Part shown: piece after piece, positions 1 to 64,000 of the stretch
Layout: every line of letters begins with the position of its first letter
How positions within the stretch are numbered: the first letter of the stretch is position 1
NCBI GenBank assembly: GCA_002929135.1
Contig: PESC01000038.1
Span: forward strand, 28,016 to 92,015
Direction of reading: 5' to 3'
Length of the DNA: 64,000 nucleotides
DNA from: Methylomonas sp.
Lineage (GTDB): Bacteria > Pseudomonadota > Gammaproteobacteria > Methylococcales > Methylomonadaceae
Position numbers and translations under genes: made by a program
The notes under the pieces: model-generated
The model's input: the letters and a program-made list of their open reading frames with translations, nothing else
What the model was told of the DNA's origin: nothing
Database searches by the model: none

Positions 1-1
1 G

Positions 2-1495
2 CTACATATTTTCACCACCATACTGCTGATTTTCTCGCTGAAGCGTATCGAAACGCTGGTATCAACGCTCACCAAATCCGACAAACCGCAAAAAATCACC
101 TTCTATTCCACCGGATTGCTGGGATGCGGCTTGTATCTGATCACCATGTCGATTGCAGGCTATTATCTGAAACGGACAGAAGCGCCCTGGAATGAAACGG
201 CACAGACCTTGTTTCTGTTCCTGACCATGCTGCTTATGGGCGTTTCGTTTACATCCGGACGAATACGCGCGATTACCAAAGTTTATTTCAGCAAACATTT
301 CTTTCAGTACCGTTACGACTACCGAGAAGAATGGCTCAAAATCAGCCGAGCACTGGCGCAGCTGGAATCGTTGCAAGAACTCAAAAACTTCACCATCACG
401 ACGCTGACCAACCTCGTGGAAAGCAGCGGCGGCGGGCTTTGGATGAGAAACGATCAAGGCCGTTTCTTCCTGGCTGCCGAACAAAATCTCAGGCTGACTC
501 CGCAAGAAATGGCCTATTTACGCAATAGCAGCGATGATCTTCCCAACTATCTGAATAACAAGCAATGGGTCATCGACTTCTTCGAGCTGGCCCACGCCCC
601 AGAAGTGTATGAAGACATCGACTTATCCCCCTGGTGTTACGAAGACAGCCAGGTCTGGCTAATCGTCCCCCTATTCCATCGCAACCATCTGGAAGCCTTC
701 GTCGTCCTGACGCAGCGCAGAATCCCCCGCAAACTGAACTGGGAAGACCATGACCTGCTCAAGACCGTCGGCATGCAACTGGCCAATGCTCTGGCACTCC
801 ACAAAGCCAGCGACCAATTGGCCAACAACCGGCAATTTGAAGCCTATCACCGCTTGTCGGCGTATTTGGTGCATGACCTGAAAAACATCACCGCGCAAGT
901 CGGACTCATCGTAAAAAATGCCGAAAAGCACAAACACAACCCGGAGTTCGTCGACGACACGATAGCAACCCTCGCCCATGTCGAAAACAAAATGCGCCAG
1001 ATGGTCGAACAGCTCCGGCAAGGACAAACCACCTCGGCAAGCCTGGTCGATCTGGTCGACATCGTCAGCCAAGTCAAAGCCCAATACAGGGGTGAACCGA
1101 TACTGACCGTCAGCAGCGACGTCGATCAAGCCATCGTTTATGCTGACAAAGGCAAACTAACGACTATTCTTGCCAACCTCATTCAGAATTCGGAAGATGC
1201 CATCCAAACCCAAAATGGCCTAATCAAGCTTGAATTGAACAACAACCAGGGATATGCCGCCATTGCACTATCAGACAATGGCATCGGCATGGATCAAACC
1301 TTCATAGCAGAGCGGCTATTCAAACCCTTCGACACCACAAAAGGCAACGCCGGCATGGGAATTGGCGTCTATGAAGCCCGCGAGTACATCAGCAAAAACG
1401 CCGGCCAACTGACAGTCGACAGCAAACCGGGCGAGGGAACCCGGTTTGAAATTCTTTTTCCTTTAGCAAAATCGCAACAACCTGATGAGGCCTGA
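2..1495 (+). CDS. prsK: XrtA/PEP-CTERM system histidine kinase PrsK (5' end outside window)
   Basis: Reading frame is open from base 2 (LHIFTTILLIFSLKRIETL...) into ORF 116..1495; GAF-like region, H-box HDLKN, HATPase motifs (NLIQNSEDA, DNGIGMD, GMGIGVYEAREY); followed directly by a sigma54 response regulator as in prsK-prsR. Confidence 0.88.
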   Translation, partial: LHIFTTILLIFSLKRIETLVSTLTKSDKPQKITFYSTGLLGCGLYLITMSIAGYYLKRTEAPWNETAQTLFLFLTMLLMGVSFTSGRIRAITKVYFSKHFFQYRYDYREEWLKISRALAQLESLQELKNFTITTLTNLVESSGGGLWMRNDQGRFFLAAEQNLRLTPQEMAYLRNSSDDLPNYLNNKQWVIDFFELAHAPEVYEDIDLSPWCYEDSQVWLIVPLFHRNHLEAFVVLTQRRIPRKLNWEDHDLLKTVGMQLANALALHKASDQLANNRQFEAYHRLSAYLVHDLKNITAQVGLIVKNAEKHKHNPEFVDDTIATLAHVENKMRQMVEQLRQGQTTSASLVDLVDIVSQVKAQYRGEPILTVSSDVDQAIVYADKGKLTTILANLIQNSEDAIQTQNGLIKLELNNNQGYAAIALSDNGIGMDQTFIAERLFKPFDTTKGNAGMGIGVYEAREYISKNAGQLTVDSKPGEGTRFEILFPLAKSQQPDEA

Positions 1496-1500
1496 CAACG

Positions 1501-2865
1501 ATGATCCAACCGAAACGCTTACTCGTGGTTGAAGACGATCCCGGCCTCCAGAAACAATTCAAATGGAGTCTCGATCGCTATGACATCATGATCGCCAGCA
1601 ATCGCAGCGAAGCCATCGCCGCATTCAGGCGTCATACACCTAGTGTTGTCACCCTGGATTTAGGTTTGCCGCCTGATCCGACCAACGCCAGCGAAGGCCT
1701 GGCCACCCTGAAAGAACTCCTCGCGCTTGCCCCCAACACCAAAGTCATTGTCGTCACCGGCAATGACGATCGCAAAAACGCCATTGAAGCCATTGCATTG
1801 GGTGCCTACGATTTTTACCAGAAACCCGTCGATCCCGACGTGCTGAATCTGATCATCGAACGTGCCTTCAACCTGGCCAATCTCGAATCCGACTTTAACA
1901 CCCTGCAACAACAAACCAGCTCCAGCGAAATCATTGCAACCAGCCCGCAAATGCAAACCATCATTCGGAACGTTGACAAAGTCGCCCCCACCAGTGCCAG
2001 CGTCATGTTACTGGGCGAAAGCGGCACCGGCAAAGAAGTTCTGGCCAAAGCGCTGCACCAGCTAAGCCCCAGAGCCAATCACCCCTTCATCCCCGTCAAC
2101 TGCGCAGCCATTCCGGAAAGCCTGCTGGAAAGCGAATTATTTGGTCACGAAAAAGGCGCGTTTACCGGCGCGGTCTCGCAAACCAAAGGCAAGGTCGAAT
2201 GTGCCGACAAAGGCACTTTTTTTCTGGATGAAATCGGCGACATGCCCGTGGCGCTGCAATCGAAGCTGCTGCGTTTCATCCAGGAGCGCGTCATCGAACG
2301 CATAGGCGGGCGCAAACCCATTGCGGTCGACGTTCGCATCATCTGCGCAACCCATCGCAATTTGCAGGAACTGATTGCGCAAAATCAGTTTCGCGGCGAC
2401 CTTTATTACCGGCTCAGCGAAATCGTCATTGACATCCCCCCCCTGCGCGAACGCGAAGGCGACATCATCGTCATCGCCAACACCCTGTTACAACGCTACT
2501 GCCGGGAAACCCAAAGCAAACCCAAACGTTTCAGTTTAGAAGCCATTCAAGCGCTGGAGGGGCACGATTGGCCTGGCAATATCAGGGAACTGGAGAACAA
2601 ACTCAAACGCGCCGTCATCATGTCGTCCGGCCACACCATCCAGCCCGAAGATTTGGAACTGACACCGCCTGTGGACAAAACCAACCCGTTGAATCTGAAA
2701 GAAGCACGGGAAGTCGCCGAAATTCGGGCCATAAAACGGGCCATTCAGTTTACCGAAAGCAATATCTCGGAAGCCGCCCGCTTACTCGGCGTTACCAGGC
2801 CAACCCTATACAACCTCATAGAGAAATATGGCATTCAACATAGCGCTGACGATCAAGAGGAATAA
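1501..2865 (+). CDS. prsR: PEP-CTERM-box sigma54-dependent response regulator PrsR
   Basis: Receiver domain, AAA+ sigma54 motifs (GESGTGKE, ELFGHEKGAFTGA), Fis-type HTH C-terminus; adjacent to prsK. Confidence 0.9.
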   Translation: MIQPKRLLVVEDDPGLQKQFKWSLDRYDIMIASNRSEAIAAFRRHTPSVVTLDLGLPPDPTNASEGLATLKELLALAPNTKVIVVTGNDDRKNAIEAIALGAYDFYQKPVDPDVLNLIIERAFNLANLESDFNTLQQQTSSSEIIATSPQMQTIIRNVDKVAPTSASVMLLGESGTGKEVLAKALHQLSPRANHPFIPVNCAAIPESLLESELFGHEKGAFTGAVSQTKGKVECADKGTFFLDEIGDMPVALQSKLLRFIQERVIERIGGRKPIAVDVRIICATHRNLQELIAQNQFRGDLYYRLSEIVIDIPPLREREGDIIVIANTLLQRYCRETQSKPKRFSLEAIQALEGHDWPGNIRELENKLKRAVIMSSGHTIQPEDLELTPPVDKTNPLNLKEAREVAEIRAIKRAIQFTESNISEAARLLGVTRPTLYNLIEKYGIQHSADDQEE

Positions 2866-3012
2866 AAGAGCGTGATGGCCAACTAAAATACCCAGCCACA
2901 CTTCTCAAATAATCCCGCTCGAACTGAAGCGAGGATAAGTAACCACAAGCCAAGTGGCTTCGACGGCCATTGTGACACCGCAAACACGGGCATCAGCCTC
3001 CAAGGAATCATC

Positions 3013-4950
3013 ATGTCGGAACACCACATCTACCCGGTCAAACCGCACATCGCACAAACAGCGCACATCGACGCCGCAAGTTACCAAACGCTCTATCGGC
3101 TATCGATAGAAAACCCCGAAACCTTCTGGGCCGGGCAGGCGAACGATTTTCTCGACTGGCAGCAACCCTGGCAAACCGTCATGCAATGTGATTTTGCCCA
3201 TGGTGACATCCGCTGGTTTCAAGGCGGCAAACTCAATGTGACCTACAACTGCCTGGATCGCCATCTAGCTACACGCGGCGATCAGACGGCCATCCTCTGG
3301 GAAGGTGACGATCCCCTGCATGACCGCCGCATCAGCTACCGCGAACTGCATCGTCAAGTTTGCCAGTTCGCCAATGTATTACGCTCGCACGGCGTCGAAA
3401 AAGGCGACCGCATCTGCATCTACCTGCCGATGATCCTGGAAGCGGCGGTGGTGATTCTGGCCTGCGCCCGCATCGGCGCCGTGCACTCCATCGTATTTGG
3501 CGGCTTTTCGGCCGACGCCTTGCGCGACCGCATCCTCGATGCCGATTGCCGCCTGCTCATTTGTGCCGGTCACGGAAAGCGAGGCGGCAAGACCGTGCCC
3601 AGCAAACTCAACGCCGACAAGGCCGCAGCGCAATGCCCGAACCTGCAAACCGTCATCGTCATCCGCGACCCGGACGAAGCGCTGCCCTGGGCCAAAGACC
3701 GCGATGTTTGTTACCAAACCGCAATGCAAAGCGCATCGGAACACTGCCCGCCGGTGTGGATGGATGCCGAAGATCCGCTGTTCATCCTCTACACCTCAGG
3801 CTCCACCGGCAAACCCAAAGGCCTGCTGCACACCACCGGCGGCTATCTGCTGTACGCCGCAATGACCCACAAATACATTTTTGATTATCACGACGGCGAC
3901 ATCTACTGGTGCACCGCCGACATCGGCTGGATCACCGGCCATTCCTACGTACTGTACGGCCCGCTGTGCAACGGCGCCACCACGCTGATGTTCGAAGGTG
4001 TACCGACGTATCCTGCCGCCGACCGCTTCTGGCAAATCGTCGACAAGCACCAGATCAACATCTTTTACACCGCACCCACAGCCATACGCGCACTGATGGC
4101 GCAAGGTGACGATTTCGTCAACCGCACCGATCGCAGCAGCCTGCGCATCCTCGGCAGCGTCGGCGAACCGATCAACCCGGAGGCCTGGGAATGGTATTAC
4201 CGCGTCGTTGGCGACAAGCGCTGCCCCATCGTCGACACCTGGTGGCAAACCGAAACCGGCGGCATTTTGATTACCCCGCTACCCGGCGCCACCGCACTGA
4301 AGCCCGGCTCGGCCAGCCTGCCGTTTTTCGGCATCCAGCCGGCCATCGTCGATAACGACGGCCACATCCTCGACGGCGAAGCCGAAGGCGTACTGGTATT
4401 CCCCCACTCCTGGCCTGGCCAGGCACGCACCATCTACGGCGACCACGCGCGATTCCTCGACACCTATTTCAGAAAATTCCCCGGCTTTTACTTCGCCGGT
4501 GACGGCGCCCGCCGCGATGCCGATGGCTATTACTGGATCACAGGCCGCGTCGACGATGTCATCAACGTCTCCGGCCACCGCCTGGGCACCGCCGAAATCG
4601 AAAGCGCCCTGGTGTTACACCACGATGTCGCCGAGGCCGCCGTCGTCGGTTGCCCCCATGCCATCAAAGGCCAGGGCATCTACGCCTACGTCACGCTGAA
4701 TATCGGCGTCACGCCGTCCGACGATTTGAAAAAAGCCCTGCGCGAGCTGATTCGGGAAGAAATAGGCCCTATCGCCCTGCCCGACCACATCCAATGGGCG
4801 CCAGGATTACCCAAAACCCGTTCCGGCAAAATCATGCGCCGCATCCTGCGCAAAATCGCCGCCAACGACGTAGCCGACCTCGGCGACACCTCGACGCTGG
4901 CCGACCCCAGCGTCGTCGCCGATTTGCTGGCGCAACGCGCCCATCAGTAA
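3013..4950 (+). CDS. acs: acetyl-CoA synthetase
   Basis: 645 aa; [20 protein letters not shown]-terminal [11 protein letters not shown] acetylatable Lys motif. Confidence 0.93.
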
Positions 4951-5032
4951 AGGTTAAACGTTGACCCAAACACGCAGGCACTGATGTCAGCATGACAATA
5001 TCCGACTGAATTACAGGCAAAAAATAACGCTT

Positions 5033-5995
5033 TTGCCAACCATGCAACCCCGTCCCCATTCGAAAAAACTGCCGGTACTGCTGCTCACAGGCTTTCTCGG
5101 CAGCGGTAAAACCACACTGCTGAACGCCCTGCTGGCCGATGGCATCAAAACCGCCGTCATCATCAATGAATTCGGCGAAACGCCGATCGATCACGCCTTG
5201 CTGAAACGTCAGGACTTGCCGATGACGGTGTTGTCGGGCGGTTGCCTGTGCTGTCAGATCAAAGGTGCGCTGACACCCACATTGAAGAATTTGTGGATGG
5301 CCTGGAACCAGGCATCCATCAAGCCCTTCGAGCGCATCATCATCGAAACCAGCGGCGTTGCCAGCCCGGAACCGATACTCGACACCCTGCTGCGGGAACG
5401 CTGGGTTTCTGGTCACTACCAGCTGCAAAAAGTCATCACGACGGTTTCGGCCCTCTCGGCAGCCGATCAGCTCGCACGCTACGCAGAAGCCCAGTCGCAA
5501 GTGGCCTGGTCGGATCTGATTCTGCTGACTCACGCCGATCAAACCGATGCCGCCACCGTGTTGGCGCTGAACACCACGCTAACTACCCTCGCCCCCAGCA
5601 CCCCGACGCAACGCTTGCCATTTCCTTACGGCCTGGCCGATCTTGCGCCAAGCTCAAACCCGCGTTTTCGGCCACTGCCCAAGCCCCTGCCTGCCGATCC
5701 AGACCGCTTCCGTAGCGTTTCGCTGATCTTGCAAGCGGGCGTAACCCTAGCCAGGGTGGAATCGGCATTACAGGCCGTGTTGCAACAGCACGGCCACTGC
5801 ATTCTGCGCATCAAGGCCTTGATCCACGACACCTCGCAAAACCGGTTTTTTGCCCTTCACGCCGCCGATGGTCGCTTATATCCTGCCGCAGCGCTGAATA
5901 CAGTTGCAACCGACAACCGCCTCGTCGTCATCGTCGATTCGGCGCTTGATGACATAACAGACGACTTGAAGCGCATGTTGTCCGATTTGATCTGA
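5033..5995 (+). CDS. CobW/P47K family GTPase (putative metallochaperone); ATG start probably at 5042
   Basis: Walker A GFLGSGKTT, GGCLCCQ (CxCC) motif, CobW C-terminal-like region. Confidence 0.85.
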   Translation: MPTMQPRPHSKKLPVLLLTGFLGSGKTTLLNALLADGIKTAVIINEFGETPIDHALLKRQDLPMTVLSGGCLCCQIKGALTPTLKNLWMAWNQASIKPFERIIIETSGVASPEPILDTLLRERWVSGHYQLQKVITTVSALSAADQLARYAEAQSQVAWSDLILLTHADQTDAATVLALNTTLTTLAPSTPTQRLPFPYGLADLAPSSNPRFRPLPKPLPADPDRFRSVSLILQAGVTLARVESALQAVLQQHGHCILRIKALIHDTSQNRFFALHAADGRLYPAAALNTVATDNRLVVIVDSALDDITDDLKRMLSDLI

Positions 5996-6110
5996 CCTGC
6001 CACCGCTGTAATGGCCCAATTTTTGGTTGTTGCACCGCATCGTCGCCACCCGGATTACTGGCTTGATAGAGTGAAACCTTGATTCAACACCACTTCTTCA
6101 ACAAGCCTCA

Positions 6111-6224
6111 TGCGCCGCCCAACTCGGCGCTTACGCTCATGCCAACGGCCTGGCCGTTACCGCCGAACAGGCGCAACCCGTTTATCTGCGCGACAAGGTA
6201 GCGAAAAAACCCGGCGAGCATTAG
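6111..6224 (+). pseudogene. tsaB: 3' remnant of tsaB (tRNA t6A biosynthesis)
   Basis: Manual translation gives CAAQLGAYAHANGLAVTAEQAQPVYLRDKVAKKPGEH*, resembling the TsaB C-terminus (E. coli ...[24 protein letters not shown]); in-frame stop upstream at about 6072 and no TsaB N-terminus. Confidence 0.65.
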
Positions 6225-6267
6225 GCGCTGTTCATGCACAGATTCGACAATGCTACGGGTGCGCACA

Positions 6268-6370
6268 CTGTGGTTCTCACGCGCAGCAAAGGAATGCAGA
6301 CGGACGCGAATGAAGGCAAAATCTGCGCAGAAAGGCCGATATGGGTTCCCGCGCAGAGCGTGGAAACCAG
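6268..6370 (+). repeat. Degenerate copy of the ~100-bp paired-palindrome dispersed repeat
   Basis: TGGTTCTCACGCGCAGC...GGAATGCAGACGG...GATGAAGGCAAAA...GAAAGGCCGATATGGGTTCCCGCGCAGAGCGTGGAAACCAG aligns by eye with the copies at 8559 and 63718. Confidence 0.7.
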
Positions 6371-6406
6371 CAAAACGCACTCATACGTTTGTCCGGACGG
6401 TTAGCG

Positions 6407-6985
6407 CTATTTCAACCATTCCGCCATGGCAATCACGTTTCTGGCCATGTCGCCCAACGATACCTTGCGATCCATCGCCAATTTGCGCAGGGCGTGATAG
6501 GCCTCGTCTTCACTGTAGCCCTTCGATTGGATCAGCAGCGCCTTGGCACGGTCGATGTATTTGCGGTCTTCCAACTGGGTTTTGGCTTTTTTCAGTTCGT
6601 CGAGCAAGTGTTGCTGCTCCTTGAAGCGGGCGATGGCGACTTCGACGATGGTCTTGATTCGCCTCGGCTCCAGCCCATCGACGATGTAAGCGCTGACGCC
6701 CGCCCGGATGACCTCGTTGATGGTGCCGGTTTGCTGGTCTTCGGCAAACATCACCACCGGTAGCGAATGCTGCTGGTTGATGGTGCGGATCATCTTCAAC
6801 ACCGTGTCATTCGGCGAATACAAATTCAATATCACGACATCCGGGCGCAGGTGGGCTATCACCTCGCCGAGGTTCAACTTCTGTAGTTTCAGCGTTGCCA
6901 CCTCATAACCCTGTTGGCGTAAACAGGTTTCCAGTACCCGGTCGGTGTCCAGTTCATCGATGACCAGCACATTCAGCGTTGCCAT
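6407..6985 (-). CDS. nasT: ANTAR-domain response regulator, NasT-like
   Basis: Receiver-like N-terminus and C-terminal ANTAR (DRAKALLIQSKGYSEDEAYHALRKLAMDRKVSLGDMARNVI); next to nitrate transporter. Confidence 0.88.
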   Translation of the reverse strand: MATLNVLVIDELDTDRVLETCLRQQGYEVATLKLQKLNLGEVIAHLRPDVVILNLYSPNDTVLKMIRTINQQHSLPVVMFAEDQQTGTINEVIRAGVSAYIVDGLEPRRIKTIVEVAIARFKEQQHLLDELKKAKTQLEDRKYIDRAKALLIQSKGYSEDEAYHALRKLAMDRKVSLGDMARNVIAMAEWLK

Positions 6986-6987
6986 GG

Positions 6988-8454
6988 TCAGTCCAGTTCG
7001 ATTTTGACCGAGCTGCCGTCCGGCATGATTTCGGTGATGAAATTTCTCGGCTCATCCAGCCAATACACCAGCGCCAGCAAGACGAGGCAGCAGAGGGCCA
7101 GCATCAGGAAAAAGCGGCTGGGGTCGAGCAAGGTGAATGCGATCAGAAACACGATGGCTCCGGCGTTGCCATAAGCGCCGACGATACCGGCCACCTCGCC
7201 GGTGATGGCCTTGCGCACCAGCGGCACGAAGGCAAATATGGCGCCTTCGGCGGCCTGCATGAAGATCGAGCAAATCAGCGTGACCAATACCGTCAGCGTC
7301 AGCGACCACTGCGGGGAAATCATCGCCATCAACCCATAACCGATGGCAAGGCCGCCACTGAACAGGGCCAGCGAGCGTCGGCGACCGATGCGATCACTGA
7401 ACCAGCCGCCAGCGGGGCGGGCAACGATGTTGGTGATGACGAAGCTCGATGCCAGCATCCCGGCATTCAGCATCGACAGACCCTGGCTATCGTTGAAAGT
7501 ATTGAAAAAAAACAGCGGCAACATCGACAACACCGCCAGTTTTGAACCGAAAGTAATGCAGTAGGCCACGGCCAGAATGAAGACCTGGCGGTAGCGGTAC
7601 TGCTGAATGCCAGGGATGGGTTGACTCAGGCGCTCGCTGTTGCTGGTGACAAGCCGATAGGCATGGACGAAAAACACGTTCCAGATCAGTGCATGCAGTG
7701 TCAATGCCCAAGCGGGCGACAGCATGGGATTCAGTGATGACAACGTCCAGGTCAGCAACGACAGGCTGGCATACAGCGGCACCAGGCTGAGCATGTACAG
7801 AAATAGGTCGTGTATGCTGCTGACCTCCATGGTTGCAGCCTGCTTGCTTTTGAGGCCAGCCCGTCCGGGCGGAAAATCTTCGACATGTCGGTAATACACC
7901 GCCGCATAAAACAGCGCCAGCAGACCGGTCAGCGCCACCGCATGACGCCAGCCACCGAAATACAGCGCTACGGCAGGCAGCAGCAAGGCGGCGACGGCTG
8001 AACCGAAGTTGCCCCAGCCAGCGTAGACACCTTCGGCAGTACCTATCTGATGCGATGGGAACCAGTCACCGATGATGCGCACCCCTACCACGAAGCCGGC
8101 GCCGATGAAGCCCAGTAAAAAGCGCGACCAGGCCAGCGTGGCGAAATCGTCGGCCAGTGCGAACAGAAAACACGGCAGGCTGCATACCGCCAGCAACACG
8201 CTGTAACTGATGCGGGCGCCGAAACGGTCGACCACCAGGCCGATGATGACCCGTGCCGGAATGGTCAACGCCACGTTCAGCAGTAAAAGTGTTTCGACCT
8301 GAGCGTTGCTGATGCCGAGTTCCTGCTGAATCAATACCAACAATGGCGCCTGATTGAACCAGACCAGGAAACTGATGAAAAACGCGATCCAGGTCAGGTG
8401 CAGGATTTTGTACTTGCCTTTCAGACCAAAGACTTCAAACGGCGAAAACGACAT
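6988..8454 (-). CDS. MFS nitrate/nitrite transporter (NarK/NasA type)
   Basis: 488 aa, multiple TMs, FVVGVRIIGDWFP and NIVARPAGGWFSDRIGRR; the ORF track start at 8673 reads through a repeat, so ATG at 8454 (MSFSPFEVFGLKGKYK) is preferred. Confidence 0.88.
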   Translation of the reverse strand: MSFSPFEVFGLKGKYKILHLTWIAFFISFLVWFNQAPLLVLIQQELGISNAQVETLLLLNVALTIPARVIIGLVVDRFGARISYSVLLAVCSLPCFLFALADDFATLAWSRFLLGFIGAGFVVGVRIIGDWFPSHQIGTAEGVYAGWGNFGSAVAALLLPAVALYFGGWRHAVALTGLLALFYAAVYYRHVEDFPPGRAGLKSKQAATMEVSSIHDLFLYMLSLVPLYASLSLLTWTLSSLNPMLSPAWALTLHALIWNVFFVHAYRLVTSNSERLSQPIPGIQQYRYRQVFILAVAYCITFGSKLAVLSMLPLFFFNTFNDSQGLSMLNAGMLASSFVITNIVARPAGGWFSDRIGRRRSLALFSGGLAIGYGLMAMISPQWSLTLTVLVTLICSIFMQAAEGAIFAFVPLVRKAITGEVAGIVGAYGNAGAIVFLIAFTLLDPSRFFLMLALCCLVLLALVYWLDEPRNFITEIMPDGSSVKIELD

Positions 8455-8558
8455 GGACTGACTCGGAAGTTGACGGAATCGGTTGTCGTCAAGCAAGTGA
8501 CATGCCAGGGAAACGAGGGAGTAGCCCGCTCGGGGATGACGATTTATCACCTCGCCCC

Positions 8559-8650
8559 CCTCGTTCCCACGCTCTGCGTGGGAACGCATACGGACGCTGT
8601 ATGAAGGTAAGTCTGTGTAGAAAGGCCGGTATGGGTTGCCACGGAGATAG
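8559..8650 (+). repeat. Dispersed paired-palindrome repeat copy
   Basis: CTCGTTCCCACGCTCTGCGTGGGAACGCATACGG...GTATGAAGG...AAAGGCCGGTATGGGTTGCCACGGAGATAGTGG. Confidence 0.75.
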
Positions 8651-8875
8651 TGGAAATCGAATGGCTGCGCCACCAGGCGTTCGGCTTGGTGCAGCCCACA
8701 GACTCATCGCACCTGAATGGTGCGACTTTGCCCGCAAGGGTGTCGCCAATTTTGCAACACGCCGTGCGCGATAACCCGGTCGATGCCGAGGCCACCCCCC
8801 CTGTGTTTTCTGCAAGCCTTGCAGAGCTTGATTTTCACCATGTCCGCCACGCTGGCGTGTGGAAAACAAAAAAGC

Positions 8876-8891
8876 TGGCATCACATTTGCT
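8876..8891 (+). promoter_or_regulatory. Candidate sigma54 (-24/-12) promoter upstream of nirB
   Basis: TGGCATCACATTTGCT: GG-N10-GC spacing with TGGCA and TTGCT boxes. Confidence 0.7.
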
Positions 8892-8948
8892 TTAACCATT
8901 GCGAGTCTCTTGCCGAGGCTCCCTTGCATTGTTGTTGTTTCGGACAAA

Positions 8949-8999
8949 GGCGTCCTGATTGAACGAGCGTAGCTCGTTAATTCAGGATGCCTTTTTTTT
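8949..8999 (+). terminator. Leader rho-independent terminator upstream of nirB (candidate NasT antitermination target)
   Basis: GGCGTCCTGATTGAACGAGC-GTA-GCTCGTTAATTCAGGATGCC followed by a T8 tract. Confidence 0.85.
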
Positions 9000-9062
9000 A
9001 CCCCTGAAACACGGCACGGCTTCGGCAAACCTAACGATCGCAACGCATTAGAGGTAAATGTC

Positions 9063-11609
9063 ATGACGCGAAAACAAACACTGGTGGTCATCGGCAACGG
9101 CATGGTCGGTCAGCACTTCATAGCCAGTTTGATGGAGAGCACCGCCAGGGATCACTTCGACGTAGTCACGTTCTGCGAAGAATCCCGGCCCGCCTACGAC
9201 CGCGTGCACCTGTCGGCGTATTTCACCGGCAAGACGGCCCAGGATTTATCGCTGGTGCCCGACGGTTTCTTCGAAAGCCACGGCATCACCCTTCATCTGG
9301 GCGACAAAGCGGTCGAGATCGACCGTGTTGCCAAACGAGTAACATCGGCCAACGGTATCGTTGTCGATTACGACAAACTGGTGCTGGCGACCGGTTCTTA
9401 CCCTTTCGTGCCGCCGGTGCCGGGCCATGACAGGCCGCATTGCCTGGTGTACCGCACCCTGGATGATCTCGATGCCATCCGGGCATCGGCACAGGCTTCC
9501 CGCATCGGTGCCGTCGTCGGCGGTGGCCTACTGGGACTGGAAGCCGCCAAGGCCTTGCGTGATCTGGGTCTGGAAACCCACGTCGTCGAATTCGCACCGC
9601 GTCTGATGACCGTGCAACTGGATGACGGTGGCGGTGCCATGCTGAAACGCAAGATCGAGGCTCTGGGCGTCAAAGCGCATCTCAACAAGAACACCTCATT
9701 GATAGACGACGGCGCAAGCGCCCGTCATCGCATGAATTTCGCCGACGGCGAACACCTGGAAACCGATTTGATCCTGTTCTCGGCCGGCATTCGTCCGCGC
9801 GACGACATCGCCAGGGCCTCGGGCCTCGATGTCGGCCCGCGCGGTGGCATTGTCATCGACAACCACTGCCGCACCTCCGATGCCGATATTTATGCCATAG
9901 GCGAATGCGCCTTGTGGAACGGCCAGATATTCGGCCTGGTAGCGCCCGGTTACACCATGGCGCGCTGCGTGGTAGCGCATTTGTCAGATCAGGAACACGC
10001 CTTCACCGGCGCCGACATGAGCACCAAACTCAAGCTGATGGGCGTCGATGTCGCCAGCATAGGCGACGCCCAGGCCAGAGCGCCCGGCGCCCTGATTTAC
10101 ACCTATCAGGATGGTCGCGCCGAGGTTTACAAACGCCTGGTGGTCAGTGCCGACAACCAACGCCTGCTCGGTGCCGTGCTGGTCGGTGATGCCGCCGACT
10201 ACGGCACGCTGCTGCAATACTGCCTGAACGGCATCGAGCTACCCGAACAGCCCGAAGCCCTGATTCTGCCCGCCACGTCCGAGTCCGATCAACCAATCGG
10301 CCTGGGGGCGGATGCCCTGCCCGCATCGGCGACGGTATGCTCGTGTTATTCCGTATCCAAAGGCGACATCTGCGCCGCCATCGCCGACGGCTGCAACACG
10401 GTGCCCGCGCTGAAAACCACCACCAAGGCCGGCACCGGCTGCGGCGGTTGCGCCGCCCTGGTGAAATCGGTGCTGGACTGCGAACTGAAAAAAGCCGGGG
10501 TCGAGGTCAACAACGATTTGTGCGAACACTTCCCCCATACCCGGCAAGACCTGTTCAACCTGATTCGCATCGACGGCATCAAAACCTTCGATGCGCTGAT
10601 CGAAAAACACGGTCGCGGCCTGGGTTGCGATGTCTGTAAACAGGCGGTGGGTTCGATGCTGGCCTCGCAGTGGAACGACTACATCCTGGAAACAGCGCAC
10701 ATCGGCCTGCAAGACACCAACGACACCTTTCTGGCCAATATGCAGAAAGACGGCAGTTATTCCGTCGTGCCCAGAGTGCCGGGCGGCGAGATCACGCCTG
10801 ACGGCCTGATCGCCATCGGCCAGGTAGCCAAGAAATACGGGCTGTACACCAAGATCACCGGTGGCCAGCGCGTCGACCTGTTCGGTGCCCGCGTCGAGCA
10901 ATTGCCCGCCATCTGGGGTGAATTGATAGCCGCCGGCTTCGAATCCGGCCACGCCTACGGCAAGGCGCTGCGCACCGTCAAATCCTGCGTTGGCAGCACC
11001 TGGTGCCGTTATGGTGTCGATGACAGCGTGGGCTTGGCGATCGAACTGGAAAACCGTTACAAGGGCCTGCGGGCACCGCACAAAATCAAGTTTGCCGTCT
11101 CGGGCTGCACCCGTGAATGCGCCGAGGCGCAGGGCAAGGACATTGGCGTCATCGCCACCGAAGGCGGCTGGAATCTGTACGTCTGCGGCAACGGCGGCAT
11201 GAAACCGCGCCACGCCGACCTGTTTGCCACCAGCCTCGACAAGGCTACGCTGATCCGTTACATCGACCGTGTGCTGATGTTCTACATCCGCACCGCCGAC
11301 CGGCTGCAACGCACCTCGGTGTGGATGGACAACCTCGAAGGCGGCCTGGCCTACCTGAAAGCCGTGGTCATTGCCGACAAACTGGGTATGGCCGATGAAC
11401 TGGAGCGACAAATGGCACATGTCGTCGATACCTATCAGTGCGAATGGAAAACCACGCTGGAGGACGACAACAAACTCAAACGCTTCCGCCATTTCGTCAA
11501 CAGCGACCAGCCCGACGACCATATCGTGTTCGTCGAGGAACGCGGCCAGATTCGTCCGGCCAGCCCGCAGGAGCGCAAGCATTTTCGCCTGATCGAGGAG
11601 GTTGCATGA
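9063..11609 (+). CDS. nirB: assimilatory nitrite reductase [NAD(P)H] large subunit
   Basis: 848 aa; FAD/NAD-binding N-terminus, BFD-like [2Fe-2S] region (CSCYSVSKGDIC...TGCGGC), siroheme/4Fe-4S motif (GCTRECAEAQGKD). Confidence 0.93.
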   Translation: MTRKQTLVVIGNGMVGQHFIASLMESTARDHFDVVTFCEESRPAYDRVHLSAYFTGKTAQDLSLVPDGFFESHGITLHLGDKAVEIDRVAKRVTSANGIVVDYDKLVLATGSYPFVPPVPGHDRPHCLVYRTLDDLDAIRASAQASRIGAVVGGGLLGLEAAKALRDLGLETHVVEFAPRLMTVQLDDGGGAMLKRKIEALGVKAHLNKNTSLIDDGASARHRMNFADGEHLETDLILFSAGIRPRDDIARASGLDVGPRGGIVIDNHCRTSDADIYAIGECALWNGQIFGLVAPGYTMARCVVAHLSDQEHAFTGADMSTKLKLMGVDVASIGDAQARAPGALIYTYQDGRAEVYKRLVVSADNQRLLGAVLVGDAADYGTLLQYCLNGIELPEQPEALILPATSESDQPIGLGADALPASATVCSCYSVSKGDICAAIADGCNTVPALKTTTKAGTGCGGCAALVKSVLDCELKKAGVEVNNDLCEHFPHTRQDLFNLIRIDGIKTFDALIEKHGRGLGCDVCKQAVGSMLASQWNDYILETAHIGLQDTNDTFLANMQKDGSYSVVPRVPGGEITPDGLIAIGQVAKKYGLYTKITGGQRVDLFGARVEQLPAIWGELIAAGFESGHAYGKALRTVKSCVGSTWCRYGVDDSVGLAIELENRYKGLRAPHKIKFAVSGCTRECAEAQGKDIGVIATEGGWNLYVCGNGGMKPRHADLFATSLDKATLIRYIDRVLMFYIRTADRLQRTSVWMDNLEGGLAYLKAVVIADKLGMADELERQMAHVVDTYQCEWKTTLEDDNKLKRFRHFVNSDQPDDHIVFVEERGQIRPASPQERKHFRLIEEVA

Positions 11610-11974
11610 ACCGCTGGATCGATGTCTGCGGGGTGGACGATCTACAGCCCGACTCCGGCGTCTGTGCGCAGGTTGCAGGCCATCAGGTAGCGATGTTCCA
11701 TCTGCCCAAACTGGATGCGGTGTACTCGCTCGACAACTTCGATCCGATCGCTCAAGCCAATGTCCTGTCGCGCGGCATGGTCGGCGACCTGGGCGGCGAA
11801 CCCATGGTGGCATCGCCCATGTACAAGCAGCATTACAATCTGAAGACCGGTGTCTGTTTCGAAGATGCCAGCGTCAGACTGACGACGTATCGGCTGCGTA
11901 TCGCCGATCACCGTGTCTGGCTACAGGTCGATGAACACGGTGTGCCAGTCGCAATGCCGATTGCCACGCCATGA
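11606..11974 (+). CDS. nirD: nitrite reductase small subunit (Rieske-like)
   Basis: MNRWIDVCGVDDLQPDSGVCAQVAGHQVAMF..., overlaps nirB by 4 nt. Confidence 0.9.
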   Translation: MNRWIDVCGVDDLQPDSGVCAQVAGHQVAMFHLPKLDAVYSLDNFDPIAQANVLSRGMVGDLGGEPMVASPMYKQHYNLKTGVCFEDASVRLTTYRLRIADHRVWLQVDEHGVPVAMPIATP

Positions 11975-14631
11975 AGACGATCAAAACCACCTGCCCGTAT
12001 TGCGGTGTCGGCTGCGGCATAGCAGCCCGCGTCGATGCCGCATCGCGGCAGGTGACGGTGCAAGGCGATCAAAACCACCCGGCCAATTTCGGCAGACTGT
12101 GCTCCAAAGGCCTGGCGCTGGCCGAAACATTGGCGCTGGACACCCGCTTGTTGCGGCCACAGATTGGCGACCGGGTGGTCAACTGGGGAGCGGCGCTGGA
12201 TCATGTGGCGGACGGTTTCCGCCGCATCATTGCCGAACACGGGCCGGATGCCGTCGCGCTGTACGCTTCCGGCCAATTGCTGACCGAGGATTATTACGTT
12301 GCCAACAAGCTGATGAAAGGCTTTATCGGCAGCGCCAATATCGACACCAACAGCCGCTTGTGCATGTCGTCGTCGGTTGCCGGGCACAAGCGGGCATTCG
12401 GTGCCGACACCGTGCCCGGTTGTTACGAGGATTTGGAACTGACCGACATGATCGTGTTGATCGGCTCCAACGCCGCCTGGTGTCACCCTGTGAGTTTTCA
12501 GCGCATCCGCGCCGCGAAAAAGCTGAGGCCGGACATGAAAATCGTCGTCATCGATCCGCGCCGTACCAGCAGTTGCGACATTGCCGACCTGCATCTGCCG
12601 CTGGCACCCGGTAGTGACGTGCTGTTGTTCAACGGCCTGCTGCGCGACTTACAGCAACGGCAGCGGCTGGATGCCGAATACATCCAACACCATACCAACG
12701 GCTTTGCCTCGGCCATGGCCGAGGCCGACAGCGCGACGCCTGAGCGGGTTGCCGAAGGCTGCGGCCTGCCACTGGCCGATGTGACCACGTTCTACCGCTG
12801 GTTTGGCGAGCACAACAAGGTGATGAGTCTGTACAGCCAAGGCGTCAATCAATCGACCTCGGGCACCGATAAAGTCAACAGCATCATCAATTGTCACCTG
12901 GCCACAGGCCGCATCGGCAAGCCTGGCAGGGGGCCGTTCTCGCTGACCGGCCAACCCAATGCCATGGGCGGGCGTGAAGTCGGTGGCCTGGCGCACCAAC
13001 TGGCGGCGCACATGGACTTCACCAACCCGAACGATGTCGAGCGCGTCGCCCGCTTCTGGGGCAGCGAGCGCATCGCCCGTCAGCCCGGTTATCCGGCGGT
13101 GGCGCTGTTCGATGCCATACACCAGGGCAAGGTCAAGGCGGTGTGGATCATGGGTACCAATCCGGTCGTCAGCTTGCCGGATGCCGACAAGGTCAGGCAG
13201 GCACTGGCGCGTTGTGAGTTGGTCGTCGTCTCCGATTGTGTGGCGCGTACCGATACCAGCGCATGGGCGCATGTGCTGTTGCCCGCCGCAGGTTGGGGCG
13301 AAAAAGACGGCACGGTGACCAATTCCGAACGACGGATTTCCCGGCAGCGGGCCTTGCTGCCGTTCGCCGGTGACGCCAAGCCGGATTGGTGGATCATCAG
13401 CCAGGTAGCCCACCGCCTGGGCTACGGAGCAGCCTTCGATTATCAAACGCCTGCCGATATTTTTCGTGAGCACGCCGCCTTGTCGGGCTTCGAAAACGAT
13501 GCCGAACACGGTGTACGCGATTTCGACATTTCCGGCTTGGCGAACCTGGATGATGTGGCTTACGCCGAGTTGCAGCCCGTGCAATGGCCGGTGAACCCGG
13601 CATTTCCCGAGGGCCGTGCCCGGCTGTTCGACGATGGCCGCTTTTTCACCGCCTCGGGCAGAGCGCAATTCGTCGCGGCGACACCCAAACCACCGGCGCA
13701 TCCGGTCGATGCCGATTACCCGCTGGTGCTGAATACCGGCCGGGTGCGCGACCAATGGCACACGATGACCCGTACCGCCATCGCCGCCAAGCTCAACCAG
13801 CATCGGCCCGAGGTGTACGTCGATGTGCATCCGGTCGATGCCGAACGTCATCGCCTGAGTGATGGCGGCCTGGCCCGACTGGACAGTATGCGCGGCCACC
13901 TGCTGGCACGGGTACGCGTCACCGACGACCAAGCCCCCGGCAGCGTGTTTGTGCCCATGCACTGGACTGCGCAGTTTGCCAGTCAGGGCCGGGTGGGCGT
14001 GTTGATCGGTGACAGCGTTGATCCCATTTCCAAACAACCGGAAAGCAAGCACACACCGGTGAAAATCGCCGCGTTCGATACCGCCTGGCAGGGTTTTGTG
14101 ATGGCGCGACAGCCATTCGATGTCGAGGGGATCGACTACTGGAACCGGATACACGGCGACGAATATCAGCACTACGAACTGGCGGCGACGCAGGCGCTGG
14201 GCGACGTATCGCACTGGCTGCGCAGCAGGCTGCCGATGCAGGTGCATGATGAGTGGCTGGCTTGTTTCGACGCAGGCAGCGGGGCTTATCGCGCCGCGCA
14301 AATCGTCGATGACCGTCTCGAAGCCGTGGTCATGATGGCTTGCAGTGGCACGTTGCCGGATCGGCAATGGCTGGCTTCGCTGTTTGCCAAGCATGCACTG
14401 GATGCCACCGACCGTCTGGGCTTGCTGAGCGCCTGCCCGGTCAATGGTCAGGCGACCGACGGCGCGACCGTTTGCGCCTGTTTCGGCATCGGCGAGCGAA
14501 CGATTTGCCGCGCCATCGATGACCACGACCTGAAAACGACACAGGATGTGGGTCAGTGCCTGAAAGCCGGCACCGGATGCGGCTCCTGCGTACCGGAAAT
14601 CAGCAAGCTGCTGGCGCTGGCCAGCGCCTGA
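11971..14631 (+). CDS. nasA: assimilatory nitrate reductase catalytic subunit
   Basis: N-terminal CPYCGVGCGI 4Fe-4S motif, molybdopterin oxidoreductase body, C-terminal BFD-like [2Fe-2S] domain; ATGA overlap with nirD. Confidence 0.93.
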   Translation: MKTIKTTCPYCGVGCGIAARVDAASRQVTVQGDQNHPANFGRLCSKGLALAETLALDTRLLRPQIGDRVVNWGAALDHVADGFRRIIAEHGPDAVALYASGQLLTEDYYVANKLMKGFIGSANIDTNSRLCMSSSVAGHKRAFGADTVPGCYEDLELTDMIVLIGSNAAWCHPVSFQRIRAAKKLRPDMKIVVIDPRRTSSCDIADLHLPLAPGSDVLLFNGLLRDLQQRQRLDAEYIQHHTNGFASAMAEADSATPERVAEGCGLPLADVTTFYRWFGEHNKVMSLYSQGVNQSTSGTDKVNSIINCHLATGRIGKPGRGPFSLTGQPNAMGGREVGGLAHQLAAHMDFTNPNDVERVARFWGSERIARQPGYPAVALFDAIHQGKVKAVWIMGTNPVVSLPDADKVRQALARCELVVVSDCVARTDTSAWAHVLLPAAGWGEKDGTVTNSERRISRQRALLPFAGDAKPDWWIISQVAHRLGYGAAFDYQTPADIFREHAALSGFENDAEHGVRDFDISGLANLDDVAYAELQPVQWPVNPAFPEGRARLFDDGRFFTASGRAQFVAATPKPPAHPVDADYPLVLNTGRVRDQWHTMTRTAIAAKLNQHRPEVYVDVHPVDAERHRLSDGGLARLDSMRGHLLARVRVTDDQAPGSVFVPMHWTAQFASQGRVGVLIGDSVDPISKQPESKHTPVKIAAFDTAWQGFVMARQPFDVEGIDYWNRIHGDEYQHYELAATQALGDVSHWLRSRLPMQVHDEWLACFDAGSGAYRAAQIVDDRLEAVVMMACSGTLPDRQWLASLFAKHALDATDRLGLLSACPVNGQATDGATVCACFGIGERTICRAIDDHDLKTTQDVGQCLKAGTGCGSCVPEISKLLALASA

Positions 14632-14865
14632 ACGACAAACCACTGGGCGAACAACGCTCGCCCGGGCTGCGTTCATACCACCGCAAAAGCCTCTCCGTCC
14701 GCTAAAAATCACACGATCAACCATCAAAATTTGTATTTTCAAGTCGGCAGCACGTATCCTGTAAGCCATGTAACTGAGCGATCACGTTGCAGGGCTGAGC
14801 CATTAGCGATGATTCATGCCCCCCGATAAATTTGAACTCTTTCCATTTTCATCAGGAGTATCACT

Positions 14866-15330
14866 ATGCAAGGCGATAAAAAAATCATTGAGTATCTGAA
14901 CAAGGTGCTGGAAAACGAGCTGACTGCAATCAACCAGTATTTTTTGCATGCCCGCATGTACAAGAACTGGGGAATCAGCAAACTCAACGACAGGGTTTAT
15001 CACGAGTCGATTGATGGCATGAAACGTGCCGACAAGTTGATCGAGCGTATTTTGTTTCTCGAAGGTCTGCCAAATCTGCAAAACCTGGGAAAACTATTGG
15101 TAGGCGAAAATCCTGAAGAAATGCTGGCGTGCGACCTCAAGCTGGAGCAGCAGGCGCTGCCACTGTTACGCGAAGCAATCGCCTATTGCGAAAACGCCAG
15201 TGATTTCGTTTCCCGAGAGGTATTTGAAGACATTCTGGAAAACGGAGAGGAATACGTCGATTGGCTGGAAACCCAGTTTGACTTGATCGAAAAAGTGAGT
15301 ATCCAGAATTATCTGCAATCGCAGATGTAA
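14866..15330 (+). CDS. bfr: bacterioferritin
   Basis: 154 aa; [24 protein letters not shown], conserved Met in [21 protein letters not shown]. Confidence 0.93.
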
Positions 15331-15423
15331 TTTTTCTCGCTCCCACACGCAGCAGAGGACTGCATACCGATGCTGCTTGAGGGTTATCCCCATACGCGCC
15401 AACTTAAGCCACTAACCCATTGA

Positions 15424-15657
15424 TTAAACACGGCTAAGATTCATTTCTCGACATGGGTTCAGCAGAGCGAGAAGGGAGCTTGGCAAGCATTGCAGCGTCC
15501 GTTTTCTGGGGCGTTCGCTCAAGCTCTTGATGCTGTCATCCCTAAAGCGGACATCGACGGGGAAACAGGCTTTGATACCTGCTTTGAGGTCATCCGCGAC
15601 GGTACGCCAGAGTCGCCAATCGGCTACAGGTGGCCTGTCCGTTGTGCAACCCGGTAA
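15424..15657 (+). pseudogene. Possible orphan coding remnant without a start codon
   Basis: Open frame LNTAKIHFSTWVQQSEKGAWQALQRPFSGAFAQALDAVIPKADIDGETGFDTCFEVIRDGTPESPIGYRWPVRCATR* between stops, no in-frame ATG; protein-like composition. Confidence 0.3.
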
Positions 15658-15729
15658 GACAGCTTGCAGCTATCGACCCTAGTCTATAAAAATCCCCTGC
15701 ATTCCATTCATACCCTTCAGGAGTTCACC

Positions 15730-16323
15730 ATGGCGCGTCAAACCGAGGCATCACAACGCAATGACTACGAGCTGCTGCCCGTGCTGAACGCGCTGGTCTA
15801 TGCCGCCCTGCCAGCCGAACGCATGGCCAAACGGCTGACCAATAACATCGTGTTCGCCATGATTGCCGGTGTGCTGGCAGCGGTCTGGCTGGCCTACTAT
15901 CTGGTCAGCATTCTGCACTGGGACGTGGGCAGCGCGGCTGCGCTGGGGGTGTTACTGACCTTGCCTTCGTTGCTGTTGATCGGGTTTTACAGGGTATTGA
16001 ACGCCATGAACGGATTAACGCACCGATTACAGGGCATCGCGGACAGTATCGAGACCGAAACCACCGGCTATCCCAGAGCAGCGGACGATGACAAAGACGC
16101 TATCGCAACGAACCGGCCTGGATTATCCAGTTTGTTAAGATTTGGCCGCAGCATCGTCGACGTCCAATCCTGTGGTGTAGCGGCAAGACCCGTTTTATCT
16201 GCACTTGGGCCTGCCGTCAGGCTGGCGAATAAAGCGTTCCTGCTACTGACATTGCTGGCTGCCATTGGCAGTTTTGCCGTGATTACCCTGACCATGGCCA
16301 GTTGGGTGTCCTATGCGCTTTGA
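15730..16323 (+). CDS. hypothetical membrane protein
   Basis: ATG at 15730 with preceding AGGAG; several hydrophobic segments. Confidence 0.65.
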   Translation: MARQTEASQRNDYELLPVLNALVYAALPAERMAKRLTNNIVFAMIAGVLAAVWLAYYLVSILHWDVGSAAALGVLLTLPSLLLIGFYRVLNAMNGLTHRLQGIADSIETETTGYPRAADDDKDAIATNRPGLSSLLRFGRSIVDVQSCGVAARPVLSALGPAVRLANKAFLLLTLLAAIGSFAVITLTMASWVSYAL

Positions 16324-16422
16324 AATCCGGCTTAGCTGAAGAAACCCAATAAACGACTATTATCGATCCGAAGAAATCAACGCGCTGCGTGAGCAATATC
16401 GCAGTCCTGCCCGGAGTAAACC

Positions 16423-17529
16423 ATGCCCAACCCCATTCGTCGTCTGAATACAAGCCATGGACTGCCAAATCTGCTCATATCTGGTCTGGTAGTTGTACTG
16501 CTAAGCGCCTGCGGCAGCCAGACCGTCGTCAAGCGTGACAAACCCACCGCTACTTACCGCGCCAATGCGCCAAAACAGCCGAGCATCCTGCCGCCCCGCC
16601 CCGCCGACACGGCAGTCGCTTATACCAGCCTGTTCCCCAAGCCGGTGGCGCTGATGCCGGCTGTCGATTTCTGGCGCAAGACCTACGCAGTCTGGAGCCG
16701 TTCGCAAGTGGCTTTTCATGACGACCGCCACATGGACATCGTGTATGAAGTCATGGAACTGCCGGGCTACGTTGCCGAAGGCTTGACCGCAGAACAAAAA
16801 GACCAGGTCAGCCAGCGCCGCGATTTCTGGAAAGCGAAACTGGCAGGTCTGGAATACAAGCTGCGCTATAGCGCTCCGCTCGACGCTTTCGACCAGCAAT
16901 TGATGAGCAAACTGGCAAGCGGGGGGCGTGACGCAAGAACTATACTGACGGGGGCCGACAGCCGCGTTCGCTCGCAGCGTGGCACTCGCGAACGCTTCAA
17001 GCGTGGCCTGGAAATCAGTGGTCGTTACGATCTGCAATTCCGCAAGGTATTCCGCGATGCCGGTTTACCGGAAGAGCTGGCCTATCTACCGCATGTCGAG
17101 TCGTCATTTCAGCCCGCGGCGCGCTCATCCGCCGGTGCAGTAGGCATGTGGCAGTTCACCAAAGCAGCCGCCAAGACCTTCATGCCGGGCGGCGATAGTG
17201 TCGACCAACGGCTGAACCCTTTCGTGTCGGCACAAGGTGCCGCGCGCTATCTGAGTTATGCCTACGGCAAACTCGGCAACTGGCCATCGGCGATTACTTC
17301 ATACAACCACGGCATAGGCGGCATGAAACGGGCGCACAATCAAATGGGTACAGATTTCGTCACCATCGTCGACCGCTACGACGGCCCGGCATTCGGCTTT
17401 GCCTCGCGCAACTACTACGCCCAGTTTCTGGCCGCCCGCGAAATCGCCAATCAGCCACACGCCTTCTTTCAAGAAGGCGTGAATTTTGAAAGCCCGATAT
17501 TGCCTGGACAATATGTCGCCTCGGAATAG
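16423..17529 (+). CDS. lytic transglycosylase (SLT domain)
   Basis: Lipoprotein-like N-terminus (LLSACGS), LPEELAYLPHVESSFQPAARSSAGAVGMWQF catalytic motif. Confidence 0.88.
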   Translation: MPNPIRRLNTSHGLPNLLISGLVVVLLSACGSQTVVKRDKPTATYRANAPKQPSILPPRPADTAVAYTSLFPKPVALMPAVDFWRKTYAVWSRSQVAFHDDRHMDIVYEVMELPGYVAEGLTAEQKDQVSQRRDFWKAKLAGLEYKLRYSAPLDAFDQQLMSKLASGGRDARTILTGADSRVRSQRGTRERFKRGLEISGRYDLQFRKVFRDAGLPEELAYLPHVESSFQPAARSSAGAVGMWQFTKAAAKTFMPGGDSVDQRLNPFVSAQGAARYLSYAYGKLGNWPSAITSYNHGIGGMKRAHNQMGTDFVTIVDRYDGPAFGFASRNYYAQFLAAREIANQPHAFFQEGVNFESPILPGQYVASE

Positions 17530-17739
17530 CGCGACGCTTTTGAATGCGGATTGAATCTCAAATGACATCCTAATTTATGCGCCTCGCCCTCTCGGTTTGA
17601 ATCCATCCACGCAATTGACATTCCGTTTTTTTTGATTTTTCGGGTAAAATGCGCGGATTTTTCATGGCCACTGCCAGCGAAAAAGCTGCGGCAAGGCTGC
17701 CAGAAGCAAAACGTTTTCATCCCCATTCAGAGTACAACC

Positions 17740-19851
17740 ATGACTGATCTATCGCTTTACAGAAACATCGGCATCTTCGCCCACGTCGATGCCGGTAAAA
17801 CCACCACCACCGAACGGATTTTGAAACTGACCGGCAAAATCCACAAAATCGGCGAAGTACACGACGGTGCGGCGACCACAGACTTCATGGTGCAAGAACA
17901 AGAACGCGGCATCACCATTCAATCAGCAGCGACCACCTGCTCCTGGCCCGGCAGTAAAAACCAGTTTCAGCCTCACCGTTTCAACATCATCGACACGCCG
18001 GGTCACGTCGACTTCACCATCGAAGTCTATCGTTCGCTGAAAGTACTGGACGGCGGCATCGGCGTGTTCTGCGGCTCCGGCGGCGTCGAACCGCAATCGG
18101 AAACCAACTGGCGCTATGCCAACGACTCCAAAGTCGCCCGCATCATCTATGTCAACAAGCTGGACAGACTGGGTGCCGACTTCTACCGCGTCATCAAGCA
18201 AGTCGAAGACGTATTGGGCGCCAAACCGGTGGTGATGACACTACCCATCGGCCGTGAAGACGATTTCTCCGGTGTCGTTGACCTGCTGACCCGCAAAGCC
18301 TGGATTTGGGACAACTCCGGCGACCCTTTGAAATACGAAATCAAGGACGTGCCTGCCGACATGGAAGCCGACGTCGAAGAATGGCGCGCCAAACTGATCG
18401 ATCAGGTTGCCGACCAGGATGACGACATCATGGAGAGATACCTGGAAGGCGAAGAACCATCCATCGAAGAAATCAAGCGCTGCATTCGCAAAGGCGCCAT
18501 CGCGATGGACTTCTTCCCGACTTTCTGCGGCTCCTCGTTCAAGAACAAAGGCGTGCAACTGGTACTGGACGGCGTTATCGACTACCTGCCTAACCCGACT
18601 GAAGTCAACCCGCAACCGGAAACCGACATCGAAGGTGTGCCAACCGGCGAACACGCGATCGTCGATCCCGCCCGCCCATTCCGTGGCCTGGTATTCAAAA
18701 TCATGGACGACCGTTTTGGTGCACTGAACTTCGTCCGGGTTTATTCCGGCAAACTGAAAAAAGGCGACAGCGTACTGAACACCTACACCGGCAAAACCGA
18801 ACGGGTGGGCCGCATGGTGGAAATGCACGCCGACGATCGCTCGGAAATCGAAACCGCCCAGGCCGGCGACATCGTTGCCCTGATCGGCCTGAAAAACGTG
18901 CAAACCGGCCACACCCTGTGCGACCCCGACCAACCAGCCACGCTGGAACCCATGGTATTCCCCGACCCCGTCATCTCGATCGCCATTTCGCCGAAAGACA
19001 AAGGCAGCAACGAGAAAATGGGCATAGCTATAGGCAAAATGGTGCAGGAAGACCCGTCGTTCCGCGTCGAAACCGATCAGGAATCCGGCGAAACCATCAT
19101 CAAAGGCATGGGCGAACTGCACCTGGACATCAAGGTGGACATCCTTAAACGTACCCACGGTGTGGATGTCAACGTCGGCAAGCCGCAAGTGGCCTACCGC
19201 GAAACCATCACCAAGCGTATCGAAGACGAATACGTCCACAAAAAACAATCAGGTGGTTCGGGCCAATACGCCAAAATCAACTACATCATCGAACCAGGCG
19301 AGCCAGGCAGCGGCTTCCAGTTCGAATCCACCGTCGTCGGCGGCAACGTACCGCGCGAATTCTGGCCCGCTGTGGAAAAAGGCTTCAAAGCCAGCGTCGA
19401 CAAAGGCGTACTGGCAGGCTTCCCCTGTCTGGACTTCAAAGTCAACCTGACCGATGGCGCCTTCCATGCCGTCGACTCCTCATCCATCGCCTTCGAAATT
19501 GCAGCCCGTGCTGCGTATCGTCAATCGATACCCAAAGCCTCGCCGCAATTGCTGGAACCCATCATGAAAGTCGACGTATTCACCCCGGAAGCACACGTCG
19601 GTGACGTCATCGGTGACTTGAACCGCCGCCGTGGCATGATTAAATCGCAAGACCCCGGCGTAACGGGTGTACGCATCAAGGCCGACGTACCGCTGAGCGA
19701 CATGTTCGGCTACATCGGCGACCTGCGCACGATGACCTCGGGCCGTGGCCAGTTCTCCATGGAGTTCTCGCACTACAATCCATGCCCGAAAAACGTGGCC
19801 GACGAAGTGATCAAAGAGGTCAACGAACGCAACAAAAACAAGGAAAAATAA
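17740..19851 (+). CDS. fusA: elongation factor G (paralogue, EF-G2-like)
   Basis: GTPase motifs [22 protein letters not shown]; domains to C-terminus; no rpsL/rpsG/tuf neighbours. Confidence 0.9.
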
Positions 19852-19859
19852 AGCCGGAT

Positions 19860-19888
19860 CACCCGCAGGCCGCAATGGCCTGCGGGTG
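19860..19888 (+). terminator. Hairpin downstream of fusA paralogue
   Basis: CACCCGCAGGCC-GCAAT-GGCCTGCGGGTG, perfect 12-bp stem, no long T tract. Confidence 0.6.
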
Positions 19889-19954
19889 AGTGGACTTTAC
19901 AAGACCTGGCAACGCAAGCAGGCATAGCACTCAAACCATCCTGGAAACGACATC

Positions 19955-20278
19955 ATGGCTTTTGTAATCACCGAAAACTGCATCAAATGCAAATACACCG
20001 ACTGCGTCGACGTCTGCCCTGTCGACTGCTTTCATGAAGGCCCCAACTTCCTGGTCATAGACCCCGACGAATGCATCGATTGCACCTTGTGCGAACCCGA
20101 ATGCCCGGCAAACGCCATTCATGCCGAAGACGAATTACCAGAGGGTCAAGAACACTTTGTGGCATTGAACGCCGAACTGGCCAAGCTATGGCCAACCATC
20201 ACCGAAGTGAAAGGCGCCATGCCGGATGCCGACGAATGGAACGGCAAGCCAGACAAGTTCAAACTGCTGGAGCGATAA
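19955..20278 (+). CDS. fdxA: ferredoxin FdxA (7Fe type)
   Basis: 107 aa; [18 protein letters not shown] and [12 protein letters not shown]. Confidence 0.92.
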
Positions 20279-20460
20279 ACCCGCTGCTTAGAAATCGAGC
20301 TGCCATGCCCCATTGGCAGCCTTGATTGGCACGGAGTGCCAGACAGGGGCTTTCGTCCAGGGGCGCTCGCGTATTGCCTGGTCACGAGAAACACCCTGAC
20401 TCATCTGAACACGTCACCCGCCTGACCTCATCGATTTTTCTCAACTCTAACTGTTCGAAA

Positions 20461-21696
20461 ATGCACATGAACAAACCCAAAAAAGTTGCCATTCTCACAG
20501 CCGGTGGCCTGGCGCCCTGCCTCAACTCAGCCATAGGCAGCCTGATCGAACGCTACAGCGAAATCGACCCCAGCATCGAAATCATTTGCTACCGCAGCGG
20601 CTACAAAGGCTTGTTGCTGGGTGATTCCTATCCCGTAACGGTCGAAGTCCGCCAAAAAGCCGGTTTGCTGCAAGGCTTCGGTGGCTCCGTCATCGGCAAC
20701 AGCCGGGTCAAACTGACCAATGTCAAGGACTGCGTCAAACGCGGCTTGGTGAAAGAAGGCGAAGATCCGCAAAAAGTCGCGGCCGATCAATTGGTCAAAG
20801 ACGGCGTCGACGTGCTGCACACCATCGGTGGCGACGACACCAACACGGCGGCTGCCGATCTGGCAGCCTTTCTGGCGAAAAACGATTACGGCCTGACCGT
20901 GATCGGCCTGCCAAAAACCGTGGACAACGACGTATTCCCGATCAAACAATCCCTGGGCGCCTGGACGGCTGCCGAACAAGGCGCACGCTACTTCATGAAC
21001 GTAGTGGCTGAAAACAACGCAAACCCGCGCATGTTGATCGTCCATGAAGTGATGGGCCGCAACTGCGGCTGGCTGACTGCCGCAACCGCCCAACAATACC
21101 GCACGTTGCTGGATCGCCAGCAATGGCTGCCGGAACTGGGATTGAGCCGCGCATCGTATGACGTACACGCTGTATTCGTACCGGAAATGGCCATCGACCT
21201 GGACGCCGAAGCTACCCGCTTGCGCGCGGTGATGGATAAAGTCGATTGCGTCAACATCTTCGTCTCCGAAGGTGCTGGTGTCGACGCCATCGTTGCCGAA
21301 ATGCAAGCCAAGGGTCAGGAGGTACCGCGCGATGCCTTCGGCCACATCAAACTGGATGCGGTCAACCCCGGCAAATGGTTCGGTGAGCAATTCGCTCAAA
21401 TGATAGGTGCGGAAAAAACCCTGGTGCAGAAATCGGGCTATTTCGCCCGCGCAGCGGCGTCCAATGTCGACGACATGCGCCTTATCAAATCCTGCGCCGA
21501 CCTGGCGGTCGAATGCGCTTTGCGCCGTGAATCCGGGGTGATCGGCCACGACGAAGACCAGGGCAACGTGTTGCGCGCCATCGAGTTTCCGCGCATCAAA
21601 GGCGGCAAGCCGTTCGACATCGACACCGACTGGTTCGAAACCCTGCTGAATGCCATCGGCCAAAACAAAGGTGGCAAGGTCGACGTCAGCCATTAA
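20461..21696 (+). CDS. pfp: pyrophosphate-dependent 6-phosphofructokinase
   Basis: GGLAPCLNSAIG, GGDDTNTAAADLA, PKTVDNDVF. Confidence 0.88.
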   Translation: MHMNKPKKVAILTAGGLAPCLNSAIGSLIERYSEIDPSIEIICYRSGYKGLLLGDSYPVTVEVRQKAGLLQGFGGSVIGNSRVKLTNVKDCVKRGLVKEGEDPQKVAADQLVKDGVDVLHTIGGDDTNTAAADLAAFLAKNDYGLTVIGLPKTVDNDVFPIKQSLGAWTAAEQGARYFMNVVAENNANPRMLIVHEVMGRNCGWLTAATAQQYRTLLDRQQWLPELGLSRASYDVHAVFVPEMAIDLDAEATRLRAVMDKVDCVNIFVSEGAGVDAIVAEMQAKGQEVPRDAFGHIKLDAVNPGKWFGEQFAQMIGAEKTLVQKSGYFARAAASNVDDMRLIKSCADLAVECALRRESGVIGHDEDQGNVLRAIEFPRIKGGKPFDIDTDWFETLLNAIGQNKGGKVDVSH

Positions 21697-21890
21697 ACCC
21701 CTCTTGCTTGCCGGGTGAAGGCAGGAGCCTTCACCCGCATCAACAAACCGCCAACACAAGGCGTCGCTGCCACCTGCTAATCAGCAACCCTATCGCCGCG
21801 TGTCGAGCAAGGCTTGCTCGCTGCATCCATGCACCCAACCCGGATACAGCGCTCCGAACCCAAGACACTCGTTCGTTTTTCATTGCCACC

Positions 21891-22403
21891 ATGAAGCTGT
21901 TACTGAAATACCTATCGTCCTGCTGGTTTCTCAACGACCCGTCCCAGTTGACACCCACGACATCGTTCATGTGGAAGAACGTGATGTTTTATTTCATTTC
22001 CGGCTGGATCGTGGAAGGCCTGATTGCCGACCCGGCCGACGGTGTGCTGGAAGTCAGCGGTCGGACCCTCATGGCCTTCAGCACGGTAGCCCTGATTCTG
22101 CTGCTGGAAAAGAAATGGGCCTACTACAGCCGCTTGTACACCTCGATTTTCGTCTGCGAAAACTTCATCATGACGCTGGCGATACTGACCGAATTGCTGG
22201 ATTTCTGGCTGGTCATGCAGCATTACCCCTACCGCGAAGAACTCGGCATTGGCATCGCGGTGTGTCTGGTAACGTGGTACATCGCCATCGTCGCTTACAT
22301 TTTCCGCCGCTTTTTCGCCTACCCCATCAGCGTCAGCCTGATTTTTGCCTTCGGCTATTTCGTGATGACCTACGGCATTCCGATGCTGTTGATGGACATT
22401 TGA
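21891..22403 (+). CDS. hypothetical membrane protein
   Basis: 170 aa with several TM segments (MKLLLKYLSSCWFLNDPSQLTPTTSFMWKN...). Confidence 0.65.
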   Translation: MKLLLKYLSSCWFLNDPSQLTPTTSFMWKNVMFYFISGWIVEGLIADPADGVLEVSGRTLMAFSTVALILLLEKKWAYYSRLYTSIFVCENFIMTLAILTELLDFWLVMQHYPYREELGIGIAVCLVTWYIAIVAYIFRRFFAYPISVSLIFAFGYFVMTYGIPMLLMDI

Positions 22404-22419
22404 CGCACACCGGCCATAG

Positions 22420-23562
<1,143 letters not shown>

Positions 23563-23581
23563 TGACCGAGGATAGCCTGCC

Positions 23582-24346
23582 ATGATCGCCAAACTGGATT
23601 TGATACTCAGCGAACTCGACCTGCTCAAAATCGAATGGCAGCTGCAAAACGCCGTCAACAGTCCGGCAATCCAGCAAGCGCTGGCGATTCAATACACTTT
23701 CGACAGCCTGCATCTCGAAGGCAGTCGCCTGACCTTGCGGGAAACCGAGTTATTGTTGCGTAACGGTTTGATGTCGTCGGAAAAATCGCTGGCGGAAAAC
23801 ATGGCGGCACTCAACCATTTTCAGGCCATCGATTTCATTCGTGAAAAAGCCGCCGACCAGGTATTGCTCTCGGAAAACCTGTTGCTGGAACTGCACGCCC
23901 TGTCATGCCGGGCCATGCTGGAACAATATCCAGGACAGTATCGACAAATCGCATCGTTGACACCGGACGACCAACCCGCACCATCCCCGGACAAATTGCC
24001 CGAACAGGTGCAGGAACACATGGCCTGGCTGCGACGCGAAGGCGCGTTCATGCACCCTGTGGTGTTTGCAGCGGAAACGCACCGTCGCTTGCTGTATCTG
24101 CAACCCTTCAAATCGGCCAACGCGGTCTGCGCCCGCTTGCTGATGAACCTTATCCTGCTGGAAAACGATTTCCCGCTGGTGACCATCGCCAGCGACGACG
24201 CCAACCGCACCGCCTATCAAACTGCCATGGCACAGATCGATCTTCACCATGCCTCAGACGACTGGACACTCTTCATCGCCGAGCAAATCCGGCTCGCCTG
24301 CCAGTCGTTGATAAGCGCCCAACCGTCCCACGCCTCTTGGCTTTGA
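23582..24346 (+). CDS. Fic/DOC-fold protein with degenerate catalytic motif
   Basis: N-terminal SLHLEG fits the [S/T]xxxE[G/N] inhibitory motif; THRRLLYLQPFKSANAVCARLLMN aligns with the Fic HPFxxGNGRxxR region but lacks the catalytic His and GNGR. Confidence 0.75.
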   Translation: MIAKLDLILSELDLLKIEWQLQNAVNSPAIQQALAIQYTFDSLHLEGSRLTLRETELLLRNGLMSSEKSLAENMAALNHFQAIDFIREKAADQVLLSENLLLELHALSCRAMLEQYPGQYRQIASLTPDDQPAPSPDKLPEQVQEHMAWLRREGAFMHPVVFAAETHRRLLYLQPFKSANAVCARLLMNLILLENDFPLVTIASDDANRTAYQTAMAQIDLHHASDDWTLFIAEQIRLACQSLISAQPSHASWL

Positions 24347-24375
24347 GTGTTATGTTTTAATCGGCACAATACGCT

Positions 24376-24394
24376 GGGCAAGTGCCCGGTTTTT
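24376..24394 (+). terminator. Terminator-like hairpin after Fic-like gene
   Basis: GGGCAAGTGCCCGGTTTTT. Confidence 0.45.
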
Positions 24395-24481
24395 GTTGAC
24401 CATGACAGCCATCGAGCAAACTTTGAATTTGCCCGCCGTTCCGACTCCTAATGAACTTATGCATCAATCTGGAATAAAACC

Positions 24482-26524
24482 ATGACCAACCCGTTGCTGG
24501 AACACTTCGAACGCCCCCCTTTCTCCAGAATCTGCCCCGAACACGTCGAACCGGCCATAGCCCAATTACTGGCCGACGCCCGTGCCACCATAGACAAACA
24601 ACTAGCCAGCGCCAGCCCTTACACCTGGCGCACGCTGATAGAACCTATCGAAAACGCCGAAGATTGCTTGAACAAAGCTTGGTCGCCAGTCAGTCACATG
24701 AACTCGGTGGTCAACAGCGACACCCTGCGCGATGCTTACAACGCCTGCCTCGGCAAGCTCAGCGAATACGCCACCGAAGTCGGCCAGAACAAGGCGTTGC
24801 AACAAGCTTACCAAGCCATCCAGAGCAGCACCGACTTCGCCAATCTGGATATCGCCCAACAGAAAATCATTGGCAATGCACTACGTGACTTTCATTTGTC
24901 TGGCGTCGATTTACCCGCCAACCAGCAAGCCCGCTACAAAGACATCAGCCAGCAATTATCGAAACTGGCCAGCCAATTCGAGGAAAACCTGCTCGATGCC
25001 ACCAATGCCTGGCACAAGCAAATCACCCATATCGACGACCTGGCCGGTTTGCCGGAATCTGCATTGACGCAAGCCAGACAAGCCGCCGAAGCGGACGGCA
25101 AGGATGGCTGGCTGATCAACCTGCAATTCCCGTCTTACCTAGCGATCATGACCTACGCCGACAACCGTGATCTGCGTCGCGAGCATTACGAGGCGTTCTG
25201 CACCCGCGCATCCGATCAAGGCCCACACGCCGGACGCTGGGACAACTCGGACATCATGGAACGCCTGCTGGCCTTGCGCCACGAAAAAGCCCAATTATTG
25301 GGTTTCGACAACTACGCCGAGTATTCGCTGGCCACCAAAATGGCCCGCTCCACCGGCGACGTCGTGACCTTTCTGGAAGACCTGGCCGACAAATCCTGGC
25401 ACCAGGCGCGCCAGGATTGGGTCGAATTAAAACAATATGCTGCCAGGGAACACGGCCTGCACGATCTGCAAGCCTGGGACATCGGTTACTACTCGGAAAA
25501 ACTGCGCCAGCACGCTTATCAACTGTCGCAGGAAGAGGTTAAAGCCTATTTTCCGGCGCCGAAAGTGATCCAGGGCCTATTCGCCATCGTCGCACGCTTG
25601 TACGGCCTGCAAATCTCGGAAATCCAGGATGTCGATACCTGGCACCCCGACGTGCGCTTCTATCAGATTCTCGACCAGCACGGCGAGCTGCGTGGTCACT
25701 TTTATCTTGATTTGTACGCCCGCGCCAAAAAACGGGGCGGCGCCTGGATGGACGATTGCATCTGCCGCAGAAGAACAGCGGACGGCCATCTGCAAACCCC
25801 GGTCGCCTACCTGACCTGCAATTTCACACCGCCCACCGCCACCGACCCGGCACTACTGACCCACGACGAAGTAGAAACCCTATTCCACGAGTTTGGCCAC
25901 GGCCTGCACCACATGCTGACCCAAATCGACCACCTTGGCGTATCCGGCATCAACGGTGTGGAATGGGACGCCGTGGAGCTGCCCAGCCAGTTCATGGAAA
26001 ACTGGTGCTGGGACAAAGAAGCACTAAGGCTGATTTCCGGCCATTACCAGACCGGCGAACCGCTGCCCGACACGCTGTACGACAAAATGCTGGCGGCCCG
26101 GAATTTCCAGGCCGGCATGATGATGGTGCGGCAACTGGAATTCAGCCTGTTCGACTTCAAAATCCACCAGCATTACGACCCTGACAAAGGTGGCCGCATC
26201 TACCCTACCCTGTACCAGGTGCGGGAACAGGTCGCCGTGGTCAAGGTGCCGGACTTCAACCGCTTCGCCCACAGCTTCTCGCACATCTTCGCCGGTGGTT
26301 ACGCAGCGGGTTATTACAGCTACAAATGGGCGGAAGTGCTGTCGGCCGACGCCTTCTCGCTGTTCGAAGAGAACGGCATTTTCGATCGCGCCAGCGGTGC
26401 ATCCTTCCTGAACAATATCCTGGAGCAAGGTGGCAGCCAGGATGCGATGACGCTATTCAAAAACTTCCGGGGCCGCGAACCCAGCATTGACGCGCTGTTG
26501 CGCCACAATGGCATCGCGATCTGA
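24482..26524 (+). CDS. prlC: oligopeptidase A (M3 family)
   Basis: 680 aa; HEFGHGLHHML zinc motif. Confidence 0.93.
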   Translation: MTNPLLEHFERPPFSRICPEHVEPAIAQLLADARATIDKQLASASPYTWRTLIEPIENAEDCLNKAWSPVSHMNSVVNSDTLRDAYNACLGKLSEYATEVGQNKALQQAYQAIQSSTDFANLDIAQQKIIGNALRDFHLSGVDLPANQQARYKDISQQLSKLASQFEENLLDATNAWHKQITHIDDLAGLPESALTQARQAAEADGKDGWLINLQFPSYLAIMTYADNRDLRREHYEAFCTRASDQGPHAGRWDNSDIMERLLALRHEKAQLLGFDNYAEYSLATKMARSTGDVVTFLEDLADKSWHQARQDWVELKQYAAREHGLHDLQAWDIGYYSEKLRQHAYQLSQEEVKAYFPAPKVIQGLFAIVARLYGLQISEIQDVDTWHPDVRFYQILDQHGELRGHFYLDLYARAKKRGGAWMDDCICRRRTADGHLQTPVAYLTCNFTPPTATDPALLTHDEVETLFHEFGHGLHHMLTQIDHLGVSGINGVEWDAVELPSQFMENWCWDKEALRLISGHYQTGEPLPDTLYDKMLAARNFQAGMMMVRQLEFSLFDFKIHQHYDPDKGGRIYPTLYQVREQVAVVKVPDFNRFAHSFSHIFAGGYAAGYYSYKWAEVLSADAFSLFEENGIFDRASGASFLNNILEQGGSQDAMTLFKNFRGREPSIDALLRHNGIAI

Positions 26525-26688
26525 AATTTTTGAACATATTCAAGGCGGCACACTCTTGGGAAAAACATCACTGCCTGTTTTTGCTCAATCGCCGTCATCG
26601 GCAAAACGAATCGCTTCGCTCGGTTTTCAACTTCACAGGGCTATGAAAAACAGGCAATATCACACCCACCCGCAACCACCTTCCGATC

Positions 26689-28140
26689 ATGCCCCGTAGT
26701 TCGCTCGCGATGGCTCTTCTGCTTTGCCTGACACCTGGCGTCAATCGCGCCCTGGAAATCGAAAAAATTCAGCTACCCGACATGGGCGATTCCTCCGGCA
26801 CCCTGATTTCGCCTTTACAGGAAAAAGAGCTGGGTGCTGCGTTTTTCAGGAATCTGCATGCCAAAACCGATATAAACCAGGACGCCGAAATCCAGGAATA
26901 CATCCACAGTATCGGTCGGCAACTGGCGGCCAACAGCGACATGCCATCGAATCCGTTTCACTTTTTCGTCGTCATGGATCCGAACATCAATGCCTTCGCC
27001 GGGCCGGGCGGCTACATTGGCATCAACTCCGGCCTGATATTGTTGTCGGAAAGTGAAAGCGAACTGGCAGCCGTCATGGCGCATGAGATTGCCCACGTCA
27101 CCCAACGCCATCTGTATCGGCAGGTCGAAGCCGCCAGTAAAATGTCCATCCCCACCATCGCCGCCACCCTGGCGGCGATTTTGATCGGCACCCAATCACC
27201 GAGAATGGGCCAGGCGGCGATGATGGCCATACAGGCAGGCAACATCCAGTTCCAGATCGACTTCACCCGCGACCATGAAAAAGAAGCCGACCGCGTCGGT
27301 ATGCAGATACTCACCCAGTCCAATTTCGACCCACGCGCCATGCCGACGTTTTTCGAACGCATGCAGCAATCCACCCGTTATTACGGACGGGGCATACCGG
27401 AATTTTTGCGAACACACCCGGTTTCCGAAAGCCGGATAGCCGACACTCGTGGCCGAGCCGAGCGTTACCCCTACCGGCAATATCCCGATTCCCTGGGCTA
27501 TCTGCTGACCAAAGCTAGGCTGTATGCGATGACGGAACCCAACAAGGCAGTCGTGCTGCAACATTTTGCCACGCTGCAAAACCAGGGTACCGCCGAGCAA
27601 CGCGCCGTCGCCCGCTATGGACTGGGTATTACCCATTTCGAAAGCCAGCAATACGCCGAAGCCGCCATACAGTTTCAAAAACTGGTCGACGAATACCCAA
27701 ATACACCGCAATACATCACGGCACTGGCCAGAACAGCACTCGACAGCCGCAACTACGACCAAGCCAACCGGCTATTTGCCATGGCTGCCGAAACCTTCCC
27801 CAACAACGATGTGATAAAAGTCGAATACAGCCGTAGCCTGTTGAAATCTGGCCACCCTGAAAGAGCGCGCCAAGTCTTGCTGAGCCTTTCCGAGCCGCGC
27901 CGGACGCAAGCCTTTTATTTCGAACTGATGTCGCAAACCTTTGCCGCGCTAAACCAGCTCGGCGAATCACACCGCTACATGGCCGAGCATTACTTCGCGA
28001 CAGGACGCAGCGACGATGCCGTGATGCAGATACGCCTAGGGCAAAAAGCACAAAATCCGAGCTACCAACTGCAAGCCATCCTGGATGAGCGTCTGAACTT
28101 CTTCCTCAACGACATCAAGGAACGCAAGCGCGAACGCTAA
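26689..28140 (+). CDS. M48 family metalloprotease with TPR-like C-terminus (BepA-like)
   Basis: VMAHEIAHVTQRH zinc motif, signal-like N-terminus, TPR-like helices. Confidence 0.85.
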   Translation: MPRSSLAMALLLCLTPGVNRALEIEKIQLPDMGDSSGTLISPLQEKELGAAFFRNLHAKTDINQDAEIQEYIHSIGRQLAANSDMPSNPFHFFVVMDPNINAFAGPGGYIGINSGLILLSESESELAAVMAHEIAHVTQRHLYRQVEAASKMSIPTIAATLAAILIGTQSPRMGQAAMMAIQAGNIQFQIDFTRDHEKEADRVGMQILTQSNFDPRAMPTFFERMQQSTRYYGRGIPEFLRTHPVSESRIADTRGRAERYPYRQYPDSLGYLLTKARLYAMTEPNKAVVLQHFATLQNQGTAEQRAVARYGLGITHFESQQYAEAAIQFQKLVDEYPNTPQYITALARTALDSRNYDQANRLFAMAAETFPNNDVIKVEYSRSLLKSGHPERARQVLLSLSEPRRTQAFYFELMSQTFAALNQLGESHRYMAEHYFATGRSDDAVMQIRLGQKAQNPSYQLQAILDERLNFFLNDIKERKRER

Positions 28141-28173
28141 AAAGCCGATAGCCCCAATAGCCCGGACCAGCAT

Positions 28174-29673
28174 TCAAAAGCAGCAGGTATCCGCCATATT
28201 GACGAGCCTGTTCCGCGCTGATTGGGTTTCGCCATGCGGTGTTTCGGTGTACAGAATAATCATCAGCTCAGGCGAGGCATTACCCGTCAACCGTTTTAAA
28301 AGCTGCAAGCCTTTGATGTAGTAACGATTGATGGTGTCGATTCCACCGATTCGATACCAGCGCCAGACCAGTATGTCGCGGGTGTCACTGCTCAGAATCG
28401 TCTCTTCGATGCGCCGGGGGCCACCGTCGCCCTGTACATGGGTAGCTTCGCTTCGGATGATATGCCATACCGGATGCTTCTGCGGTACCAGATAGTTCTG
28501 CGAATTGACCAGCTCGCCACCTTGCGACTCATCACCAAAATTTGCAATGTAGACAGCACTTTTCGTGGTGTCGTCAACAACGAAAAAATGTACATCCGCC
28601 ATGACACCCTTGAATGATGGCTTCCATCCCCAGTCTGGCGCGACCGGGGATGCCGTTTGCAAACGCGCGGCAAAGTCACCTGGAATTTCGGCCTGAATGG
28701 CCTGCAAACCGCGCAACTGCGAAGACAGCACCGGCCAGGCTGCAATCGCCAGCGCCAGGCAAATCACTGACTGCCAACGCAAGTTGCTGCGAATAGCGAC
28801 GCCGTGTTCGATCGCAGGCGTTGATGGCGTGCTGTCGATAGTTGGTGAGTCCTGCCAAAACGATCCGATGTAAAACAACAGCAGCATCACGAAGCCAAAA
28901 AACACCCAGCCGTAAATGATGTGATCGACGCCGGTTGCCAATTTCATATCACTCCAATGACCGATCATGACGATCATGTAAGCCCTCAGGCCGTTAGCGA
29001 AAATCGGCAACAAAAACGCAATCAGCATGAACACTGCACGCTTGATGTAGCTTTGGTAGTTGAGATAGGCATAAACGGTTCCAAGCGTGAACGAGGCAAT
29101 CAGGTAGCGCAGACCGCTGCACCCTTCCACCACCGACCATTCGCCGGAAGATAGCGTGAGGAAGGTGCCTTCCTGGTAAACGCTGATGCCGGTCAGACGC
29201 AACATTGTCACGATGAAAGCCGAGGTATAGTTCATCAGGTAAGGAACGAATTCCTCGCCGAAAGGCACCATCAAAAACAGAAAAAGCAAGGGAAACAGTA
29301 TGCTGGAGGTAACACGATTCCCCAGCACCGTCCAAACAGCACAGACCAGGATTCCCACCACCGCCCATTGCCGGATAACAAGAACCGACACCAGATCGGC
29401 AGATAACCAGAGCAAACCGAGTCCTAACAAACAAATGAAGGCCAATCCGCTGAATGATGCCGACAAGTCTCGATAATCAGCCTGCTTGCGCCAAATCAAC
29501 CAAGCACTCGTCGGGGCAACAAGATAGCCATGAGCAAATGTTTCGGAGCGCTCCCAGATGCCCACAATCGATAGCCAGGTTTCTTGAAATACCAGCAAGC
29601 ACACGCACACAACCAAAACCAGCGCCAACGATGGCATGCGCCAATGTGCCGGTATCGTCATTACGTTCTGCAT
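28174..29673 (-). CDS. xrtA: exosortase A fused to EpsI domain
   Basis: ERSETFAHGYLV, VVEGCSGLRYLIASFTLG (Cys), NGLRAYMIVMIGH (Arg), GVDHIIYGWVFF (His); EpsI-like C-terminus. Confidence 0.9.
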   Translation of the reverse strand: MQNVMTIPAHWRMPSLALVLVVCVCLLVFQETWLSIVGIWERSETFAHGYLVAPTSAWLIWRKQADYRDLSASFSGLAFICLLGLGLLWLSADLVSVLVIRQWAVVGILVCAVWTVLGNRVTSSILFPLLFLFLMVPFGEEFVPYLMNYTSAFIVTMLRLTGISVYQEGTFLTLSSGEWSVVEGCSGLRYLIASFTLGTVYAYLNYQSYIKRAVFMLIAFLLPIFANGLRAYMIVMIGHWSDMKLATGVDHIIYGWVFFGFVMLLLFYIGSFWQDSPTIDSTPSTPAIEHGVAIRSNLRWQSVICLALAIAAWPVLSSQLRGLQAIQAEIPGDFAARLQTASPVAPDWGWKPSFKGVMADVHFFVVDDTTKSAVYIANFGDESQGGELVNSQNYLVPQKHPVWHIIRSEATHVQGDGGPRRIEETILSSDTRDILVWRWYRIGGIDTINRYYIKGLQLLKRLTGNASPELMIILYTETPHGETQSARNRLVNMADTCCF

Positions 29674-29760
29674 TTTTTTGCTCCTTAGAACAATGTGGTA
29701 ATGGTAAACATGCACTATGATAGACCCATAGCAAAATCAACTTCCCTTTCCAGCGTCGCC

Positions 29761-30705
29761 ATGAAAATCAGTGCGGTCATACCGGCATACAATAGTGCGA
29801 AGTTCATAGAAGCTGCCGTGCGCAGCGTACAGGCACAGACCGTGCCGGTTGATGAAATTATCATCATTGATGATGGCTCGACCGACAACACCGCCGAAAT
29901 TGTAGCTGGATTACCCGGGAACATCATTTTCCACAAACAAACCAACCAAGGGCCATCTGCTGCCCGGAACAAAGGCATAGAGCTGGCATCGGGTGATTGG
30001 ATTGCTTTTTTGGATGCTGATGATCAGTGGATGCCGGAAAAAACATCCCAGCAACTTGAAACATTAGCCGCTCATCCCTTATTACACTTGATTGCCGGAG
30101 ACATGGCGGAAATTGATGCCCAAAATCATGTCATCGTTCCTTCCGTTCTCGACAAACACAGCCTGCTCACAGAATTTGAACAATTGGACGGGCAACCAAT
30201 ACCCAATGCACTATCCCGTTTGGTCAAAAAAAACTTCATTCCAACCGGCACCGTGCTCGCCAAACGACAAAGCCTGATCGAAGCCGGATCATTCAATTCA
30301 GAAATCAGGTTTGGTGAGGATTTGGAATTGTGGGCAAGAATTGCCGCACATCACCCAATTTCCTGTCTGTCGGTAGTTTTAATGTTGCGCCGACAACACG
30401 GTAACAATGCTACCCAGGCTTCCGGAGCCATGCTCATTGATTTAACCAAAGTCATGGAATCACTTCGCAGACAAACACCTGTCCAATTATTGCAACAGGG
30501 TATCAACCCCGACATAATGGCCGCCGACAGCTACTGGACGCTCGGATACTGGTATTTTGCTTCTGGTGATTTGAAAAATGCCCAAAACTCTTTTCATGAA
30601 AGCCTACGCTTGCACTGGAGCCTACGTTCAGCACTGTATTTCGCAGCCTCTTTTCTTCCACATCCGCTCATTGAAACAATACGAACTGTAAAACAAAAAT
30701 GCTAA
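29761..30705 (+). CDS. glycosyltransferase family 2
   Basis: SAVIPAYNSAKFIEAAVRSVQ, IIDDGSTDNT, DADDQW. Confidence 0.88.
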   Translation: MKISAVIPAYNSAKFIEAAVRSVQAQTVPVDEIIIIDDGSTDNTAEIVAGLPGNIIFHKQTNQGPSAARNKGIELASGDWIAFLDADDQWMPEKTSQQLETLAAHPLLHLIAGDMAEIDAQNHVIVPSVLDKHSLLTEFEQLDGQPIPNALSRLVKKNFIPTGTVLAKRQSLIEAGSFNSEIRFGEDLELWARIAAHHPISCLSVVLMLRRQHGNNATQASGAMLIDLTKVMESLRRQTPVQLLQQGINPDIMAADSYWTLGYWYFASGDLKNAQNSFHESLRLHWSLRSALYFAASFLPHPLIETIRTVKQKC

Positions 30706-30763
30706 TGTTGCCCCGTGAATATTTGATGAACAACGCCGCACTACCAAAATAGCAGCCGAAACC

Positions 30764-31993
30764 ATGACTTCATTCGACAAGCCCAAGAACATCCTCTATG
30801 TGGAAAATGGCATAGGCTACGGTGGCGCAATCATTTGTCTACGCCATCTGGTGACAAATCTTGATCGAAGCAAATACGCACCCTTAGTCGTCACCGGTCG
30901 TACTAGTCCGCAATACCAAGATATTGCACAAGAAGCCCCCTGGAAACACATTCCTGATCGCCTGATAGATGTGGTTGGAATGCAAAAATATTTAACCAAT
31001 CAAGCATGGCCAGACAAATTACCGGGTCTTCGGTTTATCGGACAACAAATCCTTGCTCGTCTTGACGATATTTGCAACTTCCTGCCGTTCTTTCTTCGCC
31101 TGCTATGGACTGCATGGCGCTTCAAAACCGACTTGATTCACGCCAACAATGAACCGCTATGTAACCGTGCCGCGCTGCTAGTTGCCAAATGTCTTAGGAT
31201 TCCAAGCGTATGCCATGTCAGAGGCAGCCAAAAAGGATCCTTGTCAATGCGCTGGGCTTATTCTCTACCGGATCATTTTGTGTCGGTTTCCAACTGGGTG
31301 TCAGATAGCATGCAGCAGAAACTAAATATCCCAAAAGACAAAATTAGTGTCGTTTATGACGGCATCGCATTAGAAAAACTCGACATTAACGCAGATGGTC
31401 AAGTATTTAGGGAACAGTTCAATATTCCTGGTGATGCATTCGTGGTTGGCCTTGTCGGACTATTGATCCCGTGGAAAGGACAATATCTATTTCTCGATTC
31501 AGCTAAGATTCTGAAGGATAAAATACCTAACTTGAAAATGGCCATCATAGGTGGAACACCAGACGACTGCATCGATTATGAGCAGCATCTCAAAAACAGG
31601 GTAACCGATGAAAACCTCAAGAATATTGTGATTTTCACTGGCCACCAGTCTGGCATGGATCGTATCTATAATGCATTGGATATCGTAACATCGGCCTCAA
31701 CCAGTCCGGAGCCTCTGGGCACGATGGTAATTGAATGCATGGCAATGGGACGATTATTATTAGGTCCAAATCATGGAGGAACAGCGGAAATGGTAACTCA
31801 CCAAACAACAGGACTGCTGTTTCAACCAAATTCAGCTGAAGACCTGGCTGAAAAAATTCTCAAAGTACATCAAGACAAGACAATAATAAAAACACTAGGC
31901 AAAACAGCCAGGGAAGAGGCTTTCATGAAATTTGACATTAACCACCACACAGGTGAAATACAAAAAATTTACCAAGCAATCATAAATGCGTGA
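30764..31993 (+). CDS. glycosyltransferase (GT4-like)
   Basis: GT-B architecture; VSNWVSDSMQQKLNIP, SASTSPEPLGTMVIECMAMGR. Confidence 0.85.
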   Translation: MTSFDKPKNILYVENGIGYGGAIICLRHLVTNLDRSKYAPLVVTGRTSPQYQDIAQEAPWKHIPDRLIDVVGMQKYLTNQAWPDKLPGLRFIGQQILARLDDICNFLPFFLRLLWTAWRFKTDLIHANNEPLCNRAALLVAKCLRIPSVCHVRGSQKGSLSMRWAYSLPDHFVSVSNWVSDSMQQKLNIPKDKISVVYDGIALEKLDINADGQVFREQFNIPGDAFVVGLVGLLIPWKGQYLFLDSAKILKDKIPNLKMAIIGGTPDDCIDYEQHLKNRVTDENLKNIVIFTGHQSGMDRIYNALDIVTSASTSPEPLGTMVIECMAMGRLLLGPNHGGTAEMVTHQTTGLLFQPNSAEDLAEKILKVHQDKTIIKTLGKTAREEAFMKFDINHHTGEIQKIYQAIINA

Positions 31994-32047
31994 AAACACA
32001 TAGTGACTGCAAAAATAAACCCTAAATGACATGACTGGCCAGCAAAA

Positions 32048-33019
32048 ATGAAAAACCTGATTCCATGGAGCCTTAGAGGCATAGGCCCTTTTCTGAACAC
32101 TTATGGGGATGGATTTTTTTTTAAATCCATTCAAAAAACCAGACCCATAGCCGTGAATCCCGACGCACCTACGGCTATTCATTCCGCAGTACCTCACCGC
32201 TATCTGAATGCATATCTGTTTGCCATAAAATCATTTCTTCGTTTTCACCATGATGTAGCTGTCATCGTGCATGACGATGGCTCTTTAAGATCGGAAGATT
32301 ACCGAATTATTGCACACCACATTCAAGGCGTTAAAATAATATCGAGACAACAAGCGAATGAAACATTCAGAAATAAGATACAAAATGACTTCCTAAATCA
32401 AGTACGCACGAGCTACACCAGCTACTTGAAACTCTTTGATTCCACTTTATTTTCTGAAGGCAAAAGAATTGTAATCCTGGATACTGACACATTATTTATA
32501 AAAAAACCCCAACAAATAATTGACTGGTGTATCAACGGAGGCCAACCCTGGTTTCATGCAGCACCCATAGGTTCATGGAAAGTAAAACCATCAGCAATTG
32601 CGGAGCATGCGCGTTTACAAGACACGCATATTCAAACACTCATTTCAGATAATCTCGTCGATATCAACCGTGAGCTGAATACCCAATATCGTATGGAACA
32701 AGGTTTTTGCTCAGGATTCATCGGCTATGAAGCAGACACAATAAAATTTGCTGATCTGCATAAGCTATTCACCCTGCTACACAACAAGTTCGGCGATAAA
32801 ATTTTTCTTTGGGGGGCAGAGCAAACCGTACACGGATTGATATTGTGTGGAAAAAATGCTGTTAAATTACCGATTGAAGACTACTTTGTATTTACCCAAG
32901 GAAATGCATCAACTGCTGAAAATGGGGTTTTTATTCATTTCGTAGGCGAAAACAGATTTTATAAGTTTATATACCCCAAAATGGCTAGTAAAATATTGAG
33001 CGAGTTGCCATCAACATGA
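32048..33019 (+). CDS. putative GT-A type glycosyltransferase (paralogue of 33690..34574)
   Basis: KRIVILDTDTLFIKKPQQIIDW DxD motif, AIKSFLRF, DDGSL, CSGFIGY, IHFVG. Confidence 0.65.
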   Translation: MKNLIPWSLRGIGPFLNTYGDGFFFKSIQKTRPIAVNPDAPTAIHSAVPHRYLNAYLFAIKSFLRFHHDVAVIVHDDGSLRSEDYRIIAHHIQGVKIISRQQANETFRNKIQNDFLNQVRTSYTSYLKLFDSTLFSEGKRIVILDTDTLFIKKPQQIIDWCINGGQPWFHAAPIGSWKVKPSAIAEHARLQDTHIQTLISDNLVDINRELNTQYRMEQGFCSGFIGYEADTIKFADLHKLFTLLHNKFGDKIFLWGAEQTVHGLILCGKNAVKLPIEDYFVFTQGNASTAENGVFIHFVGENRFYKFIYPKMASKILSELPST

Positions 33020-33603
33020 AACGCATACAACATATTATGATCGGCGCATTGACCGTGATTTCCTTGGAAGCACATGCTGACTATCCTCAGACAGACTTGG
33101 ATTTCATGCTGCTGCCGCCGTACTGCAAAATAAAGTTGGCCGCCGCCGAGCATGGTGCAGATGCTGAAATTTTAAGGCAACAGGAATACTGGGCGAGGAA
33201 GTTAGGGGAAGGTTATGGCCATATACACCATTATTGCGAAGGCCTCCATGCCTTAAATAGAGCTTATTACCTGAAGGAGCCTTTCAAATCGAGAGAACTA
33301 AAAACAACTATTGGCGGCGTAAACTATGTGCTAAAAAACGCACAGAAGAACTTTTCGTTAATGCCTGATCTACATACAACAAAAGCCCAGGCGTATGTTT
33401 TGATGAATCAGCCACAAGATGCCATAAACGAACTCAATATTGCAATAGAAAAAAACCCAAAATATAGCCCTGCTTATTATCATCTATCGAGAATCTATCT
33501 TGACCAAAAAAAGAAAACTGAGGCTATAGAAATACTAAAACAAGGAATAAGTCATAATCCAGAATCAAAACTACTAACAAAAAAACTTGACAAAATAAAA
33601 TAA
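33016..33603 (+). CDS. TPR-containing protein with putative signal peptide
   Basis: MKRIQHIMIGALTVISLEAHADY; TPR-like AQAYVLMNQPQDAINELNIAIEKNPKYSPAYYHLSRIYL; 4-nt overlap with preceding gene. Confidence 0.65.
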   Translation: MKRIQHIMIGALTVISLEAHADYPQTDLDFMLLPPYCKIKLAAAEHGADAEILRQQEYWARKLGEGYGHIHHYCEGLHALNRAYYLKEPFKSRELKTTIGGVNYVLKNAQKNFSLMPDLHTTKAQAYVLMNQPQDAINELNIAIEKNPKYSPAYYHLSRIYLDQKKKTEAIEILKQGISHNPESKLLTKKLDKIK

Positions 33604-33641
33604 CACAAAGCAATGCTTTATTACCCACTGATTCGATATTA

Positions 33642-33651
33642 CCCCCCCCCC
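33642..33651 (+). repeat. Intergenic poly-C tract (C10)
   Basis: attaCCCCCCCCCCttaag, 38 bp upstream of the 33690 start codon. Confidence 0.9.
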
Positions 33652-33689
33652 TTAAGCCAGCATGAATAGGCAATAATCACTAAACTGCG

Positions 33690-34574
33690 ATGAAAAAATA
33701 CATTCCATGGCGATTTCAAAGCAAAACAAACCTGTTAAACTCATGCAGCAACTTTATTTTTAGAAAAGTACTCAACACCCCCCCCATATACTGTGACCCG
33801 AATAGTGCATGTTGTTATTGCACAGTAACATGCCATCGTGACGTAGCTATTGCCATACTGGCTATAAAATCCTTTCTGCGCTTTTTCAATCAAATCAGTG
33901 TAGAGATTCAAGATGATGGCAGCCTAACCGCTAATGACAAAAGCTTATTCGAAAAACATATTCCAGGATGTCGACTACATTCAAGAGAATCGACAGACAA
34001 GATAATCCAGCCCCTTATAAGCCATGACCTTTTTAAGGCCAGGAAGAAAGACCCCAGCATGCTGAAACTGATAGACAGCAATATACTGTTTAATAAAAAA
34101 AGAATAGTAGCTGACTCTGACATTATCTTTATGAAAAAACCTGACGAAATAATTGACTGGCTACGCATAAAAAAACCGACGCAATCTTTTTACCATGAGG
34201 TCAATGAAGCCAACAAATTATTTGCCAATAAAATAAATTTTATAAACTCTCAATTAGGCACAAATATACAAAAACTGGACTACTGCTCTGGGCTTATAGG
34301 ATTTAATAAGTCGATACCTATTGATGAAATTGAAAAAACATTTAAATGCCTTTCAAGCATTAGTAACGTATGGGGATTGGAACAGAATATATTTGCTTTT
34401 CTTCTCAAGGAAAAGTCGATGAAGTTACCGCCCCAGCATTACTTGGCAATAATCAAAGAAACCGCATCAGATATTTTACGTGAAGCTAAAATGATACACT
34501 TTGTTGGAAAATTTAAGCACAAACAGTATCTAAACTGTGGCAACTTGGTGATTTCCGAACTTGGTAATCTATAA
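33690..34574 (+). CDS. putative GT-A type glycosyltransferase (paralogue of 32048..33019)
   Basis: AIKSFLRF, DDGSL, KRIVADSDIIFMKKPDEIIDW, CSGLIGF, WGLEQN, IHFVG shared with the upstream paralogue. Confidence 0.6.
   Translation: MKKYIPWRFQSKTNLLNSCSNFIFRKVLNTPPIYCDPNSACCYCTVTCHRDVAIAILAIKSFLRFFNQISVEIQDDGSLTANDKSLFEKHIPGCRLHSRESTDKIIQPLISHDLFKARKKDPSMLKLIDSNILFNKKRIVADSDIIFMKKPDEIIDWLRIKKPTQSFYHEVNEANKLFANKINFINSQLGTNIQKLDYCSGLIGFNKSIPIDEIEKTFKCLSSISNVWGLEQNIFAFLLKEKSMKLPPQHYLAIIKETASDILREAKMIHFVGKFKHKQYLNCGNLVISELGNL
33778..33785 (+). repeat. Intragenic poly-C tract (C8) near the 5' end of ORF 33690
   Basis: aac aCC CCC CCC ata encodes N-T-P-P-I. Confidence 0.9.
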
Positions 34575-34651
34575 AACATGACTGTAAAAAGCAATGAAAA
34601 CAGGACTAGATAGCTCAGAAAAAATAAACCCATGAAAACTAAAATACATAT

Positions 34652-35578
34652 ATGCCATTGAAAACAGCTCTGAAAAAAATAAGGCCTATATTTATCCCTG
34701 CACTGAGAATAATTATAAGGTATTCTCCTTTTGAAAGTATAAAAAGCATAGCATGGAAAAACATCATAGAGCCATTTTTTGAATTTTCAAAATACTCATA
34801 TATAGCAAGCACGGTGTTCGATCAGACTATCTCGGGAAACACACAAGATCAAATCCAGCGATATATCTATTACTTTGGAGTATGGGAACCTAATTTAACA
34901 ACCTTTATAAAGAACAGATTAAAGGAAGATGATGTTTTCATTGATGTAGGCGCTAATATAGGTTATTTTTCTCTCCTAGCCTCGACATTAGTAGGTAGAA
35001 CAGGAAAAGTTATAGCAATAGAGGCGTCCCCTAAAATATACACGCTACTTGGCCATAATATAAATAGAAACCAATGCTCTAATGTCTCTGCGCTGAATAT
35101 AGCGGTTTCTGATAAAGAAGAAATCCTTAAAGTGTTTACTTCCCCAGACAGCAATATAGGGCAAACATCAGTGCTACCAAACCTAGATTTCACATACGAA
35201 TGCGACATATCGGCAAAACCCTTGAGTTCAATAGTCAATGTAGATGACTTCAAAAAAGCTAGATTGATAAAAATCGATGTTGAAGGCGCGGAGTGGTCTG
35301 TCCTATCAGGCTTGATTCCAATGTTGGAACATGCCAGAAGCGATATCGAAATTATTGTTGAGCTATCGCCTGATAGACTCAAAGATACAGACATGAGTGT
35401 TGAAAAAATAATATTGAATTTTAAAGAACTTGGATTCAACCCTTACAGGATAAAGAACGACTATTCAGCGCAAAGCTACATAACATGGAAAAAACTGGAA
35501 CATCCAGAAAGAGTTTCATCGAAAGTAATCACTAAGACAGATATAGTTTTTTCGAAAGAGGATTCTGAATTAATATAA
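34652..35578 (+). CDS. FkbM family methyltransferase
   Basis: VFIDVGANIGYFSLLAS, IKIDVEGAEWSVLSG. Confidence 0.85.
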   Translation: MPLKTALKKIRPIFIPALRIIIRYSPFESIKSIAWKNIIEPFFEFSKYSYIASTVFDQTISGNTQDQIQRYIYYFGVWEPNLTTFIKNRLKEDDVFIDVGANIGYFSLLASTLVGRTGKVIAIEASPKIYTLLGHNINRNQCSNVSALNIAVSDKEEILKVFTSPDSNIGQTSVLPNLDFTYECDISAKPLSSIVNVDDFKKARLIKIDVEGAEWSVLSGLIPMLEHARSDIEIIVELSPDRLKDTDMSVEKIILNFKELGFNPYRIKNDYSAQSYITWKKLEHPERVSSKVITKTDIVFSKEDSELI

Positions 35579-35637
35579 ACGAAATTGAGTGAAATAAAAC
35601 ATCTTTTGCTTAACAACACCAGGCAAAATAAAATCTT

Positions 35638-36456
35638 ATGTCAGAAATAATAAAAAATTTTTTTAAGTATAGAGAGTTGATTGCAGCCCTCGCTTGGAAA
35701 AATATCGTAATCCGCTACAAACAAGCCTACTTAGGTATTCTATGGGCCGTCCTGAAACCGCTAATGCTGCTAATGATGTTTGTTCTCGTAAAAAGCTTCG
35801 TCGGCATACAAACCGATGGTTTTCCTTATCCCCTGCTGACATTTGCTGCGTTAATGCCATGGGTGTTTTTTCAGGAGTCTGTGTCAGAAGGCGTTAACAG
35901 CGTTACATCTAATGCGGCATTGATAAAAAAGATATACTTTCCTAGAGAAGTGTTTCCTTTGACCGCCATGGTAACAAAATTAGTTGAACTAATTGTTAGC
36001 TTTTTTATTCTGGCTATCATGATGATTTATTACAAAGTCATTCCTACCGTACACCTGCTATGGCTACCGTTACTGGTTCTATACAGCATGATTGTGGCTT
36101 TAACCATCAGTTTTTTTGGTGCAGCAATGAACGTTTACTATCGAGACATTGGGCAGGCTGTACCTATTGCTCTTTCACTAATGATGTACGCATCGCCTGT
36201 TATTTATCCTTTGAGTCTTGTACAAAAAAAATTACTGATAGAACAATCTTCCGGAGTATGGTCAGAAAAATTATATACGCTATACACCATCAACCCTTTG
36301 GTTGGAATTATTGATGGCTTTCAGCATGCGCTAATAAAAGGTATTGAACCTGATTTGGCTACGTTATATCCAGGCTTAATAATTACATTGATCACCCTAC
36401 CTTTTAGCTACTGGTTTTTTAAACGTGCGGAAAACTGGTTCGCAGATGTTATCTAA
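35638..36456 (+). CDS. polysaccharide ABC transporter permease (Wzm-like)
   Basis: ABC-2 type: LAWKNIVIRYKQAYLGILWAVLKPLMLLMMFVLV, YASPVIYPL, NPLVGIIDGFQHAL. Confidence 0.9.
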   Translation: MSEIIKNFFKYRELIAALAWKNIVIRYKQAYLGILWAVLKPLMLLMMFVLVKSFVGIQTDGFPYPLLTFAALMPWVFFQESVSEGVNSVTSNAALIKKIYFPREVFPLTAMVTKLVELIVSFFILAIMMIYYKVIPTVHLLWLPLLVLYSMIVALTISFFGAAMNVYYRDIGQAVPIALSLMMYASPVIYPLSLVQKKLLIEQSSGVWSEKLYTLYTINPLVGIIDGFQHALIKGIEPDLATLYPGLIITLITLPFSYWFFKRAENWFADVI

Positions 36457-36488
36457 TTTTTTAAGTATTAAATGTATAATATAGCCCC

Positions 36489-37730
36489 ATGGCAATCATC
36501 GAAGTCAATAATCTTACGAAAGAATACCAACTTGGCCATTTAACCAGCCTTAAAGAAACCTGCTTGAATGGACTAAGGCGACTCACTTTTCAGCCTGTAC
36601 AGGAACGTGAGCGATTCAAAGCATTGGACAATGTAAATTTCCATATTGAAGAGGGTGAAGTCGTTGGCATCATTGGCCATAATGGCGCAGGCAAGAGCAC
36701 TCTTCTCAAACATCTTGCCAACATAAGCAAGCCAACTAAAGGACATATTATTGTGCGGGGCAGCGTAGCCCCTCTCATTGAAGTTGGTGCCGGTGTCAAC
36801 CCTGAATTGACAGGAAGAGAAAATATTTTTCTCAATGCCGCTATTTTAGGAATTCCTAAAAAAATAATTAAACAAAAACTTGATGAAATCATTGAATTTT
36901 CTGAATTAGAAGAATTTATAGATACCCCCGTAAAACGTTACAGCTCGGGCATGCAGGTAAAACTCGGATTTTCAATCGCAACCAGCATGGAAGCCGACAT
37001 TTTGATCGTAGATGAAGTGCTTGCTGTGGGCGACCTTGCTTTCCAACGAAAATGCTTTGATAAAATGGAAGATTTAATAAAAAGACAGGGGAAAACGGTA
37101 TTATTGGTAAGCCATAATATTAGGCAAATCCAGAGATTGTGTCATCGAGTAATACTGATGAATCAAGGAAAACTTGAAATAAATGGAATGCCGCAATCAG
37201 TTTGTGACATATTCTATGAACAGAGTGATGAAAAAATTGCCACAAACATGAGTGGAAATAAAAAAATAGGAATATCAACGAGTGGCGAAGTTAATTTGGA
37301 GAATATTTTTTTCACCAATGCAGCAGGAGGCAGAATAAATTATCTTCAATTTAATGAAGACTGTGCTATTAACTTCGAAATAAATGTCAAACATGAAATT
37401 ACGGACATAACCGCAGGTTTTGGTTTTCATACTACTGACTTCTTATACCTAACTACCCACAACAGCGAGCAACAACTAAGCATACCTGTATTACCCACAG
37501 GAAAACACATATTGACTTGCAATATAAATAAACTCCCAATATTGCCAGGCGTTTATTCTATTCGCTTTGGAATAACTGCTGGAAAATCAGCTAGCACCGC
37601 ATTATACGGCGAAAACTTGAAGCATTTACAAATACTAGGAAAGATACCAATTACTATAAGAGATGGCTTTTTCGCACTTGAAGCATCGTGGTCGCATGCA
37701 AAAATTGATACATTTTCACATGAAAAATGA
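36489..37730 (+). CDS. polysaccharide ABC transporter ATPase with C-terminal carbohydrate-binding-like domain (Wzt-like)
   Basis: GHNGAGKST, YSSGMQVKLGFSIATSMEADILIVDEVLAVGD; ~150-aa C-terminal extension. Confidence 0.9.
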   Translation: MAIIEVNNLTKEYQLGHLTSLKETCLNGLRRLTFQPVQERERFKALDNVNFHIEEGEVVGIIGHNGAGKSTLLKHLANISKPTKGHIIVRGSVAPLIEVGAGVNPELTGRENIFLNAAILGIPKKIIKQKLDEIIEFSELEEFIDTPVKRYSSGMQVKLGFSIATSMEADILIVDEVLAVGDLAFQRKCFDKMEDLIKRQGKTVLLVSHNIRQIQRLCHRVILMNQGKLEINGMPQSVCDIFYEQSDEKIATNMSGNKKIGISTSGEVNLENIFFTNAAGGRINYLQFNEDCAINFEINVKHEITDITAGFGFHTTDFLYLTTHNSEQQLSIPVLPTGKHILTCNINKLPILPGVYSIRFGITAGKSASTALYGENLKHLQILGKIPITIRDGFFALEASWSHAKIDTFSHEK

Positions 37731-38724
37731 TAAAAGAATATGTCGCATTTGTGATACACAAGATTTCCACCCAACATATACTGGTTGCGAAATGATGTTT
37801 GGAACTAGAGAATTATTTGAATACTTTCAATGCAACCAGTGTCAGTGCTTGCAAATATCTGATATACCATTAAATTTAGGGTCATATTATCCAAACGATT
37901 ATTACTCACTGGTCCAAAAAAAAGAAAAAGAAAACCCTATAAAAAATTTCATTTTAAAACAACGCTTTAGAAACGCTATATTCGATAAAGGATACAAAAT
38001 TAATAAAATACTATCCTATTTTATAGCCATGCCAGAATTTATAATTGACTACAAACACAATATCGTAAACTTATTGAAGTCATCCAGCATTACTAATTAT
38101 GACGCTAGATTTTTAGATATTGGCTGCGGACACTCGTCTGCGTGGTTAAATGCTTTATCCGTAATGGGATTTAAAAACCTATTTGGCATTGATCCATATA
38201 TAGGCAAAGACAAAAAACACGGGAAAGTAAAAATATTAAAAAAAGATCTTATTGACTTAGAAGGTGAGTTTGACTTAATAACCATGCACCATTCACTAGA
38301 ACATATATCCGATCAAAAACTAACAATTTCATTAGCATCTAAACTACTATCAAAAAATGGAACCCTTATTATTAGAATACCAACAGTATCCTCATATGTA
38401 TGGGAAAAATATAAGGAAAAATGGGTTGAAATGGACGCCCCAAGACATCTTTATCTACATTCAAAAACCAGTATAGAGCTGCTTATAAAGCAAGCAGATC
38501 TTGAAATTTTCAGGGAAATACCTGAAGCAATTGATTTCGAGTTTTATGGAAGCGAACAATATAAAAGAAATATCCACTTAACTGATAGTCAATCACATTG
38601 GCTGACACGAGACAACCTTCTATTCTCAGAAGAAGAATTAAGTGACTTCAATAAAATGGCTGATGAAGTTAACAGAAAAAATGAAGCTGGCAGAATTTGT
38701 TTATTCATTAGGAAAAAAAGTTAA
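37720..38724 (+). CDS. class I SAM-dependent methyltransferase with N-terminal Cys-rich region
   Basis: CRICDTQDF..CNQCQCLQ, FLDIGCGHSSAWLNAL, MHHSLEHISD; overlaps preceding gene by 11 nt. Confidence 0.82.
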   Translation: MKNDKRICRICDTQDFHPTYTGCEMMFGTRELFEYFQCNQCQCLQISDIPLNLGSYYPNDYYSLVQKKEKENPIKNFILKQRFRNAIFDKGYKINKILSYFIAMPEFIIDYKHNIVNLLKSSSITNYDARFLDIGCGHSSAWLNALSVMGFKNLFGIDPYIGKDKKHGKVKILKKDLIDLEGEFDLITMHHSLEHISDQKLTISLASKLLSKNGTLIIRIPTVSSYVWEKYKEKWVEMDAPRHLYLHSKTSIELLIKQADLEIFREIPEAIDFEFYGSEQYKRNIHLTDSQSHWLTRDNLLFSEEELSDFNKMADEVNRKNEAGRICLFIRKKS

Positions 38725-38726
38725 CC

Positions 38727-39737
38727 ATGTCAAAAATAAGCATATGTGTTCCCACATATAATGGTGAACAACACTTAGCCAAAACACTAGAATGCTTAAC
38801 AAATCAAACATATAGCAACTTTGAAATTATAATAGTTGACGACAAATCTACCGATAAAACAATTGAAATAGCAGAAGACTTTTATAGAAAAGACAACCGT
38901 ATAAAAATTCACAAAAACAATGCTAATTTAGGCTTGGTTCCTAATTGGAATCAATGCATCAAAATCGCCGCTGGAGAGTGGATAAAATTTGTTTTCCAAG
39001 ATGATTTAATCACTCTTGACTGTTTAGAAAAGATGATGTCAGTTGCTGACGAAAAGTCACTATTTATCTCTTGTTATAGAGACTTTTTATTTGATCCTGG
39101 TGTGTCAGAAAATATCATTGATACCTATAATAAATACACGCATTTATCAACCGTCTTTGGCAATAATACCGTTATAGACAAAAACTTATTCGCTAAAACA
39201 GCTTTAACCTTCCCTGATAACTTTGTTGGCGAACCAACAAGCACTCTCTTACACAAATCACTGTTCGAGAAATACGGCTATTTCAATCCTAATTTTATTC
39301 AGCTATGCGATATTGAATACTGGATTAGAATTGGCATTCATGAAGGCATGACAATAGTACCACTATATTTAGCAAAATTCAGAGTACACCCTAGATCGAC
39401 AAGCTCTTTAAACGCAGAAATTCGTTTTTTTAGAGCGCATGAATTAGAGGATTTATTATTACTTCATGAGTTTGCATACAATCCATCATTTAAAGCTTTG
39501 CATAATATTGCCTCTTTAAACGGAATCGACAGAAATCTAAGAGTTGAGTTTTCTGAAAAAGCTTATTGGTTTAAAAATCTTGCTAAGGAACGAAGCAAAC
39601 AAGGATCGGCAGAAAATGAGTTAAGTATCTTGAAGCTATTATCAAAGCAATATCCTAACTTTTCTTTTACTTGGCATATGATTCCACTGATACTTGATGG
39701 ATGGTTAAAAAAAGTTTTTTGGCGTTTTTATTCATAA
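38727..39737 (+). CDS. glycosyltransferase family 2
   Basis: SICVPTYNGEQHLAKTLECLTNQTYSNFEIIIVDDKSTDKT. Confidence 0.88.
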   Translation: MSKISICVPTYNGEQHLAKTLECLTNQTYSNFEIIIVDDKSTDKTIEIAEDFYRKDNRIKIHKNNANLGLVPNWNQCIKIAAGEWIKFVFQDDLITLDCLEKMMSVADEKSLFISCYRDFLFDPGVSENIIDTYNKYTHLSTVFGNNTVIDKNLFAKTALTFPDNFVGEPTSTLLHKSLFEKYGYFNPNFIQLCDIEYWIRIGIHEGMTIVPLYLAKFRVHPRSTSSLNAEIRFFRAHELEDLLLLHEFAYNPSFKALHNIASLNGIDRNLRVEFSEKAYWFKNLAKERSKQGSAENELSILKLLSKQYPNFSFTWHMIPLILDGWLKKVFWRFYS

Positions 39738-39745
39738 ACAGATAA

Positions 39746-40822
39746 ATGACTAATAAAACCAGAACAATTGCTTTTTATCTTCCACAATTCCATCCAATCC
39801 CCGAAAATGATTTGTGGTGGGGAAAGGGCTTCACGGAATGGACTAATACAGCTAAAGCCAAACCACTTTATTTAGGGCATTCTCAACCAAATATTCCCTC
39901 TGATCTTGGGTTTTATGATTTACGGGTTGCAGATATCCGTATTGCTCAAGCAGAGATGGCACGATCTTTCGGTATTGAAGGGTTTTGTTATTATCATTAC
40001 TGGTTCGCTGGTAAACGTTTGCTCGAACGCCCCTTAAATGAAGTGCTTTCATCAGGCGAACCCGATTATCCATTTTGTTTATGCTGGGCTAATCAGACAT
40101 GGACTGGGATTTGGCATGGAGAGCCTAATCGAGTACTGATTGAACAAACTTATCCTAGCCTTGATGATCACAAAAATCACTTTTATGAACTACTTAAGGC
40201 ATTTTCAGATTCAAGGTATATAACCGTAGACAACAAGCCGTTATTTATTATTTATTGCCCAACTGATCTACCAGATTGCTTAGGAGTAACCGATTATTGG
40301 AGGGAATTAGCCTTAAAATCAGGTTTGAATGGGCTTTTTCTAGTCGGCGTTTCTCATTTCCAAAAATGGGATCCGCATCAATATGGCCTCGATGCAGTTA
40401 TTGATCAACGCTTGCCATTCAAAGATAAAAACATACCCAATAATTATTGGTCTTTAAAAGCCCAGTCTATGCTAGGAAAGAAACTACCTACCATTTACGA
40501 CTATAAAGACATAATAAATCAGTTGGTTAGAATAGAAATGCCAGGGTTCGAAAGCTATCCTTGCGTAATACCACGATGGGATAATACCCCCCGTTCTGGT
40601 TCAAATGGTTTGGTTTTTGAGGGTGTAACCCTTGAGCTTTTTCAGAAACAACTTGAAAGAGCCTTAACTCGCATTGAAAATTTACCAGAATCCAGAAAAT
40701 TTGTATTTTTAAAAGCATGGAATGAATGGGCGGAAGGCAACTATTTAGAGCCAGACTTGAAAACGGGCACTTTATTTTTAAAAAAAATAAAAGAAATATT
40801 GCATCCATTCAGCGAAAACTGA
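39746..40822 (+). CDS. WbsX / GH99-like domain protein
   Basis: IAFYLPQFHPIPENDLWWGKGFTEWTN, WANQTWTGIWHG, KAWNEWAEGNYLEPD. Confidence 0.85.
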   Translation: MTNKTRTIAFYLPQFHPIPENDLWWGKGFTEWTNTAKAKPLYLGHSQPNIPSDLGFYDLRVADIRIAQAEMARSFGIEGFCYYHYWFAGKRLLERPLNEVLSSGEPDYPFCLCWANQTWTGIWHGEPNRVLIEQTYPSLDDHKNHFYELLKAFSDSRYITVDNKPLFIIYCPTDLPDCLGVTDYWRELALKSGLNGLFLVGVSHFQKWDPHQYGLDAVIDQRLPFKDKNIPNNYWSLKAQSMLGKKLPTIYDYKDIINQLVRIEMPGFESYPCVIPRWDNTPRSGSNGLVFEGVTLELFQKQLERALTRIENLPESRKFVFLKAWNEWAEGNYLEPDLKTGTLFLKKIKEILHPFSEN

Positions 40823-40970
40823 AATCGACATCTGCAATTTAAGACTCATAGCCCATCCCCCGGATTTCTCCCTAGGAAGCTGTCTGAGAATAGCACTATC
40901 AAAATTTTAGCACAACATATAATGGTTAAGTTGGATAGATCCACTGTATGCTGCATACAGGTACAAAAAT

Positions 40971-41771
40971 ATGGCTATTGACATTGTATCCAAAAGGCTA
41001 TTCTCTAACTCAGGACAAAATGGTTTGGTTTCTATTATGTATCATTCCATAACACCCGAAGGCAAAAAACCTGATTGGCAATGGGCTTTGTCACACAGAG
41101 AATTCAATAATCAGTTATCATTATTAGAAGATCATGGCTGGACAACCTTATCTATCGATGATTTTTATTCCCTAGATTCAATTCCGCCTAAATCGGTACT
41201 GATAACTTTCGATGATGGGTACGCTGATAATTTGTCAGCTTTCGAAGAATTAACTAAGCGAAAAATGATAGCGTCTTGGTTTGTAGTTACAAAAGACATA
41301 GATGGAGTATCTTCTTGGACAGATACTCATGCCCCCAAATTAAAAATGCTAAGCAAAGCTCATCTAGTTGACATGCAATCAGCCGGGATGTCAATCGGAT
41401 CGCATACTCACAGCCATTGCCGACTTACTCGAATATCCGAGCAATCGATCGAAACAGAACTTAGAATTTCGAAAGAAATTCTCTGCGAAATAACAGGAAA
41501 GGAAGTCATTAGCTTTGCCTACCCCTATGGCGATTATGATACCTATACTGTAGACAAGGTGATATCCGCAGGTTATAAGCTTGCATTCACTACCCGATCT
41601 GGATTTGGAGTCGTTAATAATAGTCTGCTCGAAATCAGACGAATCTCAATTACTAACACGGATACACTATCAAGCTTCGCACGTAAACTCGCTTTCGCTG
41701 CTAACGATGTTAGTTGGAAACAAATGGCCAACTATTTTTACAAACGCTTCAAAGCACGTATAAATCAATGA
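40971..41771 (+). CDS. polysaccharide deacetylase family protein
   Basis: IMYHSI, ITFDDGYADN, IGSHTHSHCRL. Confidence 0.87.
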   Translation: MAIDIVSKRLFSNSGQNGLVSIMYHSITPEGKKPDWQWALSHREFNNQLSLLEDHGWTTLSIDDFYSLDSIPPKSVLITFDDGYADNLSAFEELTKRKMIASWFVVTKDIDGVSSWTDTHAPKLKMLSKAHLVDMQSAGMSIGSHTHSHCRLTRISEQSIETELRISKEILCEITGKEVISFAYPYGDYDTYTVDKVISAGYKLAFTTRSGFGVVNNSLLEIRRISITNTDTLSSFARKLAFAANDVSWKQMANYFYKRFKARINQ

Positions 41772-42709
41772 GTTCAGCCTCCCCTCTGATCTCTGTCATT
41801 ATGCCATGTTATAACGCAGCAAATGTAATCGAGAAAACTGTCGCTAATCTTTTCAAGCAAACACTAAAAGATTTCGAACTCATAATTATTGATGACGGCT
41901 CTACAGATAACTCAATCCATATTTTAAAAAAAATATCAAAAACATACCCTAGCGTAATAATTTTTCAACAGCATAATCAAGGACCTGGTTCAGCACGGAA
42001 TCGTGGAATAAAAACTGCCAGTGGCAAGTTTATTGCTTTTCTCGATGCAGATGACAGTTGGGAGCCAGCTTTTTTATACAAACTGCACAGTGCGTTATCC
42101 AATTCGCCAGACTGTGTTTTGGCTTATTGCGGGTGGCAAAATATTGGATTAGAGCCTAATCAATGCAAGCCATATATTCCACCAGACTACGAACAAAGCA
42201 ATAAATTAGCTTTATTATTAGATAATTGTCCATGGCCAATTCATGCCGCATTGACTTACAAAACTTCTATCGAAAAAGTCGGTGGCTTTAGTGAAAAGTG
42301 GCTGACAGCCGAGGATTTTGACATGTGGCTGCGAATTACAATATTCGAAAAAATTGTGCGCGTTCCTGAAGTACTAGCTTATTATCATCATCAAGAACAA
42401 ACTAATCAAATATCAAAATTACGCCTTCGTGCCATCCTCAATCACTGGGAAGTGCAAACAGCTTTTATTAATAATTTTGGCGACGCATCAAAAACATTAA
42501 CCAAGAAAAAAGCGAATGAAATAATTAATAACAGATTACTGCATAGCGCTTATGAATGTTATTGGGCAAATGATTTGTATGCAGCTCATATTTTGTTCAG
42601 AAAGATAATAAACTTAGATCTCTTAAATTTTAGAAATTTCAGATATATTCTACCTTCTTTATTACCGTACCCTTTATATAGAATTATAGTCAATAGGTTA
42701 CGTTCATGA
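41768..42709 (+). CDS. glycosyltransferase family 2
   Basis: SVIMPCYNAANVIEKTVANLF, IIDDGSTDNS, DADDSW; ATGA overlap with preceding gene. Confidence 0.88.
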   Translation: MSSASPLISVIMPCYNAANVIEKTVANLFKQTLKDFELIIIDDGSTDNSIHILKKISKTYPSVIIFQQHNQGPGSARNRGIKTASGKFIAFLDADDSWEPAFLYKLHSALSNSPDCVLAYCGWQNIGLEPNQCKPYIPPDYEQSNKLALLLDNCPWPIHAALTYKTSIEKVGGFSEKWLTAEDFDMWLRITIFEKIVRVPEVLAYYHHQEQTNQISKLRLRAILNHWEVQTAFINNFGDASKTLTKKKANEIINNRLLHSAYECYWANDLYAAHILFRKIINLDLLNFRNFRYILPSLLPYPLYRIIVNRLRS

Positions 42710-43653
42710 AATTAAGTTTCTCAGGGAAAATAATCACATTTGCTTTCTGCACATTCAATCGAGCCAATCGTTTAGAAAAATTGGTTTCTGCAATCAGACA
42801 TCAAATCCATCCTTGGCCATTCGAGATTCTCGCTATCAATAATAATAGCCAAGACAATACGCTGGATGTGTTAGCTGCCTTATCCAAATTACCAGGCGCA
42901 CCTCTGCGTTTTGTAACCGAAACCAAACAAGGAATTGTTGCCGCTCGCAACCGCGCCATTGAAGAATCAATTGGTTCCGATATTTTGATATTTATTGATG
43001 ATGATGAAGTTCCACTCCCTGGATTAATTGCGGGGGCTTGCGATGCCATTTTAAATGATGGTGCTGATTGTGTCGGCGGTCGTGTTCGTGTGGATTTCAG
43101 TCAATATAAGCGCCCTGCCTGGCTTGGAGATGATTTATTGGGCTTTTTGGCTGAAGTAGACTATGGTGACTACCCTTTTTGGATAACCACCTCAAAAACC
43201 CCTGTCTGGACAGCTAACATAGCCTATGACATGACTATTTTCCGACACGATCCTTCGCTACGATTCGACAAACGCTACGACAGAAAAGGCAAATCAGTGG
43301 GGGGCGGAGAGGATTTAGCAATGTTCAACTTGCTTTTAAAAGAGCAATTTAAGATACGTTATTCCCCTAACATGATCGTTCTCCACTCTGTTGAAGATTG
43401 GAAATTGAGCAGACGTTATTTTATCAAGCTGCATTTTAAATCAGGTGAAGTATTTGGGCGAAACGAGATGCCAAGGTACTCAAACACATTATTGGGCTAT
43501 CCCCGATTTTTAATTTCTCAACTATTAAAGCACTTTGCAAAAGCTTTAATAATAACTTTTAAAAATAATCCAGGAAAAATTAGACAATACATGAATGTAG
43601 CTCATGCTCTTGGTTGCTTAGCTGGATATAAATCCAAAAATAAAACACTATAA
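42706..43653 (+). CDS. glycosyltransferase family 2
   Basis: FCTFNRANRLEKLVSAI, FIDDDEVPLPG; 4-nt overlap with preceding gene. Confidence 0.85.
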   Translation: MKLSFSGKIITFAFCTFNRANRLEKLVSAIRHQIHPWPFEILAINNNSQDNTLDVLAALSKLPGAPLRFVTETKQGIVAARNRAIEESIGSDILIFIDDDEVPLPGLIAGACDAILNDGADCVGGRVRVDFSQYKRPAWLGDDLLGFLAEVDYGDYPFWITTSKTPVWTANIAYDMTIFRHDPSLRFDKRYDRKGKSVGGGEDLAMFNLLLKEQFKIRYSPNMIVLHSVEDWKLSRRYFIKLHFKSGEVFGRNEMPRYSNTLLGYPRFLISQLLKHFAKALIITFKNNPGKIRQYMNVAHALGCLAGYKSKNKTL

Positions 43654-43669
43654 ATTTCGTGCCAATGAA

Positions 43670-44617
43670 ATGTCTGCAATATCTAAAAATATAAACATAG
43701 TTGCTCTGATTTGCACGCATAATCGGTCTAGCCTGCTTATGCAAGCCATAGATTCTATTAATAAGGCCATTTATCCTAAAAACTGCAGAATAGAAATTAT
43801 TATCATAGTTAACGCATGTAACGACAATACACTAGAACTACTTGATAATTACAAAAATACGGATAGCCTAATACCATTGACATATATTATTGAACCCAGA
43901 CCAGGAAAATCGCTTGCGCTCAATTGCGGCATTAACTCCATTTCGGATGCATTCATTTGCTTTATTGATGATGACCAAAAAGTCAATGAGTTATATTTTA
44001 ATGAGTGTGTCAATGCTATCAATAAATTCAACAACATACCTATCCTGTGTGGGCGACTATTACCTGACTGGACTGGAGATGAGCCAGACTGGATACATAA
44101 CAATGAATATAAAATATACCCATTTCCTATACCGGTATTTGACTTGGGTGAAAATCCAAAAAAAATAAAGCTTGGCATGGAGCTTCCACCAGGAGGGCAA
44201 GTCATAATCCATAGTTCCATATTTGAAAAATTCGGTAATTTCTCAGAAAGTCTAGGCCCAACTGGCCATAACTTAATGGGTAGTGAAGACACCGACTTTT
44301 TTGAAAGGGTGCTGAGAAATGGCGGAACGATACAATATGTCCCAGAGATCATTCAATATCACTTTGTTGACAATGATCGCTTCAGACTTTTATATCTATT
44401 AAAAAAATGCTTTCAACGCAATCGATCAATTACTATTTCAAGACCGCATTTATATTCCACAGCTCCTTTTTATTTGGCAACAATACTTGCAAGGAATATG
44501 TTTAGAGCAACTTTTTCAACGAACTCGTTGAAAACTCGCTTTTATCTAATGCGCTCATGTTCAACGCTTGGCGAAATATCTGGTGCATTTTACTTATACT
44601 TAAAATCTAAAAAATAG
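43670..44617 (+). CDS. glycosyltransferase family 2
   Basis: ALICTHNRSSLLMQAIDSI, CFIDDDQKV. Confidence 0.85.
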   Translation: MSAISKNINIVALICTHNRSSLLMQAIDSINKAIYPKNCRIEIIIIVNACNDNTLELLDNYKNTDSLIPLTYIIEPRPGKSLALNCGINSISDAFICFIDDDQKVNELYFNECVNAINKFNNIPILCGRLLPDWTGDEPDWIHNNEYKIYPFPIPVFDLGENPKKIKLGMELPPGGQVIIHSSIFEKFGNFSESLGPTGHNLMGSEDTDFFERVLRNGGTIQYVPEIIQYHFVDNDRFRLLYLLKKCFQRNRSITISRPHLYSTAPFYLATILARNMFRATFSTNSLKTRFYLMRSCSTLGEISGAFYLYLKSKK

Positions 44618-44632
44618 AATACACTAAATTCT

Positions 44633-45913
44633 ATGCGTGATATTTTTGTACTAATATTGATAGCAATTTTAATAATTGCATCATTAAAAAGGCCATGGTG
44701 GGGAGTCTTGTCTCTCGCTATATTTAGCTATATGAATCCTCATTCATATGCATGGGGATTCGTTCGGTCATTGCCAGCTTACTACATATTGTTTTTAGCT
44801 GTATGCATTTCTTATTTTAAGTCTGATGAGAAGCAATCTATTTTCTTTGACTGGCGCGTAAAATTTTTCATTGCTCTATGGGTTTATTTTGGCTTGACTA
44901 CTTTATTCGCATTGGTCCCCAACGCTGCTGAACAAAAATTCATTGATGTTTCAAAAATATTTTTTCCGTTCTTTTTTACTCTCAGCTTAATAACAACCCG
45001 AGAAAAACTTTTTTATCTTATAGCAACAATTGCGTCATCGATAGGACTTATTGCGCTTAAAGGCGGTCTGTTTGCATTGGCTTCAGGATTTTCACATCGT
45101 GTATATGGCCCGCCAGCCACTCAATATGCTGGGAATAATGAATTTGCCTTGGTTACTATTATAATCATACCTTTATTGATCCTTTTTCAAAAACAAACAA
45201 ACAACAAAAACATAAAATTGCTTTTGCTTTTTGCAATACCTGTCTGCATTGCCTCAGCCATTTCTTCCTGGTCAAGAGGTGCTCTATTAGCGCTCGTTGG
45301 TTCAGGATTTTATTTGTTGCTACACAGCAAATACAAGTTATTGGCAATACCTCTCATTATTTGTTCGGTGTACTTTCTTTTGCCCTATCTGCCAGAATCA
45401 TGGTTTGCACGCATGCATACCCTTGAAACTTATGATGAAGATGAGTCGGCGCTTGGTCGCCTTGAGGCATGGCACGATGGCTGGAATTACGCTACAGCCC
45501 ATCCTTTCCTCGGCGCAGGCTTTGATGGCTGGATCATGGTCACACAACGCGATTGGCATAGTGCTTATGTTGAAATATTTTCCGAACATGGATTTATTGC
45601 GTTTGGAATATGGATTTCATTGATATTGGGCAGCCTTATAAGCCTTACGCGCTTGCAAATAAAATTCAAAAGTTTTCCGGAACTCAAGTGGGTTGGTGAT
45701 TATTCTATTTCGCTGAAGGCTGCCATTTTTGCCTATATGATAGGCTCTGCATTTTTGGGTGTTTCGTACTGGGATTTGCTTTACCATTTGATTTTTATTT
45801 CTGCTCTTGTTAAAAAATTTGCATTAGAAGAATTTGAAACATTACAAAACTCAAAAATACATTTAAAAACACGAAATCACATAGACCAACCGAAGCATGA
45901 GCGATATTTTTAA
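44633..45913 (+). CDS. putative O-glycosylation ligase, exosortase-A-associated (Wzy/WaaL-like)
   Basis: MRDIFVLILIAILI..RPWWGVLSLAIFSYMNPHSYAWGF N-terminus typical of the exosortase-A-associated ligase family; polytopic; HPFLGAGFDGW. Confidence 0.82.
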   Translation: MRDIFVLILIAILIIASLKRPWWGVLSLAIFSYMNPHSYAWGFVRSLPAYYILFLAVCISYFKSDEKQSIFFDWRVKFFIALWVYFGLTTLFALVPNAAEQKFIDVSKIFFPFFFTLSLITTREKLFYLIATIASSIGLIALKGGLFALASGFSHRVYGPPATQYAGNNEFALVTIIIIPLLILFQKQTNNKNIKLLLLFAIPVCIASAISSWSRGALLALVGSGFYLLLHSKYKLLAIPLIICSVYFLLPYLPESWFARMHTLETYDEDESALGRLEAWHDGWNYATAHPFLGAGFDGWIMVTQRDWHSAYVEIFSEHGFIAFGIWISLILGSLISLTRLQIKFKSFPELKWVGDYSISLKAAIFAYMIGSAFLGVSYWDLLYHLIFISALVKKFALEEFETLQNSKIHLKTRNHIDQPKHERYF

Positions 45914-47969
45914 ATCATTGATTACCGCTCCATTGATCACATCTTTTTGTTTGGCTATCGTGTTGGCTACTATCGCTTTCAATAGCTATAGTCGGACTGG
46001 CCCAAAAATAAAACATGTTATTGAACATGATTTTTTTGGTTACGCTATCGGATCTTTTGTTCGTCTTTTGGCTTGGTCGATAGTTATAATTTTTTTTACG
46101 TCTACTCCTGGTTGTTTTTTTTTATTTTTTATCACCTTTTTTTTAGATATAAATTTACTCACACTCGCCAATACTATCTGGGCATCGCTGATTTTTTTTA
46201 CCTTGACCACGCTGTTTGCTCTGTCGCATACGCTATTTTACATCCCGGCTTGTCTTCAGCTCTCAAGTCAGTTTCGGTTTTCACGCTTGAAACCTCTTTG
46301 GCTCTTGCTAACACCGGCCAGACTGTGGCTGTTTGAAATTGTTTTGTCTCTTATTGCTCTAATTTCTTGTTTGTTTTTGCTCGTCCAGAGCACTTTTCAA
46401 TATGAGCCACTATGGTTTATTTATGTGCTGTTGGTTCTCATTGTTTATTTTTTTCTACTACCCAGCAGTCGAGTAAAAGGGGATCGCACATCGCATTCTG
46501 ATTTATCTACCGCTGGTTTCAACATTGTCCTCATAGGTTCCGATACATTAAGAATCGATCGATTGGGTCAATATGCTTATCCCAGAAATTTGACACCCAA
46601 TATCGACAAGCTTTGCGCAAGAGGTGTTACGTTTGAAAATTGCATTACACCTTTAGCACGAACAGCGCCAAGTCTCACATCATTTTTGACAGCGCTTTGG
46701 CCTCATCATCATAAAATAAGGGATAATTACCCGGATTCAGAACAAACAAAGCCTGCTTGTAATAATTTTATTGATATATTAAATAAAAATGGCTACATGA
46801 CTTCGGTTATTTCCGACTGGTCTGGTTCTGACTTTAAAAAAATCAACTTCGGCTTTCAAAAACAATCCGTTCCTGAAGATCAATGGAACCTTAAGTTGTT
46901 ACTCAGACAAGGCCCGGCGTATTTAAGGTTTTTTTTGTCTTTGTTTACCCACAACAGGTTTGGTAAATATTTTTTGCCAGAAATATATTACCTGGCTGGA
47001 GTGCCGTTGACTAGCCATTTGGGTCGAGAGTGTCGTCAAATGGTTTCAAACTTAGCTGGCAAAAAACAACCTTTTTTGATCAATCTTTTTACCTCGACTA
47101 CGCATGTGCCATTCGGCTCCAGGTATCCTTACTACAATTTATTCACACCGAAGGATTATCAGGGCGATTCTCGCTTCATAATGTCTGACCTCAGCACACC
47201 GGAACAAATCATCGAAAGCCAGGAATCAACTGCCGAAAACCACGATATAAGCCAGATAATCAATTTATACGACAGCTGCGTCAGAGAATTCGATGACGAG
47301 GTTGGCAAGATAGTCGAACATATTGAAAACTGTGGACTCAGCGAAAATACGTTTATTGTCATTTATAGCGATCATGGTACTGATTTTTTTGAAACCGAAT
47401 GCTGGGGGCAAGGCAATACTTTGATTGGTAACGACCCTAGCGCCCGCATCCCATTGATAATATGTGGACCTAACGTACCGAAAAACGTTAAATTCAGCCA
47501 CGTATGCCGATCGATTGATTTCATGCCAACTATGCTGGATTTATTGGGCATGGAAATCCCCAATAATATTGATGGCGTTAGTTTGGCGCCTTATTTGGCC
47601 GATAATTTGAATCCTAACTTATACGCTTACCAGGAAACGGGTGTCTGGATGGGTAGTATTCCTGGATTGCACCCCGATCAAATTACCTATCCTGATATTA
47701 TAGAATTATTGACTATCCCCGATATAAAATCCGGGACACTGGTTATCGATGAAAAATATTATTCAACCGTAATAAAAGCCAAAAACCGATCCATTCAAGA
47801 TGACCGCTGGAAGTTGATCTACATTCCAACCTACAATGGCCCGGTTTATCAATTGTATGATATGAAAAATGATCCGTATCGAGATGTAAATGCCCTCTAT
47901 CCGGAAATTGTCGAGGCATTGAGGCAAAAACTGGAGGCCTGGATTCAATCATCTCCACTGGATAGCTAA
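45897..47969 (+). CDS. Membrane-anchored alkaline-phosphatase-superfamily (sulfatase-like) protein
   Basis: N-terminal TM region; NIVLIGSDTLRIDRLGQY, LARTAPSLTSFLTALWPHHHKIRD, YSDHGTDF; nucleophile position appears to be Thr. Confidence 0.8.
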   Translation: MSDIFKSLITAPLITSFCLAIVLATIAFNSYSRTGPKIKHVIEHDFFGYAIGSFVRLLAWSIVIIFFTSTPGCFFLFFITFFLDINLLTLANTIWASLIFFTLTTLFALSHTLFYIPACLQLSSQFRFSRLKPLWLLLTPARLWLFEIVLSLIALISCLFLLVQSTFQYEPLWFIYVLLVLIVYFFLLPSSRVKGDRTSHSDLSTAGFNIVLIGSDTLRIDRLGQYAYPRNLTPNIDKLCARGVTFENCITPLARTAPSLTSFLTALWPHHHKIRDNYPDSEQTKPACNNFIDILNKNGYMTSVISDWSGSDFKKINFGFQKQSVPEDQWNLKLLLRQGPAYLRFFLSLFTHNRFGKYFLPEIYYLAGVPLTSHLGRECRQMVSNLAGKKQPFLINLFTSTTHVPFGSRYPYYNLFTPKDYQGDSRFIMSDLSTPEQIIESQESTAENHDISQIINLYDSCVREFDDEVGKIVEHIENCGLSENTFIVIYSDHGTDFFETECWGQGNTLIGNDPSARIPLIICGPNVPKNVKFSHVCRSIDFMPTMLDLLGMEIPNNIDGVSLAPYLADNLNPNLYAYQETGVWMGSIPGLHPDQITYPDIIELLTIPDIKSGTLVIDEKYYSTVIKAKNRSIQDDRWKLIYIPTYNGPVYQLYDMKNDPYRDVNALYPEIVEALRQKLEAWIQSSPLDS

Positions 47970-47972
47970 ATT

Positions 47973-47998
47973 CGGAACAGTAAGCACAGCATGTTCCG
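47973..47998 (+). terminator. Hairpin at end of polysaccharide island
   Basis: CGGAACA-N12-TGTTCCG. Confidence 0.4.
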
Positions 47999-48052
47999 AG
48001 CATCTTCATGACGTGACATAAGTGGAATCAAACTCTGCCAATCAAACACCAT

Positions 48053-48592
48053 TTGCTCCAAAATGCCCGGCAATCCCGCTCGCCAAACCAGGATGCCAGG
48101 CCCGACGCAGACGATATATCCCTGCTGGTGATTCACTGCATCAGTTTGCCGCCCGAGGAATTTGGCGGCAATTTCATCGATGATCTGTTTTGCAACCGGT
48201 TAAATCCAACCGAACATCCGTATTTCCAGACCCTCTACACACTCCGGGTATCGACACATGTGCTGATACGCCGGGATGGCGAACGGGTGCAATATGTGCC
48301 TTTCGATCGCAGAGCCTGGCACGCCGGGGTATCGTCCTTCCAGGGCCGTGAACGGTGTAATGATTTTTCGATAGGCATAGAACTGGAAGGCTCAGTCAAC
48401 CAGGCTTTCACCGATGTTCAATACCGGCAACTGGCCAGCGTCACACAGGAACTGCTGGCGCATTACCCGAGGCTAAAGCGCCAGCGCATCGCAGGACACA
48501 GCGACATCGCGCCGGGGCGTAAACAAGACCCTGGGCCTTATTTCGATTGGCAACGCTACATCAGCCTGATCGACCCGACAACACCATCGTGA
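48053..48592 (+). CDS. ampD: 1,6-anhydro-N-acetylmuramyl-L-alanine amidase AmpD
   Basis: LLVIHCISLPPEEFGG, STHVLIRRDGERVQYVPFDRRAWHAG, GHSDIAPGRKQDPG. Confidence 0.92.
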   Translation: MLQNARQSRSPNQDARPDADDISLLVIHCISLPPEEFGGNFIDDLFCNRLNPTEHPYFQTLYTLRVSTHVLIRRDGERVQYVPFDRRAWHAGVSSFQGRERCNDFSIGIELEGSVNQAFTDVQYRQLASVTQELLAHYPRLKRQRIAGHSDIAPGRKQDPGPYFDWQRYISLIDPTTPS

Positions 48593-48600
48593 GGCACACC

Positions 48601-49368
48601 ATGTTGGACATCAGCCTGATCCCCGTCTTGCGTGACAACTACATATACCTATTGCACGATACCGACAGCGGCGAAACCGCCGTGGTCGATCCTACCGATG
48701 CAGACCCTGTGATTGACGCGCTAACAAGCCGTCAATGGCCGTTACACTACATTTTCAACACCCATCACCACGGCGACCATGTCGGCGGCAATCTTGGCCT
48801 CAAACGTCGCTACGGCTGCACCATCATCGGCGCCACAGCCGATCGCGACCGCATTCCGGGTATTGATGTGATGGTCGGTGAGGGTGACACCGTCCTGCTC
48901 GGTCGCCATGGTTTCGACATCATAGAAACTCCGGGCCACACATCAGGCCATATCGTGTTCCATTGCGCCGACAGCCGGGCGCTATTCTGCGGCGACACCT
49001 TGTTTTCGCTGGGGTGCGGGCGCTTATTCGAAGGCAGTGCCGGGCAATTGTGGCACTCGCTGCAAAAACTCAAAGCCTTGCCGCCAGACACCAATATCTA
49101 CTGCGCTCATGAATATACGGCGATCAATGCCCGTTTCGCAGGGTTGCTGGATCCGGACAACCATCATTTGCAAGCCCGCATCGAGCAAGTCGCCAACCTG
49201 CGGGCACAAAACCGGCCTACCCTGCCAGTAAGCCTGGCAACCGAACTGGCAACCAACCCGTTCTTGCGGGAACATGACGCCAATATTCGTCGGCATATTG
49301 GTGGCGAAACGGTATCCGCCATTGAAGCCTTCGCATTGATTCGACACTTGAAGGACCAATTTCATTGA
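48601..49368 (+). CDS. gloB: hydroxyacylglutathione hydrolase (glyoxalase II)
   Basis: MLDISLIPVLRDNYIYLLHD, THHHGDHVGG, GHTSGHI, CAHEYT. Confidence 0.93.
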   Translation: MLDISLIPVLRDNYIYLLHDTDSGETAVVDPTDADPVIDALTSRQWPLHYIFNTHHHGDHVGGNLGLKRRYGCTIIGATADRDRIPGIDVMVGEGDTVLLGRHGFDIIETPGHTSGHIVFHCADSRALFCGDTLFSLGCGRLFEGSAGQLWHSLQKLKALPPDTNIYCAHEYTAINARFAGLLDPDNHHLQARIEQVANLRAQNRPTLPVSLATELATNPFLREHDANIRRHIGGETVSAIEAFALIRHLKDQFH

Positions 49369-49564
49369 TCTGTCGATGGCTGCTGCTGGCAACTGATGTG
49401 CGGCCAAAGGTTGACAAACACACGCTTGGGGTTGATTCTTGAACCGAAGCCCGGTTTGCATGCTGGTCGGTCGGCCAGGCTGAGCAGTGTCTGCAATCCG
49501 CTCTTTCCCCGTCCACCCTGCGTCATTTGGGGTGGGTCACATCAGCGACACAAGGAGTTATCAC

Positions 49565-49966
49565 ATGAAAAAAACCAAAATTTTGACCACTTGCCTGCTT
49601 TCCGCCGCTCTGATGACTGCGCCGGTCGTGAAAGCAGACGATCATCTGGGTTGCTTTTTCAACAGACTCGGCCAAGGCATCGCCAACATGGCGACTGGTT
49701 TTCTGGAAATTCCCAAGAACATCATCAATATCAGCGACGATCACAATATCTTCGTCGGCATGACTTGGGGTTTGTTGCGTGGCACCGCTCATGGTGTCAG
49801 CCGCACGCTGGTAGGCGGTGCCGAATTCCTCAGTTCGCCGATTCCAACCAAAGACTTTCTGACACCGGATTACGTTTGGGATCGTTTCAGCGAAGACACT
49901 CGTTATTTCGGCCTGCATTTCCCTGGCTACTGGACGACGTACGGTCCTTTGGACGACGGCGAATAA
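49565..49966 (+). CDS. exosortase system-associated protein, TIGR04073-like
   Basis: Signal peptide MKKTKILTTCLLSAALMTAPVVKA; RLGQGIANMATGFLEIPKNI motif. Confidence 0.75.
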   Translation: MKKTKILTTCLLSAALMTAPVVKADDHLGCFFNRLGQGIANMATGFLEIPKNIINISDDHNIFVGMTWGLLRGTAHGVSRTLVGGAEFLSSPIPTKDFLTPDYVWDRFSEDTRYFGLHFPGYWTTYGPLDDGE

Positions 49967-50014
49967 ACCCGGAAAAATCATTGAAATGACATGGCAACCA
50001 CGAGGACTATCATC

Positions 50015-50734
50015 ATGAAAAAACACCACATATATCTGCCTTTGGCTATTTTGGCGACTTCGTTGACGGCGTGCAGCACAGCCAGACAAGACCCCAGCAC
50101 ACTGAAAGCCGCCATTGATGCCTCGATGGCGGGGCATTACGGTCAAGCCGTCCTGCATTTGGAAGAGGCTACCGAGGCGCTGGAAGATGCCAACGATATA
50201 CTGAAGCATCAAATCAACGGCCATTACTGGAACATCAACGAAACCCAAAAAGGCCTGGATGCTGCCAAATCGGCCGCCGCACACCGGCTGGAATCTGAAA
50301 AACACATGTGCGAATGGCTGAAAGAAGTCCATGCACATAATCATCATCAGCAGCAGCAGCAAGAAACCGTACACAAGGCCGTGGCCTACTTTGCTACCGG
50401 CAGTGCCGAACCGTTCAAAACCGAGCACACCACGCTGAGCCATATTGGCGAGTTTCTGCACCATCATTCCGATGCAAGGGCCACTGTGACAGCCTCTACC
50501 GATACCGTCGGCAACCCGGCTGCCAACCAGGCCTTATCGGAAAAAAGAGCGCGCACGGTTGCCAACATTCTGATAAAACACGGCGCCAGTGCGCCACAGA
50601 TCAGCACGGAAGCCGTGGGAGAAGCCTCTGGCCCCGACAACCTGGCCAATCAAGGGCATCGCGTAGCGGTTGTCATAGCAACCCATCCTGGCACCATAAC
50701 CAAAACCATAGATTGCTCGCATCTGAACAAGTAA
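50015..50734 (+). CDS. OmpA-family lipoprotein
   Basis: LTACS lipobox; OmpA-like C-terminus (NQALSEKRARTVANILIKHG, NQGHRVAVVI). Confidence 0.82.
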   Translation: MKKHHIYLPLAILATSLTACSTARQDPSTLKAAIDASMAGHYGQAVLHLEEATEALEDANDILKHQINGHYWNINETQKGLDAAKSAAAHRLESEKHMCEWLKEVHAHNHHQQQQQETVHKAVAYFATGSAEPFKTEHTTLSHIGEFLHHHSDARATVTASTDTVGNPAANQALSEKRARTVANILIKHGASAPQISTEAVGEASGPDNLANQGHRVAVVIATHPGTITKTIDCSHLNK

Positions 50735-50735
50735 G

Positions 50736-50806
50736 ACGCCCATCCGCTCACGACTTCTGAGTGGATGGCAACATGAATAAACGGCTGCCTGCATCGCAGG
50801 CAGCCG
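50736..50806 (+). terminator. Two consecutive strong hairpins between the OmpA-like gene and yqaA-like gene
   Basis: CCATCCGCTCA-CGACTTC-TGAGTGGATGG and CGGCTGCCTGC-ATC-GCAGGCAGCCG. Confidence 0.5.
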
Positions 50807-50882
50807 CTACCACCTGCCCCTTTCCTGAGGGAGAAGGCAAAATGTGGATGTTGTTTTCAGTCATATCCTTATCGAGCACCCC

Positions 50883-51479
50883 ATGTTCCAAAAATTGTAT
50901 GACCGTGTTATTGCCTGGTCTCGGCACCCTCACGCCTTGCGTTATCTGATGGTAATGAGTTTTGCCGAATCGTCGTTTTTTCCGATTCCACCGGATGTCA
51001 TGCTGGCGCCGATGGCTTTGGCACAGCCTAAAAAGGCTTATCAATTCGCCCTGTGGACCACCCTGGCGTCGGTACTGGGTGGCCTGTTCGGCTACGCCCT
51101 CGGCTATTTTCTGTTCGACGTCATAGAACCCTGGCTGAGGACATCAAGTTACTGGGAACCTTATGTAACCACCACCGAGTGGTTCGGTAAATGGGGATTC
51201 TGGGCGGTGTTCGTTGCCGGATTCTCGCCGATTCCTTACAAGGTCTTCACAATTGCGGCCGGTGCATTGAACATGTTTTTGCCGCCTTTCGTGCTGGCAT
51301 CGCTGATTGGTCGTGGCGGGCGATTTTTTCTGGTGGCCGTGCTGCTGGCCGTCGGCGGCGAACGCCTTGAAACCCGGTTGAGAAGCTATGTCGATCGCAT
51401 CGGCTGGACTATGGTGATCGTCGTCGTCATCGGCGTGGCGTTCTACCGATTGTTCAGGGACATACAACCCGGTTTCTGA
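50883..51479 (+). CDS. YqaA/DedA family membrane protein
   Basis: FAESSFFPIPPDVMLAPMALAQPKKA, GFSPIPYKVFTIAAG. Confidence 0.88.
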   Translation: MFQKLYDRVIAWSRHPHALRYLMVMSFAESSFFPIPPDVMLAPMALAQPKKAYQFALWTTLASVLGGLFGYALGYFLFDVIEPWLRTSSYWEPYVTTTEWFGKWGFWAVFVAGFSPIPYKVFTIAAGALNMFLPPFVLASLIGRGGRFFLVAVLLAVGGERLETRLRSYVDRIGWTMVIVVVIGVAFYRLFRDIQPGF

Positions 51480-51568
51480 GCTGGCCGGGCAACAGGCAAT
51501 CGGCCAGCAACATTGTGAAGAGCCGTTACTGCCAACGCCGATGTGGTGGACACTCTAAATCCAGGCCA

Positions 51569-51602
51569 CAAAAAAGGCCCACCTGTTTAGGTGAGCCTTT
51601 TG
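51569..51602. terminator. Bidirectional terminator between convergent genes
   Basis: AAAAAAGGCCCACCTGTTTAGGTGAGCCTTTT. Confidence 0.75.
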
Positions 51603-51621
51603 CTGTCGGTAACGGGCCGAT

Positions 51622-52317
51622 TTACCAAGGCAAGGCTTTGCCGTCATATTTGACGAAGCGGCCAGTCTGGGTCATATCGAAACCGGCGATGCGTTGCGTC
51701 ATGCCGCTGACGCTTTCTTCGACGCCGATCAGGGCATTTTCGCCGCCCATGTCGGTTCTGACCCAGCCGGGATGCAATATCAGTACGCCTATGCCTTGTG
51801 GTTGCAAATCGATGGCCAGCGTTTTCATGGCCGAATTCAACGCTGATTTGCTGGTACGGTAAAACAGGCTGCCGCCGCTGCCGTTGTCGGCGATGCTACC
51901 CATCAGGCTGCTGACCGAGACGATCAGTTTGCGCTGGCTGATTTGCAATTGCGGTAGCAAGGCCTCGGCCATTTTGACCGGGGCCAAAGCGTTGATGGTC
52001 AAGCTGCGCATCCAGTCGCCATAATTCAGCCGCCCCAAGCCGCCGCCGGACATATCACTGTAGACCCCGGCATTGTTGAGCAAGACGTCGATGGCTCTAC
52101 CCGCCAGGCGTTGTGCCAATTGGTCGATCTGGGCGAAATCAGCAACATCAAGCTTTTCGATGCTTAGGGTGGTGTGTTTTTGAGCCAGCGCCTGCAAGGC
52201 GTCGGCCCGTTCTGGTTCGCGGCAGGTGGCGATAACGGTGTCGCCGCGTTCGGCGTATTGGCGGCAAAATTCCAGCCCCAGGCCGCGATTGGCACCGGTA
52301 ATCAGTAATGTGGTCAT
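51622..52317 (-). CDS. SDR family oxidoreductase
   Basis: LLITGANRGLGLEF, LLNNAGVY, YRTSKSALN. Confidence 0.9.
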   Translation of the reverse strand: MTTLLITGANRGLGLEFCRQYAERGDTVIATCREPERADALQALAQKHTTLSIEKLDVADFAQIDQLAQRLAGRAIDVLLNNAGVYSDMSGGGLGRLNYGDWMRSLTINALAPVKMAEALLPQLQISQRKLIVSVSSLMGSIADNGSGGSLFYRTSKSALNSAMKTLAIDLQPQGIGVLILHPGWVRTDMGGENALIGVEESVSGMTQRIAGFDMTQTGRFVKYDGKALPW

Positions 52318-52348
52318 TGATGGCCTCCTTAAAAATGAAAAACGACAC

Positions 52349-53077
52349 TCAGACAGCCTCCTGGGCCAGTTTGCCCAGATAACCGTGCTTGCGCGCCAGA
52401 TAGTCGTTGACGAAATCCTGCATGGGCTGGTCTTCGTATTCGCGCAACCCGCTGACCGCAAGTTTTTTGAAGCCGGAGCCGACGATTTCGTCGGTGTCGC
52501 GAATCTGGAAATGCAGAAAGGCGGTTGCCCGTTTGCCGTTGGCTTCCATTTTGGGTTCCAGGGTTTCCAGTTTCGGCTCGTGGAAATCGACGCGGCTCAT
52601 GGTAATCGTCATGCTTTCATAAATCACTAGGGGCCGGTCGATGTTGAACATGATGTTTTCTTTCGCCAGCAGTGGCACCAGTACATAGGGGAAATTCTGA
52701 CCGGAAAAGGCAACGTAATCGCGGATCAGGGCTTCTATCATCACACTATCGCGACTGACAGGGCCGGAACGCTGGATTTGCAGACAGGTTTTGCCCTGGC
52801 CGTCGGTAACGTCCAGGCTGTCACCGTCGTCGGCGGGAAAGCGCAGCGGCACCGCATCGCCCACCATGCCGGAAAATACGAACTGCATGTGCTGACTCAG
52901 GCCGTATTTTTCCAGTACCAACGAGAACAGCAGATCACCCGGCACACAGAAGCGCTTGGCGTCAACATCGTGCAGCGGATTGAAATCATGCGCAATTTCC
53001 TTGGCGAAGGTGCTGGCCTGCTCGGCGCTGATGCGGATGTGGTCGCCATCGACCGAATAAAATTGTTTCAGAAGCAT
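52349..53077 (-). CDS. DUF3581 family protein
   Basis: MLLKQFYSVDGDHIRISAEQASTFAKEIAHDFNPLHDVDAKRFCVPGDLLF resembles DUF3581. Confidence 0.75.
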   Translation of the reverse strand: MLLKQFYSVDGDHIRISAEQASTFAKEIAHDFNPLHDVDAKRFCVPGDLLFSLVLEKYGLSQHMQFVFSGMVGDAVPLRFPADDGDSLDVTDGQGKTCLQIQRSGPVSRDSVMIEALIRDYVAFSGQNFPYVLVPLLAKENIMFNIDRPLVIYESMTITMSRVDFHEPKLETLEPKMEANGKRATAFLHFQIRDTDEIVGSGFKKLAVSGLREYEDQPMQDFVNDYLARKHGYLGKLAQEAV

Positions 53078-53093
53078 ATTGTTTTTATTGTTG

Positions 53094-53417
53094 TTAGTAA
53101 CGGGGAACGGAAGGATCACAAAACAGCGACCAGGCATCGATACCGCCACGCACATTGTACAAATCGTCGTAGCCTTGCTGCGCCATGAACACACAGGCCT
53201 GCTGGCTGCGCACACCATGGTGACACAGCACGGCAATGGCTTGCTGCGGGTTGAATTCATCCAGGCGTTCCACCAGTTGCCGCAGTGGAACATGGACGCT
53301 GCCTTCGATACGAGCGTAAGCGTACTCGTGGGCTTCGCGGACATCAAGCAACAGCAGTTGCCCCGGATTTTCCAGGCGCTGGCGTAATTCTTGCGTAGAG
53401 AGTTGGATTATCGGCAT
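53094..53417 (-). CDS. rhodanese-like domain protein
   Basis: LLLDVREAHEYAYARIEGSVHVPL, VLCHHGVRSQ. Confidence 0.9.
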   Translation of the reverse strand: MPIIQLSTQELRQRLENPGQLLLLDVREAHEYAYARIEGSVHVPLRQLVERLDEFNPQQAIAVLCHHGVRSQQACVFMAQQGYDDLYNVRGGIDAWSLFCDPSVPRY

Positions 53418-54571
53418 AGGAATCGTTCTATTCGGGCCAAAGCGTCGGCCATTCTGTCGATAGACGCCGTGTAGGCAAACCGGATGTGATTCTGTGCTCT
53501 GTACGCGCCAAAATCCTTGCCCGGTGTTACCGCAACGCCTTCGGTTTCCAGCAGTTCTCTGGCAAATGCGAAGCTGTCATCGGTGAAGGCGCTGCAATCG
53601 GCGTAGAGGTAAAACGCGCCTTCGGGCTTGCATGCCAGCTTGAAACCGAGGCGAATCAAGCCGTCGTACAGAAAATCCCGCCGCTGTTGAAACAGCTGGC
53701 GCCGACGTTCGAGTTCCGCCAGGTTGGCGTCGCTAAACGATGCCAGTGCAGCGTATTGCGAGTGAGTCGGCGTTGAAATGAAAATGTTCTGCGCCAATTT
53801 TTCGGTGGCGCTTATGAAGTCCTCCGGCACTACCAGCCAACCGACCCGCCAGCCGGTCATGCCGAAAAACTTGGAAAAACTGTTGATGACGAAAGCCTTC
53901 TGGCTGACGGCCAGCGCCGTTCTGGCCGGTTTTTCATAGGTCAGGCCATGATAAATCTCGTCGGAATAAAAGCAGCCGCCCAGGGTTTGTACCCGGTTTA
54001 TCACGGTGTCGAATTCGGCTGCGGCTATCAATGTGCCGGTTGGATTGGCGGGGGATGCCACCAGTACACCTTTGGTATCCGGTAGCCAATGCCGTTCGAC
54101 GGCATCCGCAGTGAGCTGGTAGGCGCTATCGGCATCGACCTCGACCAATTGGGTTTTGCCGTTGAACAACTGGACGAAGTTGTCATTACAGGGGTAGCAC
54201 GGATCAGGCATCATGATGCGCTCGCCTGGATTCAAGGTAACGCCGAAGGCCAGCAAAAAAGCACCGGATGCGCCCGGTGTGACGAATACACGGCGCGGTT
54301 CCAGCGCTATACCGTAGCGTTTCCGGTAAAAATCGGCGATAGCCCTGCGTAGCTCTGGCAAACCGGCCGCCGCTGTGTATTTGACCTCGCCGGTTTTGAG
54401 CAAACGATCACCGGCATCGAGCACGGCTTGCGGTGTCGGGAAATCCGGTTCGCCGATTTCCATGTGCACGATGTCGCGGCCTTCGCGTTCGAGTTGCTTG
54501 GCGCGTTGCAGCAACTCCATGACGTAGAAAGCAGAAATACCGCGCATACGGTCGGCAAGCAATCGATTCAT
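53408..54571 (-). CDS. PLP-dependent aminotransferase (class I/II)
   Basis: MEIGEPDFPTPQ, SPANPTGT, SFSKFFGMTGWRVGW. Confidence 0.9.
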   Translation of the reverse strand: MNRLLADRMRGISAFYVMELLQRAKQLEREGRDIVHMEIGEPDFPTPQAVLDAGDRLLKTGEVKYTAAAGLPELRRAIADFYRKRYGIALEPRRVFVTPGASGAFLLAFGVTLNPGERIMMPDPCYPCNDNFVQLFNGKTQLVEVDADSAYQLTADAVERHWLPDTKGVLVASPANPTGTLIAAAEFDTVINRVQTLGGCFYSDEIYHGLTYEKPARTALAVSQKAFVINSFSKFFGMTGWRVGWLVVPEDFISATEKLAQNIFISTPTHSQYAALASFSDANLAELERRRQLFQQRRDFLYDGLIRLGFKLACKPEGAFYLYADCSAFTDDSFAFARELLETEGVAVTPGKDFGAYRAQNHIRFAYTASIDRMADALARIERFLCR

Positions 54572-54680
54572 CGGGCTACCCTTATATTTCAACGGTCGGC
54601 GATGATAACAAACTTCTTGCCTGACCTTGACCGTTCTGATAAAAAGCCCCGATTTTTTTCAGTCACTCAGGAGTCAGTGG

Positions 54681-55103
54681 ATGAGCAGTTCCCCATCGAA
54701 TGTCGCTTTCAAACCCTACCAGGTGGAAGACGGCGAAGAATACATGAACGAAGCCCAATCCCGGCACTTCGAAACCATCCTGAACACATGGAAAGCGCAG
54801 TTGATGGAAGAGGTCGATCGCACCGTGCATCACATGCAGGACGAAGCCGCCAACTTCCCCGATCCCAACGATCGCGCGACTCAGGAATCTGAATTCAGTC
54901 TGGAATTGCGCACCCGTGACCGCGAACGCAGGCTCATCAAGAAAATCGATGACTCGCTGAGAGCCATCGAAAGCGGCGAATACGGTTACTGCGAAACCTG
55001 TGGTGTCGAAATCGGCATCCGCCGCCTCGAAGCCCGGCCAACCGCCACCATGTGCATCGATTGCAAAACCCTGGATGAAATCCGGGAAAAACAAATGGGT
55101 TGA
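54681..55103 (+). CDS. dksA: RNA polymerase-binding transcription factor DksA
   Basis: GEYGYCETCGVEIGIRRLEARPTATMCIDCK zinc finger; followed by gluQRS. Confidence 0.93.
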   Translation: MSSSPSNVAFKPYQVEDGEEYMNEAQSRHFETILNTWKAQLMEEVDRTVHHMQDEAANFPDPNDRATQESEFSLELRTRDRERRLIKKIDDSLRAIESGEYGYCETCGVEIGIRRLEARPTATMCIDCKTLDEIREKQMG

Positions 55104-56050
55104 TCCTGTCAGCCGCCACCGCTCCCCGCTACATTGGCCGGTTTGCCCCATCACCCACCGGCCCGCTTCATCTAGGTTCTTTATACACAGCCCTGGCCAG
55201 TTTTCTCGACGCCCGTCAACATCAAGGGCTGTGGCTGCTGCGCATCGACGATCTCGACAAGCCACGCAATGCGCCGGGAGCGGCCGACGCCATCCAGCAC
55301 TGCCTGGAACGATTCGGACTGCACTGGGATGGCACCGTGTTTTTCGAAAGTCGGCATCGGCGCGATTACCACGCTCATCTGCACCAGTTGTTACAGCACC
55401 AACAGCTTTATGCCTGTCGTTGCAGTCGCAAGCAACTGGAAGGTCATGCCGTTTACCCCGGTTTTTGCCGCAAGCAGAACTGGCAGATCACTGCCGACAC
55501 GACGCTTCGCGTCAAGACCTGCGAGCAAACACTCAGCTTTCATGACCGCCTGCAGGGCCTTATCGAAAATCATCTGGGCAGTGAACACGGCGATTTCATC
55601 GTTCGCCGCCGCGACCGGATCATCGCCTATCAGCTCGCTGTGGTGGTGAACGATCATTTGCAGGCCGTCAACCACGTCGTACGCGGCATCGACCTCCTAC
55701 CTTCGACCATCAAACAGTTGTATCTGTACCAACAGCTGAATTACCCGCCACCCATCTACATGCACGTACCGGTAATTGTCGACGCTACCGGCGCCAAGCT
55801 CAGCAAACAGACGCTGGCCGCTCCGGTCGATACGCAAAAACCGGAAACCACGGTGTTTACGCTTTTGCAATTGCTCGGCCAGAATCCAGCGCCGGATTTG
55901 CGCGGTGCGCCGGTAGCCGAACAACTGGCCTGGGGCGTCGCCCATTGGCACCCCGACGCATTACTCGACCACAAAACCCTGCCAACGCCAGCAGCATTAG
56001 CTGTTACGAATGATCGGGGGAATTTAAGCACGACTGCCCTGCCCCGTTAA
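55100..56050 (+). CDS. gluQ: glutamyl-Q tRNA(Asp) synthetase
   Basis: RFAPSPTGPLHLGSLYTALAS, lacks anticodon-binding domain; adjacent to dksA. Confidence 0.92.
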   Translation: MILSAATAPRYIGRFAPSPTGPLHLGSLYTALASFLDARQHQGLWLLRIDDLDKPRNAPGAADAIQHCLERFGLHWDGTVFFESRHRRDYHAHLHQLLQHQQLYACRCSRKQLEGHAVYPGFCRKQNWQITADTTLRVKTCEQTLSFHDRLQGLIENHLGSEHGDFIVRRRDRIIAYQLAVVVNDHLQAVNHVVRGIDLLPSTIKQLYLYQQLNYPPPIYMHVPVIVDATGAKLSKQTLAAPVDTQKPETTVFTLLQLLGQNPAPDLRGAPVAEQLAWGVAHWHPDALLDHKTLPTPAALAVTNDRGNLSTTALPR

Positions 56051-57492
56051 CCGGAACTATCTTTGGCCTCGATTCGCTGCCAGCCGCCACCCAGTGCCTT
56101 GTAGACTGCTGCCAGTGCCGTTGCGGTGGCGGTTTCGCTTTGTGCGAGCAATACCTGGTTCTGTAACAGACGGGCTTCGGCATCGAGTACCACCAGAAAA
56201 TCACTGACACCTTCCCGATAGCGCACATGCGCCAGTTGCCGCGCCTGTTCATCGGCTTTGCAAGCAGCAGCCAACAAATGCCTGCGCTTGCCTTCCTGGC
56301 TGTAACTGACCAGAGCGTTTTCGGTTTCTTCCAGCGCGTTCAGCACAATTTGCTCGTAATTGGCCAGCGTCGATTCGGCGCGGGCATCGGCCGCTTTGAT
56401 GCGGGCATACACCCTGCCCAAATCCAGTGCCGGCCAACTGATGCGCGGGCCGAACGAATAGGCATCCGCACCGGCTTCACCCAGGCCGGACAAGGTCATG
56501 GCTTCCAGCGAAATATTGCCGACGAAGGTCACACGCGGAAACAGCTCGGCGGTGGCGACGCCGATGCGGGCAGTGGCGGCGGCCAGTGTGCGTTCCGCCA
56601 TGCGGATGTCGGGGCGGCGACGTAGCAGCTCGGACGGATTGCCGATGGCGATCACTTCCGGCGCCCTGGGAATGCTGGCGGATTTCGACAATGGCTCGCT
56701 CAATGCCGCAGGCATCTGGCCGCACAACACACCAAGGCGGTGAATGGCGCGATCGATGGCAGCGGCGACAGGTGGCAACGTGGCGCGAGTGGTGTCTAGC
56801 TGGGCTTGGGCGCGGGCCACATCGAATTGCGTACCCCGGCCATTGTCGACTTTGGCTTGGGTGATCGCCAAGGTTTGCGCCTGATTGCGAACGTGTTCTT
56901 GCGCCACGGCCAACTGCCGTTGTAGGCCACGCAATTCGAAGTAATTACGGGCGACTTCCGCAATCAGGCTGATGCCGACATCGCGCAAACTGGCTTCTTC
57001 GGCCTCGACCTCGTCGTCGCTGGCCTCGACGCTGCGGCGCAAACGACCAAACAGGTCGGCCTCCCAGAAAGCGTCGAAGCCGGTGCTGAACAGTTTGAGT
57101 TCACGCGGCACGAAGGTACGGTTGTTCAACGAACCCACACTGCGTTTCTGTTCGGTGTAATTGCCACGCGCCGTGATGGCCGGCGCCAGATTCAGGCCCG
57201 ATTCCAGATACAGCGCCCGCGCCTCGCGCAAATTGGCTTTTGCCGCCTGTAGCTCGTAATTGTGTGCCAGAGCCTGCTCGATCAGTGCCGTCAATTGGGC
57301 ATCGTCGAAGGCTTTCCACCACTCGGTTTCCACCTCGCGTTCGACGAATGACGAAGATGAGGTGCTCTGTGTGTAGTGATCGGGCGCGCTTGACGCGGGC
57401 GCTTGGTAATCCGGGCCAACGGCACACGCCGCAGTCAATGCCAGCGGCAACATCAGGCAAAACCGCTTAGTCATAGCCAAATTCATATCCAT
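56047..57492 (-). CDS. outer membrane efflux lipoprotein (NodT/OprM family)
   Basis: ALTAACAVGPDYQAP lipobox, RRPDIRMAERTLAAATARIGVATAELFPRV. Confidence 0.9.
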   Translation of the reverse strand: MDMNLAMTKRFCLMLPLALTAACAVGPDYQAPASSAPDHYTQSTSSSSFVEREVETEWWKAFDDAQLTALIEQALAHNYELQAAKANLREARALYLESGLNLAPAITARGNYTEQKRSVGSLNNRTFVPRELKLFSTGFDAFWEADLFGRLRRSVEASDDEVEAEEASLRDVGISLIAEVARNYFELRGLQRQLAVAQEHVRNQAQTLAITQAKVDNGRGTQFDVARAQAQLDTTRATLPPVAAAIDRAIHRLGVLCGQMPAALSEPLSKSASIPRAPEVIAIGNPSELLRRRPDIRMAERTLAAATARIGVATAELFPRVTFVGNISLEAMTLSGLGEAGADAYSFGPRISWPALDLGRVYARIKAADARAESTLANYEQIVLNALEETENALVSYSQEGKRRHLLAAACKADEQARQLAHVRYREGVSDFLVVLDAEARLLQNQVLLAQSETATATALAAVYKALGGGWQRIEAKDSSG

Positions 57493-57573
57493 CAACGCTC
57501 GTTTCGAGCATCGAGTCTGGCGCGGGGTTTCCACGAGGGCTGCGACAATCCGAATGCGATGTCTAAATGCACG

Positions 57574-58035
57574 CTAATCAACTCTGCGGCTGTGCACGAT
57601 GGCTGCGTATTCGTCGGCCTGCGGTCGGTGCAGAGCCAAGCCCACTGCGGCAAGCAACGAGAATATATACAGCGTGTTGTAGTCGTCGCCGAGGTAGAAC
57701 ATGACCAGGCCGAACAGTCCGTTGATGCCGATCAGGGCCTGCGTCACGATGATGGTTTTCAGGTAACGCGCACGGCTGCTGTCATCGCCCGGCATGGTCT
57801 GGTTGAGGCGCAGCAGGATGTGGCGTACCAGTTTGGTGAATGGAAACAGCGCAATTGCCAACAGATAAAAAATCGAGCGTATCAGTATGCGCTGTGATTC
57901 ATCGAGTGCCAGACGGTGGTCTTGCAGCCAGAGATGGCAGGCCACGTTGTAGACCATCAGACCGAGTATCGCCGCGAAGCAAATCAGCCAGTGAATTCTC
58001 AACGGGGTTGCCGTATTGGTTTGGGTCTTGGACAT
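57574..58035 (-). CDS. hypothetical membrane protein
   Basis: 153 aa with several hydrophobic segments. Confidence 0.6.
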   Translation of the reverse strand: MSKTQTNTATPLRIHWLICFAAILGLMVYNVACHLWLQDHRLALDESQRILIRSIFYLLAIALFPFTKLVRHILLRLNQTMPGDDSSRARYLKTIIVTQALIGINGLFGLVMFYLGDDYNTLYIFSLLAAVGLALHRPQADEYAAIVHSRRVD

Positions 58036-58039
58036 GAAT

Positions 58040-58639
58040 TCAAAGGGTTTTGGCAGTCAACTGACGGTAGTGGCGGATGATAACGAGAAACGCCACGAAA
58101 TCGTAGAGTCCATGCACGACCATAGGCGTCAGCAGATTGCGTTCGCCGCCGTAGTCCAGGCAAAAACCGAGGTAGAGTCCCATCAGGAAGGCCATTACCG
58201 CATAAAGCGGCGTAACGGCATGCGCCAGGGCGAAAACCAGATTGCTGACGATGAGACCGCCCGTCGGTTCGAATAATCGCTCCAGCCAGGGTTGCAAGCT
58301 GCCGCGAAATAGCAGCTCTTCGGAAAAACCGGCAATGGCGGCCAGCACCAGAAGATCGGCCCAATGTCGCTGATGCAGCCGGGAACCCAAGGTTTCCAGC
58401 AACAATCGGCGTATTGTTTGCAGGGCGTTGACAGGAAGCGCCTGCAAGGCAAAAAACAGCAACACCATGGGCAGCGTGGCCAATATGCCGTTGGTCAAGG
58501 CAGCTTCCGTCCAGCGCAAGTCGATGATGGGATTGGTATTGGTCAGCCAGCCCAGGCCCAGTGCCAGTGGTGTCAGTGCAGCCTCGAAACAACAGGCGTG
58601 CCGAAAGAAGTGGTTGGTAGTGGCAGTCTGTACTTGCAT
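58040..58639 (-). CDS. CPBP family intramembrane metalloprotease
   Basis: FSEELLFRGSLQPWL, VSNLVFALAH, PMVVHGLYDF motifs. Confidence 0.88.
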   Translation of the reverse strand: MQVQTATTNHFFRHACCFEAALTPLALGLGWLTNTNPIIDLRWTEAALTNGILATLPMVLLFFALQALPVNALQTIRRLLLETLGSRLHQRHWADLLVLAAIAGFSEELLFRGSLQPWLERLFEPTGGLIVSNLVFALAHAVTPLYAVMAFLMGLYLGFCLDYGGERNLLTPMVVHGLYDFVAFLVIIRHYRQLTAKTL

Positions 58640-58724
58640 CGTGAGGGTTCGAGGAATGGGTCGAAGTCGTTCATTGTTTCATATTGAATCCCCAAACCCT
58701 CTCCCGCAGAGTGGAGGGATTTTT

Positions 58725-58790
58725 CTGGCTTCCACGGTCTCCGCAGGAATCCATATCCAGCCTGAAGCCGCAAGCAGGCGAACACTGCGC
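58725..58790 (-). repeat. Degenerate partial copy of the dispersed paired-palindrome repeat, inverted
   Basis: Reverse complement contains AGGCTGGATATGGATTCCTGCGGAGACCGTGGAAGCC. Confidence 0.6.
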
Positions 58791-60293
58791 TCAAATGGCC
58801 TGGGGTATGGTCAACACTTGGCCGACGCGGACATCGTCGGCACCCAAGGCGTTGACATGACGCAGTTCGCGGGCCGATACGCCGTATTGTCTGGCAATAC
58901 CTGCCAGGGTTTCGCCACGAGACGCCACATGGCGGACGGCTTTTGCTGCGGATTTGGCGGCAACATCCCGGCGGGCGACGGTTTCTGCGTTATCGCTGCC
59001 ACGCGATGCCAGACGGATAGCCCCCGATTTTTGCAGTTGGGCAAACAAGGTATCCGCCGGGGCATAGCGTTTGAAATGCGCCATGATGCCGCTGAATACT
59101 GCATTCGCCATTTGATCCTGATAGGCCCTGGAATTCAGACGTTTTTCTTCTGCCGGGTTGGAAATGAACGCGGTTTCGATCAATACCGATGGAATGGGGG
59201 ATTTCAGCACCACGAATCCGGCTTTCTGTACGCTGGAACGATGCAGATGGCCCACGCCCTTGACGCTGCGCAAAACCCGATTGCCGACATGCTGGCTGGC
59301 GTCTTTCGCAGCCTTATGGCTCAAGTCGGCCAGTACCGAGGCCAGGGTCTCATCGTGAACGCCGTTGCCTTCGGCCATGTCGGCGGCATTTTCACTGGCG
59401 GCCAGATAGCGCGCCACCGAACTCGACGCGCCTTTTTCCGCCAGGGTGTACACCGAGGCACCGTGAGCACTGGTGTCTTCAAAGGCATCGGCGTGTATCG
59501 AAATCAGTAAATCGGCCTTGGCCCGCTCGGCAATGTTGACGCGCTCGCGCAGTTTCACGAAGTAGTCGCCGTTGCGTATCATCACCGCTTTCATGCCCGG
59601 CTGGCGGTTGACGGCGCTTTCAAGGCGTTTGGCAATAGCGAATACCACGTCTTTTTCCTGCGTACCGCCCGGGCCTTGGGCGCCGATGTCCTTGCCGCCA
59701 TGGCCGGGGTCTATCGCAATCACGATGTCACGGCCCTTGCCGGATGAGCGTGCGGTTTTTCGGGGGGCGGACTGGGTAGCCAATACCTCGGGTTCGGCTT
59801 TGATTCTGGCCTTGCCCTCGCCACTGCGTCCGTCGGCTTTTTCGGCAGCGGCCAGTGTTGGCATTTTTACCGGCTTGACCGACTGGCCCGCGCTGGCGGC
59901 TGAATTGGTGCTGGCTTTCGCCGTCAGGCCGATTTTGATTTGCAGGCCGGTCGCCGTGCTCAGGGCAGCGGCATGGGCTTCGACAGCGTTTTTCAGCTCG
60001 ACCACGATGCGAACATCGTGATCGTTACGCACGGCGGTACGCACGGCTAGGGCTAGTGGATGATCGACTGCTGGCTGGGTAAGCGCACCCACCGGTAGCG
60101 TGTCGAACAGGTCGACGACCAGACGGCTGGGGTTTTGCAGCGTGAAATAACGATACTTCGGGCTGCCGCTGACATCGATCGTCACGCCTTCGCCTTGCCC
60201 CCCGGAAAAATTCAGGGCCGCGATACGCGCAGGTAGCGCGTATGCCGTCACAGCCCAAAACACCATGGTTACCAGCCCAATCAACCTGATCAT
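58791..60293 (-). CDS. amiC: N-acetylmuramoyl-L-alanine amidase with AMIN and LysM domains
   Basis: AMIN-like N-terminus, IDPGHGGKDIGAQGPGG, ISIHADAF, C-terminal LysM; position after nnr-tsaE matches amiB/C in proteobacteria. Confidence 0.9.
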   Translation of the reverse strand: MIRLIGLVTMVFWAVTAYALPARIAALNFSGGQGEGVTIDVSGSPKYRYFTLQNPSRLVVDLFDTLPVGALTQPAVDHPLALAVRTAVRNDHDVRIVVELKNAVEAHAAALSTATGLQIKIGLTAKASTNSAASAGQSVKPVKMPTLAAAEKADGRSGEGKARIKAEPEVLATQSAPRKTARSSGKGRDIVIAIDPGHGGKDIGAQGPGGTQEKDVVFAIAKRLESAVNRQPGMKAVMIRNGDYFVKLRERVNIAERAKADLLISIHADAFEDTSAHGASVYTLAEKGASSSVARYLAASENAADMAEGNGVHDETLASVLADLSHKAAKDASQHVGNRVLRSVKGVGHLHRSSVQKAGFVVLKSPIPSVLIETAFISNPAEEKRLNSRAYQDQMANAVFSGIMAHFKRYAPADTLFAQLQKSGAIRLASRGSDNAETVARRDVAAKSAAKAVRHVASRGETLAGIARQYGVSARELRHVNALGADDVRVGQVLTIPQAI

Positions 60294-60329
60294 TTGCCGC
60301 CTCGCTGAGTCGTCGGAATGCTGGAAAAA

Positions 60330-60384
60330 CGCAGTAACTATCTGCATTTCCACGCTCTGCGTGGGAATGCAGATAGTTACTGCG
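60330..60384. repeat. 55-nt near-perfect palindrome (26-bp arms, 3-nt loop)
   Basis: CGCAGTAACTATCTGCATTTCCACGC-TCT-GCGTGGGAATGCAGATAGTTACTGCG; one mismatch; core equals the left palindrome of the dispersed repeat. Confidence 0.9.
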
Positions 60385-60429
60385 GATTTCGCTGAATAGT
60401 TACCAAAAATAAATACAAACGGGATGAGA

Positions 60430-60900
60430 TTATAACAACAGGTCTTTGTTTTTCCAGATGAAATCATCCCTGTTTTTTAGCAATTCCGACACGATGTTGA
60501 TTTGCAAGACTCTTTTTTCGCCGCTGTGGCGCAGGCTTAGTTCAACATCCGGTTCGGGCAGCAAACCCTGCCCCTGTTGCGGCCATTCCACCAGGCACAA
60601 CGCAGGCTGCGCCAGATAATCGGCCATGCCCAGCCATTCCAGTTCTTCCGGGTCTTGCAAGCGGTACAGGTCGAAATGCAGCACCCGGCGCTGATCGAGT
60701 TGATAGTCTTCGACCAGGCCGTAGGTCGGGCTTTTGACTACACCTGAATAACCTGCCGCGCGTAGCAAGCCTCTTGCCAGCGTGGTTTTGCCTGCGCCCA
60801 GATCGCCGTGCAGGAATACCAGGCATTTTTCCGGCAATAGCCGCCACAGCAGAGCGCCAAAGGCTTCGGTTTCGTCGGAATTTTCGAGTTCTATGGTCAT
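60430..60900 (-). CDS. tsaE: tRNA threonylcarbamoyladenosine biosynthesis ATPase TsaE
   Basis: FLHGDLGAGKTTLARGLLRAAG, SPTYGLVEDY. Confidence 0.93.
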   Translation of the reverse strand: MTIELENSDETEAFGALLWRLLPEKCLVFLHGDLGAGKTTLARGLLRAAGYSGVVKSPTYGLVEDYQLDQRRVLHFDLYRLQDPEELEWLGMADYLAQPALCLVEWPQQGQGLLPEPDVELSLRHSGEKRVLQINIVSELLKNRDDFIWKNKDLLL

Positions 60901-62357
60901 AAGCCGTTGAGCAAAGCCGGGATTTCAACCAACAGATCGCTGGCCAGCAAGCCGATTTCGCCGTGAGTTGCGGCCACACGATCGGCAGCGCGACCATGGG
61001 TATCGACCGCCAAACAGGCAGCATCGAACGCACTCAGCCCTTGCGCCAATAGGGCGCCGCATAAGCCAGCCAGCACGTCGCCCATGCCGCCGGACGCCAT
61101 GCCGGGGTTGCCGACGGTTGCGACACGAATCGTGCTGTCATCGGCAATCAGCGTACCAGCGCCTTTCAGTACGCAAACGCCGCCGTATTTGCTTTGCAGG
61201 GCGCGGACTGCCGCGTAACGGTCGGCGGCAATGTCGCCGGTCGTGCAATTCAGTAATCTTGCGGCTTCGCCGGGATGCGGCGTCAGTATCCAATCGTCGC
61301 GTTTGCAGGGCTTTGTCGCCAGCAGATTCAGACCATCGGCATCAACCACGCCAGGCTGGTTGGCATCCAGCGCCGCCTGAAAACAGGCTTCTGCCCAGGC
61401 ATCCAGACCCAGGCCAGGGCCGACGACGAGGACATCGGCGGCGGCCAGCATACGCTGCCCGGCATTCGACTCATCGGCACCGCGACACATGAGCTCCGGT
61501 CGTCCCAAGTTCAGCACCGTGGCATGATCCGGGTGAGTCAGAATGTTGACCAGCCCGGCACCGCCACGCAGGGCTGCTTCGCCCGCCAGACGAATGGCAC
61601 CGCTGAACCCGAGGTTGCCACCTACCAGCACCAGCCGCCCGCAATCGCCCTTGTGCGCGCAGCGGCGGCGTTTGGCCATGGGGCGCGGCACCAGCAGATG
61701 TGCTTCAGGTTCGATGCTCGAAAACGCTGTCGTCGGCACGGCAAGGTCGTCGCAGACGACATCGCCGGTCATATCGGCCGCCTGACCGGTGAACAAACCG
61801 GTCTTGCGGGCGATGAAGGTTATGGTCATATTGGCACGCACACAATCACCCATCACGGCACCGGTATCGGCATTCAAGCCGGAAGGCAGATCGATGGCGA
61901 TGACAGGCATCTTGCTGTGATTGATGTGATTGATCGCGGTTGCGTAACCCGCATCGACCTGGCGATTCAGCCCGGTGCCCAGCAGCGCATCGACCACGAC
62001 GCCTTCGATTGCGCCTGTGCCGTCGAATCGCTGGACGCGTCCGCCTGCGGCCATGAAATCCTGGCACGAGGTCAGGGCATCGCCCTTGAGTTCACCGGCA
62101 TCGACCAGCGCCATCAATACGACATGCAGACCTGCCTGCAAGGCCAGACGAGCGACGACATAACCATCGCCGCCGTTATTGCCGCCGCCGCAGAACACGG
62201 TGATGGCTTTGGCATCGGGCCAGCGCTGCATCAAGGCAGCGAACGCCGCCTGCCCGGCACGGCGCATCAGAACTATGCCGGGCAGCCCCAAGTCTTCGAT
62301 GGCGATGCGTTCGATTTGTTTGATCCGGGCGGCAGTGTACAGGGCGAAGTCGGTCAT
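60897..62357 (-). CDS. nnr: bifunctional NAD(P)H-hydrate epimerase/dehydratase
   Basis: FCGGGNNGGDGYVVARL, GTLIADD, NPGMASGGMGDVLAG. Confidence 0.92.
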   Translation of the reverse strand: MTDFALYTAARIKQIERIAIEDLGLPGIVLMRRAGQAAFAALMQRWPDAKAITVFCGGGNNGGDGYVVARLALQAGLHVVLMALVDAGELKGDALTSCQDFMAAGGRVQRFDGTGAIEGVVVDALLGTGLNRQVDAGYATAINHINHSKMPVIAIDLPSGLNADTGAVMGDCVRANMTITFIARKTGLFTGQAADMTGDVVCDDLAVPTTAFSSIEPEAHLLVPRPMAKRRRCAHKGDCGRLVLVGGNLGFSGAIRLAGEAALRGGAGLVNILTHPDHATVLNLGRPELMCRGADESNAGQRMLAAADVLVVGPGLGLDAWAEACFQAALDANQPGVVDADGLNLLATKPCKRDDWILTPHPGEAARLLNCTTGDIAADRYAAVRALQSKYGGVCVLKGAGTLIADDSTIRVATVGNPGMASGGMGDVLAGLCGALLAQGLSAFDAACLAVDTHGRAADRVAATHGEIGLLASDLLVEIPALLNGL

Positions 62358-62486
62358 GGGTGAGTAGTCTGGAGAGCTGTCCGAGCACAGGCAATTGTCG
62401 AACCGTGTCACATTATCGCCTATGACTGGCGGTACGTAATCTGTTCGCATTGCCACACAGAGCGGAGGCCGTGGGAGCCAGAAGGC

Positions 62487-63671
62487 TTAAAACACCGCGC
62501 TGTTGCGCTGCAATTGTCGTAACGCCCAAACAACATGCTCCCTGACCAGTTCGGACGCATCGCGCAGCTTGAGTTTGATAGCTAAAGCCTCTGTCACGTC
62601 GGTGGTCGCCGGGCCGTTACCCAGGGCGACGGCAATGTTGCGTAACCAGCGCTGATAGCCGATACGGCGTATGGCCGAGCCTTCGGTGTTATGCAGGAAC
62701 TCGGCTTCGCTCCAGTTGAACAGTGTCAGCAAGGTGCTGCCATCCAGCCGGTGTCTGGCTCTGAAATCGGTTTCCGCGCTCAATCGGGCGAAACGGTTCC
62801 ACGGGCAAATGAGCTGGCAATCGTCGCAACCGTAAATGCGGTTGCCAATCAAGGGGCGCAAATCTTCGGGAATGCTGCCGTGTAATTCGATGGTCAGATA
62901 CGACACGCAACGGCGGGCATCGACACGGTACGGCGCAACGATGGCTTGTGTCGGGCAAATATCCAGGCAGGCACGGCACTGGCCGCAATGCGGCCTGGCG
63001 GCTTCGTCGGCGGGCAAGGGTAAATCGGTGTAAATCTCGCCAAGAAAAAACCAGGAACCGGCTTTGCGATTGATTAAATTGCTGTGTTTGCCGATCCAGC
63101 CCAGACCGGCTTTCTCGGCAATGGCTTTTTCCAGCACCGGCGCGCTGTCGGTAAACACCCGATAACCGAACGGGCCGACGGCATCGGCAATACGGTTGGC
63201 CAGTAGCTGCAAGCGGTTGCGCAACACCTTGTGATAATCCCTGCCTAGGGCGTAGCGCGATACGAAGGCCATGGCCGGATCGTCGAGCACAGCCTGGCTT
63301 TGCTGTGCAACTTCTGGCAGATAGTCCATCCGCGCACTGATGATGCTGCGTGTGCCCGGTTGCAGCAGGGCTGGGCGGCTACGCTTCAGGCCGTGCGTCG
63401 CCATATAAGCCATGTCACCGTGCATCCCGGCTTGCAGCCAATCCTGCAAATGGGCTTCGGCGTCGGTCAAATCGGTGTCGCTGATGCCGATTTGCTGAAA
63501 ACCGAGTGCCTGTCCCCAGGTTTTAATATCCAGTGCCAGTCGTTCGAGGTCGGACGGCGGGATGAAGGCCTTTTCCAGTTTATCGGTCTCCCTGTACAAG
63601 GCAGAATTCATGGATCGATCTGTTTCGTCGTTACTCCCCATCGGGTCGGGCAGTTCGATGGTCGTTTTCAT
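62487..63671 (-). CDS. queG: epoxyqueuosine reductase
   Basis: KYDYLPE-like region, GWIGKHSNLIN, CGQCRACLDICPTQAI, CDDCQLICPWNRFA; exact start uncertain (63671 or 63614), ORF upstream part is repeat-derived. Confidence 0.92.
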   Translation of the reverse strand: MKTTIELPDPMGSNDETDRSMNSALYRETDKLEKAFIPPSDLERLALDIKTWGQALGFQQIGISDTDLTDAEAHLQDWLQAGMHGDMAYMATHGLKRSRPALLQPGTRSIISARMDYLPEVAQQSQAVLDDPAMAFVSRYALGRDYHKVLRNRLQLLANRIADAVGPFGYRVFTDSAPVLEKAIAEKAGLGWIGKHSNLINRKAGSWFFLGEIYTDLPLPADEAARPHCGQCRACLDICPTQAIVAPYRVDARRCVSYLTIELHGSIPEDLRPLIGNRIYGCDDCQLICPWNRFARLSAETDFRARHRLDGSTLLTLFNWSEAEFLHNTEGSAIRRIGYQRWLRNIAVALGNGPATTDVTEALAIKLKLRDASELVREHVVWALRQLQRNSAVF

Positions 63672-63717
63672 CCGGGTTGCCGTATTGGTTGAGATCGCGG
63701 CCAAAGCAATAAGGACT

Positions 63718-63827
63718 CCCTCGTTCCCACGCTCCGCATGGGAATACAGACGGGCACCGATGAAGGCAAGCACTGCGTAGCAAGGCTGGTATGGATTCCC
63801 ACGGAGACCGTGGGAACCAGAAACCAG
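63718..63827 (+). repeat. Dispersed paired-palindrome repeat, copy upstream of queG
   Basis: CCCTCGTTCCCACGCTCCGCATGGGAATACAGACGGGC...GTATGGATTCCCACGGAGACCGTGGGAACCAGAAACCAG. Confidence 0.9.
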
Positions 63828-63891
63828 GAGTGGCTGCGTGCTATGACGCTACCGTTATTTTTTGGTTTGCTTTGCTGATTTGCCAGTTTGC

Positions 63892-64000
63892 CCTCGTTCC
63901 CACGCTCTGCGTGGGAATGCAGACATGCGCCGATGAAGGCAAGCACTGCGTAGCAAGGCTGGTATGGATTCCCACGGAGACCGTGGGAACCAGAAACCAG
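63892..64000 (+). repeat. Dispersed paired-palindrome repeat, second tandem copy (reaches window end)
   Basis: Same layout as 63718..63827; the last ~69 nt are identical in both copies. Confidence 0.9.

Follow-up and report, generated by a model that had tools for sequence, protein, structure and literature searches.

How does RNA polymerase reach the nirB-nirD-nasA operon of this Methylomonas when a strong terminator stands between promoter and first gene? A preliminary description had predicted a sigma54-driven leader terminator controlled by the antiterminator NasT. We analysed the whole stretch of 64,000 nucleotides around the operon (the window), which lies within a host assembly of 2.57 Mb in 63 contigs (95.9% complete); the closest named relatives carrying the same nasT belong to Methylomonas and Methylobacter, order Methylococcales. 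We consider it very probable, from sequence comparison and folding, that NasT acts as antiterminator on the nirB leader, that sigma54 and probably NtrC control its transcription, and that the leader is a variant of a known system, with P2 as its only canonical hexaloop hairpin.

The operon runs nirB, nirD, nasA on the + strand (Table 1), with nirB starting at 9063 as first described; the Rieske domain of NirD (PF13806) covers residues 59-163 of the open reading frame 11438-11974. The divergent gene already proposed as nasT, at 6407-6985(-), does encode receiver and ANTAR domains. Its upstream neighbour, overlooked at first, is a narK-like gene (6988-8454(-); TIGR00886, 304.8 bits, slightly below the cut-off of 311.7); the narK-nasT pair is kept in relatives and is divergent from the nirB operon in the window. 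The nirB-narK intergenic region also holds a palindrome, CTCGTTCCCACGCTCTGCGTGGGAACG (8557-8587), which looks like an interspersed REP-type repeat, and a similar one lies near nrtA in locus L088 of the host genome.

Table 1 Features of the nirB leader and its surroundings, in window coordinates.
Feature	Position	Strand	Details
nasT, predicted antiterminator	6407..6985	-	receiver PF00072 and ANTAR PF03861
narK-like MFS nitrate/nitrite transporter	6988..8454	-	directly upstream of nasT
NtrC-like palindrome GCACC-N5-GGTGC	8709..8723	+	possible enhancer
sigma54 (-24/-12) promoter TGGCATCACATTTGCT	8876..8891	+	GG-N10-GC; predicted +1 near 8902
5' hairpin GAGUCUC-UUGCC-GAGGCUC	8903..8921	+	at the place of P1; not an A1/G4 hexaloop
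P2 antiterminator hairpin GGAC-AAAGGC-GUCC	8942..8955	+	hexaloop 8946-8951, A1 and G4
Intrinsic terminator hairpin	8946..8994	+	mutually exclusive with P2; 13-bp outer stem and inner hairpin
T8 tract	8992..8999	+	predicted termination site
nirB, nitrite reductase large subunit	9063..11609	+	TIGR02374
nirD, Rieske protein	11612..11974	+	Rieske domain start to stop; exact start codon unsettled
nasA, assimilatory nitrate reductase	11971..14631	+	C-terminal BFD-like [2Fe-2S] domain

Promoter, P2 hairpin and terminator of the nirB leader

The sigma54 promoter proposed at 8876-8891 is an exact GG-N10-GC element whose position is kept in 40/40 related nirB leaders, each with a sigma54-type site 56-72 nt upstream of the P2 motif. 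The pattern TGGCAY-N5-TTGCW occurs twice in the window (0.35 expected), the host genome encodes RpoN, and no sigma70-like promoter was seen in 8400-9100. The NtrC-like palindrome at 8709-8723 is the sole exact match to GCACC-N5-GGTGC in the window (0.15 expected) and is a weak candidate for an enhancer; a strict-pattern search found no conserved NtrC site in relatives. On the other strand, a second sigma54-like site, TGGCATGTCACTTGCT at 8492-8507(-), lies 38 nt before the narK ATG and suggests a sigma54 start for narK-nasT that would have no leader terminator; conserved placement of this site was not found in relatives.

The preliminary description could identify no canonical ANTAR hexaloop target, but one is present: GGACAAAGGCGTCC at 8942-8955 folds as P2, with a six-base loop, A1, G4 and a closing C:G, and agrees with the published ANTAR target rule (A1/G4 hexaloop; Ramesh 2012, PMC3369931; Stewart and van Tilbeurgh 2012, PMC3369936; NasR SELEX, PMC7496416), the closing pair included. 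Since P2 is canonical, part of the paired-hexaloop target does exist. The strong terminator was correctly recognised, with its T8 tract at 8992-8999, but its hairpin begins at 8946, so that the start first given (8949) is 3 nt late. The terminator's 5' arm opens with ten bases that are also the loop and 3' strand of P2. For the leader 8902-9000, the predicted folding energy is -43.2 kcal/mol (z -6.2; as low in 0/200 shuffles). When the RNA is cut at 8958, P2 is present in the predicted fold; in the full leader the terminator is preferred and forcing P2 costs 14.6 kcal/mol. As modelled, this fold pattern is the expected design, with termination by default and readthrough if a protein holds P2.

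The arrangement is conserved. Among nirB leaders drawn from the genus and named relatives, the order sigma54-type site, P2, T-tract terminator holds in 40/40 (34 distinct). Thirty of these were aligned, and the P2 stem is invariant in 30/30; this invariance means that it yields no covariation, which counts as a weakness of the antitermination reading. The outer stem of the terminator is 92.8% paired across relatives, and its inner stem shows little covariation on the alignment used. The GGACAAAGGYGTCC pattern is rare, occurring in 33/37 genomes of the genus, usually once and before nirB; because the four motif-less genomes also lack nirB, the co-occurrence of motif and NasT is not independent evidence. 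Matches to GGACAAAGGCGTCC away from nirB in two genomes (G013, G014) have neither promoter nor T tract and were set aside. A further genome, G024, has three nirB copies (L055, L086, L087), each with its own leader of sigma54 site, P2 hairpin and terminator.

When the host genome was searched with a model combining P2 and terminator, two sites were credible, one before nirB and the other also before a nitrate gene, nrtA; of the two remaining matches listed, one is the nirB site on the complementary strand and the other has E 0.77. The strong stem and T tract would also suit a simple terminator or insulator that separates nirB from the intergenic repeat region, with constant readthrough and no regulator. 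We regard this as highly improbable because the stem contains an invariant A1/G4 hexaloop, its spacing from the sigma54 site is fixed, and a second such leader, with covarying hexaloop hairpins, stands before nrtA.

The prediction of a sigma54-driven leader terminator under NasT control thus draws support from the canonical P2 within the terminator arm, from an order of promoter, P2 and terminator like that of related nirB leaders and of Pseudomonas P11/NalA, and from NasT, whose ANTAR domain is the only one found in the host genome. On this reading, sigma54 polymerase, for which NtrC is the probable activator when nitrogen is limiting, would start near 8902, and P2 could form first on the emerging RNA. 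If active NasT is absent, the longer terminator hairpin, built from the same bases, would displace P2, and transcription would stop at about 8992-8999 to give an RNA of about 98 nt. With nitrate or nitrite present, NasT would bind the P2 hexaloop and keep P2 closed, so that polymerase would continue into nirBD-nasA. We infer that P2 alone would suffice for this.

The terminated RNA of about 98 nt might itself be an sRNA that works in trans, perhaps through binding to NasT. Pseudomonas P11 is named as an sRNA with reported roles of its own (PMC12080996), and EutX is a known example of an sRNA that sequesters an ANTAR protein. A location immediately ahead of nirB and a P2 lying within the terminator arm are instead what a cis leader would show, and a role in trans would add to cis control and not replace it; as an alternative we give it little chance.

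The missing P1 hexaloop and the hairpin in its place

The P1 hexaloop is essential in the published eutP and nasF leaders, and its absence here speaks against NasT antitermination: no A1/G4 hexaloop was found shortly before P2 in the window leader. In this respect the early suspicion of a variant leader was right, P1 not being canonical. Searching for A1/G4 hexaloops with a stem of at least 4 within 60 nt upstream of P2 gave 2/32 nirB leaders, which is chance level (shuffles 4%); with stems of at least 3, the predicted nirB transcripts yielded only one, an AU/GU-only stem in L085. Where P1 would stand, most nirB leaders have a hairpin whose loop is 5 or 7 bases long. In the window this is the weak hairpin GAGTCTC-TTGCC-GAGGCTC, located at 8903-8921 as previously noted and separated from P2 by a spacer of about 20 nt.

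Comparative support for the 5' hairpin, counted on the window's own fold, is modest: it pairs better than every slid control and than 496/500 shuffles. RNAalifold on a MAFFT alignment did not recover it because the two loop types, of unequal length, misalign. The hairpin might be a true altered P1, with NasT reading its 5- or 7-base loop and the target comprising two hairpins after all. Its occurrence at the 5' end of most nirB leaders and its pairing agree with such a role, as does a CUC...GAG stem that many nirB leaders have in common with the P1 of nrtA. We nevertheless find this rather doubtful: the loop lacks A at position 1 and is 5-7 bases long, the spacer of about 20 nt compares with 5-12 in eut leaders, where 14 is already harmful (yet 2-25 is accepted in actinobacteria), the hairpin is absent from four leaders (L033, L034, L054, L084), and the number of pair types shows no above-chance covariation.

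The AAGUCUC strand of this hairpin is better conserved than its partner strand. One explanation would make AAGUCU(C) an anti-P2 segment that pairs with GGAC and closes off the antiterminator until NasT acts. RNAalifold does pair GUCU with GGAC in 27-29 of 30 leaders, and AAGUCUC is kept in L033 and L034, where the local hairpin is lost. However, the pairing consists of just four pairs, one of them U-G, shows no covariation and is absent from the single-sequence minimum-energy fold of the window leader; we therefore judge it improbable.

Other genera of the family indicate how the P2-only leader may have arisen. The nirB leaders L198 and L227, from another genus, keep all three hexaloops, and L193-L195, from a third genus, lack the first two, so loss on the Methylomonas side is the simplest reading: the nirB leader of the Methylomonas lineage would have lost its canonical first hexaloop and kept P2.

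The nrtABC leader, NasT and its probable nitrate signal

The second leader of the host genome, before nrtABC (L088 ~3080-3250, G000:C7), consists of a sigma54 site, three tandem hexaloop hairpins (ACUCC-AUCGCA-GGAGU, UUGCUC-AGCGUU-GAGCAA and AGAC-AAAGGC-GUCU) and a terminator. The search applied to nirB places an A1/G4 hexaloop before P2 in 24/28 nrtA leaders, and in 28/28 once position 1 may also be G (shuffles 4-8%). The first hexaloop hairpin covaries across relatives, and the three-hairpin structure is better paired than every slid control and any of 500 shuffles. Across host and genus (L088, L132-L155), the nrtABC leader shares with that of nirB the sigma54 site, a terminator-overlapping AAAGGC P2 loop and the same NasT, but has two additional hexaloop hairpins upstream of P2. 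The affinity of NasR for P2 alone is about 12-fold lower than for P1P2, so that nirB may demand a larger amount of active NasT than nrtABC does.

On the protein side, the phospho-acceptor position of NasT is Asn in 37/37 clade sequences, which makes control by phosphorylation unlikely. In Paracoccus, NasT is held in a NasS-NasT complex that nitrate takes apart (PMC3795266). We defined NasS as an NrtA-like nitrate sensor without a signal peptide, usually beside nasT, and inspected nasT neighbours in part of the genus. A PF13379 search found no NasS in the 95.9% complete host assembly, which counts against the antitermination reading because it leaves the nitrate input of these methane oxidisers unexplained. 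The strong match there is NrtA, whose start resembles a signal peptide and which is followed by NrtB, and one weak second match is present; G018 and G023 also have an extra, weaker match. In G221 and G054 the search does detect NasS-like genes next to nasT (named by position and length). Matches beside nasT in G003, G021 and G032 that had been considered as NasS turned out to be NrtA.

Tentatively, one NasS-free NasT may serve both the single-hexaloop nirB leader and the triple-hexaloop nrtABC leader, with its signal coming from another partner such as NarK or NrtA; we hold this as possible, somewhat short of an even chance. If true, loop number would set the amount of active NasT needed per operon, with transport first and reduction later.

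Leaders of similar type precede other genes. In four genomes (L189-L192; G008, G014, G015, G016), a sigma54-like site and a P2-like hairpin/terminator leader stand before a gene for a 334-aa 6-phosphogluconate dehydrogenase, with GGAC-AAUGGC-GUCC in three, a loop ACUGGC in L192 and no P1; the enzyme may supply reductant for nitrate assimilation. In other genera, NasT-type leaders precede a gene for a chemoreceptor (L202) and one for a NIT-domain protein (L197), which hints that NasT regulons may include genes for nitrate chemotaxis.

Comparison with known leaders

The preliminary description had suggested a search for ANTAR-responsive leader motifs. At Rfam's own gathering thresholds nothing matched in the window, and a relaxed search of the short stretch gave sub-threshold, full-length alignments to P11 (RF00625; 20 bits, cut-off 70) and narK RNA (RF03032; 19.6 bits, cut-off 43.2). 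Relatives' leaders reached at best 30 bits against P11. Such scores, far under the gathering scores, weigh against the reading given here. MicroRNA matches in the relaxed search were dismissed as chance stem resemblance.

The nearest known system is that of Pseudomonas. P11 is reported to regulate the nirB-nirD operon (PMC12080996), NalA is reported as the sigma54/NtrC-driven, NasT-antiterminated nirBD leader (PMC12830290), and antitermination of NalA/P11 by NasT is credited to Romeo 2012 and Nie 2024 (via PMC3795266, PMC12830290 and PMC12080996). From two of these reports and the Rfam model we read P11 and NalA as one leader. It shares with the window leader a sigma54 promoter, a GGAC-AAAGGC-GUCC P2, an overlapping terminator, nirB downstream and NasT in the genome. 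P11 differs in having a P1 hexaloop, CCCG-AUAGAA-CGGG, just before P2, and the low Rfam score and the failure to find NasS in the window's genome set the two apart further. By eye, P1 is also present in 8/9 P11-like leaders of other gammaproteobacterial genomes, for example GGCC-AAAGCC-GGCC in L077.

More distant systems share parts of the design. The narK RNA has a sigma54-like element followed by an AAAG hexaloop hairpin, although the window leader falls far below its gathering score. The Klebsiella nasF/NasR and Enterococcus eut/EutV leaders likewise set an A1/G4 hexaloop hairpin in competition with a terminator (PMC3369936, PMC3369931, PMC7496416), but they have two hexaloops joined by a short linker, unlike the P2-only nirB leader. 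NasR detects nitrate itself with its NIT domain, and EutV undergoes phosphorylation; the host NasT has neither a NIT domain nor an acceptor Asp.

The system itself is therefore known from Pseudomonas, and what is modestly new is the combination of a P2-only nirB leader, a triple-hexaloop nrtA leader and a NasT without detectable NasS. Published ANTAR models differ on whether the protein takes up two hexaloops at once or one at a time: in Ramesh 2012 (PMC3369931) the ANTAR dimer holds two simultaneously, and in Walshe 2022 (PMC8934654) hexaloops are contacted singly and one is the minimal binding target, although each hexaloop of a pair must be contacted to block termination. A P2-only leader bears on both models, and Methylomonas offers a natural comparison, with one canonical hexaloop before nirB and three before nrtABC, apparently read by the same NasT.
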